Source: Treponema sp. (GTDB lineage: Bacteria > Spirochaetota > Spirochaetia > Treponematales > Treponemataceae). From it: a DNA stretch of 64,000 nucleotides. Both the position numbers and the translations under genes were made by a program. Every line of letters begins with the position of its first letter. Within the stretch, counting starts at the first letter, position 1. This document shows, piece by piece, positions 1 through 64,000 of this stretch. The notes below the pieces were generated by a model. The model saw only the letters and a program-made list of their open reading frames with translations, was not told the origin of the DNA and ran no database searches. Where the stretch lies: assembly GCA_014804005.1 (NCBI GenBank), contig JAAVAP010000018.1, positions 109,332 through 173,331 of the forward strand, written 5' to 3'.

Positions 1-338
1 CAATGGTCAACGTTCGTCGTTATCACAAAATAATTTTTGCTTCGAACGAGTTCGAGCAGATTTTCATAGACAGGAATTGGCGGCGGACAAAATCTGTTCA
101 AATAAACATAGCGCGACCAGTACGCCCAATTTTCTTCGAGCGTTTCGTAAGGATAAAATCCGCCCGAATACATATCGTGAAAATTATATTTCGCTTCGAA
201 ATCGCCGAAATTTTCGTGAAAGCGTTTTCCGCTGTAAACATAGCCAGCCGAAGTGGAAAGTCCTGCGCCCGTGCCAATTACAACCGCCTGCGCGTTTTCG
301 ATTTTTGATTTTAATTTTTCAAGCAAGTTCGCGTTCAT
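1..338 (-). CDS. SirTM-type (class M) sirtuin, 3' end beyond window
   Basis: The ORF starts at 338 and runs off base 1, so only about 112 residues are visible. It was not in the ORF track because it lacks a stop. The N-terminal stretch reads as a sirtuin Rossmann start: AVVIGTGAGLSTSAG (the GAG NAD-binding motif), then a long aromatic insert and FVITTNVDH, the T-x-N-x-D-x sirtuin motif. The spacing between GAG and TNVDH matches Sir2-family proteins. Its ATG overlaps the last 20 bases of the macrodomain gene, so the two should be translationally coupled. In Firmicutes, class M sirtuins paired with a macrodomain mono-ADP-ribosylate a lipoylated GcvH-like carrier and the macrodomain removes the mark. 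That role is inferred here from the pairing. The catalytic His region lies outside the window. Confidence 0.8.
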   Translation of the reverse strand, partial: MNANLLEKLKSKIENAQAVVIGTGAGLSTSAGYVYSGKRFHENFGDFEAKYNFHDMYSGGFYPYETLEENWAYWSRYVYLNRFCPPPIPVYENLLELVRSKNYFVITTNVDH

Positions 339-1065
339 AAAATTTTTTGTCCTCGTCGGTAAATACATTGAAAATAATTTTTATGTTGTAGCCGTCTTTC
401 GCAAGCCACGCTTTGACTGTCCTTACTGCCAATGCGCAGGCTTCGTCTTTTGGGTAGCCGAACACGCCGGTGGAAAGGCAGCAAAACGCGATGCTTTTTA
501 AATTCATTTCTTTCGCTTTTTCCAAGCATGAAATGTAGCAGCTTTGCAAATCGGATTTGTTTTGCGCCGTAACTTTTCCGGAGACAATCGGACCTACGGT
601 GTGAAAAATATATTTGCTCGGCAAATTGTACGCGCTGGTAACTTTTACTTTTCCGTTCGGCTCGTCGCCACCCTGCATAATTTTTTGGCAATCAAGCCGC
701 ACTTGGACTCCCGCAAAAGAATGAATGCAATTGTCGATGCAATTATGAAGCGGCTGAAAACATCCGAGCAATTTGCTGTTGCATGCGTTGACAATCGCAT
801 CCGAATTGAGGCGCGTGATGTCGCCTTGCCACAAAGCGATGCCGCCGCGATAATCAAGATTTGCGACGTTCACGATTCCGCGCTTTTGTGTTTGTTCGGA
901 AAGATATTCGTCCTGCAATTTTATGAATTCTTCCGTCGCAGGAAGTGGCATGCGGAGATTGCACAATGCGCGAAAATATTGCGGCTTTTCCGATTCTGAA
1001 AGCGGCGGAATTTTTTCGCGGCGTTCTTCGGAAAGAATTTCAATCAAACGGTCGAGCGATTTCAT
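319..1065 (-). CDS. Zinc-type macrodomain protein (ADP-ribosyl hydrolase), SirTM partner
   Basis: 248 residues. An N-terminal helical region (about 1-75) is followed by a macrodomain from about residue 78: IALWQGDITRLNSDAIVNACN is the ADP-ribose binding start, and STGVFGYPKDEA is the second phosphate-binding loop. Between them, LLGCFQPLHNCIDN carries the Cys/His/Cys arrangement known from the zinc-dependent macrodomains that sit next to class M sirtuins. These enzymes hydrolyse ADP-ribose from protein. The gene overlaps the sirtuin gene by 20 bp. The start ATG lies 6 nt after a TAAGAT -10 box, suggesting a leaderless transcript. GcvH-like and lipoate ligase partners, if present, must lie to the left of the window. 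Confidence 0.88.
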   Translation of the reverse strand: MKSLDRLIEILSEERREKIPPLSESEKPQYFRALCNLRMPLPATEEFIKLQDEYLSEQTQKRGIVNVANLDYRGGIALWQGDITRLNSDAIVNACNSKLLGCFQPLHNCIDNCIHSFAGVQVRLDCQKIMQGGDEPNGKVKVTSAYNLPSKYIFHTVGPIVSGKVTAQNKSDLQSCYISCLEKAKEMNLKSIAFCCLSTGVFGYPKDEACALAVRTVKAWLAKDGYNIKIIFNVFTDEDKKFYERELA

Positions 1066-1071
1066 AATTTT

Positions 1072-1100
1072 ATCTTATCACAATTTTTTCATTTTGTCTT
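1072..1100 (-). promoter_or_regulatory. Promoter of macrodomain gene (leaderless type)
   Basis: On the minus strand AAGACA (1100-1095), a 17-nt spacer and an extended -10 TGATAAGAT (hexamer 1077-1072), which ends exactly 6 nt before the ATG at 1065. There is no Shine-Dalgarno sequence. Confidence 0.5.
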
Positions 1101-1144
1101 TCATCAACATATCCTAACGAACGATAAAAAAATGATTTTTTTGT

Positions 1145-1173
1145 TTGCATTATTTTAAAAACGGATTTATACT
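1145..1173 (+). promoter_or_regulatory. Promoter of YegP-like gene
   Basis: TTGCAT (1145-1150), 17-nt spacer, TATACT (1168-1173). The resulting leader of about 25 nt contains AAGGAGAT before ATG 1205. Confidence 0.65.
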
Positions 1174-1204
1174 ATTTATATAACCTAATTTCAAGGAGAT
1201 TCCC

Positions 1205-1669
1205 ATGGGAAAGTATGTCATCGCAAAAACAAAGGTTGGATTCAAATTCAATCTTGAGGCGGCAAACGGGCAAGTGATTTGCACATCGCAATCGTACACG
1301 ACAAAAGTAAGCTGCAAAAAGGCAATCGAGAGTTTGCAAAAAATCGCCAAGTCGCCAATCGAAGATCAGACCGTAAAAGGCTACACCGAAGAAAAGAAGC
1401 CGAAGTATGAAGTCTATCAAGACAGGAAAAAAGAATATCGATTCCGACTGATTGCGTCAAACGGAAAGAACATTGTGTCCGGCGAAAGTTATACAACATT
1501 GCAAGCCTGCAAATCAGGAATTATGTCTATTCAAAACAACGCCACTTCCGAAATTGTAGATACTTCATTGGCAGAAAAAAAGCCAGCGGCAAAAGCGGAG
1601 AAAAAACCTACTGCGAAAAAGCCCGCCGCGAAAAAAACTGCTGCAAAGAAGACAACTACAAAAAAATAA
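1205..1669 (+). CDS. YegP-like (DUF1508) tandem-domain protein with histone-H1-like lysine tail
   Basis: 154 residues. Two DUF1508/YegP-type repeats are visible: residues about 6-50 (FKFNLEAANGQVICTSQSY) and about 75-120 (YRFRLIASNGKNIVSGESY), each ending in a K(K/S)-x-I-x-S-(L/I)-Q helix. After about residue 125 the chain becomes a low-complexity K/A/P/T tail (AEKKPTAKKPAAKKTAAKK) like bacterial histone-H1-like DNA-binding tails. YegP proteins are small and of unknown biochemical role; the tail suggests nucleic-acid contact, which is inference. Start is fixed by AAGGAGAT 8 bp upstream. A strong terminator follows, so the gene is monocistronic. Confidence 0.85.
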   Translation: MGKYVIAKTKVGFKFNLEAANGQVICTSQSYTTKVSCKKAIESLQKIAKSPIEDQTVKGYTEEKKPKYEVYQDRKKEYRFRLIASNGKNIVSGESYTTLQACKSGIMSIQNNATSEIVDTSLAEKKPAAKAEKKPTAKKPAAKKTAAKKTTTKK

Positions 1670-1715
1670 CTTTTTTCTTGTTATCGAAAAATTATTTATT
1701 GCAATGATGAAATGC

Positions 1716-1753
1716 TAGAAAATCCGCGCATAAATGTTTGCGCGGATTTTCTA
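1716..1753 (+). terminator. Intrinsic terminator of YegP-like gene
   Basis: A perfect 14-bp inverted repeat (arms TAGAAAATCCGCGC and GCGCGGATTTTCTA, 10-nt loop) followed by a T-rich tract, 45 bp after the stop. Confidence 0.8.
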
Positions 1754-1798
1754 TTTTATTTTCGCTTTATTGAAAATCCAGTTGAAACTTTTGAGTTG

Positions 1799-1827
1799 TT
1801 GAAAATAAATGAACTCTTCGCTATAAT
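1799..1827 (+). promoter_or_regulatory. Promoter of NCS2 permease
   Basis: TTGAAA (1799-1804), 17-nt spacer, perfect TATAAT (1822-1827). Predicted start near 1834 gives a 100-nt leader. Confidence 0.75.
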
Positions 1828-1833
1828 GAAAAT

Positions 1834-1935
1834 ATTCTTGCAAGGGCTTTCGGTTATACCGTTTGTCGCGGTCGCTTTAAGGCTGGCGGCCGCCTTCCGT
1901 TCGGGGGCTTGGCAGCTTAAAGGAGATTCATTTTT
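1834..1935 (+). promoter_or_regulatory. Structured 5' leader that can sequester the RBS of the purine permease
   Basis: The leader is far more GC-rich than neighbouring spacers. CTTTAAGGCTG (1875-1885) can pair, with one bulged G, to CAGCTTAAAG (1913-1922), which runs into the Shine-Dalgarno AAAGGAGA. An inner GC-rich hairpin (GCCTTCC with GGGGGC) lies in between, and upstream CGGT-tat-ACCG forms a small hairpin. This fits translational control, perhaps by a purine-related ligand. It does not match the guanine/adenine riboswitch core as I know it, so the class is unassigned. Confidence 0.45.
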
Positions 1936-3261
1936 ATGGAGAAGTTCTTCAAACTCAAAGAGAACGGAACTACAGTTGGACGCGAGATTGTGGGCGGCGT
2001 AACTACATTCCTTGCGATGGTCTACATTCTCGCCGTAAATCCGGGAATCCTCGGACAATGCGGAAACGGAATGACGTTCGAGGCGGTTTTCACTGCCACG
2101 GCAATCGCTTCGGGAATCGCGACGCTTGTGATGGCGTTCATCGCGAATCTTCCCGTGGCTCTCGCGCCGGGACTTGGACTCAACGCATTCTTCACTTTTT
2201 CCGTCGTGTTCGGAATGGGATGCTCTTGGCAATTCGCGCTCACGGCGGTTTTTGTTGAAGGCATCATTTTCATTTTGCTTTCGATTTTCGGTGTGCGCGA
2301 AGCGATAATCAAATCGATTCCGACATCGCTCAAAAAGGCGGTCGCGGCCGGTATCGGACTTTTCATCACGATCATCGGTTTGGCAAACGCCGGCATCATT
2401 TCCACGCAGACAGGAACGCTCATCGGCTTCGTAAATTTTACGGCGGAAAACAAAGCGGCGATCGTCGCAATCATCGGACTCATTCTTACGATTGTGCTTT
2501 ACGTGATGAAAGTTCCTGGCTCAATTTTGATTGCGATCATAATCACAACGATTGTCGGAATTCCGTTCGGCGTGACAAGCGTTCCGCAAAACTGGAAACC
2601 ATTTTCCGCTCCGTCCGCGCCGCTGTTTTTCCAATTCGCGTTCGGCGAGGCGTTTTCTTCAAGCGCGATGATTTTGAAATTCATCGTCGTGCTTTTCACA
2701 TTTTTGTTCACCGACATTTTCGACACAATCGGAACTTTGCTCGGCGTGGCTGAACAAGGCAATCTCAAAGACGAAAGCGGCAACGTGAAAAATGTCAAAG
2801 GCGCGTTGCTCGCCGATTCAGTGGGAACAGTCGTTGGCGCGTGCCTCGGAACTTCCACGGTAACTTCATTTGTCGAATCAACTTCTGGCGTGGCGGCAGG
2901 CGCGCGCACAGGTCTTGCCTCGGTTGTAACCGGCGTTTTGTTCCTGCTCTCGCTTTTCCTCACTCCGCTTTTCGCGCTCATTCCTGCGGCGGCCACAGCT
3001 CCGGCCTTGATTTTCGTCGGGTTTTTGATGATGAAATCTGTCACGGAAATCGACTTCGGCGATCCGACGGAAGGAATTCCCGCGTTCATCACAATCATGG
3101 TGATGCCGTTCTCATATTCGATTTCAAAAGGAATCGCATGGGGAATGATTTCTTACGTCATCACAAAATGCGCCGGAAAAAAGTCAAAAGACATTACAAT
3201 TGTAACTTGGATTTTGGCGGCAGTTTTCGTGGCGGACATGATTTTCGAAGCGGTAAAATAA
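1936..3261 (+). CDS. NCS2-family purine (adenine/guanine/hypoxanthine) permease
   Basis: 441 residues, the usual length of AzgA-like NCS2 permeases. The N-terminus has the family signature (VGREIVGGVTTFLAMVYI, NPGIL), followed by LAPGLGLNAFFTFSVV in TM3 and the FTDIFDTIGTLLG motif of the substrate-binding region; about 12-14 membrane segments are evident. It should import purine bases by proton symport. Start: AAAGGAGA 10 bp upstream of ATG 1936. It has its own strong promoter and a structured leader that overlaps the ribosome-binding site. Exact substrate among adenine, guanine and hypoxanthine cannot be read from the sequence. Confidence 0.92.
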   Translation: MEKFFKLKENGTTVGREIVGGVTTFLAMVYILAVNPGILGQCGNGMTFEAVFTATAIASGIATLVMAFIANLPVALAPGLGLNAFFTFSVVFGMGCSWQFALTAVFVEGIIFILLSIFGVREAIIKSIPTSLKKAVAAGIGLFITIIGLANAGIISTQTGTLIGFVNFTAENKAAIVAIIGLILTIVLYVMKVPGSILIAIIITTIVGIPFGVTSVPQNWKPFSAPSAPLFFQFAFGEAFSSSAMILKFIVVLFTFLFTDIFDTIGTLLGVAEQGNLKDESGNVKNVKGALLADSVGTVVGACLGTSTVTSFVESTSGVAAGARTGLASVVTGVLFLLSLFLTPLFALIPAAATAPALIFVGFLMMKSVTEIDFGDPTEGIPAFITIMVMPFSYSISKGIAWGMISYVITKCAGKKSKDITIVTWILAAVFVADMIFEAVK

Positions 3262-3270
3262 TTTTTTTGT

Positions 3271-3292
3271 AGGGGAGGGATAACTCTCCCCT
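3271..3292 (+). terminator. Possible terminator after purine permease
   Basis: GC-rich hairpin AGGGGAG / CTCCCCT just after the permease stop. The following sequence is not U-rich, so termination is only possible. Confidence 0.3.
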
Positions 3293-3322
3293 TGTGCCCG
3301 CACTTTGTACGAAATGATTTTT

Positions 3323-3362
3323 TCAAGCAATGAACGAATCTGAAAATTCCTTCATTGCTTGA
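3323..3362. repeat. 12-bp perfect inverted repeat upstream of exported paralogue 1
   Basis: TCAAGCAATGAA and TTCATTGCTTGA, 16-nt loop, ending 12 bp before ATG 3375. It could be an operator, an mRNA hairpin close to the RBS (AAGG at 3367) or part of a terminator; nothing decides between these. Confidence 0.5.
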
Positions 3363-3374
3363 ATTTAAGGTTTT

Positions 3375-4568
3375 ATGAAAAGACACATTCTACTATTTTT
3401 GTTGGCTTTGTGCAGTGCCGCGGTTTCGTATGCAAAGCCAATATTTTTGAGTCCAGAGACAATAACCTATAAGGTCAGGGAAGACACTTTTTATAGCGAC
3501 GGAGGTTTTGAGGAGCCGTACAAGCCGATTAAAAAAGATTCCATAATAGTGTGGACCTCGGAAAGGTCCGTTGGGCCAATATATAGCGTAGAAACGCATT
3601 ATTACGTAAAATATGCGATTGACGCATTTTACAATGAAAAACCGATGTGGATGTATACAGACGCATTGCAGGTAGTTGATTCGGAGTTGTTGACGCAAGA
3701 AAACTCATTGATACGAATTATCCCTGAATATTATCTGGAAGTTTTGTCCAAAAAGAATTTGGCAATGATTTTCGAGAAGCAACCATTGTGGCTAAAAACA
3801 CTGGAAGAGTGCAAGAGTGGTATGTACGGGCCTGATTCCCTTGAAGATTTTTTTCATCCGGAAGAGTATTTCTTGTCGAATACGATAGTGTCATTCAGCC
3901 AGCATAATTTTTACATGGTCAAAAACATTGAAACGATTGACGATTGCAAGATGCTTACTTTACTGCGTTATAGAGACAGCCTCGACGAATCCATAAACGA
4001 AGACGTGTATTCTGACATATATAAAAAATATCAAAAAGACGCGTACATAAAGTTATTTGTTCGATTTGACGGAGACTATGTGGATTTATGGATTAATTCA
4101 AAAGATAATTTTATGGGGAGATATATCATTGCTCCTGACGTTTTATGTGAGCAAATACACGAGTTCATGGCGACTAAAGACATAGACCTCTCTAAAGTAA
4201 CATGGCTGCGCCACGCGGACGGCAGTTGCGACTACGACGACAAGATAGAGCTGCCTTTGATTCGTTTTTCGGAAAACAATAAGGCGGGCAATGCGACAGT
4301 AAACGCAAGCGAAAATCAGGGCATGGAAGAGTCTAAAACGGCATCTGCCACAGAATTATTGGAAGAAGAGGAAAAACTCAATCTTCCGGATTCGGACGAG
4401 ACAAAAAACGAAATCAAAACGGATTCCGCTGTAAAGACAGACATAAAAAAAGAAGAGAACGATTTTGACTTTCCCTTTATTCGAGTTGGTCTCGGAATCA
4501 TCATTGTGATTGCATTGCTTTCAATCATCCTTGCGATTGCAAAGAAAAAGAAAGCCAGCAATGAATAA
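3375..4568 (+). CDS. Exported single-pass membrane protein, RHADGSCDYD family, paralogue 1
   Basis: 397 residues. A signal peptide (about 1-21, cleavage after SYA) is followed by an extracytoplasmic domain, the motif WLRHADGSCDYD at about residues 276-287, an acidic E/D/K-rich stalk, and a C-terminal membrane segment (VGLGIIIVIALLSIILAIA) with a Lys-rich cytoplasmic end. This is an outside-in type I topology. I do not recognise the family function. Two further genes downstream are paralogues. The gene is followed by about 100 bp before the next start, and all three run in the same direction, so a shared transcript is plausible. Codon use is less GC-biased than in the housekeeping genes nearby. 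Confidence 0.8.
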   Translation: MKRHILLFLLALCSAAVSYAKPIFLSPETITYKVREDTFYSDGGFEEPYKPIKKDSIIVWTSERSVGPIYSVETHYYVKYAIDAFYNEKPMWMYTDALQVVDSELLTQENSLIRIIPEYYLEVLSKKNLAMIFEKQPLWLKTLEECKSGMYGPDSLEDFFHPEEYFLSNTIVSFSQHNFYMVKNIETIDDCKMLTLLRYRDSLDESINEDVYSDIYKKYQKDAYIKLFVRFDGDYVDLWINSKDNFMGRYIIAPDVLCEQIHEFMATKDIDLSKVTWLRHADGSCDYDDKIELPLIRFSENNKAGNATVNASENQGMEESKTASATELLEEEEKLNLPDSDETKNEIKTDSAVKTDIKKEENDFDFPFIRVGLGIIIVIALLSIILAIAKKKKASNE

Positions 4569-4670
4569 TTAGGAAATAGCGGCGAAGAAGGCTTGGCTTG
4601 GGCTGAAAAATTTGATAATATTCGAGGGGCAGTTAGAAAACATCCGCTAAAACAATAGGGAGAAATATCC

Positions 4671-5540
4671 ATGAAAAAAGCAATTGGTAAGATTTTTGCG
4701 CTTTTTTTATTCTTCAACATTTATGGAATAAATTATAAGACACTTGAAAGTACAAAACTTTATGAAAGTGACGGCACGTTCAATTATTACGCTCGCGATA
4801 TTGGCAAGAATGAGACGGTGAAAATTTCCAAAGCGCAAATCTATTATGGCGTTTCGGATTGGAAATATTCGGTCGAAATCTTATACCATGACACCCATTA
4901 TTTTACCAATGTTGAGAATTTGGTGCCCGAAAGCATCCAAAATATTTTGTCTGACAATATATCTCTAATTCATTCAGAGGATGCCGAATGGCTTTCATCC
5001 TATTATTTTGATATGCTGAAAGAACAAAACCGAGATGTCGTCAAATCAAAACAACAAAATGGTTTCAGGGAGTATCAAGAAAGGAAAAGTGAATTTGATT
5101 ATGAATGGTATTATACTTTAAGCTTCCTTAGACCAACATATTTTTTTAATTCAGTTGTTACCATTTCATTGTTGTTTGACAATTGCAGTTTCCTTGTCAA
5201 AAATATTAGCAAGGAAAACTCTGATTATTTAATAGAGGCGGAAGTGTATGATTGGTTTATGCCAGATGCAATTCGTTCCTATTCAACTGGAGATTATGTC
5301 TTGCTAAAAGTATCGGCGGACGGTGATTATTTGAATCTTTTTTGCGACGGTCAACTACTAGGTCAGTTCGTGAAAACAAACAATGAAACAAAAACGGAGA
5401 TAAAGTCACTGATGCGTGACAACACTTGCGACCTCTCCAAAATAACATGGCCGCGCCACGCGGACGGCAGTTGCGATTATGACGCGAACAGCAATTTTAA
5501 TTGGACAACCAATAGAATCAATCCGATGGGAGGAAAATAA
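4671..5540 (+). CDS. Exported protein, RHADGSCDYD family, paralogue 2 (lacks membrane tail)
   Basis: 289 residues. A signal peptide (about 1-20) is followed by the same extracytoplasmic domain as its neighbours, including the shared EFDYEWY block and the terminal CDLSKITWPRHADGSCDYD. It stops 19 residues after the motif, so the acidic stalk and C-terminal membrane helix of paralogue 1 are missing. The product should therefore be periplasmic or secreted, not anchored. RBS GGGAGAAA lies 7-14 bp before the ATG. The stop is 4 bp before the ATG of paralogue 3, whose RBS GGGAGG lies inside this gene. Function unknown. Confidence 0.78.
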   Translation: MKKAIGKIFALFLFFNIYGINYKTLESTKLYESDGTFNYYARDIGKNETVKISKAQIYYGVSDWKYSVEILYHDTHYFTNVENLVPESIQNILSDNISLIHSEDAEWLSSYYFDMLKEQNRDVVKSKQQNGFREYQERKSEFDYEWYYTLSFLRPTYFFNSVVTISLLFDNCSFLVKNISKENSDYLIEAEVYDWFMPDAIRSYSTGDYVLLKVSADGDYLNLFCDGQLLGQFVKTNNETKTEIKSLMRDNTCDLSKITWPRHADGSCDYDANSNFNWTTNRINPMGGK

Positions 5541-5544
5541 AGAA

Positions 5545-6652
5545 ATGAAAAAAGGAATTAGAAAAATATTCATAAGCATGCTTTTTATATGTGCAGGCTT
5601 CTGCTTTGCGAAGCCGATAGTCTATACTTCTACAGATGAAGTCCAGCTATTAAATGGAAACTATGAACCTGCATTGCTGCTTGACAAAAATGTTTCTGTG
5701 TATGCGAGGAATGTTTATGGAGCAGATGTGGTGGTTTCGCCAAAAGGAGAACTTTTGTGTGAAATTGTATACAAAGGCATCAACTACATTGCGGATGCTT
5801 CAAAATTTGTTCCCCAAGAGACGGAATGTGTTTTCGATGAGGGCATCATAGCATCTACCCTTAAGAATGACAAGAAAGTGCTGATTTCGAAAAACTATGT
5901 GGATTTGCTTTTCAGTCAGGACAGGGATTCTGTCAGCAAAATTGAGCCATATGGATACGAGCAATACAATGCATATAAAACAGAATTTGATTACGAATGG
6001 TTCTTGACGGTGCATGAGTTTAATCCCAGTTACATATTTAATGTTGTAATAGGACTTCATACCATTTTTGGATACTATTCTTTTTATGTTCTTGACATTG
6101 AAAAGGAATCGGACGGATACAAAATAAATGCGGTGGTGGAGAAACATTGGGATGTGGTAGTAGAACCAACAGACCCGCAAGTCTCAGGGAAAAAACAGAT
6201 ATTGACGCTAACGGTTGATGGAGATTATCTGACGATTCGTTCAGATGAAAAGACATACGGTACTTTTGTAATAGTGTCGGAGACCCTCTTATCGCAAGGA
6301 ACTAGCCTTTTGCAGAACAATACTTGCGACCTATAAGGTAACATGGCCGCGCCACGCGGACGGCAGCTGCGATTACGATAATACAAACAGCATCGCGACA
6401 GCAAGCGCAAGCGAAAATCAGGATATGGAAGAATCGAAATCGACAAACTCGCCTACCACAGAATGCGCAGAGCCTGCGGAGGAAGCCGCGTTCCCCGAAA
6501 CCGCCGAAAGCGAAAGCCCGAATGCAGAAGTGGACGTGAAGGAATCCTCCGCCCTGCCCATCATGCCGATTGCGGCGAGTGTTGTGGCTTTGGCAGTCTT
6601 GCTCGCCGTGGTTATCCTTGTGGCAAAGAAAAGGAAAGACGAGAAGAAATAA
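5545..6652 (+). pseudogene. Exported RHADGSCDYD-family protein, paralogue 3, frameshifted
   Basis: The ATG at 5545 (RBS GGGAGG) opens a frame with a signal peptide (GFCFAKP at about 20-26), the paralogous domain and the EFDYEWF block. At CDL the frame meets a TAA (6334-6336). Comparison with paralogue 2 (gacctctccaaaataaca versus gacctataaggtaaca) shows a 2-nt deficit. In the +1-shifted frame the sequence continues as TWPRHADGSCDYD, a Ser/Glu-rich stalk and a membrane helix (IAASVVALAVLLAVVILVA) up to the stop at 6652. The gene is either broken or misassembled. If translated only to 6336 it yields a 263-residue soluble form resembling paralogue 2. Programmed frameshifting is less likely because no slippery heptamer is visible. 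Confidence 0.8.
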
Positions 6653-6723
6653 AAGGCATGCGCGTGACGTTTTTGGTGGGTGCGCTTGTTTTCCCACCAC
6701 CACGCCCAATTTATTTGCGCGGC

Positions 6724-7086
6724 TCATTTCGGAAAATAAAATTTCATAGTTTCTTCGCCGAGCTTTTCCGCGCCCAAACGCTTCGCAATCAACTTGCAAA
6801 CTTGGCGGCTCAAAAACCAGGCAAGCACAATCGCCGCGAACATCACAATCGACAAAAAAGTCGTTTCGGAATTTTCGCCGCCGTGAAGAACGTATTCGTA
6901 GAAATATTTCGCCGCAATCAAAAGCACGGGAACAAGCACGCAGCCAAATGCAAACAGCAACGCCGCGCCGCCCAATTGCAAAAAAATCACGTTGCGTTTT
7001 TGCTGCCGCTCCGTGGGAGATTTTTTTTCCGCCTTGTTCGGCGCGTCAATTTTTTTCAATTCTTCTTCAGTCATCTTCTTATTCAC
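6724..7086 (-). CDS. Small two-TM membrane protein of unknown function
   Basis: 120 residues starting at a GTG (7086) with AGGA 6-10 bp upstream; the in-frame ATG five codons on is an alternative. A charged cytoplasmic N-terminus (TEEELKKIDAPNKAEKKS) is followed by two membrane segments at about residues 34-60 and 76-95 and a basic C-terminus. No family recognised. It lies 50 bp downstream of lspA on the same strand; the spacer holds a 9-bp inverted repeat, so it may or may not be cotranscribed. Confidence 0.65.
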   Translation of the reverse strand: MNKKMTEEELKKIDAPNKAEKKSPTERQQKRNVIFLQLGGAALLFAFGCVLVPVLLIAAKYFYEYVLHGGENSETTFLSIVMFAAIVLAWFLSRQVCKLIAKRLGAEKLGEETMKFYFPK

Positions 7087-7101
7087 CTAAATCCTAAATT
7101 A

Positions 7102-7131
7102 AATTTCGCGACAAAAACTCGCCGCGAAATT
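7102..7131. repeat. 9-bp inverted repeat between lspA and downstream gene
   Basis: AATTTCGCG and CGCGAAATT separated by 12 nt. Possible weak terminator or processing hairpin on the minus-strand transcript. Confidence 0.4.
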
Positions 7132-7136
7132 CAAAA

Positions 7137-7655
7137 TCATTTTTTCGACTTCGCTTCTTCCGAATTTTTTATCGTGAGGAAAAACGAAATTATCAAAATT
7201 ATTCCGCAGACAACGATGCAAGCATCCGCCACATTAAAAGTGGGCCATCGTTCCAAACCGAATATTCCGAAAAATTTCACGTCAACAAAATCCACCACGC
7301 CTTGCGGCCTGAAAATCCTGTCGATGATGTTTCCAACGCCGCCGCCGACAATTCCGCAAATGCACCATCTTTGCAGCGAATTGAATTCATCGTTGCGAAA
7401 ATAAATCGCCACCACGAACGCAATCACCACAAGCGGCACGAGCGAAAACAAAATCGCGCGCGCGTTTTGCGAAAGCGACGCTCCCAAACTGAACGCCACG
7501 CCTTTGTTCGCCACATGAATTATTCGAAGCAAATCGCCGCCAAAAGAATATCCAACGCTGAACGGCGGAATGTTTTTCACAATCCAAAGTTTTGTGATTT
7601 GATCAAGCAAAATCACCGCTAGCGCGAGCGAAAACGGAATCAATTTTTTTTTCAT
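7137..7655 (-). CDS. lspA: Lipoprotein signal peptidase (signal peptidase II)
   Basis: 172 residues from the ATG at 7655, chosen over the longer ORF because GGAGAAAAA sits just upstream. Aspartic membrane protease that removes signal peptides from prolipoproteins at the lipobox Cys. The four-TM layout is clear. The conserved blocks are present: ILLDQITKLWI, NKGVAFS, GGGVGNIIDRI with the first catalytic Asp, and FNVADACI with the second. It would process the lipoproteins encoded elsewhere in the window (36.6 kb, 39 kb, 57.6 kb). Confidence 0.95.
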   Translation of the reverse strand: MKKKLIPFSLALAVILLDQITKLWIVKNIPPFSVGYSFGGDLLRIIHVANKGVAFSLGASLSQNARAILFSLVPLVVIAFVVAIYFRNDEFNSLQRWCICGIVGGGVGNIIDRIFRPQGVVDFVDVKFFGIFGLERWPTFNVADACIVVCGIILIISFFLTIKNSEEAKSKK

Positions 7656-7729
7656 TTTTTCTCCAAAATAAAAATATAGAAAGTCAAAATTGCAAAGTGA
7701 CAACCTTGCAACCTACGCGAAAATTCTTG

Positions 7730-8515
7730 TTACAAATTCGTCGGGAAATCCAAGAAAATTCCTTCCACGCCTTTTTCTTCGAAAAGACGTTCGCGGAGCG
7801 AATTCACGCCGAATGTTTCCGTGTTGTAATGTCCGCCGGCAATCACGTTCATTCCTTCTTCCTTGATCGGATTGAAATCGCTGTGCCCCAATTCGCCGGT
7901 GATGTAGCAATCCAAGCCTTCGCGCCACGCCCAATAATGGTCGCCGCCCGCGCCGCCGGAAACAATTCCCACCGTGGAAATTGTCTTTTTTCCGAACGCG
8001 AGAATTTGATTCGGCTTTGCGTTTGGACTTAGGCGGCGAACGTTCGACAAAATTTTTTCCGACAATTCTTCCACGCTCATCGGCTTTGGAAGTTTTCCTT
8101 TTACGCCGATTTCCATTCCGCGCCACGGACAAAATTTTTTCAAAGACTTCATTTCGCAAGCGCGCGCGATCGAAAAATTGTTTCCGACTTCTTCGTTCGC
8201 GTCAAGCGGAATGTGATAGCCAATAAGCGCAATGTCGTTTTTGATGAACGCGGCAATTCGCGCATAATGAATGTAAGTGAGCGTTTCCACATTGTCCCAA
8301 AAAAGTCCGTGGTGAACGAACAGAACATCCGCGCCGCATTCGGCCGCCGCCGTCACGGTGTCCAACGTTGCGTCAACGGCAAACGCAACTTTTTTTATTT
8401 GCTTTTTTTCGGGCGCGGAATTTTGAATTTGAATTCCATTGCGCGAAGGATCGGCAGGATAATTTTCCTTTTTCAAAATCGAATTGAAATAAAAATCAAG
8501 TTCATTTAAAGTCAA
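7730..8515 (-). CDS. NIF3/YbgI-like dinuclear metal-centre protein (DUF34)
   Basis: 261 residues, the short form of the family without the PII-like insert. Metal-ligand motifs are visible: LFVHHGLFW near residue 65 and GYHIPLDANEEVGN near residue 98, plus a C-terminal GGDHY...GELGHSDF and GGHYNTETFG block. Family members bind two metal ions in a toroid hexamer; the reaction is not settled, and some databases name it GTP cyclohydrolase I type 2. The start is a TTG at 8515 with AGGAG 8 nt upstream; the nearby ATG is out of frame. Located 75 bp upstream of lspA in the same direction. Confidence 0.88.
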   Translation of the reverse strand: MTLNELDFYFNSILKKENYPADPSRNGIQIQNSAPEKKQIKKVAFAVDATLDTVTAAAECGADVLFVHHGLFWDNVETLTYIHYARIAAFIKNDIALIGYHIPLDANEEVGNNFSIARACEMKSLKKFCPWRGMEIGVKGKLPKPMSVEELSEKILSNVRRLSPNAKPNQILAFGKKTISTVGIVSGGAGGDHYWAWREGLDCYITGELGHSDFNPIKEEGMNVIAGGHYNTETFGVNSLRERLFEEKGVEGIFLDFPTNL

Positions 8516-8593
8516 TTTTTTTTCTCCTGATAAATTGCAAGTTAAAGACCGCGCGGGTTTTGCGGCACTTTTATCATAACTCCCATCAAAAAT

Positions 8594-9706
8594 TTAATTC
8601 TCCATTTTTTGCCTTGTCGCGTAAACGCAATAACTCGGCGCAAATGAAGTTTCGTCTCGCGCAACGCCCAAAAATATTTTCGCAAAAAGCGGTTCTGTTT
8701 GAGACACAAATCCAAAACCCGGCATCATGTAATCGTCAATGTCCGCAAGATTCAAACTTCGAGGAAAAGCGCGCGCGTCGGGCGCGGAAAAATATTTTCC
8801 GAAAATCGAGTCGAGCTTTTCCGTGGACAATACGCTGCTCGAATCGCAGACGATAAAAATGCCTTTTTTCGCGTAACGATTTTTTGCGATGAAAGCGAGC
8901 GCGTTGTAAATGCCTTCGTAAATTTTTGAAAATTCTTGGGCGCGGCTTTTCATTGATTTTTCGCGAAATTCGATTTTCCCGATTTCATTCAAAGCAAATT
9001 TTTCGTCTTGAAAAAAATTCATTAAAAGAAAAGATCTCCGAAAAGTTTTCGTGTTCCGCAAGTTGGAAAAATCATCGTCGTACAAATCCGCGGCAAGAAC
9101 AGTGTAGCCCGCGCGGGCAAGCAAAATCAAATATGGTTCGTAGTTCAAAGTTTCGGCGAAGACATCGCTCACAAACAAAACGATTGTATTTTTTTGCGTC
9201 GAAACATTTTTGTTCGAAAAAGTGTAGAGCGTGAAATTCCGTTTGTCGAAAATTTCATTTGCCTCGTTAAAATTTGATTCCGAAAATTCGGAAGAAGTCG
9301 CGCATGAAAAATATTCGCGTTCAACTTGGACATTGTATTTTTCAGTTTGCAGGTGAACAGGATGCATGACGATTGCGACAACCAAAACAAAAATCGAAAC
9401 AAGCAAAAGCAAAATCGACGCGATGAAAAATTTCACGCTGTAAGAATCCACGAACAAATTTTGCGAAAAGCGCACGATGCTACGATAGTTTAAAATCGCA
9501 GTGACAAGCGCGAGCGCGAAAATCACGATTTCCGTAAAACGAATTTCCCACGCCAACATTTGCAAAATCATCACGATGACGCTGAGCGGAGCCAAAATCG
9601 CAAGCGCGTCGTGCCGAGTGCGCCGCGTAAAAAGAATGCGCGCGTTCAAAAAAACGAGCATCACAAGAACGAGCATCTCTCCGGCAAACGGCGTCAAAAT
9701 TCGCAT
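8594..9706 (-). CDS. Polytopic membrane protein with extracytoplasmic alpha/beta-hydrolase-like domain
   Basis: 370 residues. The first 135 residues form about five membrane segments. The rest is extracytoplasmic and reads like an alpha/beta-hydrolase fold: NTIVLFVSDVFAETLNYEPYLILLARAGYTVLAADLY resembles the strand-helix-strand of dienelactone-hydrolase relatives, and KGIFIVCDSSSVLS would be the nucleophile region, although a classical G-x-S-x-G elbow is not obvious. It may therefore be a non-catalytic member. Promoter TTGCAA-17-TAAAAT ends 5 nt before the ATG. Function unknown. Confidence 0.6.
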   Translation of the reverse strand: MRILTPFAGEMLVLVMLVFLNARILFTRRTRHDALAILAPLSVIVMILQMLAWEIRFTEIVIFALALVTAILNYRSIVRFSQNLFVDSYSVKFFIASILLLLVSIFVLVVAIVMHPVHLQTEKYNVQVEREYFSCATSSEFSESNFNEANEIFDKRNFTLYTFSNKNVSTQKNTIVLFVSDVFAETLNYEPYLILLARAGYTVLAADLYDDDFSNLRNTKTFRRSFLLMNFFQDEKFALNEIGKIEFREKSMKSRAQEFSKIYEGIYNALAFIAKNRYAKKGIFIVCDSSSVLSTEKLDSIFGKYFSAPDARAFPRSLNLADIDDYMMPGFGFVSQTEPLFAKIFLGVARDETSFAPSYCVYATRQKMEN

Positions 9707-9711
9707 AATTC

Positions 9712-9740
9712 ATTTTACCGAAAAAAGCGGAACTTTGCAA
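9712..9740 (-). promoter_or_regulatory. Promoter of membrane hydrolase-like gene (leaderless type)
   Basis: TTGCAA (9740-9735), 17-nt spacer, TAAAAT (9717-9712), then 5 nt to the ATG at 9706. No RBS. Confidence 0.65.
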
Positions 9741-9850
9741 TATATCATCAAATTGAAAACATTCAAATTCTGCGGCGCGACTTCTGCGCAATTTCAACGT
9801 GTGTTTTAAAATTTGCGTTTCTTAGAAGCCTTTATTTCTTTTGGGAAATA

Positions 9851-9859
9851 TGATATAAT
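9851..9859 (+). promoter_or_regulatory. Extended -10 promoter of GHKL-HDOD gene (leaderless type)
   Basis: TGATATAAT (extended -10, hexamer 9854-9859) followed by six T and then ATG 9866. The -35 (TTTATT) is weak. No RBS. Confidence 0.6.
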
Positions 9860-9865
9860 TTTTTT

Positions 9866-11356
9866 ATGGCGGAATTTAAAAAAGTCGAAGTTGACAGGCA
9901 AAAAATCAAGACGGCTATAAAAGCCGGCATTCCACTTTCCCTCACCACCTACACAATTCCTCACGAAATGGAAATTTATATGGACGACATTCTGCGAGTT
10001 TTTTTGGAAGAGTTGAACCAAATGCAGATGTGCGAGCAGCTCACTTATTGCCTGAACGAATTGATGACGAACGCAAAAAAAGCTAACACCAAGCGCGTTT
10101 ATTTTAAAACGAAAAATTTGGAAATAACAGAAAAGTCCGACTACGAAATCGGAATGAAAACTTTTAAAAAAGAAATGCTCGAAGAACTTGAATATTATTT
10201 GGGCTTGCAAAAAAAGGCAGGGCTTTACGTTCGCGTTTCGCTTCAATATCGCGATCGAAAAATCAAAATCGAAGTGCGCAACAATTCCGAAATTACAATT
10301 TTTGAAGACAAGCGCGTTCGGGACAGACTTTCGCGCGCAAAAGAATGCTCTTCGATTGAAGACGCGTTTTCGCAAGTTCTCGATGATTCTGAAGGCGCGG
10401 GTCTTGGACTTGTCATCTTGATTTTGATGCTGCAAAAAATCGGATTTACTGGAGAAAATTTCCAAGCCATCTGCGAAAACGGCGAAACGATAATGCGCAT
10501 AATTTTGCCGCTTTCCGAAAACGAGCAGGCGCAAATGAATTTTATCAGTGAAGAATTTGCAAACGCGATTGATGAGCTTCCGCAATTTCCTGAAAATATC
10601 ACTGCGATAAATCGGCTTTTGAATGATCCCGATTCGCGAATCTCAGACATTGCAATGCGCATTTCCAACGATGTTGCGCTCACGGCGGAACTTTTGAAAA
10701 CCGTCAATTCGGCGGCGTTCGCTCTTCCTTTTCAATGCCGCAGCGTTTACGACGCGGTGAAATTTGTCGGAATTCACGGCATCAGGAATTTGCTGTTTTC
10801 AATCGGCGCAATTCAATCGTTCGGAAAATTTGACGACGAACGATTCAATATTTGGGAGCATTCGTACCAAGTCGCATTTTATTCGTTCAACATCGCGCGC
10901 AATTATTTCGCCACAAAAAAAAATATAATTGAAGACTCGTACATTTGCGGACTTTTGCACGATATGGGAAAAATTGTTTTTGAATCTTCGCATCCGGAAT
11001 TCATCGCGCGGATTAAAAAAAATTGCGAAACAAAAAATATTCCGGATCAAATTTTTGAAAGGCTTTTGGCGGGAGTGAGCCACGCGGAAATCGGCGCGCT
11101 CATCGCAGAAAAATGGAATTTCCCGGACGTGATTGCGAAATCAATTCGATTCCATCACACGCCGGATTTGGCGGAAACGGAAGCCAAAGATTTGAGCGCA
11201 GTTGTTTGCCTCGCGGATTTGATGGCGCATTATCACGCTGGCGAAATTTCTTTTCTGCAAATCGACAATTCGATTTTGGATTCTTTTAAATTCACGAACG
11301 AAATGATGTTCAAAAAAATTTCCGACAAACTTTATTCGGCGTTCAAAGAATCGTAA
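9866..11356 (+). CDS. GHKL ATPase-HDOD fusion signalling protein
   Basis: 496 residues. The N-terminal half (about 1-215) is a histidine-kinase-type ATPase without a phospho-acceptor His: N-box CLNELMTNAKKAN at about 62-74 and G-loop GAGLGLVILILML at about 177-189; the G1 box is degenerate (NNSEI). The C-terminal half (about 228-480) is an HDOD domain: LPQFPENITAINRLLNDPDS, ISNDVALTAELLKTVNSAAF, then LLHDMGKIVFE and IRFHHTPD. HDOD proteins are HD-fold relatives used in signalling and motility, often in large regulator fusions. The architecture suggests that an ATP-dependent conformational switch controls the HDOD output; that is inference. It is convergent with the DUF2130 gene, 3 bp away. 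Confidence 0.85.
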   Translation: MAEFKKVEVDRQKIKTAIKAGIPLSLTTYTIPHEMEIYMDDILRVFLEELNQMQMCEQLTYCLNELMTNAKKANTKRVYFKTKNLEITEKSDYEIGMKTFKKEMLEELEYYLGLQKKAGLYVRVSLQYRDRKIKIEVRNNSEITIFEDKRVRDRLSRAKECSSIEDAFSQVLDDSEGAGLGLVILILMLQKIGFTGENFQAICENGETIMRIILPLSENEQAQMNFISEEFANAIDELPQFPENITAINRLLNDPDSRISDIAMRISNDVALTAELLKTVNSAAFALPFQCRSVYDAVKFVGIHGIRNLLFSIGAIQSFGKFDDERFNIWEHSYQVAFYSFNIARNYFATKKNIIEDSYICGLLHDMGKIVFESSHPEFIARIKKNCETKNIPDQIFERLLAGVSHAEIGALIAEKWNFPDVIAKSIRFHHTPDLAETEAKDLSAVVCLADLMAHYHAGEISFLQIDNSILDSFKFTNEMMFKKISDKLYSAFKES

Positions 11357-11359
11357 AAA

Positions 11360-12685
11360 TTACGCCTTGCCCATTTCCTCGAACAAACTTCGCATTGTCG
11401 GATTGTTGCGCGTAAGTTTTTTTATCGTAAGGTCGTCGGCCTTGTTGTTTGCAATTCGCAAATTGTTTTCGCTTCCAATCAGCGCGTCTTTGATTTTTTG
11501 CAAATGGTCGATGGACTTGTCAATTTCGGAAATTGCCGACGCAAATTTTTCGCTTGCCAACCTGTAGTTTCTTCCGAAATCAGCCTTGAAAGAATTTAGT
11601 TCCGCTTCGAAATTCGTGATGTCAATAGATTGATTTCTCGCCTCAGAAAGTTGCCTCTTGTACTCGAGCGACTTGCGAGAAGCGTTTCGCAAAAGCGTAA
11701 TCATCGGGATAAAAAATTGCGGACGAATCACGTACATTTTTTCAAATTTGTGCGAGACATCTACAATGCCGCCATTGTACAATTCGCTTTCGCTTTCAAG
11801 CAGCGAAACGAGAACCGCGAATTCGCATTTTTTTTCTTTGCGATCTTTGTCCAATTCCTTGAAAAAATCTTCGTTCTTGTGTTTGGTCGCGGTGGTGTCC
11901 GCTTCGTTTTTCATCTCGAACATTATCGAAACATATTCAATTCCATCGGCAAAATCGCGGAAAATAAAATCGCCCTTTGAGCCAGTGCGCGCGTCATTGT
12001 CCTTTTCAAAATATGCGTCCGGCATAAGCGGGCGCGCGAATTGCTCAAAAGAAGTGCGGCAATGCGATTCAAGAGTTTCGCCAATCATCTTGGTGGACAT
12101 TCTCGCTTTCAAATCCTTGTAATAAACAATCTGTTCGTCCTTGGCACGAAGTTGATTTTCAAAATTCGCCTTGAGATCGTTTTCATGAATTTGCGCCTGA
12201 TTTTTTTCATTCTCGATTTGTGCCCGAAGTCGCTCGGCTTCAATTTGCAACTTTGAATTTCCTTCCGTGAATTTTCTGCCGAGTTCGGCAAGCTCCTCAT
12301 TCTTTTTCGCGAGGGCTTCGCTCACCGCGATTTTCTTTTCGTTTTCCGAATTTTCGATTTTGCTCTTAAGCTCGGAAATTTTTTCGGCGAACGATTTTTC
12401 CATTTCATGAAGTTTTTCGGAGGCTGCCGCAGCGGATTCACTTTTGATTCGCTCGATTTGATTTTTCAGTTCGGAAATTTCATTTTGCTTTTTCAGCTCA
12501 AATTGATTTTGCGCCTGCCCCAATTTTTCCAAATAAACTTTGTCCGCGCCGCGTGAAATCGATTCTTCAAGTCCGCTCGTGTCGATGCTGGAAAGCGAAG
12601 TCAAATCAATCCAGTCGCCCTTGGATGCGTCCTCGTCCAGCACCAAAGTATTTTTGTCTTTTACAATCACGCTGATTTTTTTCAT
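11360..12685 (-). CDS. DUF2130-family coiled-coil protein (RmuC/PD-(D/E)XK-like)
   Basis: 441 residues from the ATG at 12685, preceded by AGGAGAAAA; the 13 upstream codons in the ORF track are untranslated. Residues about 1-45 are a small beta domain, about 50-190 a long coiled coil rich in E, K and N. About 200-320 is the conserved DUF2130 region, with GSKGDFIFRDFADGIEYVSIMFEMKNE (a nuclease-like E-x-K core) and KCEFAVLVSLLE, then a helical tail. Family members are predicted DNA-related nucleases of the RmuC type without established function. It reads convergently with the HDOD gene and has its own RBS. Confidence 0.82.
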   Translation of the reverse strand: MKKISVIVKDKNTLVLDEDASKGDWIDLTSLSSIDTSGLEESISRGADKVYLEKLGQAQNQFELKKQNEISELKNQIERIKSESAAAASEKLHEMEKSFAEKISELKSKIENSENEKKIAVSEALAKKNEELAELGRKFTEGNSKLQIEAERLRAQIENEKNQAQIHENDLKANFENQLRAKDEQIVYYKDLKARMSTKMIGETLESHCRTSFEQFARPLMPDAYFEKDNDARTGSKGDFIFRDFADGIEYVSIMFEMKNEADTTATKHKNEDFFKELDKDRKEKKCEFAVLVSLLESESELYNGGIVDVSHKFEKMYVIRPQFFIPMITLLRNASRKSLEYKRQLSEARNQSIDITNFEAELNSFKADFGRNYRLASEKFASAISEIDKSIDHLQKIKDALIGSENNLRIANNKADDLTIKKLTRNNPTMRSLFEEMGKA

Positions 12686-12776
12686 TTTCTCTCCTGCGAT
12701 TTTCACATTACAACGCGTATTCAATTATTTGGCGGCGCAAATCGATACATTTCGAAACGCGAATCACTCGCCAATT

Positions 12777-13265
12777 TTAATTTTTTGCCAACGAAAACAC
12801 GGCCTTTACATCGCCTTTGCCCAAAACATTTTTCAAATCCGCTTTGCTCATCGTGCCGTTTTCGAGCGCGTCGAGTTTTCCGAGCCGGGTTAGATTCCAA
12901 GAATTTTTGTCGTAATAAATTGTGATTTTGTTTCCAAGATACAAAATTAGGTCGCCTGCGTCGGTCGAAATTTGCGTGTCGGTTTTCGGAAGCGAAAACG
13001 GCAGGTCGCCGACTTTTTCAAAATTGCCGTAATCGTTCAGCGTGATTGCAATTGCGCCGTCCTTCAATTTTTCGGCAAAAGATTTTGCGGAAGAATTTTC
13101 TGCGAGCGTTGCAAAAAGTTTTGTCGTCGTGCCGTTTTCGTTTGTAACTTGAATTTCAATTTTCATTTCTGATTTCCTCCAATTTTCTGCGGACGCAGTT
13201 TTGCCAAAATTTGTGCCAAGCAAAAATAGCGCGAACGCAAAAATCAATGCAAAAAGTCTTTTCAT
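12777..13265 (-). CDS. Exported cyclophilin-like-fold protein
   Basis: 162 residues. A signal peptide (about 1-26, ending TASA) is followed by a domain of about 120 residues with the cyclophilin-like pattern: MKIEIQVTNENGTTTKLFATLAENSSAKSF, then GDLILYLGNKITIYYDKNSWNLTRLGKL. This is the small bacterial cyclophilin-like family, which lacks proven prolyl isomerase activity. RBS AGGAGAAAA precedes the ATG. It probably acts in the periplasm. It is separated by about 100 bp from the upstream binding-protein gene. Confidence 0.75.
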   Translation of the reverse strand: MKRLFALIFAFALFLLGTNFGKTASAENWRKSEMKIEIQVTNENGTTTKLFATLAENSSAKSFAEKLKDGAIAITLNDYGNFEKVGDLPFSLPKTDTQISTDAGDLILYLGNKITIYYDKNSWNLTRLGKLDALENGTMSKADLKNVLGKGDVKAVFSLAKN

Positions 13266-13370
13266 TTTTTCTCCTGTGAAGAATCTAAACGCGGAATTAA
13301 AATGCGCGTTAAAAATATTGTGCCATTTTTTTTAATTGCGATTTATCGAAAAGCAATTTTAAAAAACACG

Positions 13371-14963
13371 CTATTTTAAAACAACGTTTTTGAATTCGTA
13401 TTCGACTTTTTTGAAATACAAATCTTTGAACGGATGAATGTCCATCGCGTTTGCAATCCAGCCGCCGACCATTCGCAAGTCGATTATGTTGCAAGTTACG
13501 GGATGGCTTATCGGAATCACTTCGCCGCTGGAAAGAAGAATGTCTTCGGCTTTCGACAAAAGCGCGTTGTGCTCGCGCGCATCGTTGGTGAACGCCGCCT
13601 CGTCGAGCAACGCGTCGAATTCGTCGTCGCGCCATTTTGAATCGTTCATCGAAGAATCACCGCGAAACAATTCCAAAAACGCGAGCGGGTCGGCGAAGTC
13701 GCCAATCCAAGTATAAAGAAACAAATCGGCTTTTGTTGAGGCGATCGAAGTCAAATAAATTTGTACGGGAATTTTCAGCGTCTTCAATTCCACGCCGATT
13801 TCTTTAAGGGGGGCGCGCAAAATTTCTGCGCGGTTTATCATGTATTCGTTGTCGGGAATCGCGAAAATCAATTCGAGCGTTTCGTCTGAAATGCCTGCTT
13901 TTTTCTTCGCGCTTTCAATCATCAATTTTGCTTCGTCGATGTCGGTGTAGTCCAAATCTTCGGGACTCGTGTAGCCGGCCGAAGGACAGACCAAAGTTTT
14001 CGCGGGAAACATGCTTTCGCCGCGCAATTGATTCCACGGAATCGCGGTGAGCACTGCGTTGCGAAATTCTGAATTGCTCCAAATTGGAGAATCGTTTTTG
14101 AAAAATAAATATTCCGTTCCAAATTCCGCCGAAAGTTGAATCGCCCTTTTGTCGAGAATTCTTTTCATTTCGGCAGGACCGCTCACCCAGTCCGCCGCTC
14201 CGATGTTGAACGCATGGGATTGCGCTTCGGCATCGTCAGTGAAATTTACGGTGATTTGCGGAATGTGAACTTGCTCGGAGTTCCAGTAATTCGGATTTTT
14301 TTTGAGAATCAATTTGAAAGGCGTAACGCTTTCCACATAATACGCGCCGCTTGCGCTTGAATCTTGGGGCACGGCGGAAAATGCATGATGGCACAAAATT
14401 TTATTAAAATGGCTCGTGGGTTTTACAAGCTCGACGCTGAGTTTGTTTCCCAAAACGTTTATCGCCACGTCGCTTCGCTTGCCTTGTCCAAGGCGAAATT
14501 CGCGCGCGCCTTTTATCACGTCCAAAAGCGAAGAATAATACGCGCTTTTGTTTGCAATCAAATCGAGCCAAGAATCTTTTATTGTTTGCGCGTCAATGAT
14601 TTTTCCGCTCGAAGTTTTCGCGCCTTCACGAATCGTAAAAGTCCAGCGAAGTTTGTCGCGCGAAATCCTGTATTCTTGCGCCAAAGCGTTGTCCGGTTCA
14701 AGCGTGGCGGCGTTGTAGGAAAACAATCCTTCGTAAACGCTGTTCAAAATTTGCGCTTCAAAAACATACGCGCTCGTGTGCGGATCGAGATTCAAATTCG
14801 TAAGCGAATGATACATCACGAATTCGCGCTGAAGTTCGGAATCAATTTCGTCCTCTTTGAAATTTTGTTCAGGCTGAAATTGCGCGAAAATATTTTCCGC
14901 CAAAAATGCGAAAACCAAAAATGCGAAAATTGATTTAAAAATTTTTTTATCCTGTGATTCCAA
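13371..14963 (-). CDS. Peptide ABC transporter substrate-binding protein (SBP_bac_5/OppA family)
   Basis: 530 residues. A hydrophobic signal peptide (FKSIFAFLVFAFLAENIFA) leads into a family 5 solute-binding protein: NLDPHTSAYVFEAQILNSVYEGLFSYN and LAQEYRISRDKLRWTFTIREGAK are the usual N-terminal signatures, and LFLYTWIGDFADPLAFLELF the late hinge region. No lipobox is seen, so it is likely periplasmic. The start is uncertain: the track uses TTG at 14963, which overlaps the upstream gene by 17 bp. No permease or ATPase genes are adjacent, so it is an orphan binding protein, or its transporter is elsewhere. Confidence 0.85.
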   Translation of the reverse strand: MESQDKKIFKSIFAFLVFAFLAENIFAQFQPEQNFKEDEIDSELQREFVMYHSLTNLNLDPHTSAYVFEAQILNSVYEGLFSYNAATLEPDNALAQEYRISRDKLRWTFTIREGAKTSSGKIIDAQTIKDSWLDLIANKSAYYSSLLDVIKGAREFRLGQGKRSDVAINVLGNKLSVELVKPTSHFNKILCHHAFSAVPQDSSASGAYYVESVTPFKLILKKNPNYWNSEQVHIPQITVNFTDDAEAQSHAFNIGAADWVSGPAEMKRILDKRAIQLSAEFGTEYLFFKNDSPIWSNSEFRNAVLTAIPWNQLRGESMFPAKTLVCPSAGYTSPEDLDYTDIDEAKLMIESAKKKAGISDETLELIFAIPDNEYMINRAEILRAPLKEIGVELKTLKIPVQIYLTSIASTKADLFLYTWIGDFADPLAFLELFRGDSSMNDSKWRDDEFDALLDEAAFTNDAREHNALLSKAEDILLSSGEVIPISHPVTCNIIDLRMVGGWIANAMDIHPFKDLYFKKVEYEFKNVVLK

Positions 14964-16362
14964 GTCTTTTCATTTGCTCCTGTTCTTCAACATAAGAAAT
15001 ATATTCTGCCAAATATTGAGACGTGTTTATCGCGCTGTTGCTGAGCGCGGTCAATTCCATTGCAAGTCCTTTTATTTTCGGACGGATTTCGGGTGGCGAG
15101 GAATTTTTAAAATATGTGTCGAACCCCTTCAATATCTGCGCGATGTTTTTCATGTCGGAAATTTGCCTGCTCAGAAATTCCAAAACTTTTTTTTCGTCGG
15201 CGGCAAGCAATCTTTTGTAACCCGGGCTTGTCCTGAGCGAAAACGCATTGTAAAAATTCATTCGCTTTTGCAAGTCGGCGCAAAAAGGATTGAATTCGAT
15301 TCTTTCTTTTCTTTGCGTTCCAGTTGCTTTTTCGAGAATCGTAATTTCATAAGTTACAGGTTTTTCCGAAATGCCGAACGCCTTGCGAAACGCATGCAAA
15401 AATTTCGCGAATCCGGAATTTGCGTACGTTTGAAGCAATTGATTGTTTTCGGAAAGCTTGGCGCAAATTGTTTGAAGCGGAGTGCTGAACGCGCACAATG
15501 ATTGCGCCGTGCTCATCAACAATTCTTTCGGATCGATTTCCTTGTTTTTCTTTTTTTTCTCCGTGTTGGGAATAGCGAGTTTTTTCAAAAGCGCGTCTTG
15601 CAATTTTTCTTTGTTCGCATCCTGATCTTCTTTTATCAACTCTTCGACAAGCTGAGTGTAAAACGGAAGAGTCTTTGCAAAAACCACGGGAAAAGTTTTT
15701 TTGATTTGGTTCATTTCCTCGCCGGCGGATTTGAACGCTTTGTCCTCGTCGAACTTGGGATGCATAAAAACAGTTTTCCGAATTTTTCCTTTGTAGAATT
15801 CTTTTTGAAATTCCGCCAGATCCTTTAACGCAACGTCCAATTCCGCAGTGGCCTTTTGACATTTTGAAACAGTGTCGCTGATTGCGCTGTTGGTGAGCGC
15901 GTCGGCATTGCGCCGCATTTCGTTGATCATTTCCGCAAGCCCGCGCGTGTTTGGCGAATCGCTGTTTGCTGAAAGATTTTTCCATGAAAACGCGTTGTTG
16001 AAATCGAGCAATTTTTTAAGCTCTGTAATCGAAAGATTGTCCACCGAAAATTTGTAATAAGTGCAAATCCAATCGAGCATCGTTTCGTATTCGGCAAATC
16101 GAACTCCGATAATATGGGCGCGGTCGGTTTCGGCGTATTGAGAATTTTCAGGCGATTTGATTCCAGAAATTTTTTGATCGAGCCTGTACGGATCTTCCTT
16201 GATGAGAGATTTTTTTATCATCAAGTCGTAAAAATTTCTTACGCAAGTATGCATCAAACGATAGTTGTCCAAAATTTTTGGCATCACGTTTTCTTCATAC
16301 CATTGCGCGCGCGCGTCGATTGCTTCCAAAACTTTTTGTGAAAACTCAATTGGGTTCGCCAT
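14947..16362 (-). CDS. Helical cytoplasmic protein of unknown function
   Basis: 471 residues, almost entirely helical, without signal peptide or membrane segments. Charged helices alternate throughout, for example ALKDLAEFQKEFYKGKIRKTV and FDTYFKNSSPPEIRPKIKG. I do not recognise a family. It is translated just upstream of, and overlaps by 17 bp, the peptide-binding protein gene, so the two share a transcript. A possible -10 (TAAAAT at about 16400-16395) lies about 30 bp upstream; no clear Shine-Dalgarno precedes ATG 16362. Confidence 0.65.
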   Translation of the reverse strand: MANPIEFSQKVLEAIDARAQWYEENVMPKILDNYRLMHTCVRNFYDLMIKKSLIKEDPYRLDQKISGIKSPENSQYAETDRAHIIGVRFAEYETMLDWICTYYKFSVDNLSITELKKLLDFNNAFSWKNLSANSDSPNTRGLAEMINEMRRNADALTNSAISDTVSKCQKATAELDVALKDLAEFQKEFYKGKIRKTVFMHPKFDEDKAFKSAGEEMNQIKKTFPVVFAKTLPFYTQLVEELIKEDQDANKEKLQDALLKKLAIPNTEKKKKNKEIDPKELLMSTAQSLCAFSTPLQTICAKLSENNQLLQTYANSGFAKFLHAFRKAFGISEKPVTYEITILEKATGTQRKERIEFNPFCADLQKRMNFYNAFSLRTSPGYKRLLAADEKKVLEFLSRQISDMKNIAQILKGFDTYFKNSSPPEIRPKIKGLAMELTALSNSAINTSQYLAEYISYVEEQEQMKRLGITG

Positions 16363-16407
16363 ATTTCAATTTGTCGGCAAAATTTAAAGAAAATTTTAGC
16401 GTTTTTG

Positions 16408-16508
16408 TTGATTCGCACTGCGCGCGAGCGCAAAGTAAGATAATTTCCAAACAGAAACAAACGGCAGAAGGAAACGAAGAACTTTTAAAGCCGTTTGATT
16501 CGCACTGC
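16408..16508. repeat. 14-bp direct repeat in intergenic region
   Basis: TTGATTCGCACTGC occurs at 16408-16421 and 16495-16508. Each copy starts a small GC-rich inverted repeat. The 16363-16530 stretch holds nothing else recognisable. Confidence 0.5.
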
Positions 16509-16530
16509 TCACGCTGTGCGGAGGGATAAA

Positions 16531-16565
16531 AAAAACGCCGCCCGCATTTTGCGGGCGGCGTTTTG
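16531..16565 (-). terminator. Intrinsic terminator of hsp20
   Basis: GCCGCCCGC / GCGGGCGGC hairpin with flanking A and T runs; on the minus strand eight T follow the stem, about 10 bp after the hsp20 stop. Confidence 0.85.
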
Positions 16566-16575
16566 GTTTGCGATT

Positions 16576-16983
16576 TTACGCGGCTTCAATTGCGATGCGC
16601 TTTGGCGCAGGCAATTCCTTGCGGTTCATAGTTACGTTCAAAACGCCGTTTTTGAAAACCGCGCTGATTTTTTCTTGGTCCACGTCATCGGGTAGCGTGA
16701 AGCGTCTCGTAAAGCGGCTTGAACTGCGCTCGCGTATGAGCCATTTTTCGCCGTCCTTCTTTTCTTCCTTTTCCTCTGTTTTGACAGAAGAAATCGTAAG
16801 AACGCCGTGATCCACTTCGATGTTCACGTCCTTTTCCGTGCAACCAGGCAAATCCATTTGAAGCGCGTAGGAATCTTTTCCTTCCTTCACGTCAACTTTT
16901 GGCATTTGCGTGACCTTCCAAGAATCCGGCATTCCGCCGAAAGCCGTGTCAAAAAGCGAATTGAAAAGTGAAAGTTCGTTCAT
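16576..16983 (-). CDS. Small heat-shock protein, Hsp20/alpha-crystallin family
   Basis: 135 residues from the ATG at 16983 (AGGT just upstream); the longer ORF in the track is leader. The alpha-crystallin domain runs from about residue 30: ALQMDLPGCTEKDVNIEVDHGVLTISS, ERSSSRFTRRFTLPDDVD and the C-terminal FKNGVLNVTMNRKE, all family signatures. The C-terminal I-x-I/V motif is approximated by IAIEAA. It is an ATP-independent holdase oligomer binding unfolding proteins. The gene is monocistronic, ends in a strong terminator, and has a consensus sigma-54 promoter about 150 bp upstream in place of a CIRCE element. Confidence 0.93.
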   Translation of the reverse strand: MNELSLFNSLFDTAFGGMPDSWKVTQMPKVDVKEGKDSYALQMDLPGCTEKDVNIEVDHGVLTISSVKTEEKEEKKDGEKWLIRERSSSRFTRRFTLPDDVDQEKISAVFKNGVLNVTMNRKELPAPKRIAIEAA

Positions 16984-17128
16984 AATTACCTCCAAAGCCG
17001 CCCTTTTGGAACGGCCGCTATAAGAATCAGGAAGTTTGCTACGCAAACCCGGCGGAAACGCTTTTGCTTTTCTGCCATCCTGTTTTTTGTTTTTTTGCGG
17101 GGCGATTTCCGCCCGTCGCAAACTATTT

Positions 17129-17145
17129 AGCAAAAGCCGTGCCAA
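17129..17145 (-). promoter_or_regulatory. Sigma-54 (RpoN) promoter of hsp20
   Basis: On the minus strand TTGGCACGGCTTTTGCT matches the -24/-12 consensus YTGGCACGRNNNTTGCW at every position, with GG-N10-GC spacing. Predicted start near 17118 gives a leader of about 135 nt before ATG 16983. Confidence 0.8.
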
Positions 17146-17330
17146 CTTTTTGAAAAAAAACTCGAATTTACGCGAAAAAATAGCGGAAAATGAAAGATTC
17201 TTGGGGAATTTACGAATTTCTTGAAGAATTCCATTTTTTCATGAAATTTTTTAAAGAAAACTCAAATTTATTCGAAAAAATCGAAGAATGTGAAAGATTC
17301 TTGAAGAATTTACGATTTTCTTGAAAAACA
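17145..17330. repeat. 100-bp-period direct repeat with four TTCTTGAAGAA-like palindromes (candidate enhancer-binding-protein sites)
   Basis: Two imperfect copies (about 17145-17230 and 17245-17330) align with an offset of exactly 100 bp. Within each, two TTCTTGAAGAA-like sites lie about 20 bp apart: ATTCTTGGGGAAT (17197), TTTCTTGAAGAAT (17217), ATTCTTGAAGAAT (17297) and a decayed TTTCTTGAAAAAC (17317). They sit directly upstream of the sigma-54 promoter, where an enhancer-binding protein would bind. The rest of the gap up to 17512 holds two copies of GCGTCATTTTGA (17439, 17482) and no gene. Confidence 0.6.
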
Positions 17331-17512
17331 AGCCCCGAATTTTATAAAAATTAATACTCAGTTTTTCAATTCGTAATCAGGAAAAAAACGGAATTTTTTC
17401 CAGGCTCTCCCAATAAAAATGTCATTCGCAAGATTTTTGCGTCATTTTGAACACAATATGCGTCAAAAAAATTTCAAAACTGCGTCATTTTGATACAGTT
17501 TTTTTGCAAAAA

Positions 17513-18298
17513 TTACGATTTTTCGGCATCCACGCCCAATCCGAACAGTGCAAAATCGCCTTTGGCTGGATCGTCCGGCCAGATTTGCGCCATTTTTCGC
17601 GTCAAAGCGAGCGCGGTTTTTGCGCTTGGCGAACTTTTCGGCGCGAGCAAGCCAAGGCGTTCGGACTCTTTCATCACGTGCACGTCCAGCGGAATGAGCA
17701 AATCTTTCGCGCTCGCCCATTTCCACAAGCCCAAATCCACGGGCGAATTTTGGCGAACCATCCAGCGCAAAAACATGTGCAATTTTTTGCACGCGCCGTC
17801 CGCGTTTTGCGAAACGCATTTTATTTTCGGGAAAAGCCCAATCAGCGCGGAAACAAGGCTCAAGGAATTTTTTTCCTGAATCGCTTCGTAGTTTTTTCGA
17901 ACCGCTTCGCCGAGCGAATTGTTTTCCTGTAAAATTTGCGCGAGCCGTGCACAAAGCGCGTTCATATCGCCGTACGAAAAAAATCTGTAGAATTTGTTTT
18001 CGCTTTTCGGAAAAAAAGTTTCGTACTTGCCACTCAAAATCCATTCGCTTGGCTTCATTTTGTTTCGCGCGATTTCCTCGAACATCGAATTCAATTTTGC
18101 CAAAAAAATTTCTCGCTTTCCAAACGAAATTTGCGCCGCGATGAACGATGCAATTTCCTGCTCGCGTTCTTCGGAAAATCTTCGCAGAACTTGGCTCGGG
18201 TCGTTTGTCACGAATTCGGCGTTTTCGTATTTTTGCGCCAACGTGCGGAGTTTTTGTTTCAATTCAGCGGGGAGGGGAAAATTGTCATTCATTTGCAT
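17513..18298 (-). CDS. TIGR02757-family protein (DUF2400)
   Basis: 261 residues, the family length. Signature segments are present: FVTNDPSQVLRRFSEEREQEIASFIAAQISFGKRE near the start, GACKKLHMFLRWMVRQNSPVDLG in the middle, and IPLDVHVMKESERLGLL followed by KGDFALFGLGV at the end. The fold resembles HhH-GPD DNA glycosylases, but no activity is established. It starts 9 bp after the stop of the GerMN gene and is probably cotranscribed with it. No RBS problem: the ATG at 18298 follows AATTAATTTTTTATA-like sequence, so initiation may depend on coupling. Confidence 0.87.
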   Translation of the reverse strand: MQMNDNFPLPAELKQKLRTLAQKYENAEFVTNDPSQVLRRFSEEREQEIASFIAAQISFGKREIFLAKLNSMFEEIARNKMKPSEWILSGKYETFFPKSENKFYRFFSYGDMNALCARLAQILQENNSLGEAVRKNYEAIQEKNSLSLVSALIGLFPKIKCVSQNADGACKKLHMFLRWMVRQNSPVDLGLWKWASAKDLLIPLDVHVMKESERLGLLAPKSSPSAKTALALTRKMAQIWPDDPAKGDFALFGLGVDAEKS

Positions 18299-18307
18299 TA
18301 TAAAAAA

Positions 18308-19165
18308 TTAATTAAAACTGCTTCGCGTGTACGGCGAGCCAATCCACATCCAAACATCTTCGCCCGATCCGATGTAATCTTTGTGCTTTCCTTCAATCAA
18401 AAATTGCACGCTTTCCACGGTGGCGAATTCCGTGGCGGTAAAAACTACTTGCATCAATTGCGCGCGGTATCCTTCCGCGCCGATTGTATTGAATTCGAAT
18501 TCTTCGCTGAAATTGAGTGCGGCAATTCCGTCGCGGACGCTCGCGCCCAAAAGCCGCGTTCCTTCGGGAATGAGCGACATGCAATTTTTTTCTGCGTCCG
18601 TTGGACCTGCCACAAGCGCGCGAATTGTGCTTGTCAAAGGCGAATCGTTTTTTGTGATGGCGCGCGTGATATTTTTGCGGTTTACATTGCCATCGGAATC
18701 AACTTGCACGAAAAATAATTTTACGTTCATTGTTTGCGCGGGCGGCTTCGGTTTTTCCGATTTTGGCGCGGCGACTTCTTTTTCGGAAATTTCCGTTTGC
18801 GGCGGCGGAACGGTAATGTCTTCATCTTCGTCGTCTTCATCGGCTTCGGGCGCGTTCGCAAAATCTTTTTGGCCTTGCCTCAAGTCTTCCAAATCGAACA
18901 TTCCGGAAGTTTGAATTTCGGATTTGCCGGGCACTGGAGCTTCTTCCACGTCCAAAAGTCCGTTCGTTTTGTTCGGCTTTTCTTTCACTTCATAATTTTG
19001 AATGAATTCCGGCGTAGAGCCTACGACTCGCTCGAAAAAATTCGTGGATTTCAAATTCGCGATGAAATCATCTTTTTTTACCAAAAAGACAATTACCAAA
19101 ATCAAAAAGAGCAAAAGCCAAACGGCCACCAAAAATTTATTTTGCTTTGTTTTTTTCGAAGCCAT
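18308..19165 (-). CDS. Membrane-anchored GerMN-domain protein
   Basis: 285 residues. A single membrane anchor at about residues 11-29 (LVAVWLLLFLILVIVFLV) precedes an acidic, low-complexity linker (about 55-145). The GerMN domain follows at about 150-270: VKLFFVQVDSDGNV, LVAGPTDAEKNCMSLIPEGTRLLGASVRDGIAALNFSEEF, and QLMQVVFTATEFATVESVQFLIEG. In spore formers this domain is in GerM and in lipoproteins linked to cell-wall work; spirochaetes lack sporulation, so here it is likely an envelope or cell-wall associated protein. The promoter TTGAAC-17-TATAAT ends 6 nt before the ATG (leaderless). Confidence 0.85.
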   Translation of the reverse strand: MASKKTKQNKFLVAVWLLLFLILVIVFLVKKDDFIANLKSTNFFERVVGSTPEFIQNYEVKEKPNKTNGLLDVEEAPVPGKSEIQTSGMFDLEDLRQGQKDFANAPEADEDDEDEDITVPPPQTEISEKEVAAPKSEKPKPPAQTMNVKLFFVQVDSDGNVNRKNITRAITKNDSPLTSTIRALVAGPTDAEKNCMSLIPEGTRLLGASVRDGIAALNFSEEFEFNTIGAEGYRAQLMQVVFTATEFATVESVQFLIEGKHKDYIGSGEDVWMWIGSPYTRSSFN

Positions 19166-19171
19166 AAAATT

Positions 19172-19200
19172 ATTATAGTGGATATTGATTTTATGTTCAA
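19172..19200 (-). promoter_or_regulatory. Promoter of GerMN gene (leaderless type)
   Basis: TTGAAC (19200-19195), 17-nt spacer, perfect TATAAT (19177-19172), then 6 nt to the ATG at 19165. Confidence 0.75.
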
Positions 19201-19250
19201 GTTACGTTATAATATAATTAGATTGACAAAATTTCATTTTTTGTCAATCT
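19185..19250 (+). promoter_or_regulatory. Acyl-CoA synthetase promoter with 12-bp palindromic operator candidate
   Basis: TTGATT (19185-19190), 17-nt spacer, TATAAT (19208-19213). The predicted start falls at the left arm of a perfect inverted repeat AGATTGACAAAA / TTTTGTCAATCT (19220-19231, 19239-19250, 7-nt loop). It overlaps the divergent GerMN promoter, so a repressor bound here could affect both. Confidence 0.65.
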
Positions 19251-19420
19251 AAAGTGTGTTCGCGAAATTTGATTTTCGAAAATTTGAATTTTTGAAAACG
19301 CCGCGAGTTTTTTTTTTTGCGAAAAGCGAAAAGTTTGGTGCGAGCAAAAGGCTTGCAAATATTTTTGTGACAATTCTTAATGTCAAGCCGAATTTCATTT
19401 GGCAAAACGAGAGGTTCTCT

Positions 19421-21343
19421 ATGATGAACGTTGAAGGAAAGACCGTTCCGCGCCTTGTTCGCGATGTGGTTATAAAAAATCCTGATGTGCCCGCGCAATA
19501 TTCACGCAACGATTCCGGCGAATTCGACTTTTTGACGTTTTCGCAAATGTGGGAATGCGCGATGAATTTTGGCGGCGCGTTGCTTTCCAAAAATGTCGGG
19601 CGCGGCGAAAAAATCGGCCTGATTGCCGACGACCGCAAAGAATGGCAGCAGGCGAGTTTGGGAATTCTTGCCGTGGGCGCGGTGGACGTTCCGCGCGGCA
19701 CGGACGCAAGCCGCGAAGATTTGAAATACATTCTTTCTTTTGTCGAATGCAAAATCTGCATCGCCGAAAATTCTTCCGCCGCAAAAAAAATCCTTGCATC
19801 GAAAAATGATTTGCCCGCGCTCAAGTCTTTGATTATGTTCGACGAGCCGGACGAAGAAATTGTTTCTTTGGCGAAAGATTGCGGAATCGCGCTTTTGAAA
19901 TTCGGCGAAATGCTTGAAGAAGGAAAAAAGTTCCGCGATGAAAATTCTGGCAAAGTCGAATCGGAATTGGAAAAAGGAAATTGGGATGATGTCGCCACAA
20001 TTATTTTTACGAGCGGCACGACCGGAATTCCGAAAGGCGTTGTCATCACGCATGGAAATTTTTTGGCGCAGCTCATCGAAGTTACGGACAGAATTTGGCT
20101 TCGTCCGAACGAGCGCGCGCTTTGCATTTTACCAGTTTGGCACGTTTTCATGCGCGAAGTGGAATATGTGATTTTGAGCCAAGGATGCGCGCTTTGTTAT
20201 TCCAAGCCAATCGGCAATGTGCTTTTGGGCGACCTCACGAAATTGAATCCAGTGATTTTGCCGGCAGTTCCTCGAGTTTTCGAAGGCGTGCTCGAAGGAA
20301 TAAATCGCAAGATGCGGCGCACGGGCGGAATCACGCTCGCGATGTACACTTTTTTTGTTCACGCAGCGATTTTGCACAGCCGAATGCATCGAAAACTTTT
20401 CAGGCAGAACATTCGATTTAAAAAAGAATTCATGCCTTTTTGGTGGGCGATTTTGGTTTTGCCGTGGCTTTTGCTTTGGCCGACAAAACTTTTGGGAAAC
20501 GCGCTCGTGTTCAAAAAAATCCGCAAAATGCTCGGAACGAATTTCCGCGCTGGAGTTGTCGGCGGCGGCTCGTATCCAAAATCGGTGGACGAATTCTTTT
20601 GGGCAATCGGCGTGAACATTGTCGAGGGCTACGGCCTCACCGAAACTTCGCCGATCGTTTCCGTGCGATTCATCGACAAGCCGATTTTCGGCAGCATCGG
20701 AACTCCGCTTTACGGCGTGCAGGCGCGAATTGTCGATATGGAAGGAAATGTTTTGCCGAAATGTCAAAAAGGCGTTTTGCAAATCAAAGGTCCGACGGTG
20801 ATGCAAGGCTATTACAATCGACCCGAACTCACTGCGAAGGCAATTTCGCCGGACGGCTGGCTTGATACGGGCGACCTTGCGATAATCGGAATGGCGGGCG
20901 AACTGAAAATTTTGGGGCGCGTGAAAGACACGATTGTTTTGCGCGGCGGCGAAAATGTCGAGCCAATCCCGCTAGAAACAAAACTCACGGAATCGATTTA
21001 CATTTCCACGGCCGTTGTCATCGGGCAAGACGAGCGCAATTTGGGCGCGTTGATTCTTCCTAATCAAGAAGAGCTTGTTCTGTGGGCGCAAAGTTGCAAC
21101 GTGAAATTCGAAACGTTCGAAGATTTGGTGAAAACGCAGGAAGCCTACAAATTCATCGACGGAATTGTGCGCGAAACAATTTGCGCGAAAAACGGTTTCC
21201 GCGCGTTCGAACGCATTCCAAGATTCGCGCTTCTTTCAAAGCCGTTCGAAGTGGGACGCGAGCTTTCCGCCAAACAAGAATTGATGCGCTACAAAATCAC
21301 GGAACTTTATCCGAACGAAGTGAAATCAATTTTCAGAGAATAA
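19421..21343 (+). CDS. AMP-binding long-chain acyl-CoA synthetase
   Basis: 640 residues from ATG 19421 (GAGAGG upstream); a second ATG follows immediately. The track ORF extends 55 codons upstream into the leader, past a T11 run. Adenylate-forming motifs are in order: TIIFTSGTTGIPKGVVITHGN (P-loop-like), VEGYGLTETSPIVSVR, GWLDTGDLAIIG and ILGRVKDTIVLRGGENVEPIPLE. It resembles long-chain fatty acid:CoA ligases of the FAA1/FadD type, with a hydrophobic insert at about residues 330-365 that may touch the membrane. It activates fatty acids for phospholipid synthesis from host-derived lipid; the chain-length range is not readable. The palindrome at the promoter suggests ligand-controlled repression. 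Confidence 0.9.
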   Translation: MMNVEGKTVPRLVRDVVIKNPDVPAQYSRNDSGEFDFLTFSQMWECAMNFGGALLSKNVGRGEKIGLIADDRKEWQQASLGILAVGAVDVPRGTDASREDLKYILSFVECKICIAENSSAAKKILASKNDLPALKSLIMFDEPDEEIVSLAKDCGIALLKFGEMLEEGKKFRDENSGKVESELEKGNWDDVATIIFTSGTTGIPKGVVITHGNFLAQLIEVTDRIWLRPNERALCILPVWHVFMREVEYVILSQGCALCYSKPIGNVLLGDLTKLNPVILPAVPRVFEGVLEGINRKMRRTGGITLAMYTFFVHAAILHSRMHRKLFRQNIRFKKEFMPFWWAILVLPWLLLWPTKLLGNALVFKKIRKMLGTNFRAGVVGGGSYPKSVDEFFWAIGVNIVEGYGLTETSPIVSVRFIDKPIFGSIGTPLYGVQARIVDMEGNVLPKCQKGVLQIKGPTVMQGYYNRPELTAKAISPDGWLDTGDLAIIGMAGELKILGRVKDTIVLRGGENVEPIPLETKLTESIYISTAVVIGQDERNLGALILPNQEELVLWAQSCNVKFETFEDLVKTQEAYKFIDGIVRETICAKNGFRAFERIPRFALLSKPFEVGRELSAKQELMRYKITELYPNEVKSIFRE

Positions 21344-21389
21344 AGCCTGAAAATCGAGGCGGTGAAATTTAATTTTGGATAAAATAGCC

Positions 21390-21405
21390 GCGCTTTTCAA
21401 GCGCA
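21390..21405. terminator. Possible bidirectional terminator between acyl-CoA synthetase and recQ
   Basis: GCGCTT-ttc-AAGCGC hairpin in the 67-bp convergent gap, without a strong U-tract. Confidence 0.3.
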
Positions 21406-21410
21406 CCTTC

Positions 21411-23339
21411 TTACGCACCGTTCAGCGAAATCACTTTGAGAATCGCGTCGCCGAATTTTTCCGCTTTGACTTCACCGATTCCGTGAATCGCATAAAGTTC
21501 GGAGCGCGTCGCGGGCTTTTTGTTCGCGAGTTCCGTCAAAGTTTTGTCGCTGAAAATGTAATACGGCGGAATGTTGTTTTCTTCGGCGGTTTTTTTGCGC
21601 CACAATTTTAGCCGCGCCGCAAGGTTTTGCGTCTGCGCGTCGTTTTGAAGAGAATCGGAAATTTCCGAGCGTTTTCGCAAAATGGCTTGCTTTTTTGGAA
21701 ACGCAAGTTGCGCCTTTTTTTGCGATTCAAAATCGATGCGAACGGGAAGTTCAACTTTGTCGCGATTGGAAAGAATTTCTTTTCCGAGCGAAGTTACGGC
21801 AATCACATTGTAATCGCCCGTGCGTCTTATGATGCCGGCATTTTCCATCGCGTCCACAAGTTCAAACCAAGCTTGTTTGGAAAGCTCCGTGCCGATTCCC
21901 CAAGTGCTCAAAAAATTGTGATTGTTCTTCGTGACTTTTTGATTTCGTGAGCCGAGCAAAATGTCGATGATGTGCGCCGCACCGAAACGCTCATGCACGC
22001 GATAAATGCACGACAAAAATTTTTGCACGGGGATTGTCACGTCCTGATTTTTTATTCCCCCTCCTTCGCAAATGTCGCAACAAAATTGGTTTTCGGAATT
22101 CGCGGCGTTTTCTGCGCAAAGTTTGGGTTCGTATTTTTCGCCAAAATAATTCAGCAAAACTTGGCGACGACATTTTCGCGCGTTGGCGAAATCGAGCATC
22201 GCCTGCAAAAGTTTTTCGCTTTTGAAGGATTCCTCTTCGTCCTTTTCGCGGAAAAAATATCGCACTCGGTGAGCGTCGCCCGCGCTGTACAAAAGAAGCG
22301 CGGTGCTCGGCAAGCCATCTCTTCCCGCCCGCCCGATTTCCTGATAATATTGTTCGATCGATTTTGGCAAGGCAAAGTGAATCACGTAGCGAACATTGGG
22401 CTTGTTGATTCCCATTCCGAACGCGACAGTGGCGACCATTATGTCAACTTGATCGCGGATGAATCTTTTCTGATTTTCGCTGCGCACTTCGTCGCTCAAG
22501 CCCGCGTGATAAGGAAGCGCGGAAAAATTTTGCGCCTGCAATTCTTCCGCAAGCGAATCGACTTCCTTTCGCGAAAGGCAATAAATTATTCCGCTCTCGT
22601 CCTTGTGATTTTCTATGAACGAAATGATTTGCCTTGTGCCATCGTTGCGCGGCTGGACTTGCAGAAAAATATTTTTCCTGTTGAAACTGGAAACCAAAAC
22701 GCTTGCGTTTTTCAAATCAAGATTTTTGAGAACGTCCTGCCGAACTTGCTTTGTCGCCGTCGCCGTGAGTGCGAGGCAAGGCGCGTCAGGAAATTCTTTT
22801 CGGAATGAAGCGATTTCCAAATAGTTTGGGCGAAAATCATGCCCCCATTCGCTTATGCAATGCGCCTCATCAATCGTGATGCAGCTCACTTTGAGATTCG
22901 CCTCGCGGAAAATATTTTTCACTCGCTCAGTCGCCAAACCTTCGGGCGAAACGTAAATCAATTTTGCCTCACCTGATTTTATGGATTTTATCGTCTGGAC
23001 ATATTCATCGTATTCAAGCGAGGAATTCAAAAACACAGCGTTCACTCCGGCTTCTTTGAGCGCGCCCACTTGGTCTTGCATAAGCGCGATGAGCGGCGAA
23101 ACCACAATCGTAACGCCCGAAAAAATCAGCGCGGGAATTTGATAGCACAAAGATTTTCCGCCGCCAGTCGGCATGACCGCCAAAGTGTCGCGACCCGACA
23201 AAATATTTTGAATGATTTCTTTTTGCCCCGCGCGGAATTCCGAGTAACCGAAAACATTTTTCAAAACCGCCTCGGGCTTCGCGCCGACAAAATCCGCCGC
23301 ATCGTGTGAAAACAAATTTGACATATTTTCAATTTGCAT
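21411..23339 (-). CDS. recQ: ATP-dependent DNA helicase RecQ
   Basis: 642 residues from the ATG at 23339; the track start (23363) overlaps the -10 box and is ruled out, and MSNLF at 23324 is the alternative. Motifs: FRAGQKEIIQNIL, Walker A MPTGGGKS, Walker B IDEAHCISEWGHDFR, helicase motif V/VI MVATVAFGMGINKPNVR and YYQEIGRAGRDG. The zinc-binding region follows (CRRQVLLNYFGE, CCDICEGGG), then a winged-helix (RQC) domain and a C-terminal HRDC domain (ATRSELYAIHGIGEVKAEKFG). 3'-5' helicase of recombination repair. No Shine-Dalgarno is visible. Confidence 0.95.
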   Translation of the reverse strand: MQIENMSNLFSHDAADFVGAKPEAVLKNVFGYSEFRAGQKEIIQNILSGRDTLAVMPTGGGKSLCYQIPALIFSGVTIVVSPLIALMQDQVGALKEAGVNAVFLNSSLEYDEYVQTIKSIKSGEAKLIYVSPEGLATERVKNIFREANLKVSCITIDEAHCISEWGHDFRPNYLEIASFRKEFPDAPCLALTATATKQVRQDVLKNLDLKNASVLVSSFNRKNIFLQVQPRNDGTRQIISFIENHKDESGIIYCLSRKEVDSLAEELQAQNFSALPYHAGLSDEVRSENQKRFIRDQVDIMVATVAFGMGINKPNVRYVIHFALPKSIEQYYQEIGRAGRDGLPSTALLLYSAGDAHRVRYFFREKDEEESFKSEKLLQAMLDFANARKCRRQVLLNYFGEKYEPKLCAENAANSENQFCCDICEGGGIKNQDVTIPVQKFLSCIYRVHERFGAAHIIDILLGSRNQKVTKNNHNFLSTWGIGTELSKQAWFELVDAMENAGIIRRTGDYNVIAVTSLGKEILSNRDKVELPVRIDFESQKKAQLAFPKKQAILRKRSEISDSLQNDAQTQNLAARLKLWRKKTAEENNIPPYYIFSDKTLTELANKKPATRSELYAIHGIGEVKAEKFGDAILKVISLNGA

Positions 23340-23351
23340 AAATGCGTTTTC

Positions 23352-23380
23352 ATTATAACGCAAGCGCGTCGTTTTGTCAT
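23352..23380 (-). promoter_or_regulatory. Promoter of recQ
   Basis: ATGACA (23380-23375), 17-nt spacer, TATAAT (23357-23352). The start codon at 23339 would leave a leader of only about 6 nt. Confidence 0.65.
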
Positions 23381-23433
23381 CCGATTTTGCGCACGATGGG
23401 CGGGGAAGGCTCGCGTCTTGCGTCCAATCTCAC

Positions 23434-23462
23434 TTGAAACATTTTGTTTTTCTTGCTATAAT
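23434..23462 (+). promoter_or_regulatory. Promoter of glgX (leaderless type)
   Basis: TTGAAA (23434-23439), 17-nt spacer, TATAAT (23457-23462), then TTTTCT-like 6 nt and ATG 23469. The transcript should begin at or next to the A of ATG. Confidence 0.8.
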
Positions 23463-23468
23463 TTTTCT

Positions 23469-25619
23469 ATGAAAACTTTCACTGTGCTTAAAGGAAAACC
23501 TTTATCGCAAGGCGCTGTTATTACTTCGGACGGAGTGAATTTTTCAATTTTCTCCAAAGATGCGACGAGGGTCGTGCTTTGCTTTTTTGAGAACGCGAAC
23601 GACGGCGCTCCTTGTGCCACGGTGGAATTTGATCCTGTTCAAAACAAGACGGGTGACATTTGGCACGCGCTCATTCCCGAAGCGCGCGCCGGCACTTTGT
23701 ATCTCTATCGAATTGACGGGCCGTACAATCCCGAAAAAGGATTGCGCTTTGATTTTGGCAGATACCTTCTCGATCCTTTTGCGAAATGTTTTTCCGAAGG
23801 TTCTGTTTACAAATCTTTCGCCGCTTCTCCCACGCGCGACATCGACACGATTTTTATAAAAGACAGAAAAATTCAGAGCGCGGAACTTTTTCCAAAATGC
23901 GTCGTGATTGACGATGACGATTTCGATTGGGAGGGGGATAGACCGCTCAACATTCCGCTTGAAAAAAGCATAATTTACGAAACGCATTTGAAAGGCTTTA
24001 CGACTTCCCCGACTTCTTCGGTGAGCGCGGCCGGCACTTACAAGGGCTTCACGGAAAAAATTCCGTATTTGAAATCTTTGGGAATCACTTCGGTGGAATT
24101 TTTGCCGATTCAGGAATTCGACGAAAACGAAAATGCCAACACGAATCCAAAGAACGGCGCGCGCCTTGCGAATTATTGGGGCTACAGCACGATTGGATTT
24201 TTCGCGCCAAAGACCACTTATTCTAGCGCGCGCGCGCCCGGCGAGCCTGTCCGCGAATTCAAGCAAATGGTAAAGGATTTGCATGCCGCCGGAATCGAAG
24301 TGATTTTGGACGTGGTTTACAATCACACGAGCGAAGGCAACGAGCGCGGCTACACTTTTGAATTCAAGGGAATCCAAAACGATCAATATTACACGCTTCC
24401 CTGCGACAAAAAATATTATATGAATTTTTCGGGGTGCGGAAACACGTTCAACTGCAATCAGCCCAACGTGATGCTTTTCATTTTGCAAAGCCTGCGATAT
24501 TGGGTTCAGGAAATGCACGTCGATGGATTTCGCTTTGACTTGGCTTCGATTTTGTGCCGAGGACAAAATGGCGAGTTTCTTTCGTTTCCGCCTTTGACGA
24601 ATTTGATTTCAGTCGATCCGATTCTTTCCAAAACAAAAATAATCGCCGAGCCTTGGGATGCGGGCGGCGGATATCACATGGGATTTTTCCCGGGCGGAAG
24701 ATGGAGCGAATGGAACGATCGTTTCCGCGACGACATTCGCCGATTCATTCGCGGCGACGGAAACACTTCCACGGGCGCGGCGACAAGACTTGCCGGCTCG
24801 AGCGACATTTTTTTCCACAACGGGAAAAGGCCGTTCAATTCGATAAACTACATCACTTGCCACGACGGGTTCACGCTGAACGATTTGGTCAGCTACAACC
24901 AAAAGCACAACGAGGAAAACGGCGAGGAAAATCGCGACGGAAGCGACGGCAACAATTCTTACAATCACGGATTTGAAGGCGAATGCACGAACGTAAAAAT
25001 CGAAGCGTTGCGCTCGCGGCAAATAAAAAATTTCCTCACCGCGCTTTTGACGGCGGTGGGCACTCCGATGATTTTGGGCGGCGACGAATTCCGCAGGACG
25101 CAGCGCGGCAACAACAACGCCTATTGCCAGGACAACGAACTCGCTTGGTTCGACTGGACGTTCGCGCAAAAAAATAAAAGTCTCGTCGAATTTACGAGCC
25201 GCCTCATAAAATTCCGCAAGGCGCATCCTTGCCTTTCGCGAACGGAATTTTTCGGCGAAAGCGAATCGGAAAAATGCAACGGCGTTGAAGTGATTTGGTA
25301 CGACTACGACGGGCGCATTCCCGATTGGTCGAAGCTCAGCAGATTTTTGGCGTATGAAATTTACGGAAGCCGTTTCCAAAAAAGTGACGGCGGCTTCGAC
25401 AATGATTTGTATTTTGCAATCAACACGGACGCGCACGATATGAATCTGATTTTGCCGAGCCTTGCCGATGGAAAAGTTTGGGCGCGTGTTTTGGACACTT
25501 CGTTCCCGGAAGGAGAAGAAATTCTCGAAGCCGGAAAAGAAGAAATCTTGGGCGCGCAAAATCGTTATGTCATTCCCGCGAAATCCTACGTGATTTTGAT
25601 GGCAATTGACAGACGTTAA
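23469..25619 (+). CDS. glgX: Glycogen debranching enzyme GlgX (isoamylase-type GH13)
   Basis: 716 residues from ATG 23469; the preceding 45 codons of the track ORF cover the promoter. An N-terminal CBM48-like domain (GVNFSIFSKDATRVVLCFFE, LYLYRIDGPYNPEKGLRF) is followed by the GH13 barrel: ILDVVYNHTSEGNE, FRFDLASIL with the nucleophile Asp, IIAEPWDAGG with the acid Glu, and YITCHDGFTLNDLVSYN. Then comes the GlgX-typical insert NEENGEENRDGSDGNNSYNHG. It hydrolyses alpha-1,6 branches of phosphorylase-trimmed glycogen. glgP follows 140 bp downstream, so the two encode glycogen breakdown. Confidence 0.95.
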   Translation: MKTFTVLKGKPLSQGAVITSDGVNFSIFSKDATRVVLCFFENANDGAPCATVEFDPVQNKTGDIWHALIPEARAGTLYLYRIDGPYNPEKGLRFDFGRYLLDPFAKCFSEGSVYKSFAASPTRDIDTIFIKDRKIQSAELFPKCVVIDDDDFDWEGDRPLNIPLEKSIIYETHLKGFTTSPTSSVSAAGTYKGFTEKIPYLKSLGITSVEFLPIQEFDENENANTNPKNGARLANYWGYSTIGFFAPKTTYSSARAPGEPVREFKQMVKDLHAAGIEVILDVVYNHTSEGNERGYTFEFKGIQNDQYYTLPCDKKYYMNFSGCGNTFNCNQPNVMLFILQSLRYWVQEMHVDGFRFDLASILCRGQNGEFLSFPPLTNLISVDPILSKTKIIAEPWDAGGGYHMGFFPGGRWSEWNDRFRDDIRRFIRGDGNTSTGAATRLAGSSDIFFHNGKRPFNSINYITCHDGFTLNDLVSYNQKHNEENGEENRDGSDGNNSYNHGFEGECTNVKIEALRSRQIKNFLTALLTAVGTPMILGGDEFRRTQRGNNNAYCQDNELAWFDWTFAQKNKSLVEFTSRLIKFRKAHPCLSRTEFFGESESEKCNGVEVIWYDYDGRIPDWSKLSRFLAYEIYGSRFQKSDGGFDNDLYFAINTDAHDMNLILPSLADGKVWARVLDTSFPEGEEILEAGKEEILGAQNRYVIPAKSYVILMAIDRR

Positions 25620-25637
25620 TTTTATTTTGGTGATTGG

Positions 25638-25660
25638 TTTGCCGTGATTTTTGCGGCAAA
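25638..25660. repeat. 7-bp inverted repeat in glgX-glgP spacer
   Basis: TTTGCCG / CGGCAAA flank a T-rich loop soon after the glgX stop. No U-tract follows. Confidence 0.35.
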
Positions 25661-25674
25661 TGAATTATGGGAAT

Positions 25675-25698
25675 CTCTAAAAACTTCAGTTTTTAGAG
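25675..25698 (+). terminator. Hairpin between glgX and glgP (terminator or attenuator-like)
   Basis: CTCTAAAAAC-ttca-GTTTTTAGAG, a perfect 10-bp stem, followed by GTGTCTTTAT. It may end the glgX transcript or reduce readthrough into glgP. Confidence 0.5.
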
Positions 25699-25759
25699 GT
25701 GTCTTTATATCGCTTCCAAATTTTGAGGAGTGCGAAAAAAAACTTACAGGAGTTTTAGA

Positions 25760-28210
25760 ATGAAATTTGATGCTGAAAAATTTAAGAACGCTCTCAAAGA
25801 GAGATTAAAGCGGCAATACGGAAAAGACATTGTTCATGCAAACAGCCATGATCTTTACGATGCTGTAGCCGCTTCAACGCGAGAGTTCATTTTGGAAAAT
25901 TGGATGGCCACCCGCGCCGAATACGAAAAAAAGCCCGTGCGCCAAGTCTATTATTTGTCCGCAGAATTTTTGATGGGACGTGCGCTCAGCAACAATCTCA
26001 TCAATATGGAAATCAAGGACGCGGTAAAAGAAGTCCTCAAAGACATGAACATCGACTACAATTTGGTGGAAGACCAAGAGCCGGATGCGGGCTTGGGAAA
26101 TGGCGGCTTGGGTCGGCTTGCCGCTTGTTTTTTGGACAGCCTCGCCACGTTGGATTATCCGGGACATGGCTACGGAATCCGCTACGAATACGGAATGTTC
26201 GAGCAGCACATCGAGGACGGCTACCAAGTCGAATATCCAGACAATTGGCTTGTCCATCGCGATCCGTGGGAAACAAAGCGCAGCGACCTTGCCGTGACCG
26301 TTCGATTTGGCGGAAACATTGTCTATGGAAAAACGCCCGACGGCCAGGACAGCTATCATTTGGAAAACGCCGAGGAAGTTACCGCCACGCCTTATGATAT
26401 GCCGATTGTCGGCTACGGAACGAACACCGTGAACACATTGCGCCTTTGGGAAGCCACAAGTTCTAATGGATTCGATTTGCAGCTTTTCAACGACATGCAA
26501 TACAATCGCGCCGTGGAACGCCAGAATTCCGCAGAGAACATAAGCCGCGTTCTTTATCCGAACGATTCCGGTCCGAGCGGAAAAACGTTGCGATTGAAGC
26601 AGCAATATTTCTTCTCAAGCGCGAGTTTGCAAGATTTGGTTCACCACTTTGTCGCAAACTACGGAACGAATTTCCGAAAATTCCCCGAACTTCACGTGAT
26701 TCAATTGAACGACACGCATCCCGTCGTTGCGATTCCTGAATTGATGCGAATTCTCATGGACGAATACGGCGTGAGTTGGGACGAATCTTGGGACATCGTT
26801 ACAAAAACATTCGCCTACACAAACCACACTATTCTTGCCGAAGCTTTGGAAAAATGGCCGATCGATATTTTCCAAGGATTGCTGCCGCGCATTTATCAAA
26901 TCGTGGAAGAAATCAACCGCCGCTTTGTGGAAGATTTGCGCAAGAAATTCCCCGATGATTACGAGCGACAAAACCGAATGTCAATCATCGGAAACGGGCT
27001 TGTTCGAATGGCTTGGCTCGCGATCCATGCTTGCTTCAGCGTGAACGGCGTGGCGGAACTTCACACGGAATTGCTCAAGTCGAAGGAACTCAAGGATTGG
27101 GCAGAAATTTATCCGCAGAAATTCAACAACAAGACAAACGGTATCACGCAACGCCGCTGGCTTTTGAATGCGAATCCTTTGCTTTCGGAATTCATCACGA
27201 AGCGAATCGGGCACGGTTGGGAAAAGGATTTGACGCGGCTCAAGGAATTGGAAAAATTCGTGAACGACGACAAGAGCCTTTCGGAATTGATCGAGATTAA
27301 GCATGCGAACAAGCAGGCTCTCGCCGAATATCTCAAGCACACGCAAAATGATTTCCTCGATCCCGACAGCATTTTCGATGTTCAGGTGAAACGCTTGCAC
27401 GAATACAAACGCCAGCTTCTCAATGTGCTTCACATTATGTATTTGTACAATCGCCTTATCGAAGATTCGAGTTACAATCCGCCGGCGCGAACTTTCATTT
27501 TTGGCGCAAAGGCGGCTTCGGGCTATCGTCGCGCGAAAAGCATCATCAAACTCATCAACACTGTCGCCGATCGCGTCAACAATGATCGTCGCGTTCGCGG
27601 AAAACTTCGCGTCGTTTTCGTGGAAAATTATTGCGTCAGCATCGCCGAAAAGATTTTCCCCGCGTCCGATGTTTCGGAGCAAATTTCAACTGCTGGATTT
27701 GAGGCGAGCGGAACTGGCAACATGAAATTCATGGTGAACGGCGCGCTCACGCTTGGAACGCTCGACGGCGCGAACATTGAAATCGTGCGCGAGGCGGGCG
27801 AAGAGAACGCTTTCGTGTTCGGTCTTACAAGCGATGAAATCATCAAAATGGAAGCCGAGCATTCATACAATCCACAAGAATGCCTTGCGAGAAATCCCGC
27901 GTTGAACAAAGTGGTGGAGCAACTCGTGGACGGCACTTATGATTCTACGCGACAGATTTTCAAGGAATTGCATGATTCTTTGGTTTACGGCGTGGAAGGC
28001 CAGCGACCCGATGTCTACTACATTCTCGCGGATTTTGGCGCGTATTGCCAGGCGCACGAAAAACTCGCCGCCGCTTACACCGACCAAAAAGCTTGGGCGA
28101 AAAAGGCTTTGATAAATATCGCGAACAGCGGAAAGTTCTCAAGCGACCGCACGATCGAAGATTATGTCCGCGACATTTGGAAGCTCGAAAAAATCCAAGT
28201 GAATCGCTAG
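25760..28210 (+). CDS. glgP: Glycogen phosphorylase
   Basis: 816 residues from ATG 25760, with AGGAG 8 bp upstream; the ten codons before it in the track are leader. GT35 phosphorylase motifs are present throughout: YYLSAEFLMGRALSNNL, EPDAGLGNGGLGRLAACFLDSLA, VIQLNDTHPVVAIPELMRIL, the RIHEYKRQ-equivalent VKRLHEYKRQLLNVLH, and the PLP site EASGTGNMKFMVNGALTLGTLDGANIEI with the Schiff-base Lys. It releases glucose-1-phosphate from glycogen or maltodextrin. It works with GlgX upstream. The 11-bp terminator hairpin at 28241 follows the stop. Confidence 0.96.
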   Translation: MKFDAEKFKNALKERLKRQYGKDIVHANSHDLYDAVAASTREFILENWMATRAEYEKKPVRQVYYLSAEFLMGRALSNNLINMEIKDAVKEVLKDMNIDYNLVEDQEPDAGLGNGGLGRLAACFLDSLATLDYPGHGYGIRYEYGMFEQHIEDGYQVEYPDNWLVHRDPWETKRSDLAVTVRFGGNIVYGKTPDGQDSYHLENAEEVTATPYDMPIVGYGTNTVNTLRLWEATSSNGFDLQLFNDMQYNRAVERQNSAENISRVLYPNDSGPSGKTLRLKQQYFFSSASLQDLVHHFVANYGTNFRKFPELHVIQLNDTHPVVAIPELMRILMDEYGVSWDESWDIVTKTFAYTNHTILAEALEKWPIDIFQGLLPRIYQIVEEINRRFVEDLRKKFPDDYERQNRMSIIGNGLVRMAWLAIHACFSVNGVAELHTELLKSKELKDWAEIYPQKFNNKTNGITQRRWLLNANPLLSEFITKRIGHGWEKDLTRLKELEKFVNDDKSLSELIEIKHANKQALAEYLKHTQNDFLDPDSIFDVQVKRLHEYKRQLLNVLHIMYLYNRLIEDSSYNPPARTFIFGAKAASGYRRAKSIIKLINTVADRVNNDRRVRGKLRVVFVENYCVSIAEKIFPASDVSEQISTAGFEASGTGNMKFMVNGALTLGTLDGANIEIVREAGEENAFVFGLTSDEIIKMEAEHSYNPQECLARNPALNKVVEQLVDGTYDSTRQIFKELHDSLVYGVEGQRPDVYYILADFGAYCQAHEKLAAAYTDQKAWAKKALINIANSGKFSSDRTIEDYVRDIWKLEKIQVNR

Positions 28211-28240
28211 TTTGCTAGTTTAATTCATAAGGAGATTTTG

Positions 28241-28271
28241 AAAATGCCGAGCAACAACTCGGCATTTTTTT
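28241..28271 (+). terminator. Intrinsic terminator after glgP, embedded in a mini-ORF
   Basis: AAAATGCCGAG-caacaa-CTCGGCATTTT, an 11-bp stem, then TTT. It lies 30 bp after the glgP stop and inside the mini-ORF 28244-28282. Confidence 0.7.
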
Positions 28272-28282
28272 ACGGGAGTTGA
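28244..28282 (+). CDS. Putative 12-residue leader peptide upstream of TfoX-GNAT gene
   Basis: AAGGAG at 28229-28234 with good spacing precedes an ATG that opens MPSNNSAFFYGS and a TGA at 28280-28282, one base before the next gene's ATG. Its reading frame runs through the terminator hairpin, so a ribosome translating it would melt the stem and be placed to start the downstream gene. Whether it is really translated cannot be seen; the RBS could be a relic. It is below the length limit of the ORF track. Confidence 0.4.
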   Translation: MPSNNSAFFYGS

Positions 28283-28283
28283 A

Positions 28284-29165
28284 ATGGCATCGGATTTGGA
28301 ATTCGTGGAATATGTTTGCGAGCAAATTGGAGACGCTGGCAAAATCTCATACAAAAAAATGTTTGGCGACTACACCATTTATTGCGAAAAAAAAGTCATC
28401 GGCTTGATTTGCGACAATCGCTTTTTCGTCAAGAAAACTCAAGGCGGCGAAAATTTTTATTCGGGATGCGCGGAGGATTTTCCCTATTCCGGCGCAAAAT
28501 TGCATTTCGTTCCAGACAGAATTGACGAGCGCGATTTTATGGCAGGATTCATTCGCGCTACTTATGATTCCCTTCCCGAGCCGAAACCGAAAGCCGAGAA
28601 AAAGCAAAAGATTGAAAAAACAACATTGCGCACCGAACGTCTGGTTTTGCGATCTTGGAAAATTTCCGATGCAAAAGATTTGTTCGAAAGCGCGAGCGAT
28701 GAAGACGTTGGTCCAATCGCAGGTTGGCCGCCGCACAAAAGTATCGAACAAAGCCGCGATGTAATAAAAAATGTTTTCTGCGGAAAAGAATGCTATGCCG
28801 TCTGCGACAAAAACTCTGGCGCGGCAATCGGTTGCATCGAACTCAAATTGAACGGGCACACAGATTTGACAAGCCGCGACGACGAATGCGAAATGGGATT
28901 TTGGATTTCCAAAAATTATTGGGGACGCGGACTAATTCCGGAAGCCGCCCGCGAACTTTTGCGACGCGCATTCGAAGATTTGGGAATGCGCACAGTTTGG
29001 TGCGGCTACTACGACGGCAACGAAAAGTCAAAGCGTACGCAGGAAAAAATTGGATTTATTTTTCATCACACTTGCGATGCCGTGGATGTTCCGCTTTTGG
29101 GCGAAACGCGAATTGGACACACGAATTATATGACGCGCGAGATGTGGCACGATTTGCAAAAATAA
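28284..29165 (+). CDS. TfoX N-terminal domain-GNAT acetyltransferase fusion
   Basis: 293 residues. Residues about 1-98 are a TfoX N-terminal domain (FVEYVCEQIGDAGKISYKKMFGDYTIYCEKKVIGLIC). After a Lys-rich linker, about 112-293 form a GNAT acetyltransferase of the RimJ/RimL type: LRTERLVLRSWKISDAKDLF, EMGFWISKNYWGRGLIPEAARELLRRAF with the acetyl-CoA loop, and NEKSKRTQEKIGFIF. RimJ/L relatives acetylate protein N-termini or small amines; the substrate here is unknown. RBS GGGAG lies 4-8 bp upstream, inside the end of the mini-ORF. Confidence 0.85.
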   Translation: MASDLEFVEYVCEQIGDAGKISYKKMFGDYTIYCEKKVIGLICDNRFFVKKTQGGENFYSGCAEDFPYSGAKLHFVPDRIDERDFMAGFIRATYDSLPEPKPKAEKKQKIEKTTLRTERLVLRSWKISDAKDLFESASDEDVGPIAGWPPHKSIEQSRDVIKNVFCGKECYAVCDKNSGAAIGCIELKLNGHTDLTSRDDECEMGFWISKNYWGRGLIPEAARELLRRAFEDLGMRTVWCGYYDGNEKSKRTQEKIGFIFHHTCDAVDVPLLGETRIGHTNYMTREMWHDLQK

Positions 29166-29275
29166 AATTTTGTGAATGCAAAATTTGAAAAAAGCGTCAC
29201 AAAATCAACAACACCAATCGTTTGCCAATTTTAAATACTCTAAAAAATTTTCGTATTCCTGCCGATAGAATAATT

Positions 29276-31825
29276 ATGAAAAAATCACTTATTTTTTTAA
29301 TGACATTTTTTCTTGCGATGAATTTTTACGCGCAGGAAAACGAACGGCTCAATCGGCCGCTTTATTCTTTGCCGAAAATTATGGAGCCGCAAAATCATTC
29401 CGAAGTGCAACTTGCGGCAAGAGATTCTACGAAAAAATCTCGAAGCAATCCAAGATCGGATTTGCCAAATTTGGATGAAAGAAAAAAAACTGTTCCTTTG
29501 GAAACTGCGAACACATTGCTCGCCACGGAAAAGGGACTTTTCAAAATTGCGCACAACGGAAGCCATAAGCCGCTTTGGATTGAAGGCGCGGTCAAGCAAA
29601 TTCTTCCTGTAAAAAATTTTGTGTCCAGCGCGCAAAATTCAGATTTGGAAAAATCTTCGCAAAATTTTTATTTCATAACTGACAAAGGAATTTTATTTTC
29701 GCAGGATTTGGAAAATTTCGAATTGCGAAATTCCAGCTTGCCGACTTTCGTAATGAAAAAATTTGACGGAGAAAATACGACTTACGAAACGCACGTTCAG
29801 GATTTGAAAGATTTGGCGTACAATCCGCTCAATCCTTTGGAAATGGTTTGCGCCACAAAGGAACGAGTTTTTCTTTCGCGCGACGGCGGAATTTCTTGGA
29901 AGAACATCGGCTCGGCGAGTTTGCGCACGAATGGAATCAAGTCGGTGGCGATTGCTTCGATGAAAACTGGCTCGGGCGAAAAGGCGCGCAACGAAACTGT
30001 CGTGTTCGAAGCGCATTCGATTTTGGGGCTTTATTATTATCGCGCGGACGCGGCAAAGCCTGATTGGTTTGAAGCGCGGGAAGGACTTGCTTCGAGCGAT
30101 CCGAGCAACGGCGCGGATGAAATTGCGGACATTTTGCCAATCGTCGCAAAAGATGAAAACGGATTTTTGCATTGCGAAATTTATTTGTCGCAAACTTTCC
30201 TTCCGCGAATTTATCATTTTGATTTGGCAACAAAAAAATCCGCTTGCGTTTACAAAGGAAGCGAGCCTTGCGATACGATTGACGCGCTTTGGCAAACTGG
30301 CTCTTCGCTTGCGTTTATGTCGCCCGGAAAAGTTGGCTCGTACAATTTGCTTTCGGGCGAAGTATCGGATTTGAACAACGACCTTTCCGTTTATTTTCCA
30401 CAATTCACTCAAAATGAATTTTTGGTGAACGCGGCTTGGATTCCTGCCGAAAATTCTGCGGCGAAAAAAATTGGCGGCGACATTTTGTTGAACGAACTTT
30501 GGCTTTTGGAAAGCGGAAAAATTCTTTCGCCTTACGCCGCGAAAATCGACGGGCAAAAAAGTTTGTACATTCCGTGCTATCAGGCGCATTTGGCGGGTGG
30601 CCCTGAAAAATTCAAAAAAATAATTTTGGACAACAAATTGAATTCTCTCGTCATCGACATGAAAGACGACTACGGACTTTTGCGCTACGATTCTCAAGAC
30701 GAGCTTGTTTTGCAAAAAGGCGTGGTGAGCAAGTACGCGCTCAATTTGGAAAATTTCGTCAAAACTTTTAAGGACGATAACATTTATCTCATCGCGCGAA
30801 TTGTCGTTTTCAAAGACAGGAATCTTTCGGAATACAACAACGGTGCGTATGCGATTTGGGACAAACGCACTGGGCGCGCGTGGCGCGGAGTCAAAAACAC
30901 TGAAACTTTGGAAGACGGAACGACGCAGACAAATTATTACGACGAAGCGTGGGTGGATCCGTTTTGTCCCGAAGTGTGGGAATACAATGTCGCGATTGCG
31001 AAAGAATTGATCGCGCGCGGATTCGATGAAATTCAATTCGACTACATTCGCTTTCCGACGGACGGCACGAATTTGTACAATGCGAATTATCGCTGGCAAA
31101 GTCACGATATGGACAAGGAGGGGGCATTGCGAAGTTTCCTTTCTTACGCCCGCGAAAATATTTCCGCTCCAATCGGCATCGACATTTACGGCGCGAACGG
31201 ATGGTATCGCAGCGGCACTCGAACTGGCCAAGATGTGGAAACTCTTGCGCAATATGTCGATGTGATTTGCCCGATGTTTTATCCGAGCCATTTTGAAAAT
31301 AAGTTCATGAACTACAAGCCTTACGAGGAACGCCCGTACAGAATTTATTATTATGGAACTTATCGCAACACCGTCATCGCTCGCGACAAAGTTGTGGTGC
31401 GTCCATGGGTGCAGGCGTTTTTCCTGAATGTGCCTTACGACCGCACTTACTACGACAAAGAATATGTTTTGAAAGAAGTGTATGGCGTGCGCGACAGCGT
31501 TGATCGCGGCTATATGTTTTGGAACAACGCGGGCAACTACACGAAGCTTTCTCCCGATCCTGGCGAGGCGGAATACACGGGCGCGTCCTACGAGGCGGCA
31601 AAAGATTTTCGCAAGCCCGCGATTGGTCCAAAGACTCAGCCGCTTTCGTTTTACATCGACGAAGTGCAAGAAAACGCGAGTTTGCCGGACAAAAATAATT
31701 TGAGCATTTTGGATTCAGTTTTGAACCAAAAGTCGCAGGCAAGCGCGTTCGACAAGCTCACTTTGCAGACGCGCAAAATTCTTGACGAATGTCTCGGTCG
31801 CGGAAATATTGAAACTTGGTATTGA
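29276..31825 (+). CDS. Exported putative glycoside hydrolase (DUF4015/PF13200-type) with N-terminal beta-propeller-like region
   Basis: 849 residues from ATG 29276, which opens a signal peptide (KKSLIFLMTFFLAMNFYAQ). Residues about 90-430 look like a BNR/sortilin-type propeller (VFLSRDGGISWKNIGSA and repeated short blocks). The C-terminal half is the DUF4015 putative glycosidase: LVIDMKDDYGLLRYDS, ARIVVFKDRNLSEYN, FDEIQFDYIRFPTDG, IGIDIYGANGWYRSGTRTGQD and RPWVQAFFL. The Asp in FDYIRFP and the DIYG acid fit a TIM-barrel active site. The family is predicted only, and substrate unknown. A TAGAAT box lies 4 nt before the ATG, so this may also be leaderless. Confidence 0.82.
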   Translation: MKKSLIFLMTFFLAMNFYAQENERLNRPLYSLPKIMEPQNHSEVQLAARDSTKKSRSNPRSDLPNLDERKKTVPLETANTLLATEKGLFKIAHNGSHKPLWIEGAVKQILPVKNFVSSAQNSDLEKSSQNFYFITDKGILFSQDLENFELRNSSLPTFVMKKFDGENTTYETHVQDLKDLAYNPLNPLEMVCATKERVFLSRDGGISWKNIGSASLRTNGIKSVAIASMKTGSGEKARNETVVFEAHSILGLYYYRADAAKPDWFEAREGLASSDPSNGADEIADILPIVAKDENGFLHCEIYLSQTFLPRIYHFDLATKKSACVYKGSEPCDTIDALWQTGSSLAFMSPGKVGSYNLLSGEVSDLNNDLSVYFPQFTQNEFLVNAAWIPAENSAAKKIGGDILLNELWLLESGKILSPYAAKIDGQKSLYIPCYQAHLAGGPEKFKKIILDNKLNSLVIDMKDDYGLLRYDSQDELVLQKGVVSKYALNLENFVKTFKDDNIYLIARIVVFKDRNLSEYNNGAYAIWDKRTGRAWRGVKNTETLEDGTTQTNYYDEAWVDPFCPEVWEYNVAIAKELIARGFDEIQFDYIRFPTDGTNLYNANYRWQSHDMDKEGALRSFLSYARENISAPIGIDIYGANGWYRSGTRTGQDVETLAQYVDVICPMFYPSHFENKFMNYKPYEERPYRIYYYGTYRNTVIARDKVVVRPWVQAFFLNVPYDRTYYDKEYVLKEVYGVRDSVDRGYMFWNNAGNYTKLSPDPGEAEYTGASYEAAKDFRKPAIGPKTQPLSFYIDEVQENASLPDKNNLSILDSVLNQKSQASAFDKLTLQTRKILDECLGRGNIETWY

Positions 31826-31831
31826 AAGCGC

Positions 31832-31864
31832 GCGCATTCAAAATATTCCTTGTGTTGAATGCGC
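31832..31864 (+). terminator. Hairpin after glycoside-hydrolase gene
   Basis: GCGCATTCAA / TTGAATGCGC, 10-bp perfect stem with a 13-nt loop, 7 bp after the stop, followed within 10 bp by T-rich sequence. Confidence 0.5.
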
Positions 31865-31904
31865 ATGAATTTTTGTTTTGCTTTTTTTTGCGGAAATTTT
31901 CGTG

Positions 31905-32040
31905 CAATGGAATGCCGGGTGTTGTGGTGAATTTTTGGGGCGTTGCGGGGGCCTCCCCCGCAGAGTGGGGTTGGCGAAAATGTTACGCAAAGTGAAAACT
32001 TTGCGTTCATTGTAGCCGAGGAGGAGACTTTCCCCTCCCA
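31905..32040. repeat. GC-rich structured intergenic element
   Basis: Between the convergent hydrolase and LysE genes. It contains GCGGGGG-cct-CCCCCGC, then ACGCAAAGT-gaaa-ACTTTGCGT (perfect 9-bp stem), then GGAGGAG...CCCCTCC. Composition differs sharply from other spacers, which are AT-rich. It has no ORF with coding character and could be one copy of a dispersed repeat; a second copy is not in this window. Confidence 0.4.
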
Positions 32041-32045
32041 AATTC

Positions 32046-32645
32046 TCAAAAAAATCCTGCGATGCTTGCAGCGCAAATCAACAAAGAGACTGCCATCACA
32101 ATGTTCACGACTTTTGTGTGCCCCACAAAAATTTGCCGCAGAAAGCCTCCTGCAAAAAGCCAAACCAAATTGCAAACAGGACCTGTAAAAGGCAGGAAAA
32201 TTCCCGCAAGAAAAATTGCCCCGAAACTTTGATTGTACGGCAAGACAAAAGAAGTGAGCGCGCTAATGCAAAACAAAATCACTTTTGCATTGGTCAAATT
32301 CACGAAAAGCCCCGTAAAAAAGCCAGGGATTTTTTGCGGCTCGTTTTCCACTGAATAATTTTGCCTGAGCATTTTTATTGCGAGAAAAACCAAATATGCC
32401 GCGCCGATGTACGCCAAAAATTTCACATAGCTATTTAAAATCGTTCCCAAAAAAAACGCCATGAAAACCGCCGCCATCGCGTCAATAAAAAATCCCGTGA
32501 AAAGCCCGAGCCATTGTTTTAGCGCGTTTCGCCGCCCAAATTGCATCGCCGCAGAGAGCGAACACAAATTGGCAGGACCGGGCGTAATTCCTGTGACATA
32601 GCAATAAAATAAAAAACTCGGAAGAATCTGAATCGGAACAATCAT
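32046..32645 (-). CDS. LysE/RhtB-family amino-acid exporter
   Basis: 199 residues from the ATG at 32645; the track start lies inside the upstream gene. Six membrane segments and the family signature near the N-terminus (FYCYVTGITPGPANLCSLS), then FGRRNALKQWLGLFTGFFIDA and FFTGLFVNLTNAKVILFCISAL. It would export amino acids or related metabolites. The ATG follows the DUF362 stop by 1 bp, and its GGAGG lies in the last codons of that gene, so the two are translationally coupled. Confidence 0.9.
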   Translation of the reverse strand: MIVPIQILPSFLFYCYVTGITPGPANLCSLSAAMQFGRRNALKQWLGLFTGFFIDAMAAVFMAFFLGTILNSYVKFLAYIGAAYLVFLAIKMLRQNYSVENEPQKIPGFFTGLFVNLTNAKVILFCISALTSFVLPYNQSFGAIFLAGIFLPFTGPVCNLVWLFAGGFLRQIFVGHTKVVNIVMAVSLLICAASIAGFF

Positions 32646-32646
32646 T

Positions 32647-33765
32647 TTACCAAATGAACCTCCGCAAAGAAATCGCGCCTTCGGGACAAATTTCATGGCA
32701 GCAAAAACAATGCAAACATTTTTCGCGATCCATCATTTTTGCCGTTCCATTTTTGCCTTGCATCGCGATAATTTTTGCGGGACAAATTTTTTCGCAACGC
32801 GCGCATTTTACGCATTTTTCGTTTTTAAAATGCGGATTTCTTGTAAGAAAAAATTTCGCGAGCGGCTTTAGCGGCGCAGGAAGCATCGAACCAAAAATTC
32901 CGTTGCTTTTTACAATGCGGAATTTATCGCAAGCAAGCTCGCTTGAAGCAGTTCCAATCGTCTGGATTTCTTCGGCGGAATCAAGCCAAATTTTTCGCTG
33001 CAAAGCATCCTGCAAATAATTTATTTCGCGCGGATTGTAGCCAACCAAACTTGAACAAATCCAATCCAGCGCGAGAATGTTGTCAGATGCCGCCAAAAAA
33101 TTCAATTGAATCGGATCGCCGCTTCCTGGACCTCCCGGTCCGTCCATTCCCATCACGGCATCTATCACGGCGTATTGAGGCTTCGCCGCCAAATTCAAAT
33201 CAACCAAAAATTTTCCAAAATCATCAGGATTTGAAAAACGATAATGGCACTGCGCTTTTTCCAACCCGACCATCAGGCCGAACAAATTTTTCATCGCGCC
33301 AGTATATTTCATAAGCTGATGACTTTTCAATTTCGCGGCGGAAACAATCACATCGGCTTCGGCGAATGCTTCGGCAAATTCAAATTTTTTCGCAAGCGCG
33401 CCTTCGGGATTTTCCACAAAAACTTTTCCATGAAAGTCAATCCATTCTCCGCCATTTGAAACAACTTGCTCGAAAGTTCCCGTGGATTTCGCCGCGCTCG
33501 TCGAATTGGCAACGGCGGGCGATTCTCCGGCCAAAACTTTTTTCGCGCCCAATTCCACGAACGCTTTCACCAACGCGCCCGTGACGACAGGATTTGTGCA
33601 AACGCACGCCTCCACTTTTTTGGGATAAAGAATGTTCGGCTTTATCAAAACTATTTTTCCGCGAACGTCTGGCGGCGGAACATCCTGCAACATTTTTTTT
33701 ATCGCAGAGAAAACTTCGTCAAAATTGTACGAAACGCATTTTTGCAACGCAATATTTTTTGTCAT
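32647..33765 (-). CDS. DUF362-domain protein with C-terminal 2[4Fe-4S] ferredoxin
   Basis: 372 residues. The N-terminal DUF362 domain (about 1-290) shows KIVLIKPNILYPKK, AGESPAVANSTSAAKSTG, IVSAAKLKSHQLMKYTGAMKNLFG and IDAVMGMDGPGGPGSG. Two ferredoxin clusters follow: CVKCARCEKICPAKI and CLHCFCCHEICPEGAI. Members are cytoplasmic iron-sulphur proteins of unknown reaction; some are linked to redox cofactor maturation. Promoter TTGACA-17-TAGAAT ends 6 nt before the ATG. It is divergent from the SDR gene, whose operon also contains an Fe-S flavodoxin protein, suggesting a shared redox theme. Confidence 0.88.
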   Translation of the reverse strand: MTKNIALQKCVSYNFDEVFSAIKKMLQDVPPPDVRGKIVLIKPNILYPKKVEACVCTNPVVTGALVKAFVELGAKKVLAGESPAVANSTSAAKSTGTFEQVVSNGGEWIDFHGKVFVENPEGALAKKFEFAEAFAEADVIVSAAKLKSHQLMKYTGAMKNLFGLMVGLEKAQCHYRFSNPDDFGKFLVDLNLAAKPQYAVIDAVMGMDGPGGPGSGDPIQLNFLAASDNILALDWICSSLVGYNPREINYLQDALQRKIWLDSAEEIQTIGTASSELACDKFRIVKSNGIFGSMLPAPLKPLAKFFLTRNPHFKNEKCVKCARCEKICPAKIIAMQGKNGTAKMMDREKCLHCFCCHEICPEGAISLRRFIW

Positions 33766-33771
33766 GCGAAA

Positions 33772-33800
33772 ATTCTAATGCAGAACGAAAGGTTTGTCAA
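33772..33800 (-). promoter_or_regulatory. Promoter of DUF362 gene (leaderless type)
   Basis: Perfect TTGACA (33800-33795), 17-nt spacer, TAGAAT (33777-33772), 6 nt, ATG at 33765. Confidence 0.8.
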
Positions 33801-33832
33801 TGCATTGAAAATCAACATGCGCGCGGCTACGC

Positions 33833-33861
33833 TTGCCACGCGCAAGGTTTTTCTATATAAT
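33833..33861 (+). promoter_or_regulatory. Promoter of SDR-zinc ribbon gene (leaderless type)
   Basis: TTGCCA (33833-33838), 17-nt spacer, TATAAT (33856-33861), 6 nt, ATG 33868. Back to back with the DUF362 promoter. Confidence 0.78.
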
Positions 33862-33867
33862 TATTTT

Positions 33868-35460
33868 ATGGCTGAAGAAAAAATTACGGTTGCCGTCACT
33901 GGCTCGACTGGAGCGATGGGCGGAGAAGTTGTCGCGCATTTATTGGATTCTGAAAAAAAATTCGATTTGAAACTTTTTGTCTACGAGCAGGAAAAACGCT
34001 ATCGCGCTTTTTTCAGAAAATTGCTTCGCAAAGGGCGCGGCAGAATCACGGTAATAAAAGGCGACTTAAAAAATTACGATGATGTTGCGAAACTTATTGA
34101 TGGCGCGGATTATGTCGTGCATTGCGGCGCGGTCATTCCGCCCAAATCCGATCACAACGCGCAAAATACTTACAACACGAATTTCATCGGCACAAAAAAT
34201 ATTGTCGATGCGATTCAAAAAAGCGGACGCGCGCAAAAAATAAAATTGGTTCACATTTCCACTGTCGCGCTTTATGGCAACCGCGATCATCATCACATTT
34301 GGTGCAGAATGGGCGATCCGCTTTTGCCTTCCGCTTATGATTATTATTCCACGTCGAAACTCGCGGCGGAACGTTACGTTTTGGAAGCCGACCTGCCGAA
34401 TTGGGTTGTGCTGCGACAAACCGCCGTCTACCACAAATATTTTTTGATAAACAATTTGTTCGACGGACTTATGTTCCACACTTCATGGAACGCGCCGCTC
34501 GAATGGATTACCGACCGCGATTCGGGCTTGTGCATCCAACATTTGGTTGAGCGCGATCTCGACGGAAAACTGGACGGATTTTGGAAGAACAACTACAATA
34601 TCGGCGGCGGCGATTCTTGCCGCGAAATCGGCTACCAAGTTTTCAACGAAGGATTCGGTTTGATGGGCGCGAGTGCGGAAAAATTTTTCGAGCCGCATTG
34701 GAACATTCCGCGAAATTTTCACGGCGTTTGGTACACGGATTCTCATTTGCTGAACGAATGGCTGGACTATCGCCGCGAATCAAGCGCGGATTATTGGAAG
34801 CGAATGGCGCGCGTGCTTTGGTATTACAAACTCGGAAGGCTCGTTCCTTCCAAATTGATTCGCAAGCTCGCGATCGAACGCCTTTTGAAAAATTCCAACG
34901 CGCCGCAAAATTGGATTCGCCTTGGCAAAAAAGGCAGAATCGACGCTTTCTTTGGCGGACAAGAATCTTATGACGCGCTCCCAAAAACTTGGGATGAATT
35001 TCCAATTCTTTCAAAAGGAAAATCTTTTTCCGGCGAAATCGATTTCGCGGATTTAAAGGACGAATCCAAAACCGAACGATTCAAATTGAATCACGGCTAC
35101 GATGAATCTCTTCAAGATTCGGAATTGGATTTGGAACAAATGAAGCAGGCGGCGGAATTCCGCGGCGGAAAAATTCTTTCGAGCGAAATGCAAAAAGGCG
35201 ACTTGCGCACAAAGCTGAAATGGCAATGCCACAACGGTCATGTTTTCGAATCGTCGCCGTTCACGATTTTAAAAGCCGGGCATTGGTGTCCCGAATGTTG
35301 CCAAGGAATTCCGAATTGGCAGTTTGACAAATTGGCGGCGAAAATTCCGTTCTTCGCGCAAGTTTGGTACGACACGCATCGCAAGGATGAAATTGACAAC
35401 GTATATCCGTACAGCGAAAGCGAAGACGACGATATGACTTTGCCGGTGGAAAAATTGTAA
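33868..35460 (+). CDS. NAD(P)-dependent epimerase/dehydratase (extended SDR) fused to a C-terminal treble-clef/zinc-ribbon domain
   Basis: 530 residues. An N-terminal Rossmann SDR: TVAVTGSTGAMGGEVV for dinucleotide binding, GADYVVHCGAVIPP, VHISTVALYG and the catalytic YYSTSK. Residues about 300-420 are a family-specific extension. The last about 110 residues contain GGKILSSEM...TKLKWQCHNGHVFESSPFTILKAGHWCPECC, a CxxGH...CPxC module of the type seen repeated in endonuclease-associated zinc-ribbon proteins (DUF4379-like). An SDR with this tail is unusual. The track ORF starts 134 codons too early, inside the DUF362 gene. TAATG overlap with the next gene shows coupling. Confidence 0.82.
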   Translation: MAEEKITVAVTGSTGAMGGEVVAHLLDSEKKFDLKLFVYEQEKRYRAFFRKLLRKGRGRITVIKGDLKNYDDVAKLIDGADYVVHCGAVIPPKSDHNAQNTYNTNFIGTKNIVDAIQKSGRAQKIKLVHISTVALYGNRDHHHIWCRMGDPLLPSAYDYYSTSKLAAERYVLEADLPNWVVLRQTAVYHKYFLINNLFDGLMFHTSWNAPLEWITDRDSGLCIQHLVERDLDGKLDGFWKNNYNIGGGDSCREIGYQVFNEGFGLMGASAEKFFEPHWNIPRNFHGVWYTDSHLLNEWLDYRRESSADYWKRMARVLWYYKLGRLVPSKLIRKLAIERLLKNSNAPQNWIRLGKKGRIDAFFGGQESYDALPKTWDEFPILSKGKSFSGEIDFADLKDESKTERFKLNHGYDESLQDSELDLEQMKQAAEFRGGKILSSEMQKGDLRTKLKWQCHNGHVFESSPFTILKAGHWCPECCQGIPNWQFDKLAAKIPFFAQVWYDTHRKDEIDNVYPYSESEDDDMTLPVEKL

Positions 35461-36401
35461 TGAAAATTATCATTTATTATTTTAGCGGCACGGGCAATAC
35501 AAAACTTGTCTCGGAACTTTACAAAAAGAATTTCGAAAATCTCGGCGAAAATTCCGTGGAACTCTACAAAATCCATCGCCTTGAAGAAAACGAAAAAATT
35601 CCATGTCCGAATGATTTTGATTTGATTGGAATCGCGTTTCCGATTTATGGATTCAATTCGCCCGAGCCTATCTACAAATTCGCGAAGATGCTTCCGAAAA
35701 TTTCGCAGGATTCACAAAATCCAAAAGAAAAAAAACACGCCTTCATTTTCCGCACTGGCGGCGAAGGCACAAGCTTCAACAATTACGCCTCGCAGAAAAT
35801 CATTTCGCTTTTGCAAAAAAAAGGCTACGACATTTTGTGCGACCAACTTTATGTGATGCCGTACAATATGATTTTTCGGCACAGCCCGCAAATGGTGAAA
35901 AGCGAATTCATTTATGCCGATGCGATGGCGAAACTTTGCGTCCGCGAAATTCAAAACGGCGTTCACAAAAAAGTAAAATATTTTCCGTTGCGATATTGGT
36001 TCGTGCCGATTGTGCGCATGGTTTGGCCTTACGCGAAATTCCAAGGAAAATTCATTTTGAAGGTGAACAAAAAAAAATGCGTGCAATGCGGCGCGTGCGT
36101 GAAAAATTGTCCGCAGCGAAATATCCGCTTCGACGAAAAAAAACAGAAATACATTTTCGGCGCGGACTGCGCGCTTTGTGTGGCATGCTCGTTCAATTGT
36201 CCGAAAGACGCGATAAGCCTTGGTCCGCTGAACGGCTGGCGAATCAATGGCAGCTACCAAATCCAAAAAACCGCCGCCGATGAAAAAATCGAATTTCCAT
36301 ATTTTGGTGAAAACCTCAAAGGCTTGGAGCGATTTTTGTATTACAAGCATTTTCGAAAATGCGACGCAGCGTTGCGCGAAGCGGGAATTGAGTTGAAGTA
36401 A
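35460..36401 (+). CDS. EFR1-type flavodoxin/ferredoxin protein
   Basis: 313 residues. An N-terminal flavodoxin-like domain starts with IIYYFSGTGNTKLVSELY (FMN phosphate loop) and FRTGGEGTSFNNYAS. A C-terminal pair of [4Fe-4S] motifs follows: CVQCGACVKNCPQRNI and CALCVACSFNCPKDAI at about residues 200-245. Members are called EFR1-family ferredoxin-like proteins and are probable electron carriers. The start codon overlaps the SDR stop (TAATG), so it belongs to the SDR operon and may supply electrons to it. Confidence 0.88.
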   Translation: MKIIIYYFSGTGNTKLVSELYKKNFENLGENSVELYKIHRLEENEKIPCPNDFDLIGIAFPIYGFNSPEPIYKFAKMLPKISQDSQNPKEKKHAFIFRTGGEGTSFNNYASQKIISLLQKKGYDILCDQLYVMPYNMIFRHSPQMVKSEFIYADAMAKLCVREIQNGVHKKVKYFPLRYWFVPIVRMVWPYAKFQGKFILKVNKKKCVQCGACVKNCPQRNIRFDEKKQKYIFGADCALCVACSFNCPKDAISLGPLNGWRINGSYQIQKTAADEKIEFPYFGENLKGLERFLYYKHFRKCDAALREAGIELK

Positions 36402-36524
36402 AACGAATGGATGTGACAAAAAAAAATTCTGTTTGCAGGGCTTGCATTTTAAATTGCAAATTTCTTGCCTGCGTTCTAGACTTGTCAAAAGTACACAAAC
36501 TTTCGTTGACGCTTTCCCGAACGC

Positions 36525-36553
36525 TTGACATGCACACGCTTATGCTGTAAACT
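36525..36553 (+). promoter_or_regulatory. Promoter of poly-G lipoprotein gene
   Basis: TTGACA (36525-36530), 17-nt spacer, TAAACT (36548-36553); leader about 35 nt with GGAGG. The rest of 36402-36524 shows only further TTGTCA/TTGACG half-sites. Confidence 0.6.
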
Positions 36554-36595
36554 TGAAAATAATTTTTGAAAACATTTTTTATCTTGGAGGAAAAA

Positions 36596-37900
36596 ATGAA
36601 AAACAAATTTATGTATGGGGGGGGGGTATTAGCGACCCTCTTTTTGGCAACTCTCATCTGCTTCGCGTCTTGCGATAACGGCAGCACGTCGGGAGGAGGC
36701 ACACAAAATAGCCAATCGAGCATAAACTATTCGCTTGGAGATCCGCCTGATGAAAGCAAAAGAACTAGCGATTTTAAAGTTGAACAAAACCCTGACGGCA
36801 TATATCTCACATTTGTTATTCCGGAAAATACTGGAGCGGTTCGGGTAAGAATTGACGGAATAGGACAAGTCGCTGAAGAAGTTTACAAGGAAAGCAAAGA
36901 TAAAGGCAGTTTCTTCTATCCTTTCCTCGATCCAAATAAAACATATAAAATCCGCATAGTATTTGAAGAAGATGAGATACAGGATGGGGATGGATATTTC
37001 GTCATATCCTCAGGCGATGTTATTAACTGGTTCGAGACAGAAGTGACGGCGGGTGCAAAAAGCAAAGGGGAAGTGCGTCTGAAATACAAGGGAGACATAG
37101 AAGTTAAAAATACTGGCGATTTCAGGTTCACGAAAAAGCCAGAATTCTACGGCGAGTCGGTATTCACAAACTATGACTGGAAAGAAAATATCGGACTGGT
37201 AGAAGGAATTTCATGGGAGCACGGAGACGCTCGCAAAACAAAATGGCGCGCTCAATTCCCTATTCCAAATGCAGAGCTTACCAAATGGTGTAATTTATAC
37301 GCTGATGCCGGCACGAAAGGTTGGAAAGACAACGATTTGATAAAAATCGATTTTCTTTGCATACGTCCATGTTTGGAATACAACTACAATGGCAAACCTT
37401 ATAACTACCAATGGGAAAACTTTTTGTACGAAACTCCATATCTTAGCGACGAGACTCTGCTATGGACAACCATCGATATAAACAATCCTACAGATGTTGC
37501 GAAAATCCAAGGAACGTGGAAAATCTCGGATTACTGGGAAGAAAATTTCAATGTCGATGAAAATCATAGAATACCTTTAAAATGTGAATGTACTGAAATT
37601 GTTACTATTAATGCCCAAAATCTTCAAGATGAATTTGTCGAGATATATACAAAAATAGATGGCAGTGCATTTACAGAAGAAGAGAAAGGATATTGGGAAA
37701 ATTACATATATAAGGAGCTTAGAGATACGATAGAAGTTTCTAATTACAAGGTAATTGGAAAAATTACCGAAAACACTACGCTTTCAGAATATTTTGAAGA
37801 TAGCAAATTGAAACTTTCTAAAGACGGAAGCGAACTGCAGTCATCAGAGTGGTCTAACAAAGAAGAAGAGTATTATACCTATATCTACAAAAAGCAATAG
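36596..37900 (+). CDS. Lipoprotein of unknown function with in-frame G10 tract (phase-variable candidate)
   Basis: 434 residues from ATG 36596 (TTGGAGGAAAAA upstream). The N-terminus is a lipoprotein signal: KNKFMYGGGVLATLFLATLICFASC with Cys at about residue 25 and a relaxed spirochaetal lipobox, then a Ser/Gly/Thr-rich linker. The mature part is acidic and beta-rich with several Trp/Tyr-rich segments; no family recognised. Codons for GGG inside the signal peptide form ten consecutive G. Losing one G meets TAG two codons later; gaining one meets a TAA about 15 codons later, so tract length would switch the protein on or off. A strong terminator follows the stop. Confidence 0.75.
   Translation: MKNKFMYGGGVLATLFLATLICFASCDNGSTSGGGTQNSQSSINYSLGDPPDESKRTSDFKVEQNPDGIYLTFVIPENTGAVRVRIDGIGQVAEEVYKESKDKGSFFYPFLDPNKTYKIRIVFEEDEIQDGDGYFVISSGDVINWFETEVTAGAKSKGEVRLKYKGDIEVKNTGDFRFTKKPEFYGESVFTNYDWKENIGLVEGISWEHGDARKTKWRAQFPIPNAELTKWCNLYADAGTKGWKDNDLIKIDFLCIRPCLEYNYNGKPYNYQWENFLYETPYLSDETLLWTTIDINNPTDVAKIQGTWKISDYWEENFNVDENHRIPLKCECTEIVTINAQNLQDEFVEIYTKIDGSAFTEEEKGYWENYIYKELRDTIEVSNYKVIGKITENTTLSEYFEDSKLKLSKDGSELQSSEWSNKEEEYYTYIYKKQ
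36617..36626 (+). repeat. G10 homopolymer in signal-peptide coding region
   Basis: Ten consecutive G within codons Tyr-Gly-Gly-Gly-Val, by far the longest G run in the window. Confidence 0.95.
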
Positions 37901-37913
37901 CCTGTAAAAGCAT

Positions 37914-37940
37914 GAACGCCCGACAAATTGTCGGGCGTTC
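37914..37940 (+). terminator. Intrinsic terminator of poly-G lipoprotein gene
   Basis: GAACGCCCGAC-aaatt-GTCGGGCGTTC, 11-bp perfect stem, followed by GGCATTTCAATTTTTTC. Lies in the convergent gap and may serve both genes. Confidence 0.75.
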
Positions 37941-37973
37941 GGCATTTCAATTTTTTCAACTTGCATCGCAAAA

Positions 37974-39350
37974 TCATTTTTTCACTTCTGCGAAAAATTT
38001 TTCGTCGCTCAAAAAATATTTTTCATACGCCGCCAAAACTTCTTCCGCGGTGAGCTTTTCTATTTTCTCGATTCGATTCAAATATTCGCTCGCGCTTCCT
38101 TCATAAAAAATCGACGACGCGATTTGCTCGAGCGTGGCGTAACAATTTTTTTCGCTCGCGTAAATTTTGGAAGCGTAAATATTTTTGAATGCATTCAAAA
38201 GCTGCGCGGATTCTTCCACGCTCAATTTTTTTTCCAACGCGCTCATAATGATTTCCTTTATGTTGCGGCCTTCGTTTATGCCGTTCGCGACAATCAGTGA
38301 GATGCTTTGCTTGCCGTTCAAAACCGCCGTGCCACAAGAAGCCGCCACATTTTTTTGAACAAGTTCCCGACGCAAAATATAATCTGCGGCGAGCGATGCA
38401 AGCGCGAAGGCTTCATAATCATCCGCACTGCGCTCGGGAGCTTTTTGGCACAACGCCGCGCAATAATAATTTCCCGCAAATTCGAATTCTTTTTTTTCAT
38501 CTTTTTTGTTTGCAAAATTTATCGCAGGAATTTGCAGCGAAGAAAAACCGCCGGGCAAAATCGCGCCAAAAAATTCTTCGAGCATTTCATGAATTTTCTC
38601 GGCATTTTTTGCGAATGAATCTTCTTGCGAAACCTTCGATTTTTTTTCGCCGTATTGCAAGGCGGAAAAATTTCCTGCGGCAATGATTTTCATTCTGCGC
38701 GCGTCCAAAAGATTTTTCAAATTTTCCTCAATGTCGTGTTCATTTATGCGGCTCGTGGTTTTGTAAAAAATTCCGTCATAATACGGATGCGAACGCAAAA
38801 GATTTTCCGCGATTGCATCCAAAAGCGCGAAGTGCAAATTCTCGCTTCGGTCGAACGCGGCAATTTCGGCAGCGGATTTTTTTTCCAAATAATCTTCGTG
38901 AGAAAATTCTGCCTGCAAAATCGATTTCGCAAAAGCTGTGAACGCTTCGTCAAAATCTGAGGCAGCGGCAGAAAATCCGTAAGTTGAAAAGTCATTTGCG
39001 CAAAGATTCACGCAAAAATATTTTCCGTGTGAAGAAAGTTCCTTTATCGCAGGATTTTGCGAAAGCAGCTCGAACATCAACAAATCAAGGCCGGATTTTC
39101 CGCGCGGACAATCGGATGCGCCTCCTTCGAAAAGCAAGCGAAGTTCAATATTTTTTTCGGAAGGAATGTTTTTCAGGATAACGGGGATTCCGTTTGAAAG
39201 CGAAAATTCCGTGAGCGACGCGATGTTTTCTTCGTAAAAATTCAGCGGCTTGCGTTCACGGTTTGAGGCGCAAGAAAAAAAAGTCAGAGAAAGGAAAATT
39301 AATGTCGCGCCGAAAAAAATCTTCACAAACAAATTGTAGCAAAAATTCAA
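37974..39350 (-). CDS. M16-family peptidase-like lipoprotein lacking the zinc motif
   Basis: 458 residues. A lipoprotein signal (FGATLIFLSLTFFSC) is followed by an insulinase-like domain: FSLSNGIPVILKNIPSEKNIELRLLFEGGASDCPRGKSGLDLLMFELL. In active M16 enzymes the last part reads G-x-A-H-(F/L)-L-E-H; here HxxEH is replaced by DLLMFEL, and the distal Glu block is also changed, so it cannot bind zinc in the usual way. The second half has M16_C-like LAADYILRRELVQK and ends in KLTAEEVLAAYEKYF. It resembles the non-catalytic subunit of two-subunit M16 systems. No active partner is adjacent. Confidence 0.8.
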   Translation of the reverse strand: MNFCYNLFVKIFFGATLIFLSLTFFSCASNRERKPLNFYEENIASLTEFSLSNGIPVILKNIPSEKNIELRLLFEGGASDCPRGKSGLDLLMFELLSQNPAIKELSSHGKYFCVNLCANDFSTYGFSAAASDFDEAFTAFAKSILQAEFSHEDYLEKKSAAEIAAFDRSENLHFALLDAIAENLLRSHPYYDGIFYKTTSRINEHDIEENLKNLLDARRMKIIAAGNFSALQYGEKKSKVSQEDSFAKNAEKIHEMLEEFFGAILPGGFSSLQIPAINFANKKDEKKEFEFAGNYYCAALCQKAPERSADDYEAFALASLAADYILRRELVQKNVAASCGTAVLNGKQSISLIVANGINEGRNIKEIIMSALEKKLSVEESAQLLNAFKNIYASKIYASEKNCYATLEQIASSIFYEGSASEYLNRIEKIEKLTAEEVLAAYEKYFLSDEKFFAEVKK

Positions 39351-39390
39351 AAAAAATGCAAATTTTTGTAACTATTTTTTTGCCGTGTGG

Positions 39391-39396
39391 TTTAAT
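39391..39396 (+). promoter_or_regulatory. Extended -10 of putative small RNA
   Basis: TGG-TTTAAT (hexamer 39391-39396) with a TTGTAA 19 nt upstream; predicted start at 39401-39403. Confidence 0.4.
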
Positions 39397-39400
39397 TTAT

Positions 39401-39490
39401 GACTGTCCGATACGGCAGTCCGCAGCATACACAGCTGCATCCTCCTCTCCTTTTTTTGGGCTTCCGTTCGTCGAACGGAAGCCCTTTTTT
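39401..39490 (+). ncRNA. Putative small regulatory RNA with C-rich anti-SD segment
   Basis: About 90 nt on the plus strand, in a gap where both flanking genes are on the minus strand. Order: hairpin GACTG-t-CCG-ata-CGG-CAGTC (39401-39420), hairpin GCAGC-atacaca-GCTGC (39422-39438), an unpaired ATCCTCCTCTCC segment, then an 11-13-bp stem GGGCTTCCGTT / AACGGAAGCCC with six T (39458-39490). The U-tract exists only in the plus direction, so the terminator must end a plus-strand transcript. There is no ORF of note. CCUCC could pair with Shine-Dalgarno sequences. No known RNA family is recognised. Confidence 0.6.
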
Positions 39491-39531
39491 GTGTCGCAAG
39501 CCTTGCGAGCAAGTGGAAACTCGCGGCCGCT

Positions 39532-41205
39532 TTACTGATTTAACGCGCTGACGATTGCCGCAATTCCTGCGCGTCCGACATTGCTCGAACGTCCCACGCC
39601 CCAAATTTGGCGGCCGTCTTCCATCGTGAGCTGAACGTAACCCATCGCGCGAGTGTCGTTTCCCGTGCCAATCGAATGCTCATGGAAAGAAACGATGTTG
39701 AATCGCGGCGCGGGAGTTTGCTTCATCGCGTTCGCGAAAGCGTCGAGCGGACCGTTTCCCTGCGCGGAAATTTTATACGGCGTTCCCTTGTAGACAATAT
39801 CGGCGTTGCACAAAACTCGCTCTTCCGCATCCGCGCCAGTCGCGCCTTCCAAGTGCGTTTCCACAAGTTCCACGATTTTAAGCGGTTCGGTAAGTCCAAT
39901 CCAATGCTTTGTGAAAATGTCGTAGATTTCGTCGGGACGCAATTCGCGTTGCGCCTTGTCTGCGAATTCTTTTATCACGGCACCGATATCGGGATGCATT
40001 CCCTTTGGCGGAATAATACCGAAGCTGTTTTCCAAAATATACGCAGCCCCTCCCTTGCCGCTTTGCGAATTTATCCTGATGATTCCTTCGTACTGCCTTC
40101 CGATGTCGTGCGGATCGATCGCCAAATACGGAACGTCCCAAACGGCGTTTTCTGGCATGTTCACGCGCGCAGCCATTCCTTTGCGAATCGCGTCTTGATG
40201 CGAGCCGGAAAACGCAGTGTAAACCAAATCGCCCACATAAGGCGTGCGCGGATGAATCGACATTTCGGTGAGACGCTGATATTCTTCCGCGATTTCGGGC
40301 AGATTGGAAAAATTCAATTCGGGATCGATTCCGTGGCTGAACATATTGAGCGCGACCGTAACAACGTCGAGATTTCCCGTGCGTTCGCCGTTTCCGAAAA
40401 GGCTTCCTTCCACGCGGTCCGCGCCGGCGAGCAATCCCATTTCGCAAGTGGCGACTCCTTCGCCGCGATCGTTGTGCGGATGAAGGCTCACGATCACATT
40501 TTCGCGCCCAGAAATGTGCGTGCAAAAATATTCGATTTGGTCGGCGAACGTGTTCGGCATCGCAACTTCAACCGTCGTGGGCAAATTCAAAATGATTTTG
40601 TTCTGCGCCGTGGGGTTCCATTCGTTTTTCACCGCCTCGCAAATTTCCACTGCGTATTCGATTTCGGTGTTGGAAAAACTTTCGGGCGAATATTCCAGCT
40701 GGATTTTCGTTTCCTTTTCGCGCTCCACGCATTCCTTGACGCACCTCACGCCGTCCACCGCGATTTGCTTGATTTCCTCTTTCGTTTTTCCGAATGTGTA
40801 TTTTCGCTGGGCGGGCGAAGTCGAATTGTAAATGTGGAAAATCGCCCTCGGCAAACCGCGAATCGCCTCGAACGTGCGCTTTACCAAATGCTCGCGCGCC
40901 TGGCACAAAACTTGAATCGTAACGTCGTCGGGAATGCGATTGTCCTCGATGAGGCGGCGCATAAAATTGAATTCAGTTTCGGAAGAACTCGGAAAGCCGA
41001 CTTCGATTTCTTTGAATCCGATTTTCACAAGCAAGTCGAAAAACGCGAGCTTCTGCTCGATGCCCATAGGATTCACCAAGGCCTGATTTCCGTCTCGCAA
41101 ATCCACGGAACACCAAATCGGCGCGCGCGTGATTTGCGCGTCCGGCCATTTTCTGTTCTGAATGTTCACCTTTGGATATGGAACATATTTTCCGTTTGAA
41201 TTCAT
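39532..41205 (-). CDS. leuA: 2-isopropylmalate synthase, LeuA type 2
   Basis: 557 residues from the ATG at 41205 (GGAGG upstream). The length and N-terminus (KWPDAQITRAPIWCSVDLRDGNQALVNPM) mark the long LeuA2 form. Catalytic barrel motifs: DLRDGNQ, SLHPHNDRGEGVA with the metal HxH, and GNGERTGNLDVV. A C-terminal allosteric LeuA dimer domain runs from about residue 425 to the end (GTPYKISAQGNGPLDAFANAM, MGYVQLTMEDGRQIWGVG). It condenses acetyl-CoA and 2-oxoisovalerate, the first committed leucine step, with Leu feedback expected. Transcription is controlled by the leader peptide and terminator at 41220-41336. leuB and leuCD are not in the window. Confidence 0.95.
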   Translation of the reverse strand: MNSNGKYVPYPKVNIQNRKWPDAQITRAPIWCSVDLRDGNQALVNPMGIEQKLAFFDLLVKIGFKEIEVGFPSSSETEFNFMRRLIEDNRIPDDVTIQVLCQAREHLVKRTFEAIRGLPRAIFHIYNSTSPAQRKYTFGKTKEEIKQIAVDGVRCVKECVEREKETKIQLEYSPESFSNTEIEYAVEICEAVKNEWNPTAQNKIILNLPTTVEVAMPNTFADQIEYFCTHISGRENVIVSLHPHNDRGEGVATCEMGLLAGADRVEGSLFGNGERTGNLDVVTVALNMFSHGIDPELNFSNLPEIAEEYQRLTEMSIHPRTPYVGDLVYTAFSGSHQDAIRKGMAARVNMPENAVWDVPYLAIDPHDIGRQYEGIIRINSQSGKGGAAYILENSFGIIPPKGMHPDIGAVIKEFADKAQRELRPDEIYDIFTKHWIGLTEPLKIVELVETHLEGATGADAEERVLCNADIVYKGTPYKISAQGNGPLDAFANAMKQTPAPRFNIVSFHEHSIGTGNDTRAMGYVQLTMEDGRQIWGVGRSSNVGRAGIAAIVSALNQ

Positions 41206-41219
41206 ATTTCCTCCAAAAT

Positions 41220-41278
41220 AAAAAAGACTGCCGCCCAAGCGACAGTCTGCATTTGCAAAATGATTTTACAGAACCGTC
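41220..41278 (-). promoter_or_regulatory. leuA transcription attenuator: terminator and overlapping antiterminator
   Basis: Minus strand. The terminator is GACTGTCG-cttggg-CGGCAGTC (41247-41226) followed by six T (41225-41220), 15 nt before leuA. The antiterminator pairs GACGG(t)TCTG (41278-41269) with CAGACTGTC (41249-41241), which takes the 5' arm of the terminator. The first antiterminator arm begins at the leader-peptide stop codon, so a ribosome finishing the peptide blocks it (terminate), while one stalled at the Leu codons leaves it free (read through). Confidence 0.8.
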
Positions 41279-41336
41279 AACTTTGGCGTTTTTTGAGGAA
41301 CTCCGATAGAAGCAACAATCCTGCAAAATTTTTCAT
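41277..41336 (-). CDS. leuL: leu leader peptide (19 residues, four consecutive Leu codons)
   Basis: Reads MKNFAGLLLLSEFLKKRQS, with Leu codons TTG TTG CTT CTA at positions 7-10 and CTC at 14. GGAGGG lies 8 nt before the ATG, within the last codons of the RRM gene, and the ATG overlaps that gene's stop as TGATG. Length, Leu run, stop position at the first antiterminator arm and the terminator before leuA all fit classical ribosome-stalling attenuation. Too short for the ORF track. Confidence 0.8.
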   Translation of the reverse strand: MKNFAGLLLLSEFLKKRQS

Positions 41337-41635
41337 CAATATCGCCCTCCGCGATCGAAGCCGCCTTCGCCAAAACGCGGGCGCGGTTTTTTTTCTTCCG
41401 CCACATTCACGCGAATTCTGCGACCTTCGAATTCCTTGCCGTTCAAATCCGAGATGGCTTTTTCCGCCGCCGCTTCGTCTGCCAATTCAACAAAACCAAA
41501 ACCCTTGGACTGACCAGTAGCCCTGTCCTTGATAACCGTTGTTGAAACAATTTCTCCAAACTGCGCGAACAAACCGCCCAGCGATTCCTCTGTCGTAGAA
41601 TAACTCAAGTTTCCTACATAAAGCTTTTTAGCCAT
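41336..41635 (-). CDS. Single-RRM RNA-binding protein
   Basis: 99 residues from the ATG at 41635 (AAGGA upstream); the 21 earlier codons of the track ORF are leader. RRM: RNP2 KLYVGNLSY at about 3-11, RNP1 KGFGFVEL at about 43-50, ending at RIRVNVAE (about 80), then a short Arg/Gly-rich tail (RFGEGGFDRGGRY). This is the small bacterial RRM type, like cyanobacterial Rbp proteins. Its stop overlaps the start of the leu leader peptide, so the RRM gene and the leu attenuator share a transcript. Promoter TTGACA-17-TAGAAT lies 75-103 bp upstream. Confidence 0.93.
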   Translation of the reverse strand: MAKKLYVGNLSYSTTEESLGGLFAQFGEIVSTTVIKDRATGQSKGFGFVELADEAAAEKAISDLNGKEFEGRRIRVNVAEEKKPRPRFGEGGFDRGGRY

Positions 41636-41709
41636 GCAATTCCTTAGGATTTGATTTTTAAGTCGTGAAACTTTGGGAAACTCGCGCTTCCCTTGCAATC
41701 CTATTTTTC

Positions 41710-41738
41710 ATTCTAGCACTGCGGCGAAAAATTGTCAA
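41710..41738 (-). promoter_or_regulatory. Promoter of RRM gene and leu leader
   Basis: TTGACA (41738-41733), 17-nt spacer, extended -10 TGC-TAGAAT (hexamer 41715-41710); leader about 68 nt. Confidence 0.78.
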
Positions 41739-41877
41739 GTAGGAAGCGGAAAAGGTGATGCGCGAAAATTGGCGGAAGTTTGCCGCGGCTGATTTTTTGC
41801 GTTTGCGAACGAGAGAAATTCGCGAAATGATTTCCTCGGCGCAGGCAAAGGCAACCGAACATTTGAAAAGACAAGGT

Positions 41878-41919
41878 TTTCAAAGTTTTCGGAAACCGAA
41901 ATTTCTGAAAACTTTGAAA
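41878..41919 (-). terminator. Hairpin after DUF308 gene
   Basis: TTTCAAAGTTTTC / GAAAACTTTGAAA, a 13-bp perfect inverted repeat with a 16-nt loop, 15 bp after the DUF308 stop. The remaining part of the 41739-41933 gap holds nothing recognised. Confidence 0.55.
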
Positions 41920-41933
41920 TTTTAAAAGTGATT

Positions 41934-42488
41934 TTATTCCGCGTCTTTGACTTCGACTTCTTCCAAAATTATGTCGCGGTTTTTCCAAGTTACGAATGCC
42001 GTAATCACGCCCGCCAAAATCATCAACGCGCCGCCAATCCGAATCAGCGTAAATCCGAACGAAGTGGGAAGCACGAAAAGAATCAACGCCAAAACGAGCG
42101 TCGTCGCTATTTCAATTATGTGCCGCTTCACCGGAAATCCTTCGGAATGCAAGTGCCAAACTATCACGATTTCCAGCACGACCGAAACAAGCGCGTAAAT
42201 CGCAAAAGTGTAAATCATCACTTGCCATGCCAAAGTCGCCATTCGCAGCGGCAGGATGATGCACAAAAGTCCGATTACAATGCTGATTGTCGCGCGCACC
42301 GCACATTCAATTTTGAACGCGCGTTCGTTGCTTAAAGGCATAATCGAAGTCAAAACGAACACTCCTTCCACAAGCGCGGAAATTCCCAGCACGATCACCA
42401 AAACCTGGATTATCGGTTCTGCCGCCATGAGCATCATAAGTCCGACAACCACCATCATGATTCCAAGAAAATAATTCGCATTTTTCAT
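41934..42488 (-). CDS. DUF308/HdeD-like six-TM membrane protein
   Basis: 184 residues from the ATG at 42488. Six membrane segments in three hairpins with the DUF308 pattern (NYFLGIMMVVVGLMMLM, VLVIVLGISALVEGVF, LLCIILPLRMATLAWQVM, VLALILFVLPTSFGF), ending in a charged EEVEVKDAE tail. HdeD-like proteins are linked to acid or stress resistance in some bacteria, with no known transport activity. A TATATT box lies 6 nt before the ATG, so the mRNA may be leaderless. Confidence 0.83.
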   Translation of the reverse strand: MKNANYFLGIMMVVVGLMMLMAAEPIIQVLVIVLGISALVEGVFVLTSIMPLSNERAFKIECAVRATISIVIGLLCIILPLRMATLAWQVMIYTFAIYALVSVVLEIVIVWHLHSEGFPVKRHIIEIATTLVLALILFVLPTSFGFTLIRIGGALMILAGVITAFVTWKNRDIILEEVEVKDAE

Positions 42489-42494
42489 AATTTC

Positions 42495-42523
42495 AATATA
42501 ATGAAATTTCCGCAAAAAATCAC
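42495..42523 (-). promoter_or_regulatory. Promoter of DUF308 gene (leaderless type)
   Basis: Weak GTGATT -35 (42523-42518), 17-nt spacer, TATATT (42500-42495), 6 nt, ATG 42488. Confidence 0.45.
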
Positions 42524-42541
42524 TATTTTTTCAAAAGAAAC

Positions 42542-42569
42542 TTGAATTTTATTGAAAATCTGATATAAT
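42542..42569 (+). promoter_or_regulatory. Promoter of response-regulator gene
   Basis: TTGAAT (42542-42547), 16-nt spacer, extended -10 TGA-TATAAT (hexamer 42564-42569); leader about 27 nt with GGAG. Confidence 0.65.
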
Positions 42570-42602
42570 TATAGAGAAAAATTTCAAAACTGCGGAGTCG
42601 AT

Positions 42603-43409
42603 GTGGCTGAAGGAATTTTGTTCATTGGCGAAAATCCACAAAATTTTCTCGTAAAGGCGTTGATCAAATCTTTAAAAGAATCTGAATTTGACGTAGAATT
42701 TAACTATCCCGATATAAGCGACATAGAAATAATTTGCAACAGGGAAAATCCGCCGAAAATCATAATCTTGTATTTGGAACGAATCATAAGTTCCGGCAAC
42801 AAATTTTTTTCCTACATCAAAAACTTGATGAAGCAGGAAGGCAAAAAATTTCAGCTTTATTTTATCGGCAACATGGGCGAAATAAATCAAGCCTATGAAA
42901 TCATCGACAAAAATTATGTCAAGCACGCGTTCGAAAGGCCCGTGGACACGGAAGAACTTTTCAAAGTTTTGCGGCACAACGGCGGCGACTACACGCTTTC
43001 TGAAAAAGTTCGCAAATATAGAATTGATCCAGACAAATTGACGATTTTGGTCATTGACGATGAAGTTATCCAATTGCACGCGATGGAACGTTGGCTGCAA
43101 AAAAATTACAACGTGCTCACTGAAAAATCTGGCACGGATGGAATCGCATTGCTTAAGCAATACAAAGTTGACATGATTTTGTTGGATTACGAAATGCCGA
43201 TTCTTTCCGGCTTCGAAGTTTTCCAGCTTCTCAAATCCGATCCCGAGACCGCAGATATTCCGATAGTTTTTTTGACGGCAAACAGCGACAGCGACATAGT
43301 TCGGCAAGTGGTCGAACTTAAGCCTGCGGGCTATTTGCTGAAAAATACTTCGCCCTTTATTTTGCTCCAAAGAATTGACGAAATTTTCGACAAAATTTTC
43401 GGGGTTTGA
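42603..43409 (+). CDS. Response regulator with degenerate N-terminal and intact C-terminal receiver domains
   Basis: 268 residues from a GTG at 42603, GGAG 7-10 bp upstream. Residues about 1-120 look like a receiver-like fold without the acidic pocket (FIGENPQNFLVKALIKSL, PKIIILYLERI). Residues about 143-268 are a standard REC domain: ILVIDDEVIQLHAM with the acidic pair, DMILLDYEMPILSG with the phospho-acceptor Asp, VFLTAN and GYLLKNTSPF with the conserved Lys. No output domain, so it acts by protein contact. No kinase is adjacent. Confidence 0.85.
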   Translation: MAEGILFIGENPQNFLVKALIKSLKESEFDVEFNYPDISDIEIICNRENPPKIIILYLERIISSGNKFFSYIKNLMKQEGKKFQLYFIGNMGEINQAYEIIDKNYVKHAFERPVDTEELFKVLRHNGGDYTLSEKVRKYRIDPDKLTILVIDDEVIQLHAMERWLQKNYNVLTEKSGTDGIALLKQYKVDMILLDYEMPILSGFEVFQLLKSDPETADIPIVFLTANSDSDIVRQVVELKPAGYLLKNTSPFILLQRIDEIFDKIFGV

Positions 43410-43453
43410 AATTTTTCGAAAACGCAATTTACAAAAAACGAATTTGATTTTTC

Positions 43454-44251
43454 ATGCAAAATCTTGAATCATATTACAAAAAATTCAACGAAGATCATCG
43501 CCTGAAAACGCGGCACGGGCAAGTCGAATTTTTTGTCACGATGCATTACATCAAAAAATTTCTTTCGCAAATCGCCGCGCAATCCGACATCGCTGAAAAC
43601 GAAAAAATAAAAATTCTCGATGTGGGCGCGGCCACTGGCGCGTATTCCATTCCGCTTTGCCGCGAAGGTTTTGACGTTACGGCTGTCGAACTCACGAAAA
43701 CTAATTTCGACATTCTTCGCGCGAAGCATGAAAACATAAAATGCTGGAATGCCGACGCGCGCGATTTGAATTTTCTCGCCGATGAAACTTTCGACATAAC
43801 TTTGCTTTTGGGACCGCTTTATCATTTGCATGCGCAGGAAGAAAAATTGCAGACGCTTTTGGAAGCGCGGCGCGTTACGAAAAAAGGCGGCGTGATTTTT
43901 GCGGGATACGTGATGAACGAGTACGCGATTTTAACTTATTGTTTTGGAAAAAATAAAATCAAAGAAAATTTTTCGAAGCGGCAAGTTTCCGAAAAATTCC
44001 AAACCATTTGCGGCGAAGATGATTTGTATTCGTATTCACGGCGCGAGGAAATTGATTTTCTTGCAAAAGAATCGCGCTTGGAACGCGCGGCGATTTTTTC
44101 TCCCGATGGACCTTCCGATTATATTCGGCGCGAATTGAATTCTTTTGACGAAGAAACTTTCGAACTTTTCAAAAAATACGCGCTTTGCATTTCCTCGCGC
44201 CCAGATTTGCTTGGCGCAGGCTCGCACTTAGTTGACGTACTCAAAAAATAA
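43454..44251 (+). CDS. Class I SAM-dependent methyltransferase
   Basis: 265 residues. The SAM-binding motif I is KILDVGAATGAYSIPLC at about residues 50-66, followed by VTAVELTK and DARDLNFLADETFDITLLLGPLYHL (motifs II-IV), typical of small-molecule or lipid methyltransferases of the Methyltransf_11/25 type. The C-terminal part is specific to this group. The substrate is unknown. The next gene (RNase) has its promoter inside the end of this one. Confidence 0.83.
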   Translation: MQNLESYYKKFNEDHRLKTRHGQVEFFVTMHYIKKFLSQIAAQSDIAENEKIKILDVGAATGAYSIPLCREGFDVTAVELTKTNFDILRAKHENIKCWNADARDLNFLADETFDITLLLGPLYHLHAQEEKLQTLLEARRVTKKGGVIFAGYVMNEYAILTYCFGKNKIKENFSKRQVSEKFQTICGEDDLYSYSRREEIDFLAKESRLERAAIFSPDGPSDYIRRELNSFDEETFELFKKYALCISSRPDLLGAGSHLVDVLKK

Positions 44252-44260
44252 TTCTATTAT
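44232..44260 (+). promoter_or_regulatory. Promoter of RNB ribonuclease gene (leaderless type)
   Basis: TTGACG (44232-44237), 17-nt spacer, TATTAT (44255-44260), then TATAAT as the 6-nt spacer and ATG 44267. The alternative -10 TATAAT directly abuts the ATG and would start transcription inside the gene. Confidence 0.6.
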
Positions 44261-44266
44261 TATAAT

Positions 44267-46216
44267 ATGCTTAAAAAAAATCAGGCCGTGATTTATAAAA
44301 AGTCGGCCGCAGTCGTAACTGAAATCGAGGACGAAAAATTCGTCATAAAATATTGCGTCTCTCCCGCAACGCCTGGCGGAAAGCCCGCTAAATACGAAAG
44401 CCAAAAAGTGCGCGAAAAAGATGTTGTGCCATTGCCAAGCGAAAATGTTTCGCTCGAAAAAATTTTGAGTTTTGGCGATGATTCGGCGAAAGAAAAAATT
44501 CTTGAAGCGTATGAACTTTTGATTTCCGACGAAGAAAGCGCGGGCAAAAAAATTTCGTTTGAAGAATTGCTCGATTTGATTGACGGCGCGGCGAGCGCGG
44601 AAGGAAGTTTTTTTTATTTTACAAAATTGTGCGAAGGTTTTGAATTCGCGCTTGATGAAGAAAATTTTAAAACGGGAAAAATATTTTTCACGCCGCGCTC
44701 GCAAGAAGAAATTTCTTTGCTCAAAAAAAAGGCCGACGAAAAAGAAAACGGAGCGAAATATTTTTCGGAGTTTATTGCGCGGCTCAAATCGCGCTCGCTT
44801 GATTTGCCGAATGATTCGAAATTTATGGGCGAGGTGGAAGCGGTCGCGCTCGGAAAAACCGAAAAGTCAAAAGTGATGGCGGAAATGAAAATTGCGCCAA
44901 CGCCTGAAAATGCGCATCGCCTTTTGCTCGAAACAAAAATTTGGGATTCCATGCGAAATCCGCATCCCGTGCGTTGGGGGCTTTCCACGCAGTCGGCGCA
45001 ACTTTCGCTCGCTTCGCCGCCGCAGGAAGAACGGCTTGAAATTCCTGAAATTTCCTATGCCATCGACAGCGAGCATTCGCACGATCCCGATGATGCCGTG
45101 GCGTTCGATGGAAAATATTTGTGGGTGCACATCGCAGATCCTGCGAGCAGCGTGATGCCACAAAGCGCAATCGACAAGGCGGCGATGAATCGCGGAGGAA
45201 CGCTTTACATTCCCGAAGGCGCGTCGCGAATGCTTTGCGAAGATTGCCTCGAAGATTACGCGCTTGGTCTCAAAGAAAAAAGCAACGCGCTTTCGTTTAG
45301 AATTTTGTTGAACGATGCTTGCGTAATTGAAGAATGCAAAATTTTCAAAACGCTCATAAAAGTAAAACGTCTCACTTACAAAAGTGCCGATTTGATTTTG
45401 GCAGGAAATTTTTCTTCGCTGGAAAATGAAACTCAAAGTGAGCGCGAAAAAATTTCCGCCGATTTGAATGCGCTGATGAAAATCGCCGAACGCAACATTG
45501 AACGTCGCAAAAAAAACGGCAGCGTTGACATCAATATGCCGGAAGTTCACATTTGGCTTTCCGAAGAAAAAAAAGTTTTTATCGAACCAGAGATTCGTGC
45601 AAAAAGCGCGGACTTGGTGCGCGAAATGATGTTGCTCGCTGGAGAAGGCGCGGCGCGATTTTCGTTCGCGAATAAAATTCCGTTTGTTTATGTGAGCCAG
45701 GAAAAGCCTGAAATTCCTTCGAACATTCCCGAAGGTTTGGCCGGAGATTTCGCAACGATAAAATGCATGCGCAGAAGAAGCGTCGGGCTTACCCCCTCCT
45801 CACATGCCGGCCTCGGCTTGGGAATGTACAGTCAAGTTACAAGCCCGCTTCGTCGTTACGGAGATTTGCTTTGCCACGAACAGCTTCGCGCTTTTTTGGA
45901 TGGACGCGATTTAATCGACAAAGACGCGATGCTCGAACGCATGAGCGCGGGTGACGAGGCTTCCATTGCTTGCAGAAAAGCTTCGCGCAAAAGCGAATTG
46001 CATTGGACGCTCGTCTATCTTTCGCAAAATCCCGACTGGACTGGCGAAGCGGTTTGCGTGGATTTCAAAGGCAAGGAAGCGGTTTTTTTGATTCCCGAAT
46101 TGGCGCAGCAAACAAGTTTTATTCCGCGCGAAAAAATCGCATTGAATGAAACTCGCCGCGTAAAAGTGAAATCAATCGACATTCCAAATTTGCGCGTCAA
46201 CTTTGTGGAAGTTTAA
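44267..46216 (+). CDS. RNB-domain 3'-5' exoribonuclease (RNase II/R family)
   Basis: 649 residues. The N-terminal part (about 1-240) replaces the usual cold-shock domains with a family-specific helical region. The RNB catalytic domain follows: YAIDSEHSHDPDDAVAFDGKYLWVHIADP carries the Asp cluster for metal binding, then YIPEGASRMLCEDCLEDYALGL and YSQVTSPLRRYGDLLCHEQL. A short beta-rich C-terminal region could be a divergent S1-like domain. It degrades RNA processively from the 3' end. It overlaps nothing and is followed by the CDF gene. Confidence 0.9.
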   Translation: MLKKNQAVIYKKSAAVVTEIEDEKFVIKYCVSPATPGGKPAKYESQKVREKDVVPLPSENVSLEKILSFGDDSAKEKILEAYELLISDEESAGKKISFEELLDLIDGAASAEGSFFYFTKLCEGFEFALDEENFKTGKIFFTPRSQEEISLLKKKADEKENGAKYFSEFIARLKSRSLDLPNDSKFMGEVEAVALGKTEKSKVMAEMKIAPTPENAHRLLLETKIWDSMRNPHPVRWGLSTQSAQLSLASPPQEERLEIPEISYAIDSEHSHDPDDAVAFDGKYLWVHIADPASSVMPQSAIDKAAMNRGGTLYIPEGASRMLCEDCLEDYALGLKEKSNALSFRILLNDACVIEECKIFKTLIKVKRLTYKSADLILAGNFSSLENETQSEREKISADLNALMKIAERNIERRKKNGSVDINMPEVHIWLSEEKKVFIEPEIRAKSADLVREMMLLAGEGAARFSFANKIPFVYVSQEKPEIPSNIPEGLAGDFATIKCMRRRSVGLTPSSHAGLGLGMYSQVTSPLRRYGDLLCHEQLRAFLDGRDLIDKDAMLERMSAGDEASIACRKASRKSELHWTLVYLSQNPDWTGEAVCVDFKGKEAVFLIPELAQQTSFIPREKIALNETRRVKVKSIDIPNLRVNFVEV

Positions 46217-46286
46217 ATTTTTTGTTTACAAAAATCGGCGCGTTTTCAACAATACATTTTTCTCACTGGATTTTTTTCCAAAGCAA

Positions 46287-46295
46287 TGTTATACT
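46287..46295 (+). promoter_or_regulatory. Extended -10 promoter of CDF gene (leaderless type)
   Basis: TGT-TATACT (hexamer 46290-46295), weak TGGATT -35 at 17-nt spacing, 6 nt, ATG 46302. Confidence 0.55.
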
Positions 46296-46301
46296 TCGAA
46301 T

Positions 46302-47246
46302 ATGTTTTCGCAGGATTTAAAATCGCATTACATTCGAGTCGCTGGAATCATCGCGCTTTTGGGAAATGCCGCGCTCGCCGCAACGAAATTGATTTTGGGT
46401 TACCTCGCTTCTTCGCTCGCCGTGATGGGCGATGCCATCGACAGTTCCACCGATGTTTTAATCGCGCTCGTCACGATAATTATAAGCGGAATAATTTCAC
46501 GACCTGGCGATGACGATCATCCGTGGGGACACGAACGCGCCGAAACAACTGCGACGCTGATTCTTTCTTTCGTGATTTTTTATGCGGGCGCACAAATTGC
46601 GATAAAATCCGTGGCAGAAATTTTTTCGTTCGTGAAAAATCCAATTCAGTCAAAAGAAACTTCTCGCCTCGCAATTTACGCCGCGCTGATTTCAGTTGGC
46701 GGAAAATCAATTTTGGCAGCGATTCAATTTTACTATGGAAAAATTTCCGACAGCGAAATTGTAAAAGCGAACGCGCAAAATATGAAAAGCGACATAATTC
46801 TTTCGGCAGGAATTTTGCTCGGGCTTGGAGCGGCGTTTGTTTTTCGCCAGCCTTTGCTCGATCCAATCATCGCGCTTTGCGTGGGATGCTGGGTTGTGAA
46901 AAATTCCGTGGAACTTTTTCGGCAAATCAATTTGGAATTGATGGACGGTAATATTGACAATTCGCTTTACAAAAAACTTTTCGAAGCTGCCGCGAAAGTT
47001 CCGGGCGTTACGAATCCGCATCGCGCACGCATCAGAAAAATGGCTTCGTTTTTTGACATTGATTTGGATATTGAGGTTGACCCCTCCCTTACGGTTTTTG
47101 ACGCGCACGAACTTTCCGAGCAAGTTGAAGAAAATGTTCGCGCCGCGATTCCAGAAGTTTACGACATCGTGATTCATGTTGAACCTGCCGGAAGCGACAA
47201 TCATCAGCGCAAGGAAAAATTCGGCTTGCGTGCGCAGGATAATTGA
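46302..47246 (+). CDS. Cation diffusion facilitator (CDF) metal transporter
   Basis: 314 residues from ATG 46302; the 33 earlier codons of the track ORF span the promoter. Six TM segments. TM2 has the metal site DAIDSSTDV (Asp pair), the cytoplasmic side has DDDHPWGHERAET, and TM5 AQNMKSDIILSAGIL carries the second site. The C-terminal cytoplasmic domain (about 215-300) includes HRARIRKMASFFDIDLDIEVDP and VIHVEP. It should export Zn, Fe or Mn by proton antiport; the metal is not certain. Its stop overlaps the TTGACA of the next gene's promoter. Confidence 0.93.
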   Translation: MFSQDLKSHYIRVAGIIALLGNAALAATKLILGYLASSLAVMGDAIDSSTDVLIALVTIIISGIISRPGDDDHPWGHERAETTATLILSFVIFYAGAQIAIKSVAEIFSFVKNPIQSKETSRLAIYAALISVGGKSILAAIQFYYGKISDSEIVKANAQNMKSDIILSAGILLGLGAAFVFRQPLLDPIIALCVGCWVVKNSVELFRQINLELMDGNIDNSLYKKLFEAAAKVPGVTNPHRARIRKMASFFDIDLDIEVDPSLTVFDAHELSEQVEENVRAAIPEVYDIVIHVEPAGSDNHQRKEKFGLRAQDN

Positions 47247-47271
47247 CATCGCGAAAATATTTCAATATAAT
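47243..47271 (+). promoter_or_regulatory. Consensus promoter of secreted repeat-domain gene
   Basis: Perfect TTGACA (47243-47248), 17-nt spacer, perfect TATAAT (47266-47271); leader about 20-25 nt with AGGGGGA. This is the only full-consensus sigma-70 promoter seen in the window. Confidence 0.85.
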
Positions 47272-47297
47272 TCATTTATATTTTTGCAGGGGGAATT

Positions 47298-48023
47298 ATG
47301 AAAAAAATTTTCTTTGGAGCGTTCATTCTCTTTTGTGCAGGATTTATTTCCGTGGCGCAGGACATTCTGGTTTACGAGGGCAAAGGTGCGGATGTCGCGA
47401 TTCTAGTTGACATAAAGGCGAACAAAGGCGTAAAAGACAACATTGTTTTGGTGAACCTTGCGAATCCCGATGGAATGATTTTCGATGTCTATGTTTACGG
47501 AAAAAAAGGTTGGGAAAATTTTGGAAGCGGCAAATTAAAGTATTTGCATGATCGTGAAAAAATGGAAGCGACATCTACGAAAGATTTCGGTAAGTATCAA
47601 TACGCGGCAATTGTTCCGCTCGACGGCAAAAAGTACAGCTACAAAACATGTGTTGAAAGCAGTGATTTGTATTTTTATGTTTTGCCGGAAAATCCTTCGT
47701 ATTCCGCTTTTGAAGCTAGCGCAACTGTAATCGATGTTTCTTCGTTTCAGAAAAAATTGAAAGACAATATCAGGCTTGTTTCGAATACATGGAAAATTGA
47801 GAATACGGGATTTTTTATTTTCGCTGACAACGGAAACGGCTTCCAATTGATTGGAGCGGCGTATTTAAAGGAAAAAGGTGATTCGTGTTTTGTGCGTGGC
47901 TTTGATTTGGATTTAAAAGCCAAGAAATATATTCGATACGCGGTTGTTGCGGGCGACGGCAAAAAATATAATTGTTCGTCCAAGGCACAAGACAGCGATT
48001 TGTATATTTACGTTGAAGATTGA
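47298..48023 (+). CDS. Secreted protein with two tandem copies of an unknown domain
   Basis: 241 residues. Signal peptide about 1-20 (FGAFILFCAGFISVAQ). The mature protein is an internal duplication of about 85-100 residues: copy 1 ends in YAAIVPLDGKKYSYKTCVESSDLYFYV, copy 2 in YAVVAGDGKKYNCSSKAQDSDLYIYV. Each copy has one Cys in the KY-x(2-3)-C region. No family recognised. The full-consensus promoter predicts strong constitutive expression, so this may be an abundant periplasmic or surface protein. Confidence 0.75.
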   Translation: MKKIFFGAFILFCAGFISVAQDILVYEGKGADVAILVDIKANKGVKDNIVLVNLANPDGMIFDVYVYGKKGWENFGSGKLKYLHDREKMEATSTKDFGKYQYAAIVPLDGKKYSYKTCVESSDLYFYVLPENPSYSAFEASATVIDVSSFQKKLKDNIRLVSNTWKIENTGFFIFADNGNGFQLIGAAYLKEKGDSCFVRGFDLDLKAKKYIRYAVVAGDGKKYNCSSKAQDSDLYIYVED

Positions 48024-48137
48024 AAATTAAAAATTGCGGCTGATGCTTGCTGCTGTTTATATCGCTAATTTCGTAAACCGAAAATTTTGGCTTTTTCGAG
48101 GATTCGCGAAATTTTCAAATTTGGATGAGGAGGAAAA

Positions 48138-49358
48138 ATGAAAACTCAGATGAAAAAATCTGACGCAGAAATTTTTCCAAATGCCAAATTTATGAAAAAG
48201 GCAATTTCGTTTGCGAAAAAAGGCGAGGGCTTTACGAATCCTAATCCACTTGTCGGCGCGGTCATTGAAAAAAACGGCAAAATTCTTGCCGCTGGATTTC
48301 ATCACAAATATGGCGCGCTTCACGCCGAACGCGACGCGCTTTTCAATCTTGCAAAAAAAAATCTTTTGGATGCGGCAAAAGGTGCGACGCTTTATGTTAC
48401 GCTCGAGCCGTGCTGTCATTTTGGAAAACAGCCGCCTTGCACTCAGGCAATTTTGGAAGCGGGCATTTCGAAAGTCGTTGTTGGCTCGCGCGATCCGAAT
48501 CCGCTTGTCGCGGGGAGGGGAATAAAATTCCTTCGCGAAAATGGAATTCAAGTTTATGAAGATTTTTTGCGCGATGAATGCGACGCGCTCAATTTTATTT
48601 TCTTTCATTTCATCACAAAAAAAATTCCGTTTGTCGCACTCAAATATGCGATGACCGCCGATGGAAAAATCGCGACAGTTTCTGGAAAATCAAAATGGAT
48701 TTCCTGTGAGGCTTCTCGCGAATACGTGCACAATTTGCGAAAAAAATACGCCGCCATTCTTTGCGGCATCGGCACGGTGCTCGCCGACGATCCGCTTTTG
48801 ACTTGCAGAATTGAAGGCGGAAAAAATCCTGTGCGCGTGATTTGCGATTTTGATTTGCGGATTCCGCTTGGCTCGAAAATTGTTCGGACGGCAAAAGAAA
48901 TTCCGACGATCGTTGCTTGCGCACTTGATGAAAAAAATTTGAAAAATGCACAAAATAAAAATTTCAAAGAAAAAATTTCCGCGCTCAAAAATGCAGGAAT
49001 TGAAATTCTTTTTTGCAAAAAACGCGCGGATTCGAAACGCCAAATTTCCGACGCGCAGGGCGAGAAAAAAATTGATTTGAAAAAATTGATGCGACTTCTC
49101 GCTAAAAAAAATATCGACAGCGTTTTAATTGAAGGCGGCGCGAAAATAAATTTCAGCGCGTTGCAGGCTGGAATTGTGCAGCGCGTGTACTGCTTTGTTG
49201 CGCCGAAAATTTTTGGCGGAAATTTAGCGCCTTCTCCTGTTGGTGGCGAGGGCGTTCAGCTTGTTTCGCAGAATTTTGCGCTCGAACAAAAATCGTTTTC
49301 GCAATGTGACGATGACATTCTCATAGAATACGGAGTTCGGCAAAAACAAAAATCTTAA
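48138..49358 (+). CDS. ribD: Bifunctional riboflavin biosynthesis deaminase/reductase
   Basis: 406 residues, RBS GAGGAGGAAAA. The N-terminal deaminase (about 1-150) has NPLVGAVIEKNGKI, the zinc motif HAERDAL and PCCHFGKQPPC. The C-terminal reductase (about 155-400) has FVALKYAMTADGKIATVSGKSKWIS, ILCGIGTVLADDPLLTCR and a late ILIEGGAKINFSAL-like block (read as VLIEGGAKINFS). It converts the GTP cyclohydrolase II product to the ribitylamino uracil precursor. First gene of ribD-ribE-ribBA. No FMN riboswitch is recognisable in the 114-bp leader, which contains only an 8-bp inverted repeat (GAAAATTT/AAATTTTC). Confidence 0.95.
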   Translation: MKTQMKKSDAEIFPNAKFMKKAISFAKKGEGFTNPNPLVGAVIEKNGKILAAGFHHKYGALHAERDALFNLAKKNLLDAAKGATLYVTLEPCCHFGKQPPCTQAILEAGISKVVVGSRDPNPLVAGRGIKFLRENGIQVYEDFLRDECDALNFIFFHFITKKIPFVALKYAMTADGKIATVSGKSKWISCEASREYVHNLRKKYAAILCGIGTVLADDPLLTCRIEGGKNPVRVICDFDLRIPLGSKIVRTAKEIPTIVACALDEKNLKNAQNKNFKEKISALKNAGIEILFCKKRADSKRQISDAQGEKKIDLKKLMRLLAKKNIDSVLIEGGAKINFSALQAGIVQRVYCFVAPKIFGGNLAPSPVGGEGVQLVSQNFALEQKSFSQCDDDILIEYGVRQKQKS

Positions 49359-49368
49359 AGGCGGAAAA

Positions 49369-50034
49369 ATGTTCACGGGAATAATTGAAGAAACTGGAAA
49401 ACTTTTGGGGCTGGAACAAAGCGGCTCTTCGGCAAAAATAAAAATTGCGGCGAGCCTTGTTCTCGGCGGAACAAAGATTGGCGACAGCATCGCGGTGAAC
49501 GGAGTTTGCCTTACGGTGGTCGAAATTGCGCACAATTTTTTTGTGGCCGACGCGATGCCCGAAACTTTGCGTCGCACGAATTTGGGCGCGCTTAAAAATG
49601 GCGATGTCGTAAACCTTGAGCGAGCTATGCCTTGCGACGGCAGATTTGGCGGACATATAGTTTCTGGGCATATCGACGGAATCGGAAAAATTTCCGAAAT
49701 TCAAAATGAAGCGAACGCGATTTGGTTTTACATTTCCGCGCCTTGCGAAATCCTGAATCTGATTGTGCCGAAAGGTTCGATTGCGTTGGACGGAATAAGT
49801 CTCACCGTGGCAAAAATTGATTCGGCGCAATTCGCCGTTTCCGTGATCCCACACACGCAGTCGCAAACCAATTTGCTTTTCAAAAAATCGGGCGACACGA
49901 TGAACATTGAAAATGATATAATTGGAAAGTACGTTCAAAAATTTTTGGGGCAAAATAATTTTCTTTCGAATGTTTCGTCGCAGAAAAGCGATGAAAAAAT
50001 TACGGAAGAATTTTTGCGAAAAAATAATTTTTAG
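49369..50034 (+). CDS. ribE: Riboflavin synthase, alpha subunit
   Basis: 221 residues. Two tandem lumazine-binding domains: MFTGIIEETGKLLGLE at the start, GDSIAVNGVCLTVVE and then SGHIDGIGKISEI with GSIALDGISLTVAKID in the second half, plus IPHTQSQTNLLFKKSGDTMNIENDIIGKYV. It dismutates two 6,7-dimethyl-8-ribityllumazines into riboflavin. It starts 10 bp after ribD (AAAGGCGG RBS). The last about 25 residues extend past the usual end. Confidence 0.95.
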   Translation: MFTGIIEETGKLLGLEQSGSSAKIKIAASLVLGGTKIGDSIAVNGVCLTVVEIAHNFFVADAMPETLRRTNLGALKNGDVVNLERAMPCDGRFGGHIVSGHIDGIGKISEIQNEANAIWFYISAPCEILNLIVPKGSIALDGISLTVAKIDSAQFAVSVIPHTQSQTNLLFKKSGDTMNIENDIIGKYVQKFLGQNNFLSNVSSQKSDEKITEEFLRKNNF

Positions 50035-50073
50035 AAAAATTAAATTGACGACTATATAAAATAGGAGAAATAG

Positions 50074-51297
50074 ATGGAATGCAATTCAATTGAGTACAAT
50101 TCAATTCCTGAGGCGTTGGAAGATTTACGCGCCGGAAAAATAATTTTGGTGAGTGATTCGGAAGATCGCGAAAACGAAGGCGATATGATTTGTGCCGCCG
50201 AATTTGCCACGACGGAAAATATCAATTTTATCGCGACGTATGCGAAGGGTTTGATTTGCACGCCGATGAGTCAGGCGGTTGCCGATCGCCTCGGATTTAT
50301 TCCGATGGTAAGCGAAAACACCGACAACCATGAAACGGCTTTTACTGTTTCCGTTGACCACGTTTCCACGACGACTGGAATTTCCGCAGTGGAAAGAGCA
50401 GCTACAATTCGCGCTTGCGTTGATGAAAACGCGCGTCCGCAAGATTTCAGAAAACCCGGGCACACATTTCCGCTCATAGCAAAAAGGGGAGGTGTGTTGG
50501 TTCGCGCGGGGCACACCGAAGCCACCGTGGATTTGTGCAGACTTGCGGGTTTGAAACAATGCGGAGTTTGTTGCGAAATTATGGACGACGATGGAACTAT
50601 GATGCGCGGCGAAAAAATCTTCGCGCTTGCAAAAAAGTTTGGTATAAAATATATTACTATAAAATCTCTTGCCGACTATTGCCGCGTTCACGACAAGCAC
50701 GTCGTTCGAGAAGCGTCTGCGAAACTTCCCAGCGAATACGGCGACTTTGATATATATGGCTACACCGACGACATCACGGGCGAGCATCATGTCGCGCTTG
50801 TAAAAGGCGAAATCGCAGACGGCGAAAATGTTTTGTGCCGCGTTCACTCCGAATGTCTTACTGGCGATGTTTTTGGTTCGAAACGCTGCGATTGCGGTCC
50901 GCAACTTGCCGAGGCGATGCGCCAAATCGAAAGGGAGGGGCGCGGAGTTTTGCTTTACATGCGGCAGGAAGGGCGCGGAATCGGGCTGATAAACAAGCTC
51001 AAAACTTATATGCTTCAAGAAAAAGGCTACGACACAGTTGAAGCCAATTTGAAGCTTGGGTTCAAAGCCGACTTGCGCGAATACTGGATTGGCGCACAAA
51101 TCTTGCGAGATTTGGGAATAAAATCCTTGCGCCTTCTCACGAACAATCCGCAGAAAATATACGGGCTGGACGGATTCGGCATTCACGTGGCGGAACGAGT
51201 TCCGATTGAAATCGCGCCGCAAACTTACGATAAATTTTACCTGCGCACGAAAAAAGAAAAAATGGGACACATTTTTTCTCACATCGACGTGGAATGA
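50074..51297 (+). CDS. ribBA: Bifunctional DHBP synthase/GTP cyclohydrolase II
   Basis: 407 residues, RBS AGGAGAAA. The N-terminal RibB domain has [34 protein letters not shown] and [11 protein letters not shown]. The C-terminal RibA domain (about 210-400) has the zinc cluster [40 protein letters not shown] and [18 protein letters not shown]. It supplies both four-carbon unit and pyrimidine precursor for riboflavin. It closes the cluster; ribH (lumazine synthase), normally here, is absent from the window. Confidence 0.96.
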
Positions 51298-51413
51298 AAA
51301 TTGAAATTTTTCAAAATAATGCCAAAATTTCTGTGCGGATTTTTTGGCACAAATTTTTCGCATTGATGAAAGTGCGCTCATTTTGCCGTTTCCTAATTTT
51401 TGGAAGCGACTTT

Positions 51414-52355
51414 TTATTTTTGAAAATTGTTCAAAGTTTTTATTGCGAGCGGACCAAGAAAAAAAATAAAAAACATTAGCGAAAAAGTCGTAATGAAATT
51501 CGCGACCTTTTGATTTAAACCGATTTTGAAAAAAAGCAACGAAAGTCCGATGAACAATCCTGCTGCCACCGCGCTTCCGATTGCAAAGCGCAGCGTTTTT
51601 CTGATCCACGGAACTTCAATTTCAAAGTTCACGAATTTTTGTTCCAAAAAAATTCCCAAAAGAATTCCGACAAGCATTCCAGCGCTTCTGTAGCAGTCGA
51701 GTTTCATTTTTTCGGGATCAACCAAAAGGACACCGTGCGCTAGCCGAATCGGGTAGGACTTCAATTCTGTGAAAACGAGCATTGCAGCGGCGAAAATAAT
51801 TCCTGCTAGCACGACGAATTTTTCGCGTTCCTTTTTGCTCCAAGTCCAGCCGAGCAAAAAATGCATAACCACCACGAACGCCGCACCTTCGCAAAGTCCG
51901 AAAAAAACATCTTGCGGAGTGTGGCATCCCAAAAAATTTCTGGAGAAGCCGACAAGCAGCGCAATGAAAATCATTGTGTTCACAAAAAATTTTTCTTTCC
52001 AATAACAATATGCCACGCCGCCGAAAGTTGCGGACGCGATCTGTGAATGTCCGCTCGGAAATGAATATCCAGTCGCGGTGAATTTTGCGTTCCCGAAAGG
52101 TTGAATGCGTGCGTCACGAATCCAAGGGCGATAGATGCAAAAAATATTTTTCAAAAGTTGATTTAATATTGAAGAAAATCCGAGCGTGTATGCTACGAAA
52201 ATCGCCTTGCGTTTTGAGATGCACCAATATAAAAACATCGGAATGAGAAATTCCAAAAGCAGCGCGGCATCCGAAACGAACATCATAAATTTGCTTACGA
52301 ATGTCGGCAAATGATTTCGGATGTTTTGCAAAAAAAGCAAATACTGGATATCCAT
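51414..52355 (-). CDS. PAP2-family membrane phosphatase
   Basis: 313 residues, about seven to eight membrane segments. All three PAP2 motifs are intact: KNIFCIYRP (KX6RP), FPSGHS and SRNFLGCHTPQD (SRX5HX3D). It probably dephosphorylates a membrane lipid such as undecaprenyl pyrophosphate or phosphatidic acid; sequence alone does not decide. A TATACT box and AAGGA precede the ATG at 52355. It is convergent with ribBA. Confidence 0.9.
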   Translation of the reverse strand: MDIQYLLFLQNIRNHLPTFVSKFMMFVSDAALLLEFLIPMFLYWCISKRKAIFVAYTLGFSSILNQLLKNIFCIYRPWIRDARIQPFGNAKFTATGYSFPSGHSQIASATFGGVAYCYWKEKFFVNTMIFIALLVGFSRNFLGCHTPQDVFFGLCEGAAFVVVMHFLLGWTWSKKEREKFVVLAGIIFAAAMLVFTELKSYPIRLAHGVLLVDPEKMKLDCYRSAGMLVGILLGIFLEQKFVNFEIEVPWIRKTLRFAIGSAVAAGLFIGLSLLFFKIGLNQKVANFITTFSLMFFIFFLGPLAIKTLNNFQK

Positions 52356-52480
52356 AATTTAATATTCCTTGTTGCAACAATTGGAATCAGTATAGCAGAA
52401 AAGATTAACTTGCGCAATGTGCCGTTGTGCGAAAAAAATGGCGACAACATTCTGCCGCCATTTTTAAATTTTCTCGCCGC

Positions 52481-52690
52481 TTATTCTATGTCCAAAACTT
52501 TGTAGCCTTGCGCTTCGACTTTTTCTTTGAGCGTGTCGTCGCTTACGTCGTCGTTTAGTTCAACGACGACAGTTCCGCTTTCATGGCTCGCGCTTGCGCT
52601 CGCAACGCCTGCGATTTCTTCGAGCGCGCTTTTTACGCGGCCTTCGCAATGGGCGCACATCATTCCTTCGACTTTCAAAGTTTTTTTCAT
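52481..52690 (-). CDS. copZ: CopZ-like copper chaperone, internal in-frame start within copA
   Basis: 69 residues beginning at the ATG 52690-52688, in frame with copA. GGAGG sits 8 nt upstream, within the codons for the linker. The product ([24 protein letters not shown]...) is a complete CopZ-size HMA protein with the CxxC metal site. It is therefore likely made both as the tail of CopA and as a free chaperone. The linker before it looks like translated former intergenic DNA. Confidence 0.65.
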
Positions 52691-55054
52691 AACATTTTCC
52701 TCCGTTATGTTGAAATTTATTTTTTCGAAATTCAATTTTTCCAAATTGAATTTTTTGCCAAAATTTGTTTTTCGCGATTTTCGAATGTTAGCGAAATTCA
52801 GCCTGAGCGCGTTTGTCACAACGCAGAAACTCGAAAGGCTCATCGCCGCCGCGCCGAACATCGGATTCAGCTTCCAACTGAAAAGCCAAATCCACGCGCC
52901 TGCCGCAAGCGGAATTCCGATGACATTGTAGATGAATGCCCAAAATAAATTTTCGCGGATATTGCGCAATGTCGCGCGGCTCAAACGAATTGCCGCGCTC
53001 ACATCACTCAAGCGGCTTTTCACGAGAACGATGTCGGCCACATCGATTGCAACGTCTGTTCCGGCTCCGATTGCGATTCCAGTGTCGGCCGCGCTCAATG
53101 CAACCGCGTCGTTGATGCCATCGCCCACCATCGCAACATCGCCGAATTTTTTCAGCGCGTTTACGACTTCGGCTTTTTGCGCCGGAAGTACGCCCGCGAA
53201 AACTTTGTCAACGCCGACTTGTTTTGCGATTGTAGCCGCCGTGCGCTCGTTGTCGCCCGTGAGCATCACGGTGAAAATTCCCATCGAACGCAATTCCGAA
53301 ATGGCTTTGGAACTGTCGTCCTTTATCACGTCGGCCACGGCGATTATTCCCAAAAGTTTTTTTTCGAGCGCGAACAAAAGCGGCGTTTTTCCTTGTTCCG
53401 AAAATTCTTGAGCCTTGCGAAGCGATTCTTCTGGAACTTGAATTTGCTCGCAAATAAATTTTACGCTTCCGCCAAAAATTTTTTGTGCCGAAGAATTTTT
53501 CGCTGAAAGTCCGTTTCCCGTGACTGCCGCAAATTCGCTCACTTCTCGCGCGTTCAGATTTTTTTCATCGCCTTTTGCGAGAATCGCTTTTGCCAAAGGA
53601 TGCTCGCTTTTTGCTTCCAAGTCAACGGCGCATTGCAAAAGTTCACTTTCGCTGATTCCTTCGCACGGAACGATGTCCGTAACGTGACCTTCGCCTTTTG
53701 TGATTGTGCCGGTTTTGTCGAGCGCGATGATTTTTGTTTTTCCCGCTTGTTCGAGTGCGGAAGCGGTTTTGAAAAGAATTCCGTTCTTCGCGCCCACGCC
53801 GTTTCCGACCATGATTGCGACTGGAGTTGCAAGTCCCAATGCGCATGGACAGCTTATCACCAAAACGGAAATTCCGCGCGCCAAAGCGAAGCCGAAATTT
53901 TCGCCTGCGAAAATCCAAATTAGAATTGTCAAAAATGAAATTGCAATTACAATTGGAACGAAAACGCTTGAAACTTTGTCCGCGATTTTTTGCGCGGGCG
54001 CTTTTGTGGCGGCAGCGTCGCTGACAAGTTTTATTATTTGCGAAAGCGTCGTGTCTTCGCCGACTCGCACCGCGCGGCATTTTATGAAGCCGCTTTGATT
54101 TATTGTCGCGCCCGTAACATTGTCGCCTGCAATTTTGTCAACGGGAATGCTTTCGCCAGTGAGCGCGGATTCGTTCACGCTCGTGTTGCCTTCGATGATG
54201 ACTGCATCGACTGGAATATTTTCTCCGGGGCGCACTACGAAGATTTCTCCGAGAGAAATTTGTTCGATGGGAATCGTGATTTCTTTTCCATCCCGAATCA
54301 CGTTCGCGGTTTTTGGCACAAGACGAATCAGGCTTTTTAGCGCGTTCGTGGTTTTTCCTTTTGAATGCGCTTCGAGCATTTTTCCAAGAGTGATGAGCGT
54401 TAGAATCATCGCCGCGCCTTCGAAATAAAATTCGTGCATGCATTGCATTACGCGAGCGGCATCGCCTTTTGTCTGCGCGTCTGTCATCACAAAAAGCATC
54501 GCGGTGCTGTACAAAAATGAAGCCGCGCTTCCCAACGCTACAAGCGTGTCCATGTTCGGCGCGCCGTGAAAAAATGATTTGAAGCCGCTTATGAAAAATT
54601 TTTGATTTATTACCAAAACGATTGCGGCGAGCAACAATTGCGCCAAGCCCATCGCCAAATGGTTTTGCGCGAAAAAGGGCGGAAGAGGCCAGCCCCACAT
54701 CGCGTGCCCCATCGAAATGTACATCAGCAAAAGCAAAAATGCCAGCGAAGAAAAAAGCCTTTTTTTCAAGCGCGAAGTTTCTGTGTCCGCAAGCGAATCT
54801 TCTTGTTCTGCGATTGAATCTGCGGAATTTGAATTTGAGCGCGAAGAGACTTTTGCTTTTTTTTCACTTGCGCCGTAGCCCGCGTTTTTTACCGCTTCAA
54901 TAATTTCTTGGGAAGAAGCCGTTCCTTCGACGGCGAGCGAATTTGTCAAAAGACTCACCGAGCATGATTTTACGCCTTGAATTTTTGAAACGGCTTTTTC
55001 AATGCGAGCGGCACAAGCGGCGCAACTCATTCCAGTGACAGAGTATTGTTGCAT
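52481..55054 (-). CDS. copA: Copper-exporting P1B-type ATPase CopA with CopZ-like domain fused at C-terminus
   Basis: 857 residues. N-terminal HMA domain with [15 protein letters not shown] at about 8-22, then eight TM segments. TM6 has [16 protein letters not shown] (CPC); the phosphorylation site is [12 protein letters not shown]; hinge [16 protein letters not shown]. The normal end of a CopA is near residue 755 ([15 protein letters not shown]). A Lys/Asn/Phe-rich linker of about 30 residues then leads into a second HMA domain, [20 protein letters not shown]. That domain has its own GGAGG and ATG inside the reading frame (see copZ). RBS AGGAG precedes ATG 55054. It lies 59 bp downstream of csoR, which should repress both. 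Confidence 0.94.
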
Positions 55055-55064
55055 TTCAACTCCT

Positions 55065-55104
55065 ATATGTGAGTATATGAAAATATGTTTGTATGCTCAT
55101 ATAT
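55065..55104. repeat. Imperfect inverted repeat between csoR and copA
   Basis: ATATGTGAGTATA and TATGCTCATATAT pair at 11 of 13 positions. It could be a second regulator site or an intercistronic hairpin. Confidence 0.4.
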
Positions 55105-55113
55105 TCAATAATT

Positions 55114-55416
55114 TTATTTCATCAATTTTTGCAACGTGACCAAAAGTTCGTCCACGATTTCTTCGTTGCCGCTTTTGACATTTTGCACGATGCAAGTTTT
55201 GATGTGGTTCGCCAAAAGTTCGCGCGAAAATGCGTTGAACGCGCCTTGCGCCGCACTCACCTGATTTAGAATGTCCGTGCAATACGCATTTTCTTCCACC
55301 ATTTTTTTTATGCCATTGATTTGTCCAGAAATTTTATTCAGCCGATTTGTCAATAATTTCAATTCTTCCTGTGAACGTTGCTTTGTTTTCGCGCTGACGC
55401 TTTTTTTTGAATTCAT
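55114..55416 (-). CDS. csoR: CsoR-family copper-sensing repressor
   Basis: 100 residues, all helical, DUF156/CsoR family: LLTNRLNKISGQINGIKKMVEENAYCTDILNQVSAAQGAFNAFSRELLANHIKTCIV. The Cys in YCTDIL and the His and Cys in ANHIKTCI form the Cu(I) site. Apo-CsoR binds operator DNA, and Cu(I) releases it. RBS GGAGAAAG. It lies upstream of copA in the same operon and has an operator in its promoter, so it is autoregulated. Confidence 0.93.
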   Translation of the reverse strand: MNSKKSVSAKTKQRSQEELKLLTNRLNKISGQINGIKKMVEENAYCTDILNQVSAAQGAFNAFSRELLANHIKTCIVQNVKSGNEEIVDELLVTLQKLMK

Positions 55417-55433
55417 TTCTTTCTCCGATATAC

Positions 55434-55463
55434 AGTATACCAGTATGGGGTATATTTTGTCAA
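55434..55463 (-). promoter_or_regulatory. csoR-copA promoter with CsoR operator between -35 and -10
   Basis: TTGACA (55463-55458), 18-nt spacer, TATACT (55439-55434). The spacer contains TATACCCCATACTGGTATAC, with ATACC/GGTAT half-sites, matching the usual CsoR operator style (G/C-run flanked by TATAC). Confidence 0.75.
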
Positions 55464-55492
55464 GAAGAAAATTGCTTTTGAAATTCTTTTTA

Positions 55493-55521
55493 TTGAGTTT
55501 CTTGTAAAATTATGCTAGAAT
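55493..55521 (+). promoter_or_regulatory. Promoter of purM
   Basis: TTGAGT (55493-55498), 17-nt spacer, extended -10 TGC-TAGAAT (hexamer 55516-55521). The leader holds a hairpin region (GCGC...GGAT-gtgaa-ATCC...GCGC, 55534-55565) and a T8 run before GAGG. Confidence 0.6.
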
Positions 55522-55595
55522 CAAATTACATTGGCGCAAGCGTCGGGATGTGAAATCCTCCGCGCGAATGAAATAATTTTTTTTGAGGTTTTATT

Positions 55596-56633
55596 ATGAA
55601 CGAAATCACCTATGAAAAATCTGGCGTGGACATCAACAACGCTGACGCGACAAAACGGGAAATGGCAAAATATGTCAATTCCAACAATCAAAGGGTGCTG
55701 AACAAAGTGGGTGCTTTCGCTTCTTTGTATGACGTGAAATTTCCTGAAATGAAGAATCCCGTCCTCGTGCTCAAAACAGAAGAACCTGGCTCGAAACAAA
55801 AATTCGCTTTCAAATATAAAAAGATAAAAAATATTTGCTACGACATGATAAACCATTTGACGAACGACATCATCGTCATGGGTGCAACTCCGCTCACGGT
55901 GCAAGACGCGATAATTTGTTCCAAAATCGAAAAAGATGTCGTGAGCGATTTGGTAAAATATATTTCGCAAGCGTGCGAAGAAAACGGCAGCGTTTTGACA
56001 GGCGGCGAAACTTCCGAGCAGCCCGACGTTGTGGAAAAAGGCGTTTACGTGCTCACGTCAAGCATCGTCGGCATTGTTGAAAAAGACGAAATCATCGACG
56101 GAAGCAAAATTGAAAAAGGCGACATTGTGCTCGCCCTGCCTTCCAACGGAATTCACACGAACGGCTTTTCTTTTTTGAGAATGCTCATGGAACAATTTCC
56201 CGGCATCGAAAATGAAATTGTCGAAAATGGCGAAACTTTTTTGGAAATCATAATGCGCTCGCATTCTCCTTATTACAAAGTGCTCGCGCCGCTTTTCGGC
56301 AACAAGGCATTGCGCGGAATGGCGCACATAACGGGCGGCGGCATTCAAGACAACTTGAACAGAATCCTGCCCGAAAATCTTTCGGCGGAAATCGATTTGG
56401 CGAAAATAAAAATTTTGCCGATTTTCAAATTCATCAAAGAAAAATCGCAAGCATCAGACAAAGAATTGTTGCGCACTTTCAACATGGGCGTGGGCATGAC
56501 CTTAGTCGTCAAAAAGGGCACGGAAGTCGAATTCCTTGAGCACTTTAAAAAGCTCGGCATGGCGGCGTATGTGATTGGCGAAATTATCGACGGCAACAAA
56601 ACGGTGGTTTTCAAAAACAATTTGCAATATTGA
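55596..56633 (+). CDS. purM: Phosphoribosylformylglycinamidine cyclo-ligase (AIR synthetase)
   Basis: 345 residues. PurM signatures: TYEKSGVDINNADATKREMA at the start, TGGETSEQPDVV, LALPSNGIHTNGFSFLRML and GMAHITGGGIQDNLNRILPE. It closes the imidazole ring of AIR in purine synthesis, using ATP. The nucleotide-binding N-terminal region is somewhat divergent (INHLTNDIIVMGATPL). It stands alone; no other pur genes are adjacent. Convergent with the following minus-strand gene, with about 60 bp between. Confidence 0.93.
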   Translation: MNEITYEKSGVDINNADATKREMAKYVNSNNQRVLNKVGAFASLYDVKFPEMKNPVLVLKTEEPGSKQKFAFKYKKIKNICYDMINHLTNDIIVMGATPLTVQDAIICSKIEKDVVSDLVKYISQACEENGSVLTGGETSEQPDVVEKGVYVLTSSIVGIVEKDEIIDGSKIEKGDIVLALPSNGIHTNGFSFLRMLMEQFPGIENEIVENGETFLEIIMRSHSPYYKVLAPLFGNKALRGMAHITGGGIQDNLNRILPENLSAEIDLAKIKILPIFKFIKEKSQASDKELLRTFNMGVGMTLVVKKGTEVEFLEHFKKLGMAAYVIGEIIDGNKTVVFKNNLQY

Positions 56634-56692
56634 AGCGGCTGCGATAAAATCAAAAAGTGAAAATGTGAGCTGTGTGGAATTTCCAAGATGCA

Positions 56693-57592
56693 TCAATTTT
56701 TCATATTTGTCTTATACCACTCGATGTCATAAAAGGGAATCAACAGGTCTGAATAGCAATATGAGGAAAGGCGTTTTGGACTGTGGCTCGTGTATTTCCT
56801 GTAATCGCGCAAACCTTCTTCAAACAGAACAAATTTTCCGAAAGGAATGTAAACATAAACATTCTGTCTTTTAAACGGAATGCGCAATTTATACACGTCC
56901 ACTTCCTCCAGATTGTAATAATCGATTAAGGAAAAATCATATTTAATGGCTCGTTCAATTTGCCTCCTGTCCAATGACTTGACATCAAAATCTATGTAAG
57001 GATAATGTTCGGATATCCAGTCAGATCCCTTTAGGACATCGAAAATTATGTCTATGTTTTCAGAACTTAATTCGGCGACATTGTTTCTTTTCAGCCTATC
57101 AAGCCCTAAAACTTTGTAGTTGTCTTTAAAACTATAGTCGCGTATATCCACCAAAGTTTCTTTGTGCTGCCTTCGGAAAAAATAAAATTGAGAGAAAAAT
57201 ATGGATTTTATAGGAATTGATGCCATAATTAAGCCGAACAGAAGCCAAACAAAACGTTTGCCAAAACCAAAGACCTTCAAAGAGACGCATAAAAGGAATG
57301 CTTGTGGAACAAAGTATAAAATTAAATTTAATTTCCAGCCAAATAAGAAATACGAATAAGAATTCACGACAAAAACGACAAAGCCGAGCAAAGATGCTGT
57401 TTGCAGGATTGTCATGCACAAAGCCATTTTCTTTTTTGTCATGGCGCGATTGACAATCAACAAAGGAATAAAAAATGCAGAAATCAGGATTTCAGCCATG
57501 TAAATATATGAAAAATCTACAGGCAGGAACAATAAGCACATTGAAACAAGACAAACGGCACTGCTAATTATTGCGAATATTTTTCGTTTCAT
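56693..57592 (-). CDS. Membrane protein of unknown function
   Basis: 299 residues. Residues 1-140 hold about five membrane segments, beginning with IFAIISSAVCLVSMCLLFL. The remainder is a cytoplasmic or extracytoplasmic domain rich in Tyr, Asp and basic residues (DIRDYSFKDNYKVLGLDRLK, YVYIPFGKFVLFEEGLRDYRK). RBS AAGGAG. No family recognised. AT-rich codon usage, unlike the housekeeping genes, and shared with the next two minus-strand genes, suggests a lineage-specific cluster. Confidence 0.6.
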   Translation of the reverse strand: MKRKIFAIISSAVCLVSMCLLFLPVDFSYIYMAEILISAFFIPLLIVNRAMTKKKMALCMTILQTASLLGFVVFVVNSYSYFLFGWKLNLILYFVPQAFLLCVSLKVFGFGKRFVWLLFGLIMASIPIKSIFFSQFYFFRRQHKETLVDIRDYSFKDNYKVLGLDRLKRNNVAELSSENIDIIFDVLKGSDWISEHYPYIDFDVKSLDRRQIERAIKYDFSLIDYYNLEEVDVYKLRIPFKRQNVYVYIPFGKFVLFEEGLRDYRKYTSHSPKRLSSYCYSDLLIPFYDIEWYKTNMKN

Positions 57593-57617
57593 CTTCGTGC
57601 TCCTTTTGTTGATATAT

Positions 57618-58274
57618 CTATTCTTCCTGCAAGAAAATCTTTACGACAAAATCGACGGAATCTTTTCTTATAAAGATTTTTCTGTCTTCAAGCTGCCAAA
57701 ACAAATTCTGTGCGAGGTGGTTTTCCGCAAGCCAGTCAGCATGGCAATTCCAATAGTCGAAATTCACTTCCTCGGAGTCTATCCAGATTTCTTGCGGCCT
57801 TCCGTAAGTCGCAGTCAACGTGTGAATGAAGCGGAGTCTTTCAGAAATGTCCAGCGGGCAAAAATTGTGATACCAATTACAAATCGCGTCCTCATCGTGA
57901 TACCAATGGTATCTCACATGGAAATCTTTTTTCGTTATTCTTATGGTCACGCAGTTTTTAAAATCTGGATATTCACAGACATATCCGTAAACCGAAAAGG
58001 TATAGCCTCCCACTGTTTTGTCAATGTCGTCGTCTTGATTTAAAGTATATCTGTAGCCTTTGGTCTCCATTTGTTTCATCAAACCCAATGGATGACGACC
58101 ACAAATATCTGAAAAGTCGAACGGCATCTCAATCAAAGATTTAAATTCTTTTCGCGTCTCTTTCCATTCGTCTGAACGCTGATCGGGAAAGTATTTTTCT
58201 TCCTTTTTCGAGCAGCAAGAAAGCAACAGCAAAACCAAGAGCAAAAAAGCAGGTGGCAAGATTTTTCTCTTCAT
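57618..58274 (-). CDS. Lipoprotein of unknown function
   Basis: 218 residues. Signal peptide with lipobox LLLLSCCSKK (Cys at about 20). The mature domain is rich in Tyr, Trp, His and Cys (VYGYVCEYPDFKNC, HWYHDEDAICNWYHNFC), with enough Cys for disulphides in the periplasm. RBS GGAGATTG. Ends 26 bp before the membrane-protein gene and is likely cotranscribed. No family recognised. Confidence 0.65.
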   Translation of the reverse strand: MKRKILPPAFLLLVLLLLSCCSKKEEKYFPDQRSDEWKETRKEFKSLIEMPFDFSDICGRHPLGLMKQMETKGYRYTLNQDDDIDKTVGGYTFSVYGYVCEYPDFKNCVTIRITKKDFHVRYHWYHDEDAICNWYHNFCPLDISERLRFIHTLTATYGRPQEIWIDSEEVNFDYWNCHADWLAENHLAQNLFWQLEDRKIFIRKDSVDFVVKIFLQEE

Positions 58275-58312
58275 TTCACAATCTCCATTGTTTAAATTCG
58301 ACTTTCCGAAAA

Positions 58313-58921
58313 TTATTTCAAGGTTTTCAAATTTTTTATAATTTGTACGCGCGTCTTGTCTTTTTTGAAATTATAATATACCAACATATATTTTCCTAGT
58401 GGCAATTCGTACATCGCGACGACCTGCCCTTTCGTGAATTTTCTGTCGGAGATTTTGTTGTTTTCCAGATACAGAATCCTTGTTTCGTAAATATAATGTC
58501 CGTCCTCAAAATTATAGACGCAGCACGTGGCGCGTTGGGATTTTAAGTAGAAAGAATAGTTCACGTAAAATCCAATTTCGCAGCCGTTCTTTTTAAGGAA
58601 TTCGCTTTCCCGACGTACTTTTTCCCTGCCCAAAATTTCTTGCACGTCGCAATCCGCCTCCGCTTTCTTTGCGTAGGATTTGTCCAGTTCATGGAAAGTG
58701 TCCGAAACGTCTTTTTTTCCGAGATTGCTTTTGCGCTCGCAGACGAGATTTTCATTTTCCACGGAGACCGAATAAACGGAAAAATCATAGTCGTCATTCA
58801 GCAAAACCAAAAGCGACTTGTCTTCGTTTATCTGCACTTTTGTCGGGAAGCCCTTGAATTCCAAGGAATGCGCTGCCGCAAAGAAAGCGCATATCAGCCA
58901 TAAAAATAATATTTTTTTCAT
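58313..58921 (-). CDS. Exported protein of unknown function
   Basis: 202 residues. Signal peptide about 1-20 (FLWLICAFFAAAHS). The mature part is beta-rich with VQINEDKSLLVLLNDDYDFSVYSVSVENENLVCERK and a C-terminal QVVAMYELPLGKYMLVYYNF. GGAGG lies about 12 bp before the ATG. First of three minus-strand exported or membrane genes. No family recognised. Confidence 0.6.
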   Translation of the reverse strand: MKKILFLWLICAFFAAAHSLEFKGFPTKVQINEDKSLLVLLNDDYDFSVYSVSVENENLVCERKSNLGKKDVSDTFHELDKSYAKKAEADCDVQEILGREKVRRESEFLKKNGCEIGFYVNYSFYLKSQRATCCVYNFEDGHYIYETRILYLENNKISDRKFTKGQVVAMYELPLGKYMLVYYNFKKDKTRVQIIKNLKTLK

Positions 58922-59090
58922 GCGAACTTCAATGTCCTCCGAATCTTTTTTTCCTGCCGTTTTTCCGCGCTTTACGGTCGGGCAGACATTGAGAAGCCGC
59001 GCAAGGCTTCCTTGTCTTCGGCTGAAAGACGCGATTTTAAAATACTAAAATTTTTCCGAATAGTCAAATCTTTTTTTCGGGGATTTGCCA

Positions 59091-59195
59091 AAAACGCAGT
59101 GAGTTTTTGGTGAAAACTCACTGCGTTTTAAAAAAAACTCACTGACTTTTTACCCAAAACTCACTGCGTTTTCGCAACAAACTCACTGCGTTTTT
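59091..59195. repeat. Iteron-like cluster of 17-bp repeats (AAAACTCACTGCGTTTT)
   Basis: One inverted copy (59091-59107) and four direct copies starting at 59113, 59134 (variant CTGACTTTT), 59156 and 59179, that is 21, 22 and 23 bp apart. The inverted copy and first direct copy form a perfect 17-bp hairpin with a 5-nt loop. The surrounding 58922-59340 gap has no gene. Function unknown; a binding array or a dispersed repeat. Confidence 0.7.
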
Positions 59196-59346
59196 ACCGA
59201 ATTCCGCGAATTTCTGGCGGCAGGGCACTGAAAACATGAATGCATACTGGGGAAAGACGTGTGTTTACACATAGTCTTTCAAGTGGGTGTTGAAAAAAAA
59301 TCAATCTATGCCTAAAAAGTATCGGCTCATAATATAAACAAAGTAT

Positions 59347-59375
59347 TTGACATAACTCATTCCATAGGCTAAAAT
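59347..59375 (+). promoter_or_regulatory. Promoter of aldo/keto reductase operon
   Basis: TTGACA (59347-59352), 17-nt spacer, TAAAAT (59370-59375); leader about 15 nt with GGAGAAA. Confidence 0.75.
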
Positions 59376-59394
59376 TGAAAACTGGAGAAATAAT

Positions 59395-60504
59395 ATGTTC
59401 GATGAAGTGAAAAAGAATTTCGGCTTTGGCTGTATGCGCCTGCCAATGAATGGCGGCGAAATCGATTACGCCGAGTTCAACAAAATGATTGACACGTTTA
59501 TTGAAAACGGCTTCAACTATTTCGACACGGCGCACGGCTATCATTCGGGCAAAAGCGAAACCGCGCTGCGCGATTGTCTTGTGGCGCGTTATCCTCGGGA
59601 TAAATTTATTCTCACGAACAAATTGACGCAACCTTATTTCAATTCGGAAGCGGAATTGCGTCCTTTTTTTGAAAACCAGCTGAAAATTTGTGGCGTGGAT
59701 TATTTTGATTTTTATTTGATGCACGCACAGTCAAAAGAAATTTTCGCACATTTCAAAAAATGCCGCGCTTACGAGCAGGCTTTGGAATTCAAGGCGGAAG
59801 GAAAAATCAAGCATTTCGGAATTTCATTCCACGACACTGCGGATGTGCTCGACGAAATTTTGAGTGAATATCCGCAAATTGAAGTCGTACAAATTCAGCT
59901 AAATTATGTTGACTACGATGACCCTGCGGTGCAATCGCGCAAATGCCTCGAAGTTTGCAACAAGCACAAAAAGCCCGTCATTGTAATGGAACCCGTGAAA
60001 GGCGGCAATCTCGTAAATCTTCCCGACGACGCGAAAAAATATTTCAAAGAACTCGGCAGCGCAAGCACGGCAAGCTACGCAATCCGTTTTGCCGCCGGGC
60101 AAAAAGGCGTGTTCATGGTGATTTCGGGAATGAGCGACATGGCGCAAATGAACGACAACATTTCGTATATGAAAGATTTCAAGCCGCTTGAAGAAAAGGA
60201 AATGCGAGCCGTTCAAAATGTTTGCGCCGTTTTCAATGGAATGAATCTGATTCCTTGCACGGCGTGTCGCTATTGCACGGACGGCTGCCCGAAAAATATT
60301 TCTATTCCGGATTTGTTTGCGTGCATGAATACCAAAAAACATTACCATGACTGGAACGCGGATTATTACTACAACGAGGTGCACACAAAGAACCGCGGCA
60401 AGGCTTCGGACTGCATCAAATGCGGCAAGTGCGAAAGTGCGTGTCCGCAGCATTTGCCGATTCGCGATTTATTGCAGGAGGTTGCCAAGGAATTTGAAAA
60501 ATAA
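59395..60504 (+). CDS. Aldo/keto reductase with C-terminal 2[4Fe-4S] ferredoxin domain
   Basis: 369 residues. TIM-barrel AKR start FGFGCMRLPMNGGEIDY, then NYFDTAHGYHSGKSE with the catalytic Tyr region, KIKHFGISFHD and KPVIVMEPVKGGNL. The C-terminal part binds two clusters: CTACRYCTDGCPKNI and CIKCGKCESACPQHLP. These are common in anaerobes and may couple NADPH or ferredoxin to reduction of an unknown carbonyl. First gene of a set with an ECF S component and DUF1893. Confidence 0.9.
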   Translation: MFDEVKKNFGFGCMRLPMNGGEIDYAEFNKMIDTFIENGFNYFDTAHGYHSGKSETALRDCLVARYPRDKFILTNKLTQPYFNSEAELRPFFENQLKICGVDYFDFYLMHAQSKEIFAHFKKCRAYEQALEFKAEGKIKHFGISFHDTADVLDEILSEYPQIEVVQIQLNYVDYDDPAVQSRKCLEVCNKHKKPVIVMEPVKGGNLVNLPDDAKKYFKELGSASTASYAIRFAAGQKGVFMVISGMSDMAQMNDNISYMKDFKPLEEKEMRAVQNVCAVFNGMNLIPCTACRYCTDGCPKNISIPDLFACMNTKKHYHDWNADYYYNEVHTKNRGKASDCIKCGKCESACPQHLPIRDLLQEVAKEFEK

Positions 60505-60565
60505 AATGCCGGATTTTCGGCGAAGAAAGTTGCGACTTTATTATTAATTTTTATAGGAGTTTGAC

Positions 60566-61147
60566 ATGATTGAAAATGTTTTGGTGAGAAAAAATCTCTC
60601 GTTCAAGTTGAAAATCGCCGTAAAGACAATTATCTCTGCGGGGATTGTCGTGCTCGCGGTGATTCTGCCTCAGCTTGTTCATCTCGCTTATGGACAGGCG
60701 GGCGGCGTTCAATGGCTTCCAATGTATTTGCCCGTTCTGATTGGCGGCTGCATTTTGGGCTGGAAGTGGGGCTTGGGAATAGGCATCGCTTCGCCCATCG
60801 TAAGTTTTTTGATAACATTCGCGCTCGGAAATCCAATGCCTGCGCTTGCGCGGCTTCCGTTCATGGCGGCGGAACTTGCGGTGTTCGCCGCTGTTTCGGG
60901 ATCGTTCGCAAAAAAAATTTCGGTCAACGGCTGGATGGCGTTCCCTGCCGTGCTTTTGGCGCAAGTCGCAGGAAGAAGCGTTTTCATGTTGCTTGCGATT
61001 TTATTTCAAGCGATAACGCCTTTTACGCCCGCCATTATTTGGGCGCAAATTCAAACCGGGCTTTTGGCAATGGTTTTGCAAGCTGTCATCGTGCCGTTCA
61101 TCGTGATGGATTTGAAATTCATTTTGGACAAAAATGCAAATGAATGA
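60566..61147 (+). CDS. ECF-transporter S-component-like membrane protein
   Basis: 193 residues, six hydrophobic segments. The N-terminus KLKIAVKTIISAGIVVLAVILPQLVHLAYG and then LPMYLPVLIGGCILGWKWGLGIGIASPIVSFL and RLPFMAAELAVFAAVSG follow the pattern of energy-coupling-factor substrate-binding subunits. The substrate is not readable. No EcfA/EcfT genes are adjacent, so it should use a shared module. RBS TAGGAG. It overlaps the DUF1893 gene by 14 bp. Confidence 0.72.
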   Translation: MIENVLVRKNLSFKLKIAVKTIISAGIVVLAVILPQLVHLAYGQAGGVQWLPMYLPVLIGGCILGWKWGLGIGIASPIVSFLITFALGNPMPALARLPFMAAELAVFAAVSGSFAKKISVNGWMAFPAVLLAQVAGRSVFMLLAILFQAITPFTPAIIWAQIQTGLLAMVLQAVIVPFIVMDLKFILDKNANE

Positions 61148-61559
61148 TTTGCAAATTGCGAAAAACAATTTGTCGGGACACACGATTTGCCTTTGCAAAA
61201 ACGGCGAATGTTTGTACAGCGAAAAAAAAGGCATCGCGCCAATGATGGACTTCATCGCAAGCGGCGCGAACCTTGAGGGCTATTCTGTCGCCGACCTTGT
61301 TGTCGGCAAAGCGGCGGCGTTGCTCTTTGTCAAGTGCGGCATAAAAAATGTTTTCGCAAAAACGCTTTCCGAAAACGGCAAAAAAATTCTCGAGCGTTAC
61401 GGCATTGATTACGAATACGAAATTTTGGCAGAAAAAATAATCAATCGCGCGGGAACGGATATTTGCCCGATGGAAAAGGCCGTCGCGAATACGGACGATC
61501 CCGAAGAAGCATTTAAAATATTGAAAAATAAACTTTCCGAACTTCAATCTCAACATTGA
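61134..61559 (+). CDS. DUF1893-family protein
   Basis: 141 residues. Family features: LSGHTICLCKNGECLYSEKKGIAPMMDFI, SVADLVVGKAAALLFVKCGIKNVFAKTLSENGKKIL and TDICPMEKAVANTDDPEEAF. DUF1893 is a cytidine-deaminase-like fold of unknown reaction, common in anaerobes. Start overlaps the ECF S gene, so the two are coupled. A strong terminator follows. Confidence 0.87.
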   Translation: MQMNDLQIAKNNLSGHTICLCKNGECLYSEKKGIAPMMDFIASGANLEGYSVADLVVGKAAALLFVKCGIKNVFAKTLSENGKKILERYGIDYEYEILAEKIINRAGTDICPMEKAVANTDDPEEAFKILKNKLSELQSQH

Positions 61560-61560
61560 A

Positions 61561-61600
61561 TTTTAAGCCGTGACTTTTAAAGTAGCGGCTTAAAATTTTT
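61561..61600 (+). terminator. Intrinsic terminator after DUF1893 gene
   Basis: TTTTAAGCCG / CGGCTTAAAA with a 15-nt loop, followed by five T. Confidence 0.8.
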
Positions 61601-61626
61601 GCGCTTTTCAATAATAAGAAAATATT

Positions 61627-62343
61627 GTGAAAAATACAAAATTGGAAATAATATTTTTATGCTGCGCTTGCGAAGTGGCAATAGTGGCTTTTGTAGCAGT
61701 CGCAAATTTGTTTGACAATTCGATTTACAATATTTTTTATAATTTGTTTTACGGAATTGGAGCGAGCGTTCTGCTTCCGCTTTTGTTTTTGCGAAAAGAG
61801 AATGCGAATCTTGAAGCGGTAGGAATTAAAAAATTGGGCGCGCGACAAACTTTTGTGTTGGCTTCATTCGTCGCATTTTCCGTGGGCGGACAAATTGTTC
61901 CGAAAGTAGCATCGGGCGAAATGTTGCGCTGGAATGTTTTGCCTGTCGCAATTCTTCCGCTTGTAATGACGACATTTTTTGAGGAATTTTTATTTCGCGG
62001 ATTTTTGCAAACACGTTTGGAAAAACAATTCGGAGCGGTAATTGCAATAATAGTTTCGGGGCTTTTGTTCGCGCTCTATCATCTCGGATATCCTGGGTTT
62101 CGAACGGCCAGTGACATTTTGCTTTTGTTCGCAGTCGGAATCGGTTTCGCCGTTTCGTTCAAATTGGCGGAAAACAATTTGATCGTATCTTACTTTGTTA
62201 ATTTGCCAAACGCTTTCGTCACATATATTTTGAAATTCGAGCAATTTCCAAGAATGACAATTTTGTCAACGATATTTGCCGGCATCACGATAATTTTGAT
62301 TGCCGCTATTTTGTTCGCGATGAAAATTAAGGAGCTGAAATAG
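61627..62343 (+). CDS. CPBP-family intramembrane metalloprotease
   Basis: 238 residues from GTG 61627; no Shine-Dalgarno. Seven to eight hydrophobic segments. The catalytic motifs are intact: TTFFEEFLFRGFLQ (EExxxR) and FALYHLGYPG (FxxxH), with a late Asn region. CPBP proteases (CAAX/Abi type) cleave within membranes and in bacteria are often linked to peptide maturation or immunity. No bacteriocin-like gene is next to it. Confidence 0.87.
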   Translation: MKNTKLEIIFLCCACEVAIVAFVAVANLFDNSIYNIFYNLFYGIGASVLLPLLFLRKENANLEAVGIKKLGARQTFVLASFVAFSVGGQIVPKVASGEMLRWNVLPVAILPLVMTTFFEEFLFRGFLQTRLEKQFGAVIAIIVSGLLFALYHLGYPGFRTASDILLLFAVGIGFAVSFKLAENNLIVSYFVNLPNAFVTYILKFEQFPRMTILSTIFAGITIILIAAILFAMKIKELK

Positions 62344-62395
62344 ATGTGCAAGTTTTTACTTTGCGAGAAAAATAAATAAACAAAAAAATTCGGTA

Positions 62396-62432
62396 GCAAG
62401 CCTTTGATCTGAGATACAATTCAAAGACTTGC
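62396..62432. repeat. 12-bp inverted repeat in gap before gltB
   Basis: GCAAGCCTTTGA and TCAAAGACTTGC pair at 11 of 12 positions. It lies between convergent CPBP and gltB genes and may act as a terminator. The rest of the gap shows nothing. Confidence 0.45.
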
Positions 62433-62531
62433 ACACATTCTCGCGCAGATTCTACATACTTTGCTCTGCACCGCTCGCATGGGCGAGAGATGTTCACCTC
62501 GTCGCTTTGCGGCTTGTGCAGTTCAAAGAAT

Positions 62532-64000
62532 TTATGCTGTCATTTTTTTAAACGCTTCCAATTCCGCGTCCGCGTGGTTCAAGCCGCGTTCTTCCGCCTT
62601 GCTGATTTCGGCAAGCATTTTTTTGTAGTCGCTCGGAATTATTTTCTTGAAGCGCGGAACAAATTCTTTCCAATTTTCAAGAATATTCTTCGCCACTTGC
62701 GAGCCTGTTTCTTCGGCATGGCGTTGAATGAGCGCGCGCAAATTCGATTCGTCGTGCTCGTCGGAAATTTCTTCCATCAAAACAAGCTGGCTGTTCAGCT
62801 TTTTGTAAAGCTCGTGGCTCGCGTCCAAAATGTACGCGATTCCGCCCGACATTCCGGCCGCGACATTTTTTCCTGTCTCGCCCAAAATTACGACTGTGCC
62901 GCCTGTCATGTATTCAAGCGCGTGGTCGCCGCATCCTTCCACAATGGCGGTCGCGCCTGAGTTGCGCACGCAGAATCTTTCGCCCGCCTTTCCGTTGATG
63001 AACGCTTGTCCGCCGGTCGCGCCGAAAAGTGCGACGTTTCCGATTATGATATTTTCGTCGGATTTGTATTCGGCATCGTGCGGAGTTCGCACAACGATTT
63101 TTCCGCCGCTCAAACCTTTGCCCAAATAGTCGTTTGCGTCGCCTTCCAATTTTAACGAAAGGCCTTTCGGAATGAACGCGCCGAACGATTGCCCGGCCCC
63201 TCCCCGAACGTCAACGGTGAATGCGTCTTCGCAAATCGCGCCGCCGAATTGTTTTTGAATTTCGCTTCCCAAAATCGTGCCGAACGTTCTGTCCGTGCTT
63301 TGGATTTTTATCGGCGAAGAAGTTATGCTGAATTTCTTTTCGACAAATTCATTGTTCGGCGCATCGCAATTTTTGCCGCGCTTCGTTCCGCCAATGTCAT
63401 TCTTTTTGAGAAGCTTTTCGAATTCGGGCAAAAGAATTTTTTCGTCCAAAGTCGAGTTCAATTTAAAGTCGAAAGTGTCTTGTGGATTGAAATGCGTTTC
63501 ATTTTCGTCCGCGGAATTTTTTTCTGCGGAATTTTCGCGTTGCAAAATTCTGCTCATGTCCAAAACACCCGCGCGGCTTGCAGGAAGTTTTTCTTTTATC
63601 TTGAGCAAGTCGGAACGGCCGCACATTTCTTCGACGCTTCGCACGCCGAGGTGCGCCATGATTTCGCGCAATTCCTGCGCAATGAAAAGCATGAAGTTTT
63701 CGACGTATTCGGCTTTGCCCTTGAACTTTTTTCGCAACGCTTCATTTTGCGTCGCCACTCCGAACGGGCATGTGTCCAAGTTGCAAACTCGCATCATCAT
63801 GCAGCCCATCGAAACAAGCGGCGCGGTCGCAAATCCGAATTCTTCCGCGCCGAGCAAAGCGGCTATCGCGACATCGCGCCCGCTCATAAGTTTGCCGTCG
63901 GTTTCGATTACCACGCGCGAACGCAATCCGTTTTGGATGAGCGTTTGGTGAGTTTCCGCCAAGCCCAATTCCCAAGGCAAGCCCGCGTTGTGAATTGAAC
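62532..64000 (-). CDS. gltB: Glutamate synthase large subunit, C-terminal part (truncated at window edge)
   Basis: About 489 residues visible; the frame stays open to base 64000 (SIHNAGLPWELGLAETHQTL), so the 63980 start of the track is only the first TTG. The FMN/central region end shows MSGRDVAIAALLGAEEFGFAT and the 3Fe-4S cysteines in MMMRVCNLDTCPFGVATQN. The C-terminal GxGxG beta-helix domain (SFGAFIPKGLSLKLEGDANDYLGKGLSGG, ALFGATGGQAFINGKAGERF) follows. It makes two glutamates from glutamine and 2-oxoglutarate. The linker after the Fe-S domain carries an acidic insert. No gltD is downstream within the window. Confidence 0.93.
   Translation of the reverse strand, partial: SIHNAGLPWELGLAETHQTLIQNGLRSRVVIETDGKLMSGRDVAIAALLGAEEFGFATAPLVSMGCMMMRVCNLDTCPFGVATQNEALRKKFKGKAEYVENFMLFIAQELREIMAHLGVRSVEEMCGRSDLLKIKEKLPASRAGVLDMSRILQRENSAEKNSADENETHFNPQDTFDFKLNSTLDEKILLPEFEKLLKKNDIGGTKRGKNCDAPNNEFVEKKFSITSSPIKIQSTDRTFGTILGSEIQKQFGGAICEDAFTVDVRGGAGQSFGAFIPKGLSLKLEGDANDYLGKGLSGGKIVVRTPHDAEYKSDENIIIGNVALFGATGGQAFINGKAGERFCVRNSGATAIVEGCGDHALEYMTGGTVVILGETGKNVAAGMSGGIAYILDASHELYKKLNSQLVLMEEISDEHDESNLRALIQRHAEETGSQVAKNILENWKEFVPRFKKIIPSDYKKMLAEISKAEERGLNHADAELEAFKKMTA

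Follow-up and report, generated by a model that had tools for sequence, protein, structure and literature searches.

A poly-G tract in a Treponema lipoprotein signal peptide as a probable phase-variation switch, one of a large set in its genome

Introduction

Within Treponema, most knowledge of phase variation by poly-G tracts comes from T. pallidum, in which promoter activity depends on tract length or a length-driven shift of the reading frame has been proposed (PMC3373638, PMC7864442). In this species, tprJ is transcribed only with eight Gs or fewer (PMC3373638), the tprL promoter offers a further poly-G precedent, and 76% of 17 poly-G targets vary in length (PMC7864442). In Neisseria meningitidis porA, the poly-G lies between the -35 and -10 boxes, where a 17-nt spacing is optimal (summarised in PMC7864442). 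In Campylobacter jejuni, frameshift switching acts through poly-G/C tracts, many of them in surface-structure genes and a small number in those for surface proteins and restriction enzymes (PMC8437040).

Here, we describe such tracts at large scale in an uncultured relative, starting from the window, by which we mean the whole 64,000-nt stretch of DNA that was analysed (Treponema sp., assembly GCA_014804005.1, contig JAAVAP010000018.1, positions 109,332 to 173,331, forward strand). The reading that we consider very probable is that a family of putative surface lipoproteins varies in phase through slipped-strand events, its window member being one locus in a large poly-G contingency set. Even though the mechanism itself is already known, its scale and the involvement of a Cas12a promoter are unusual. 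The family also presents a second design for the genus, that of translational switches in lipoprotein signal peptides, with paralogues found in opposite states within one assembly.

The lipoprotein gene and its G10 tract

The gene (36596..37900, plus strand; ATG at 36596, stop at 37898-37900) encodes 434 amino acids and is open in its assembled G10 state. A ribosome-binding site, GGAGG, is read at 36586..36590 (plus strand), and a promoter scan predicts a sigma-70 promoter, TTGACA-17-TAAACT, at 36525..36553 (plus strand), within an upstream region that aligns as conserved in the orthologue and paralogues discussed below. A promoter switch of the tpr type was considered for this gene and ruled out, since the spacer is fixed and holds no tract; the gene is therefore not filed with the tpr, TP0126, or porA promoter switches. 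Downstream lies a terminator-like inverted repeat (37914..37944, plus strand), for which the scan gave a long form of 12 pairs on the minus strand and one of 6 pairs on the plus strand.

The translation begins with MKNKFMYGGGVLATLFLATLICFASC, followed by DNG, and has the lipobox FASC at residues 23-26. The putative signal peptide (36596..36670, plus strand) ends at a predicted lipidated cysteine, codon 26 (36671-36673, plus strand), as expected of a bacterial lipoprotein, and is followed by the mature domain (36671..37897, plus strand). The earlier note had taken the product for an unknown, probably surface-exposed lipoprotein; profile searches of Pfam and NCBIfam returned no match to it. The AlphaFold model, built from five sequences, is poor (mean pLDDT 47). 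The residue after the lipobox cysteine is an aspartate, which in E. coli would favour retention in the inner membrane; the sorting rules of spirochaete lipoproteins differ from those of E. coli, and the protein may be displayed at the surface.

The G10 tract (36617..36626, plus strand), which the earlier note had described as encoding Gly-Gly-Gly in frame inside the signal peptide, indeed comprises Gly8 to Gly10 plus the first base of Val11. It is the only run of G or C longer than 6 in the 64 kb of the window, and as many G8 matches as the window holds were reached in 2 of 100 dinucleotide shuffles. The consequences that the same note had foreseen for one G fewer (an immediate TAG) and one G more (a TAA about 15 codons on) also hold: the open reading frame has 11 amino acids with G9, with TAT TAG directly after the tract, 434 with G10, and 27 with G11, whose TAA lies around 16 codons beyond the tract. 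A change of a single unit consequently toggles the frame between full-length and truncated, and the tract is a predicted translational on/off switch. According to the proposed mechanism, replication slippage would gain or lose one G within the signal-peptide codons; G10 (or G7) would be read through into the lipoprotein, and the remaining lengths would lead to a stop within 11-27 codons, so that no lipoprotein would be made. Slippage in the living population and the loss of the protein in the closed state are both expected under this mechanism.

Paralogues, an orthologue, and the improbable decay of the family

The mature domain is common to at least four paralogous lipoproteins, each of which would be governed by its own tract. 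The identity of this domain to that of the window gene is 47% for L124, 43% for L102, and 28% for L122, and all three carry a G9 in the signal peptide that places them out of frame. The window copy is thus the sole open member in the assembly, and slippage would alter which member of the family is displayed. A second signal-peptide pair consists of L126 (G10, open) and L116 (G9, closed).

Among 196 genomes of the genus searched for the window protein, the sister genome G367 was the only carrier besides the source; it seems to be the same as G039, the independently assembled MAG (uncultured Treponema sp., SRR14411283_bin.3) in which the orthologue L169 is found. Comparing strains had been suggested in the earlier note as a check, and L169 has G9 where the window has G10. 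It is closed, and its mature frame is kept in full to the same stop, with 85% amino acid identity over 421 codons (dS 0.32, dN 0.08, dN/dS 0.26). By this measure, the mature frame of L169 is under purifying selection, and switchability is the best explanation for a gene that selection maintains even though its assembled copy is closed. Length and frame state thus vary between genomes at related loci with an intact downstream frame. For around 24 of the tracts, the sister genome offers a counterpart; about nine of these differ in length, in a comparison between two assemblies, one of them a MAG, in which single-G homopolymer calls can err.

A decaying family, whose closed copies would be pseudogenes with incidental tracts, could account for the majority of copies being closed and for the additional in-frame TAA that L102 bears farther downstream, which indicates that switchability is not required of every closed copy. 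Nevertheless, the lesions cluster at the tract, L124 retains a 586-codon frame past it, and the selected mature frame of L169 runs to the same stop as that of the window gene, all of which makes decay extremely improbable. Phase variation, which the earlier note had thought likely, is supported by these comparisons of sequence: it would fit tracts at the same site in differing frames with mature frames intact and selected, which chance and decay fit poorly. The observed basis for preferring it consists of the tract, the frames, the states of the paralogues and the orthologue, and the selection on the mature frame.

Poly-G tracts across the genome

The earlier reading of phase variation at one locus is an understatement, since the whole genome (2.53 Mb, 31 contigs) has G runs of 8 or longer at 79 places, amounting to 76 distinct tracts once three places whose flanks repeat others already counted are removed. 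The spacing of these duplicate flanks, on contigs C1 and C26, suggests a single region held twice. By length, the distinct tracts comprise 12 G8, 57 G9, and 7 G10, against around 1.7 runs of at least 8 Gs expected per genome by extrapolation from the run-length decay of the window. In a G9-pattern screen of 39 genomes, this one gave 66 matches and the other members of the genus 0 to 27. Many of the roughly 76 tracts of G8 to G10 look able to switch genes, either through the reading frame or through the -35/-10 spacing. The assignment of tracts to classes, here and below, comes from scripts and reading rather than from curated annotation, and the lengths are those of the assemblies.

Loss of mismatch repair was considered as the cause of so many tracts and rejected: mutS (mutS1) is intact, and a general mutator is not indicated. 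As a counterpoint to phase variation, the lengths in this genome peak tightly at 9 and never exceed 10, a narrower distribution than freely slipping tracts might give. In 284 kb of fetched sequence, the run lengths are sharply bimodal: lengths 5 and 6 account for 68 and 14 runs, length 7 for none, and lengths 8, 9, and 10 for 13, 59, and 6 runs. The bases flanking the 76 tracts are also biased across coding, promoter, and repeat contexts, with a T directly 3' in 70 of them, followed by an A in 62, and a T directly 5' in 50.

At least 14 tracts lie in or adjoin lipoprotein signal peptides. Elsewhere, a G9 in feoB (L112:2002-2010) breaks the gene and separates its GTPase from its membrane parts, the sister copy (L174) being open with G8; and a C8 inside an MmeI-type restriction-modification gene (L083:2002-2009) leaves it out of frame in both genomes. 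Tracts are also found inside or adjoining glycosyltransferase genes (L094, L095, L096, and L093 on contig C23, L113, and L134), four of them falling within around 13 kb of contig C23. Three others accompany genes for sensor kinases or regulators, lying close to the 3' end or directly at it (L119:2002-2010, L092:6601-6609, and L129:2000-2008), those of L119 and L129 at kinase/regulator junctions; frame changes at these three could extend or fuse the products.

A dispersed element of about 120 nt consists of a G9, a TATAACGACCTAGG-like stretch, and a strong hairpin accompanied by a run of Ts. It has at least eight copies here (L074, L075, L076, L085, L106, L121, L128, and L132) and five in the sister genome, and an Rfam search with it gave zero matches. 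In one copy, the G9 (L075:1537-1545) lies around 180 nt beyond the 3' end of fliG; fliG1 of T. pallidum likewise has a poly-G nearby (PMC3373638). Some in-frame tracts resemble ordinary glycine codons and are probably not switches, among them that of L123, which reads as permease-like and has 98% identity between the two genomes with a G8 in each, and that of the solute-binding protein gene L070.

Promoter-spacer tracts

In six cases, a tract is flanked by perfect TTGACA and TATAAT boxes spaced by 15-20 nt. With a looser promoter threshold, 10 tracts match, where random placement in the same flanks yields 2.7 on average and 8 at most; promoter-type loci, with the tract between -35 and -10, include L125, L115, L100, and L127. 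A search of 394 genomes of the order with this spacer pattern gave 51 matches for the G form and none for its reversed control. The C form has 12 matches, four of them in this genome and six in the sister. The signal-peptide and promoter-spacer designs are both present in relatives, and contig C1 of another genome of the same family (G192) has six promoter spacers with long G runs, of up to around 16.

These placements bear on two further explanations. Homopolymer length is a recognised weakness of assembly and Ns stand close to the tracts at some loci, so that the tracts or their exact lengths might be artefacts of sequencing or assembly. Such errors would not be expected to reappear at the corresponding sites of a MAG that was assembled independently, to leave a gap at run length 7, or to fall exactly between perfect -35 and -10 boxes with reversed-pattern controls at zero. 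Although individual loci may be miscounted by one G, we regard artefact as a highly improbable account. Ribosomal or transcriptional slippage on poly-G, in turn, would let each allele give rise to an unvarying mix of products, making the length in the DNA nearly irrelevant. Poly-G is slippery for polymerases, and the tolerance of closed states would be accounted for, but this explanation leaves both the promoter-spacer tracts and the length differences between orthologues unexplained, and we deem it very unlikely. Slipped-strand phase variation is thus the reading retained here.

A poly-G tract in the cas12a promoter

An intact type V-A locus is found on contig C12 and comprises cas12a (TIGR04330 at 1183 bits, the cut-off being 300), cas1, cas4, and an array of 13 repeats. 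The cas12a ATG is preceded, at a distance of around 100 nt, by TTGACATTTTTAT-G9-TGTTATAAT, whose G9 occupies the -35/-10 spacer between TTGACA and TATAAT (L228:7628-7658 in the source genome G000, minus strand). The sister genome has the same G9 arrangement before cas12a, also as a -35/-10 spacer (contig C39; L192, L229), and a divergent cas12a in G257 is preceded by TTGACATTTTTATA-G9-CATATAAT (L266:2637-2667, minus strand). The spacing is 19 at all three promoters. The first codons of the G257 gene match those of the other two, possibly indicating shared ancestry rather than an independent origin. Over the fetched stretches of 24 cas12a loci of the genus, G or C runs of at least 6 are absent in 20, one locus has a C6, and the three described here have exactly one run, the G9.

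Another -10-like site closer to cas12a could weaken any effect of tract length. Whether the genome-wide poly-G switching, the window switch included, extends to antiviral immunity, with a phase-variable Cas12a, a switchable MmeI-type enzyme, and a mixed population of immune and non-immune cells, is a proposal that we hold to be evenly balanced. A full-text search of an open-access collection found no paper naming phase-variable CRISPR. Should switching of the Cas12a promoter prove real, stochastic on/off control of CRISPR immunity would be open to direct tests.

Comparison with known systems

One close likeness is to T. pallidum, with its poly-G tracts of around 8 or more at outer-membrane genes (the tprE/G/J/L and TP0126 promoters, and the TP0127 open reading frame). 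The window tract differs from these in lying inside the signal peptide of a paralogous lipoprotein family lacking Pfam matches, with a fixed promoter spacer. The many coding poly-G/C tracts and the frameshift design recall the contingency loci of C. jejuni; here, however, lipoprotein signal peptides form a main class, and promoter-spacer tracts are present in the same genome. These last, at L125, L115, L100, and the cas12a promoter, resemble the design of N. meningitidis porA, from which the window gene departs in that its tract is coding.

Follow-up and report, generated by a model that had tools for sequence, protein, structure and literature searches.

A predicted leucine-responsive transcription attenuator upstream of leuA in Treponema

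A short open reading frame with four consecutive leucine codons, followed by an intrinsic terminator, lies just upstream of the 2-isopropylmalate synthase gene (leuA) in a 64,000-nt stretch of Treponema sp. DNA (hereafter the window), and raises the question of whether translation of a leader peptide controls leuA in this spirochaete or whether the ORF and the hairpin are there for some other reason. The elements of the locus, in the order in which they would be transcribed, are as follows.

41710..41738, minus strand: promoter-like site, TTGACA-17-TAGAAT, 5' of the RRM gene (consensus scan, 11/12 matches)
41336..41635, minus strand: small gene for an RRM RNA-binding protein, probable start MAKKLYVGN... 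(PF00076, 2.5e-25; NCBIfam NF058537, 3.2e-31)
41346..41350, minus strand: Shine-Dalgarno (SD) sequence GGAGG of the leader ORF, 9 nt 5' of its ATG (sequence)
41277..41336, minus strand: leader peptide ORF, 19 sense codons plus TGA, MKNFAGLLLLSEFLKKRQS (Leu-rich leader kept across the genus)
41307..41318, minus strand: control codons TTG TTG CTT CTA (four Leu), which are segment 1 of the 1:2 pairing
41295..41300, minus strand: TTCCTC, the window's form of a UUCUC motif (motif count and fixed position in leaders)
41267..41288, minus strand: segment 2, the antiterminator 5' arm, overlapping the last leader codons and stop and also pairing with the Leu-codon region (duplex energies)
41232..41251, minus strand: segment 3, the antiterminator 3' arm, made of the 5' arm and loop of the terminator plus the first part of the terminator 3' arm (duplex energy; partner-swap test)
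41220..41248, minus strand: intrinsic terminator, 3:4 hairpin 41248-41225 plus T6 to 41220 (folding; stem covaries)
39532..41205, minus strand: leuA, 2-isopropylmalate synthase, 557 aa, the predicted regulated gene (NCBIfam NF002991; Pfam HMGL, IPMS_D2, LeuA_dimer)

The identity of leuA is secure, its product scoring 797 bits on NCBIfam NF002991 against a curated cut-off of 455. A 99% match to this LeuA is found in an uncultured Treponema MAG (L107), and related leuA genes occur in T. parvum, T. berlinense, T. bryantii and many rumen and gut MAGs. The leader ORF reads ATG AAA AAT TTT GCA GGA TTG TTG CTT CTA ... TGA, and its start codon shares one base with the stop codon of the RRM gene (TGATG). 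A first-pass annotation of this DNA had described just such a 19-codon ORF with a good ribosome-binding site, and both are present as described. It had also placed a terminator with U6 15 nt before leuA; the terminator and its U6 stand, while the distance is corrected to 14 nt. The stem-loop (41248-41225) has 10 pairs and a 4-nt loop, with T6 at 41225-41220, folds at -17.0 kcal/mol (z -4.2) and begins 28 nt after the leader stop, which is itself 71 nt from the leuA ATG. A search of the 80 nt preceding the window's leader found no promoter-like site; the closest candidate promoter for RRM-leader-leuA is the TTGACA-17-TAGAAT site, and we infer that the transcript in this species starts from the promoter of the RRM gene.

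All three classical attenuator pairings are present: 1:2, between the Leu codons and the stop-codon region, the 2:3 antiterminator, and the 3:4 terminator. The Leu codons themselves are part of the RNA switch, as segment 1. The short antiterminator originally proposed, which borrows the 5' arm of the terminator and begins exactly at the leader stop codon, is a real pairing but not the full one, as the best 2:3 duplex (41288-41267 with 41251-41232; -25.4 kcal/mol, z -5.4 relative to shuffles) starts 9 nt 5' of the stop and also involves the loop of the terminator and the beginning of its 3' arm. Through the shared terminator 5' arm, antiterminator and terminator are mutually exclusive. The 1:2 duplex (-16.9 kcal/mol) dominates the fold of the free 119-nt leader (z -3.75), which consists of a long 1:2 hairpin and the 3:4 terminator.

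That ribosome position selects between these structures, as the first-pass annotation had held, is borne out by an equilibrium computation in which the region covered by a ribosome, assumed to reach 12 nt past the codon, was kept single-stranded. The probability of the terminator is 1.00 without a ribosome and 1.00 with a ribosome on the stop codon, and falls to 0.07, 0.03, 0.01 and 0.01 when the first, second, third and fourth Leu codon, respectively, is occupied. Together with a short Leu-rich ORF that is predicted to be translated, a terminator between it and leuA, and the conservation in relatives described below, this makes a ribosome-mediated transcription attenuator that couples leuA expression to charged tRNA-Leu very probable. 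When Leu-tRNA is plentiful, the ribosome would reach the leader stop and cover segment 2, allowing the 3:4 terminator to form; when Leu-tRNA is short, the ribosome would stall on the four Leu codons, opening 1:2 and freeing segment 2, which could then capture segment 3 as the antiterminator and let RNA polymerase continue into leuA. Without translation 1:2 would form, and termination would be the default. Stalling on the Leu codons, and leucine as the signal, are what this arrangement would imply.

The conserved Leu-rich leader, pairings and compensatory changes that the first-pass annotation had proposed looking for in other Treponema genomes were all found. We searched for an ATG-initiated ORF that has four or more Leu among six codons and a stop 10-70 nt before an intrinsic terminator. 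This architecture precedes leuA in 69 of 96 nonredundant Treponema loci, with LeuA 61-100% identical to that of the window, against two matches in 942 kb of control DNA taken from elsewhere in these loci; on both strands of the 64-kb window the only match is the leuA leader. Some of the leader-negative loci are threshold misses, for example one in T. parvum (L073) with three adjacent Leu codons. The leader occurs throughout a LeuA tree except at a few isolated loci and in a clade of 20 around T. bryantii; because it is absent from that clade the element is not indispensable. The leuA genes of this clade that have no leader include L040, L044, L048, L054, L101, L102 and others. A covariance model of the element matched 46 of 59 Treponema genomes, with all strong matches at leuA, and none of 39 genomes of other genera; two weak second matches (G007, G016) proved to be plain terminators with no Leu-rich ORF.

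The pairings were tested on 51 nonredundant leaders, at most 85% identical to one another. When each arm was given the partner of another locus, a procedure that removes shared ancestry only in part, the mean energy of 2:3 rose from -19.3 to -15.0 (z -10.2) and that of 1:2 from -11.8 to -9.0 (z -8.9), and in neither case was any of 20,000 permutations as low as the true pairing. Dinucleotide shuffles gave a mean z of -2.7 for 2:3 (significant in 75% of loci) and of -2.1 for 1:2 (significant in 62% of 69 loci), and in the terminator stem 8 of the 9 predicted pairs show changes on both sides across the 51 loci. At equilibrium the full leader switches as cleanly as that of the window in only 11 of the 51; on this modelling, most loci would need the antiterminator to be formed before the 3' arm of the terminator is transcribed. 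When nascent chains were folded that stop at the terminator loop, the terminator 5' arm paired mostly with upstream sequence in 48 of the 51 loci if the ribosome was stalled, versus 4 if it stood on the leader stop. This test is only moderately discriminating, since such pairing is also fairly frequent with shuffled spacers; only 21 loci beat 90% of those.

Codon choice within the leader is equally distinctive. CTA makes up 149 of 271 leader Leu codons (55%) versus 13 of 1848 (0.7%) in the downstream leuA genes (p 2e-135) and 2.5% of Leu codons in other ORFs of the same loci, and at least one CTA is present in every one of the 51 leaders, although in that of the window it is only one of the four Leu codons. 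The window's genome has a single tRNA-Leu(UAG) gene and four other tRNA-Leu isoacceptors. In the leu attenuator of Salmonella, replacement of CUA by CUG lowers sensitivity (Carter et al. 1986, as cited in PMC1183508).

Between the Leu codons and the stop, 41 of 51 leaders carry TTCTC (3.0 expected), and five more, including that of the window, carry the variant TTCCTC. Counted from the ATG the motif lies at +34 nt (sd 2.5), and counted from the first Leu codon at ~21 nt. Because it occurs in all three reading frames at a fixed place, it is an element at the nucleotide level and not a feature of the peptide. Pairing of UUCUC with the leuA ribosome-binding site was considered and rejected for want of co-variation (z +1.4), and a polymerase pause site or a site for a loop-binding factor are guesses only. 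A TTCTC-like sequence also occurs 3' of the His run in two hisG leaders from other families (L282, L289).

In most relatives the leader ORF seems to be expressed differently from that of the window. Of 50 testable loci, 31 have a TTGACA-like/TATAAT-like promoter whose end lies 5-8 nt upstream of the leader ATG, with a gap of exactly 6 nt in 23 of them versus 0.9 expected from shuffling (L009-L050 and others have a -10 box ~6 nt before the ATG), and an SD-like 4-mer precedes only 7 of 51 leaders versus 31 of 51 of the leuA genes themselves. As judged from these promoter distances, transcription in most relatives appears to start at the leader AUG, so that the leader ORF would be leaderless in the sense of having no 5' UTR. 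An RRM gene is directly upstream in 11 leuA loci, which form a single branch of the LeuA tree that includes the window (100% support). The basal member of this branch (L009) retains TTGACT-17-CATAGT-6-ATG in the interval from RRM to leader. No such promoter is present in the window or its nearer relatives, whose leader begins at the RRM stop or directly behind it, in several cases with an SD. On this comparison the SD-led, RRM-overlapping leader of the window is the exception among its relatives and its clade probably derived, and the simplest account would be that the leader was rewired into the RRM operon. A fuller scenario, which we regard as possible but rather doubtful, is that spirochaete attenuators were built on leaderless ORFs with UUCUC ~34 nt downstream keeping the starts of polymerase and ribosome in step, and that the window's clade lost the promoter, overlapped the leader with RRM and gained an SD, making the switch operon-internal.

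The position of the hairpin in the window, between RRM and leuA and behind an ORF that starts within the RRM stop, would also suit a simple terminator of the RRM gene with a chance reading frame in front of it. The relatives contradict this, since dozens of genomes have this ORF and hairpin before leuA with no RRM gene there, and the Leu run, the rare codons and the alternative pairings are all conserved; we consider it extremely unlikely. No more probable is a leader that, independently of leucine, promotes leuA translation through reinitiation or coupling. Many short leader genes, those of Spirochaetales among them, have been proposed to act by reinitiation over distances of 10-13 nt, with no leucine case in the main text (Korolev et al. 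2016, PMC4833913), and here too a short ORF lies near leuA, which has its own SD; yet the 71 nt from stop to ATG greatly exceed the distance that this model assumes, and the terminator, the pairings and the CTA bias would all be left without explanation.

T-boxes do occur in this order of spirochaetes, so a leucine- or tRNA-binding riboswitch, whether a T-box or a new class, might instead drive the terminator, with the ORF incidental. They were detected in 20 of 23 genomes from other families of the order, one per genome in most, and of eight examined (L143-L150) seven precede thrS and one trpB (L149). In Treponema, by contrast, the T-box covariance model (E <= 0.001) found none in 36 genomes, that of the window included, in agreement with the first-pass annotation, which had argued against a T-box. 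Rfam gave no match at gathering score anywhere in the window, and at a permissive threshold the leader region returned only chance-level matches and no leader family. The segment is moreover nearly all coding or taken up by two competing hairpins, leaving little room for an aptamer, and we judge a riboswitch very unlikely. Attenuation by a translated leader therefore remains our reading of the locus.

Similar leaders were sought before ilvB, leuC and hisG in Treponema and none was found. Directly before leuC in the window's genome (L187), ~200-280 nt upstream, there is a small ORF (MQKKIFVDGMFDDGAAEKVAAAVKAVAGVTNCEANPMKAQVLVDFDG...) whose product is heavy-metal-associated-domain-like. In other families of the order, leaders rich in Ile/Val and followed by terminators precede ilvB (L178, L179), His-run leaders with terminators precede hisG at six loci (L281, L282, L287, L289, L299, L302; for example MNHHHHHGYSSRGA and MIRNCHHHHHHSFFSGDA), all six with a -10 box 6-9 nt before the leader, and two genomes from two other families (G059, G077) have Leu-rich leaders with terminators at LeuA genes too. 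Because other families carry Ile/Val, His and Leu leaders, attenuation seems to be common in the order, more than a single oddity. A phylum-wide search for leaders at LeuA-type genes yielded one doubtful match, a weak negative given that most loci barely reach the start of the gene.

The logic is that of enterobacterial leu attenuation, as had been suggested at the outset, and the predictions of that analogy testable at the sequence level all held. With leuL of Salmonella and E. coli the element shares four adjacent Leu codons, a short leader, the 1:2, 2:3 and 3:4 pairings and a terminator just before leuA, and with the Salmonella attenuator the use of rare CUA control codons (cited in PMC1183508). 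Unlike leuL, it has a different leader sequence in an unrelated phylum, and it matches no known leader family in Rfam; neither sequence nor covariance ties it to a described family, as descent from that of enterobacterial leuL would entail. A further difference is that the leader ORF of most relatives seems to have no 5' UTR and that of the window stands behind RRM, apparently in one operon. Transcripts that start at the leader ATG or are termed leaderless are described for trpL of Sinorhizobium meliloti (PMC7298713) and the ilvB leader of Corynebacterium glutamicum (PMC11857589), which most Treponema relatives would resemble in being leaderless; those leaders serve other amino acids in other phyla, and the window's leader, unlike them, is SD-led. 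T-box leaders likewise sense charged tRNA at a terminator/antiterminator, as predicted here, but need no leader ORF; they are absent from the Treponema genomes searched and present in the order's other families.

Leader-peptide attenuation has been described chiefly in Proteobacteria and Actinobacteria; according to a 2010 survey, leader peptides were at that time known from these two groups only, to which it added Firmicutes cases of its own (PMC2965389). No description of a Treponema leu attenuator was found in a search of mostly open-access literature, which is consistent with the first-pass annotation's impression that the element is undescribed in this lineage. The mechanism is classical, and the phylum, as far as we have checked, is new for it; new as well are the lineage, the genus-wide spread, the leaderless leaders that relatives appear to have, the placement inside an operon in the window's clade and the UUCUC motif.

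To our knowledge, few regulators of amino-acid synthesis are known in the spirochaete phylum, and the element offers a predicted leucine-regulated one. With more than 50 natural variants, the majority apparently leaderless, it could also be used to probe how ribosome and polymerase keep step. A genus-wide element with a rare-codon bias, of a kind shown to matter in Salmonella, indicates that this solution either arose again in these bacteria or is much older than thought.
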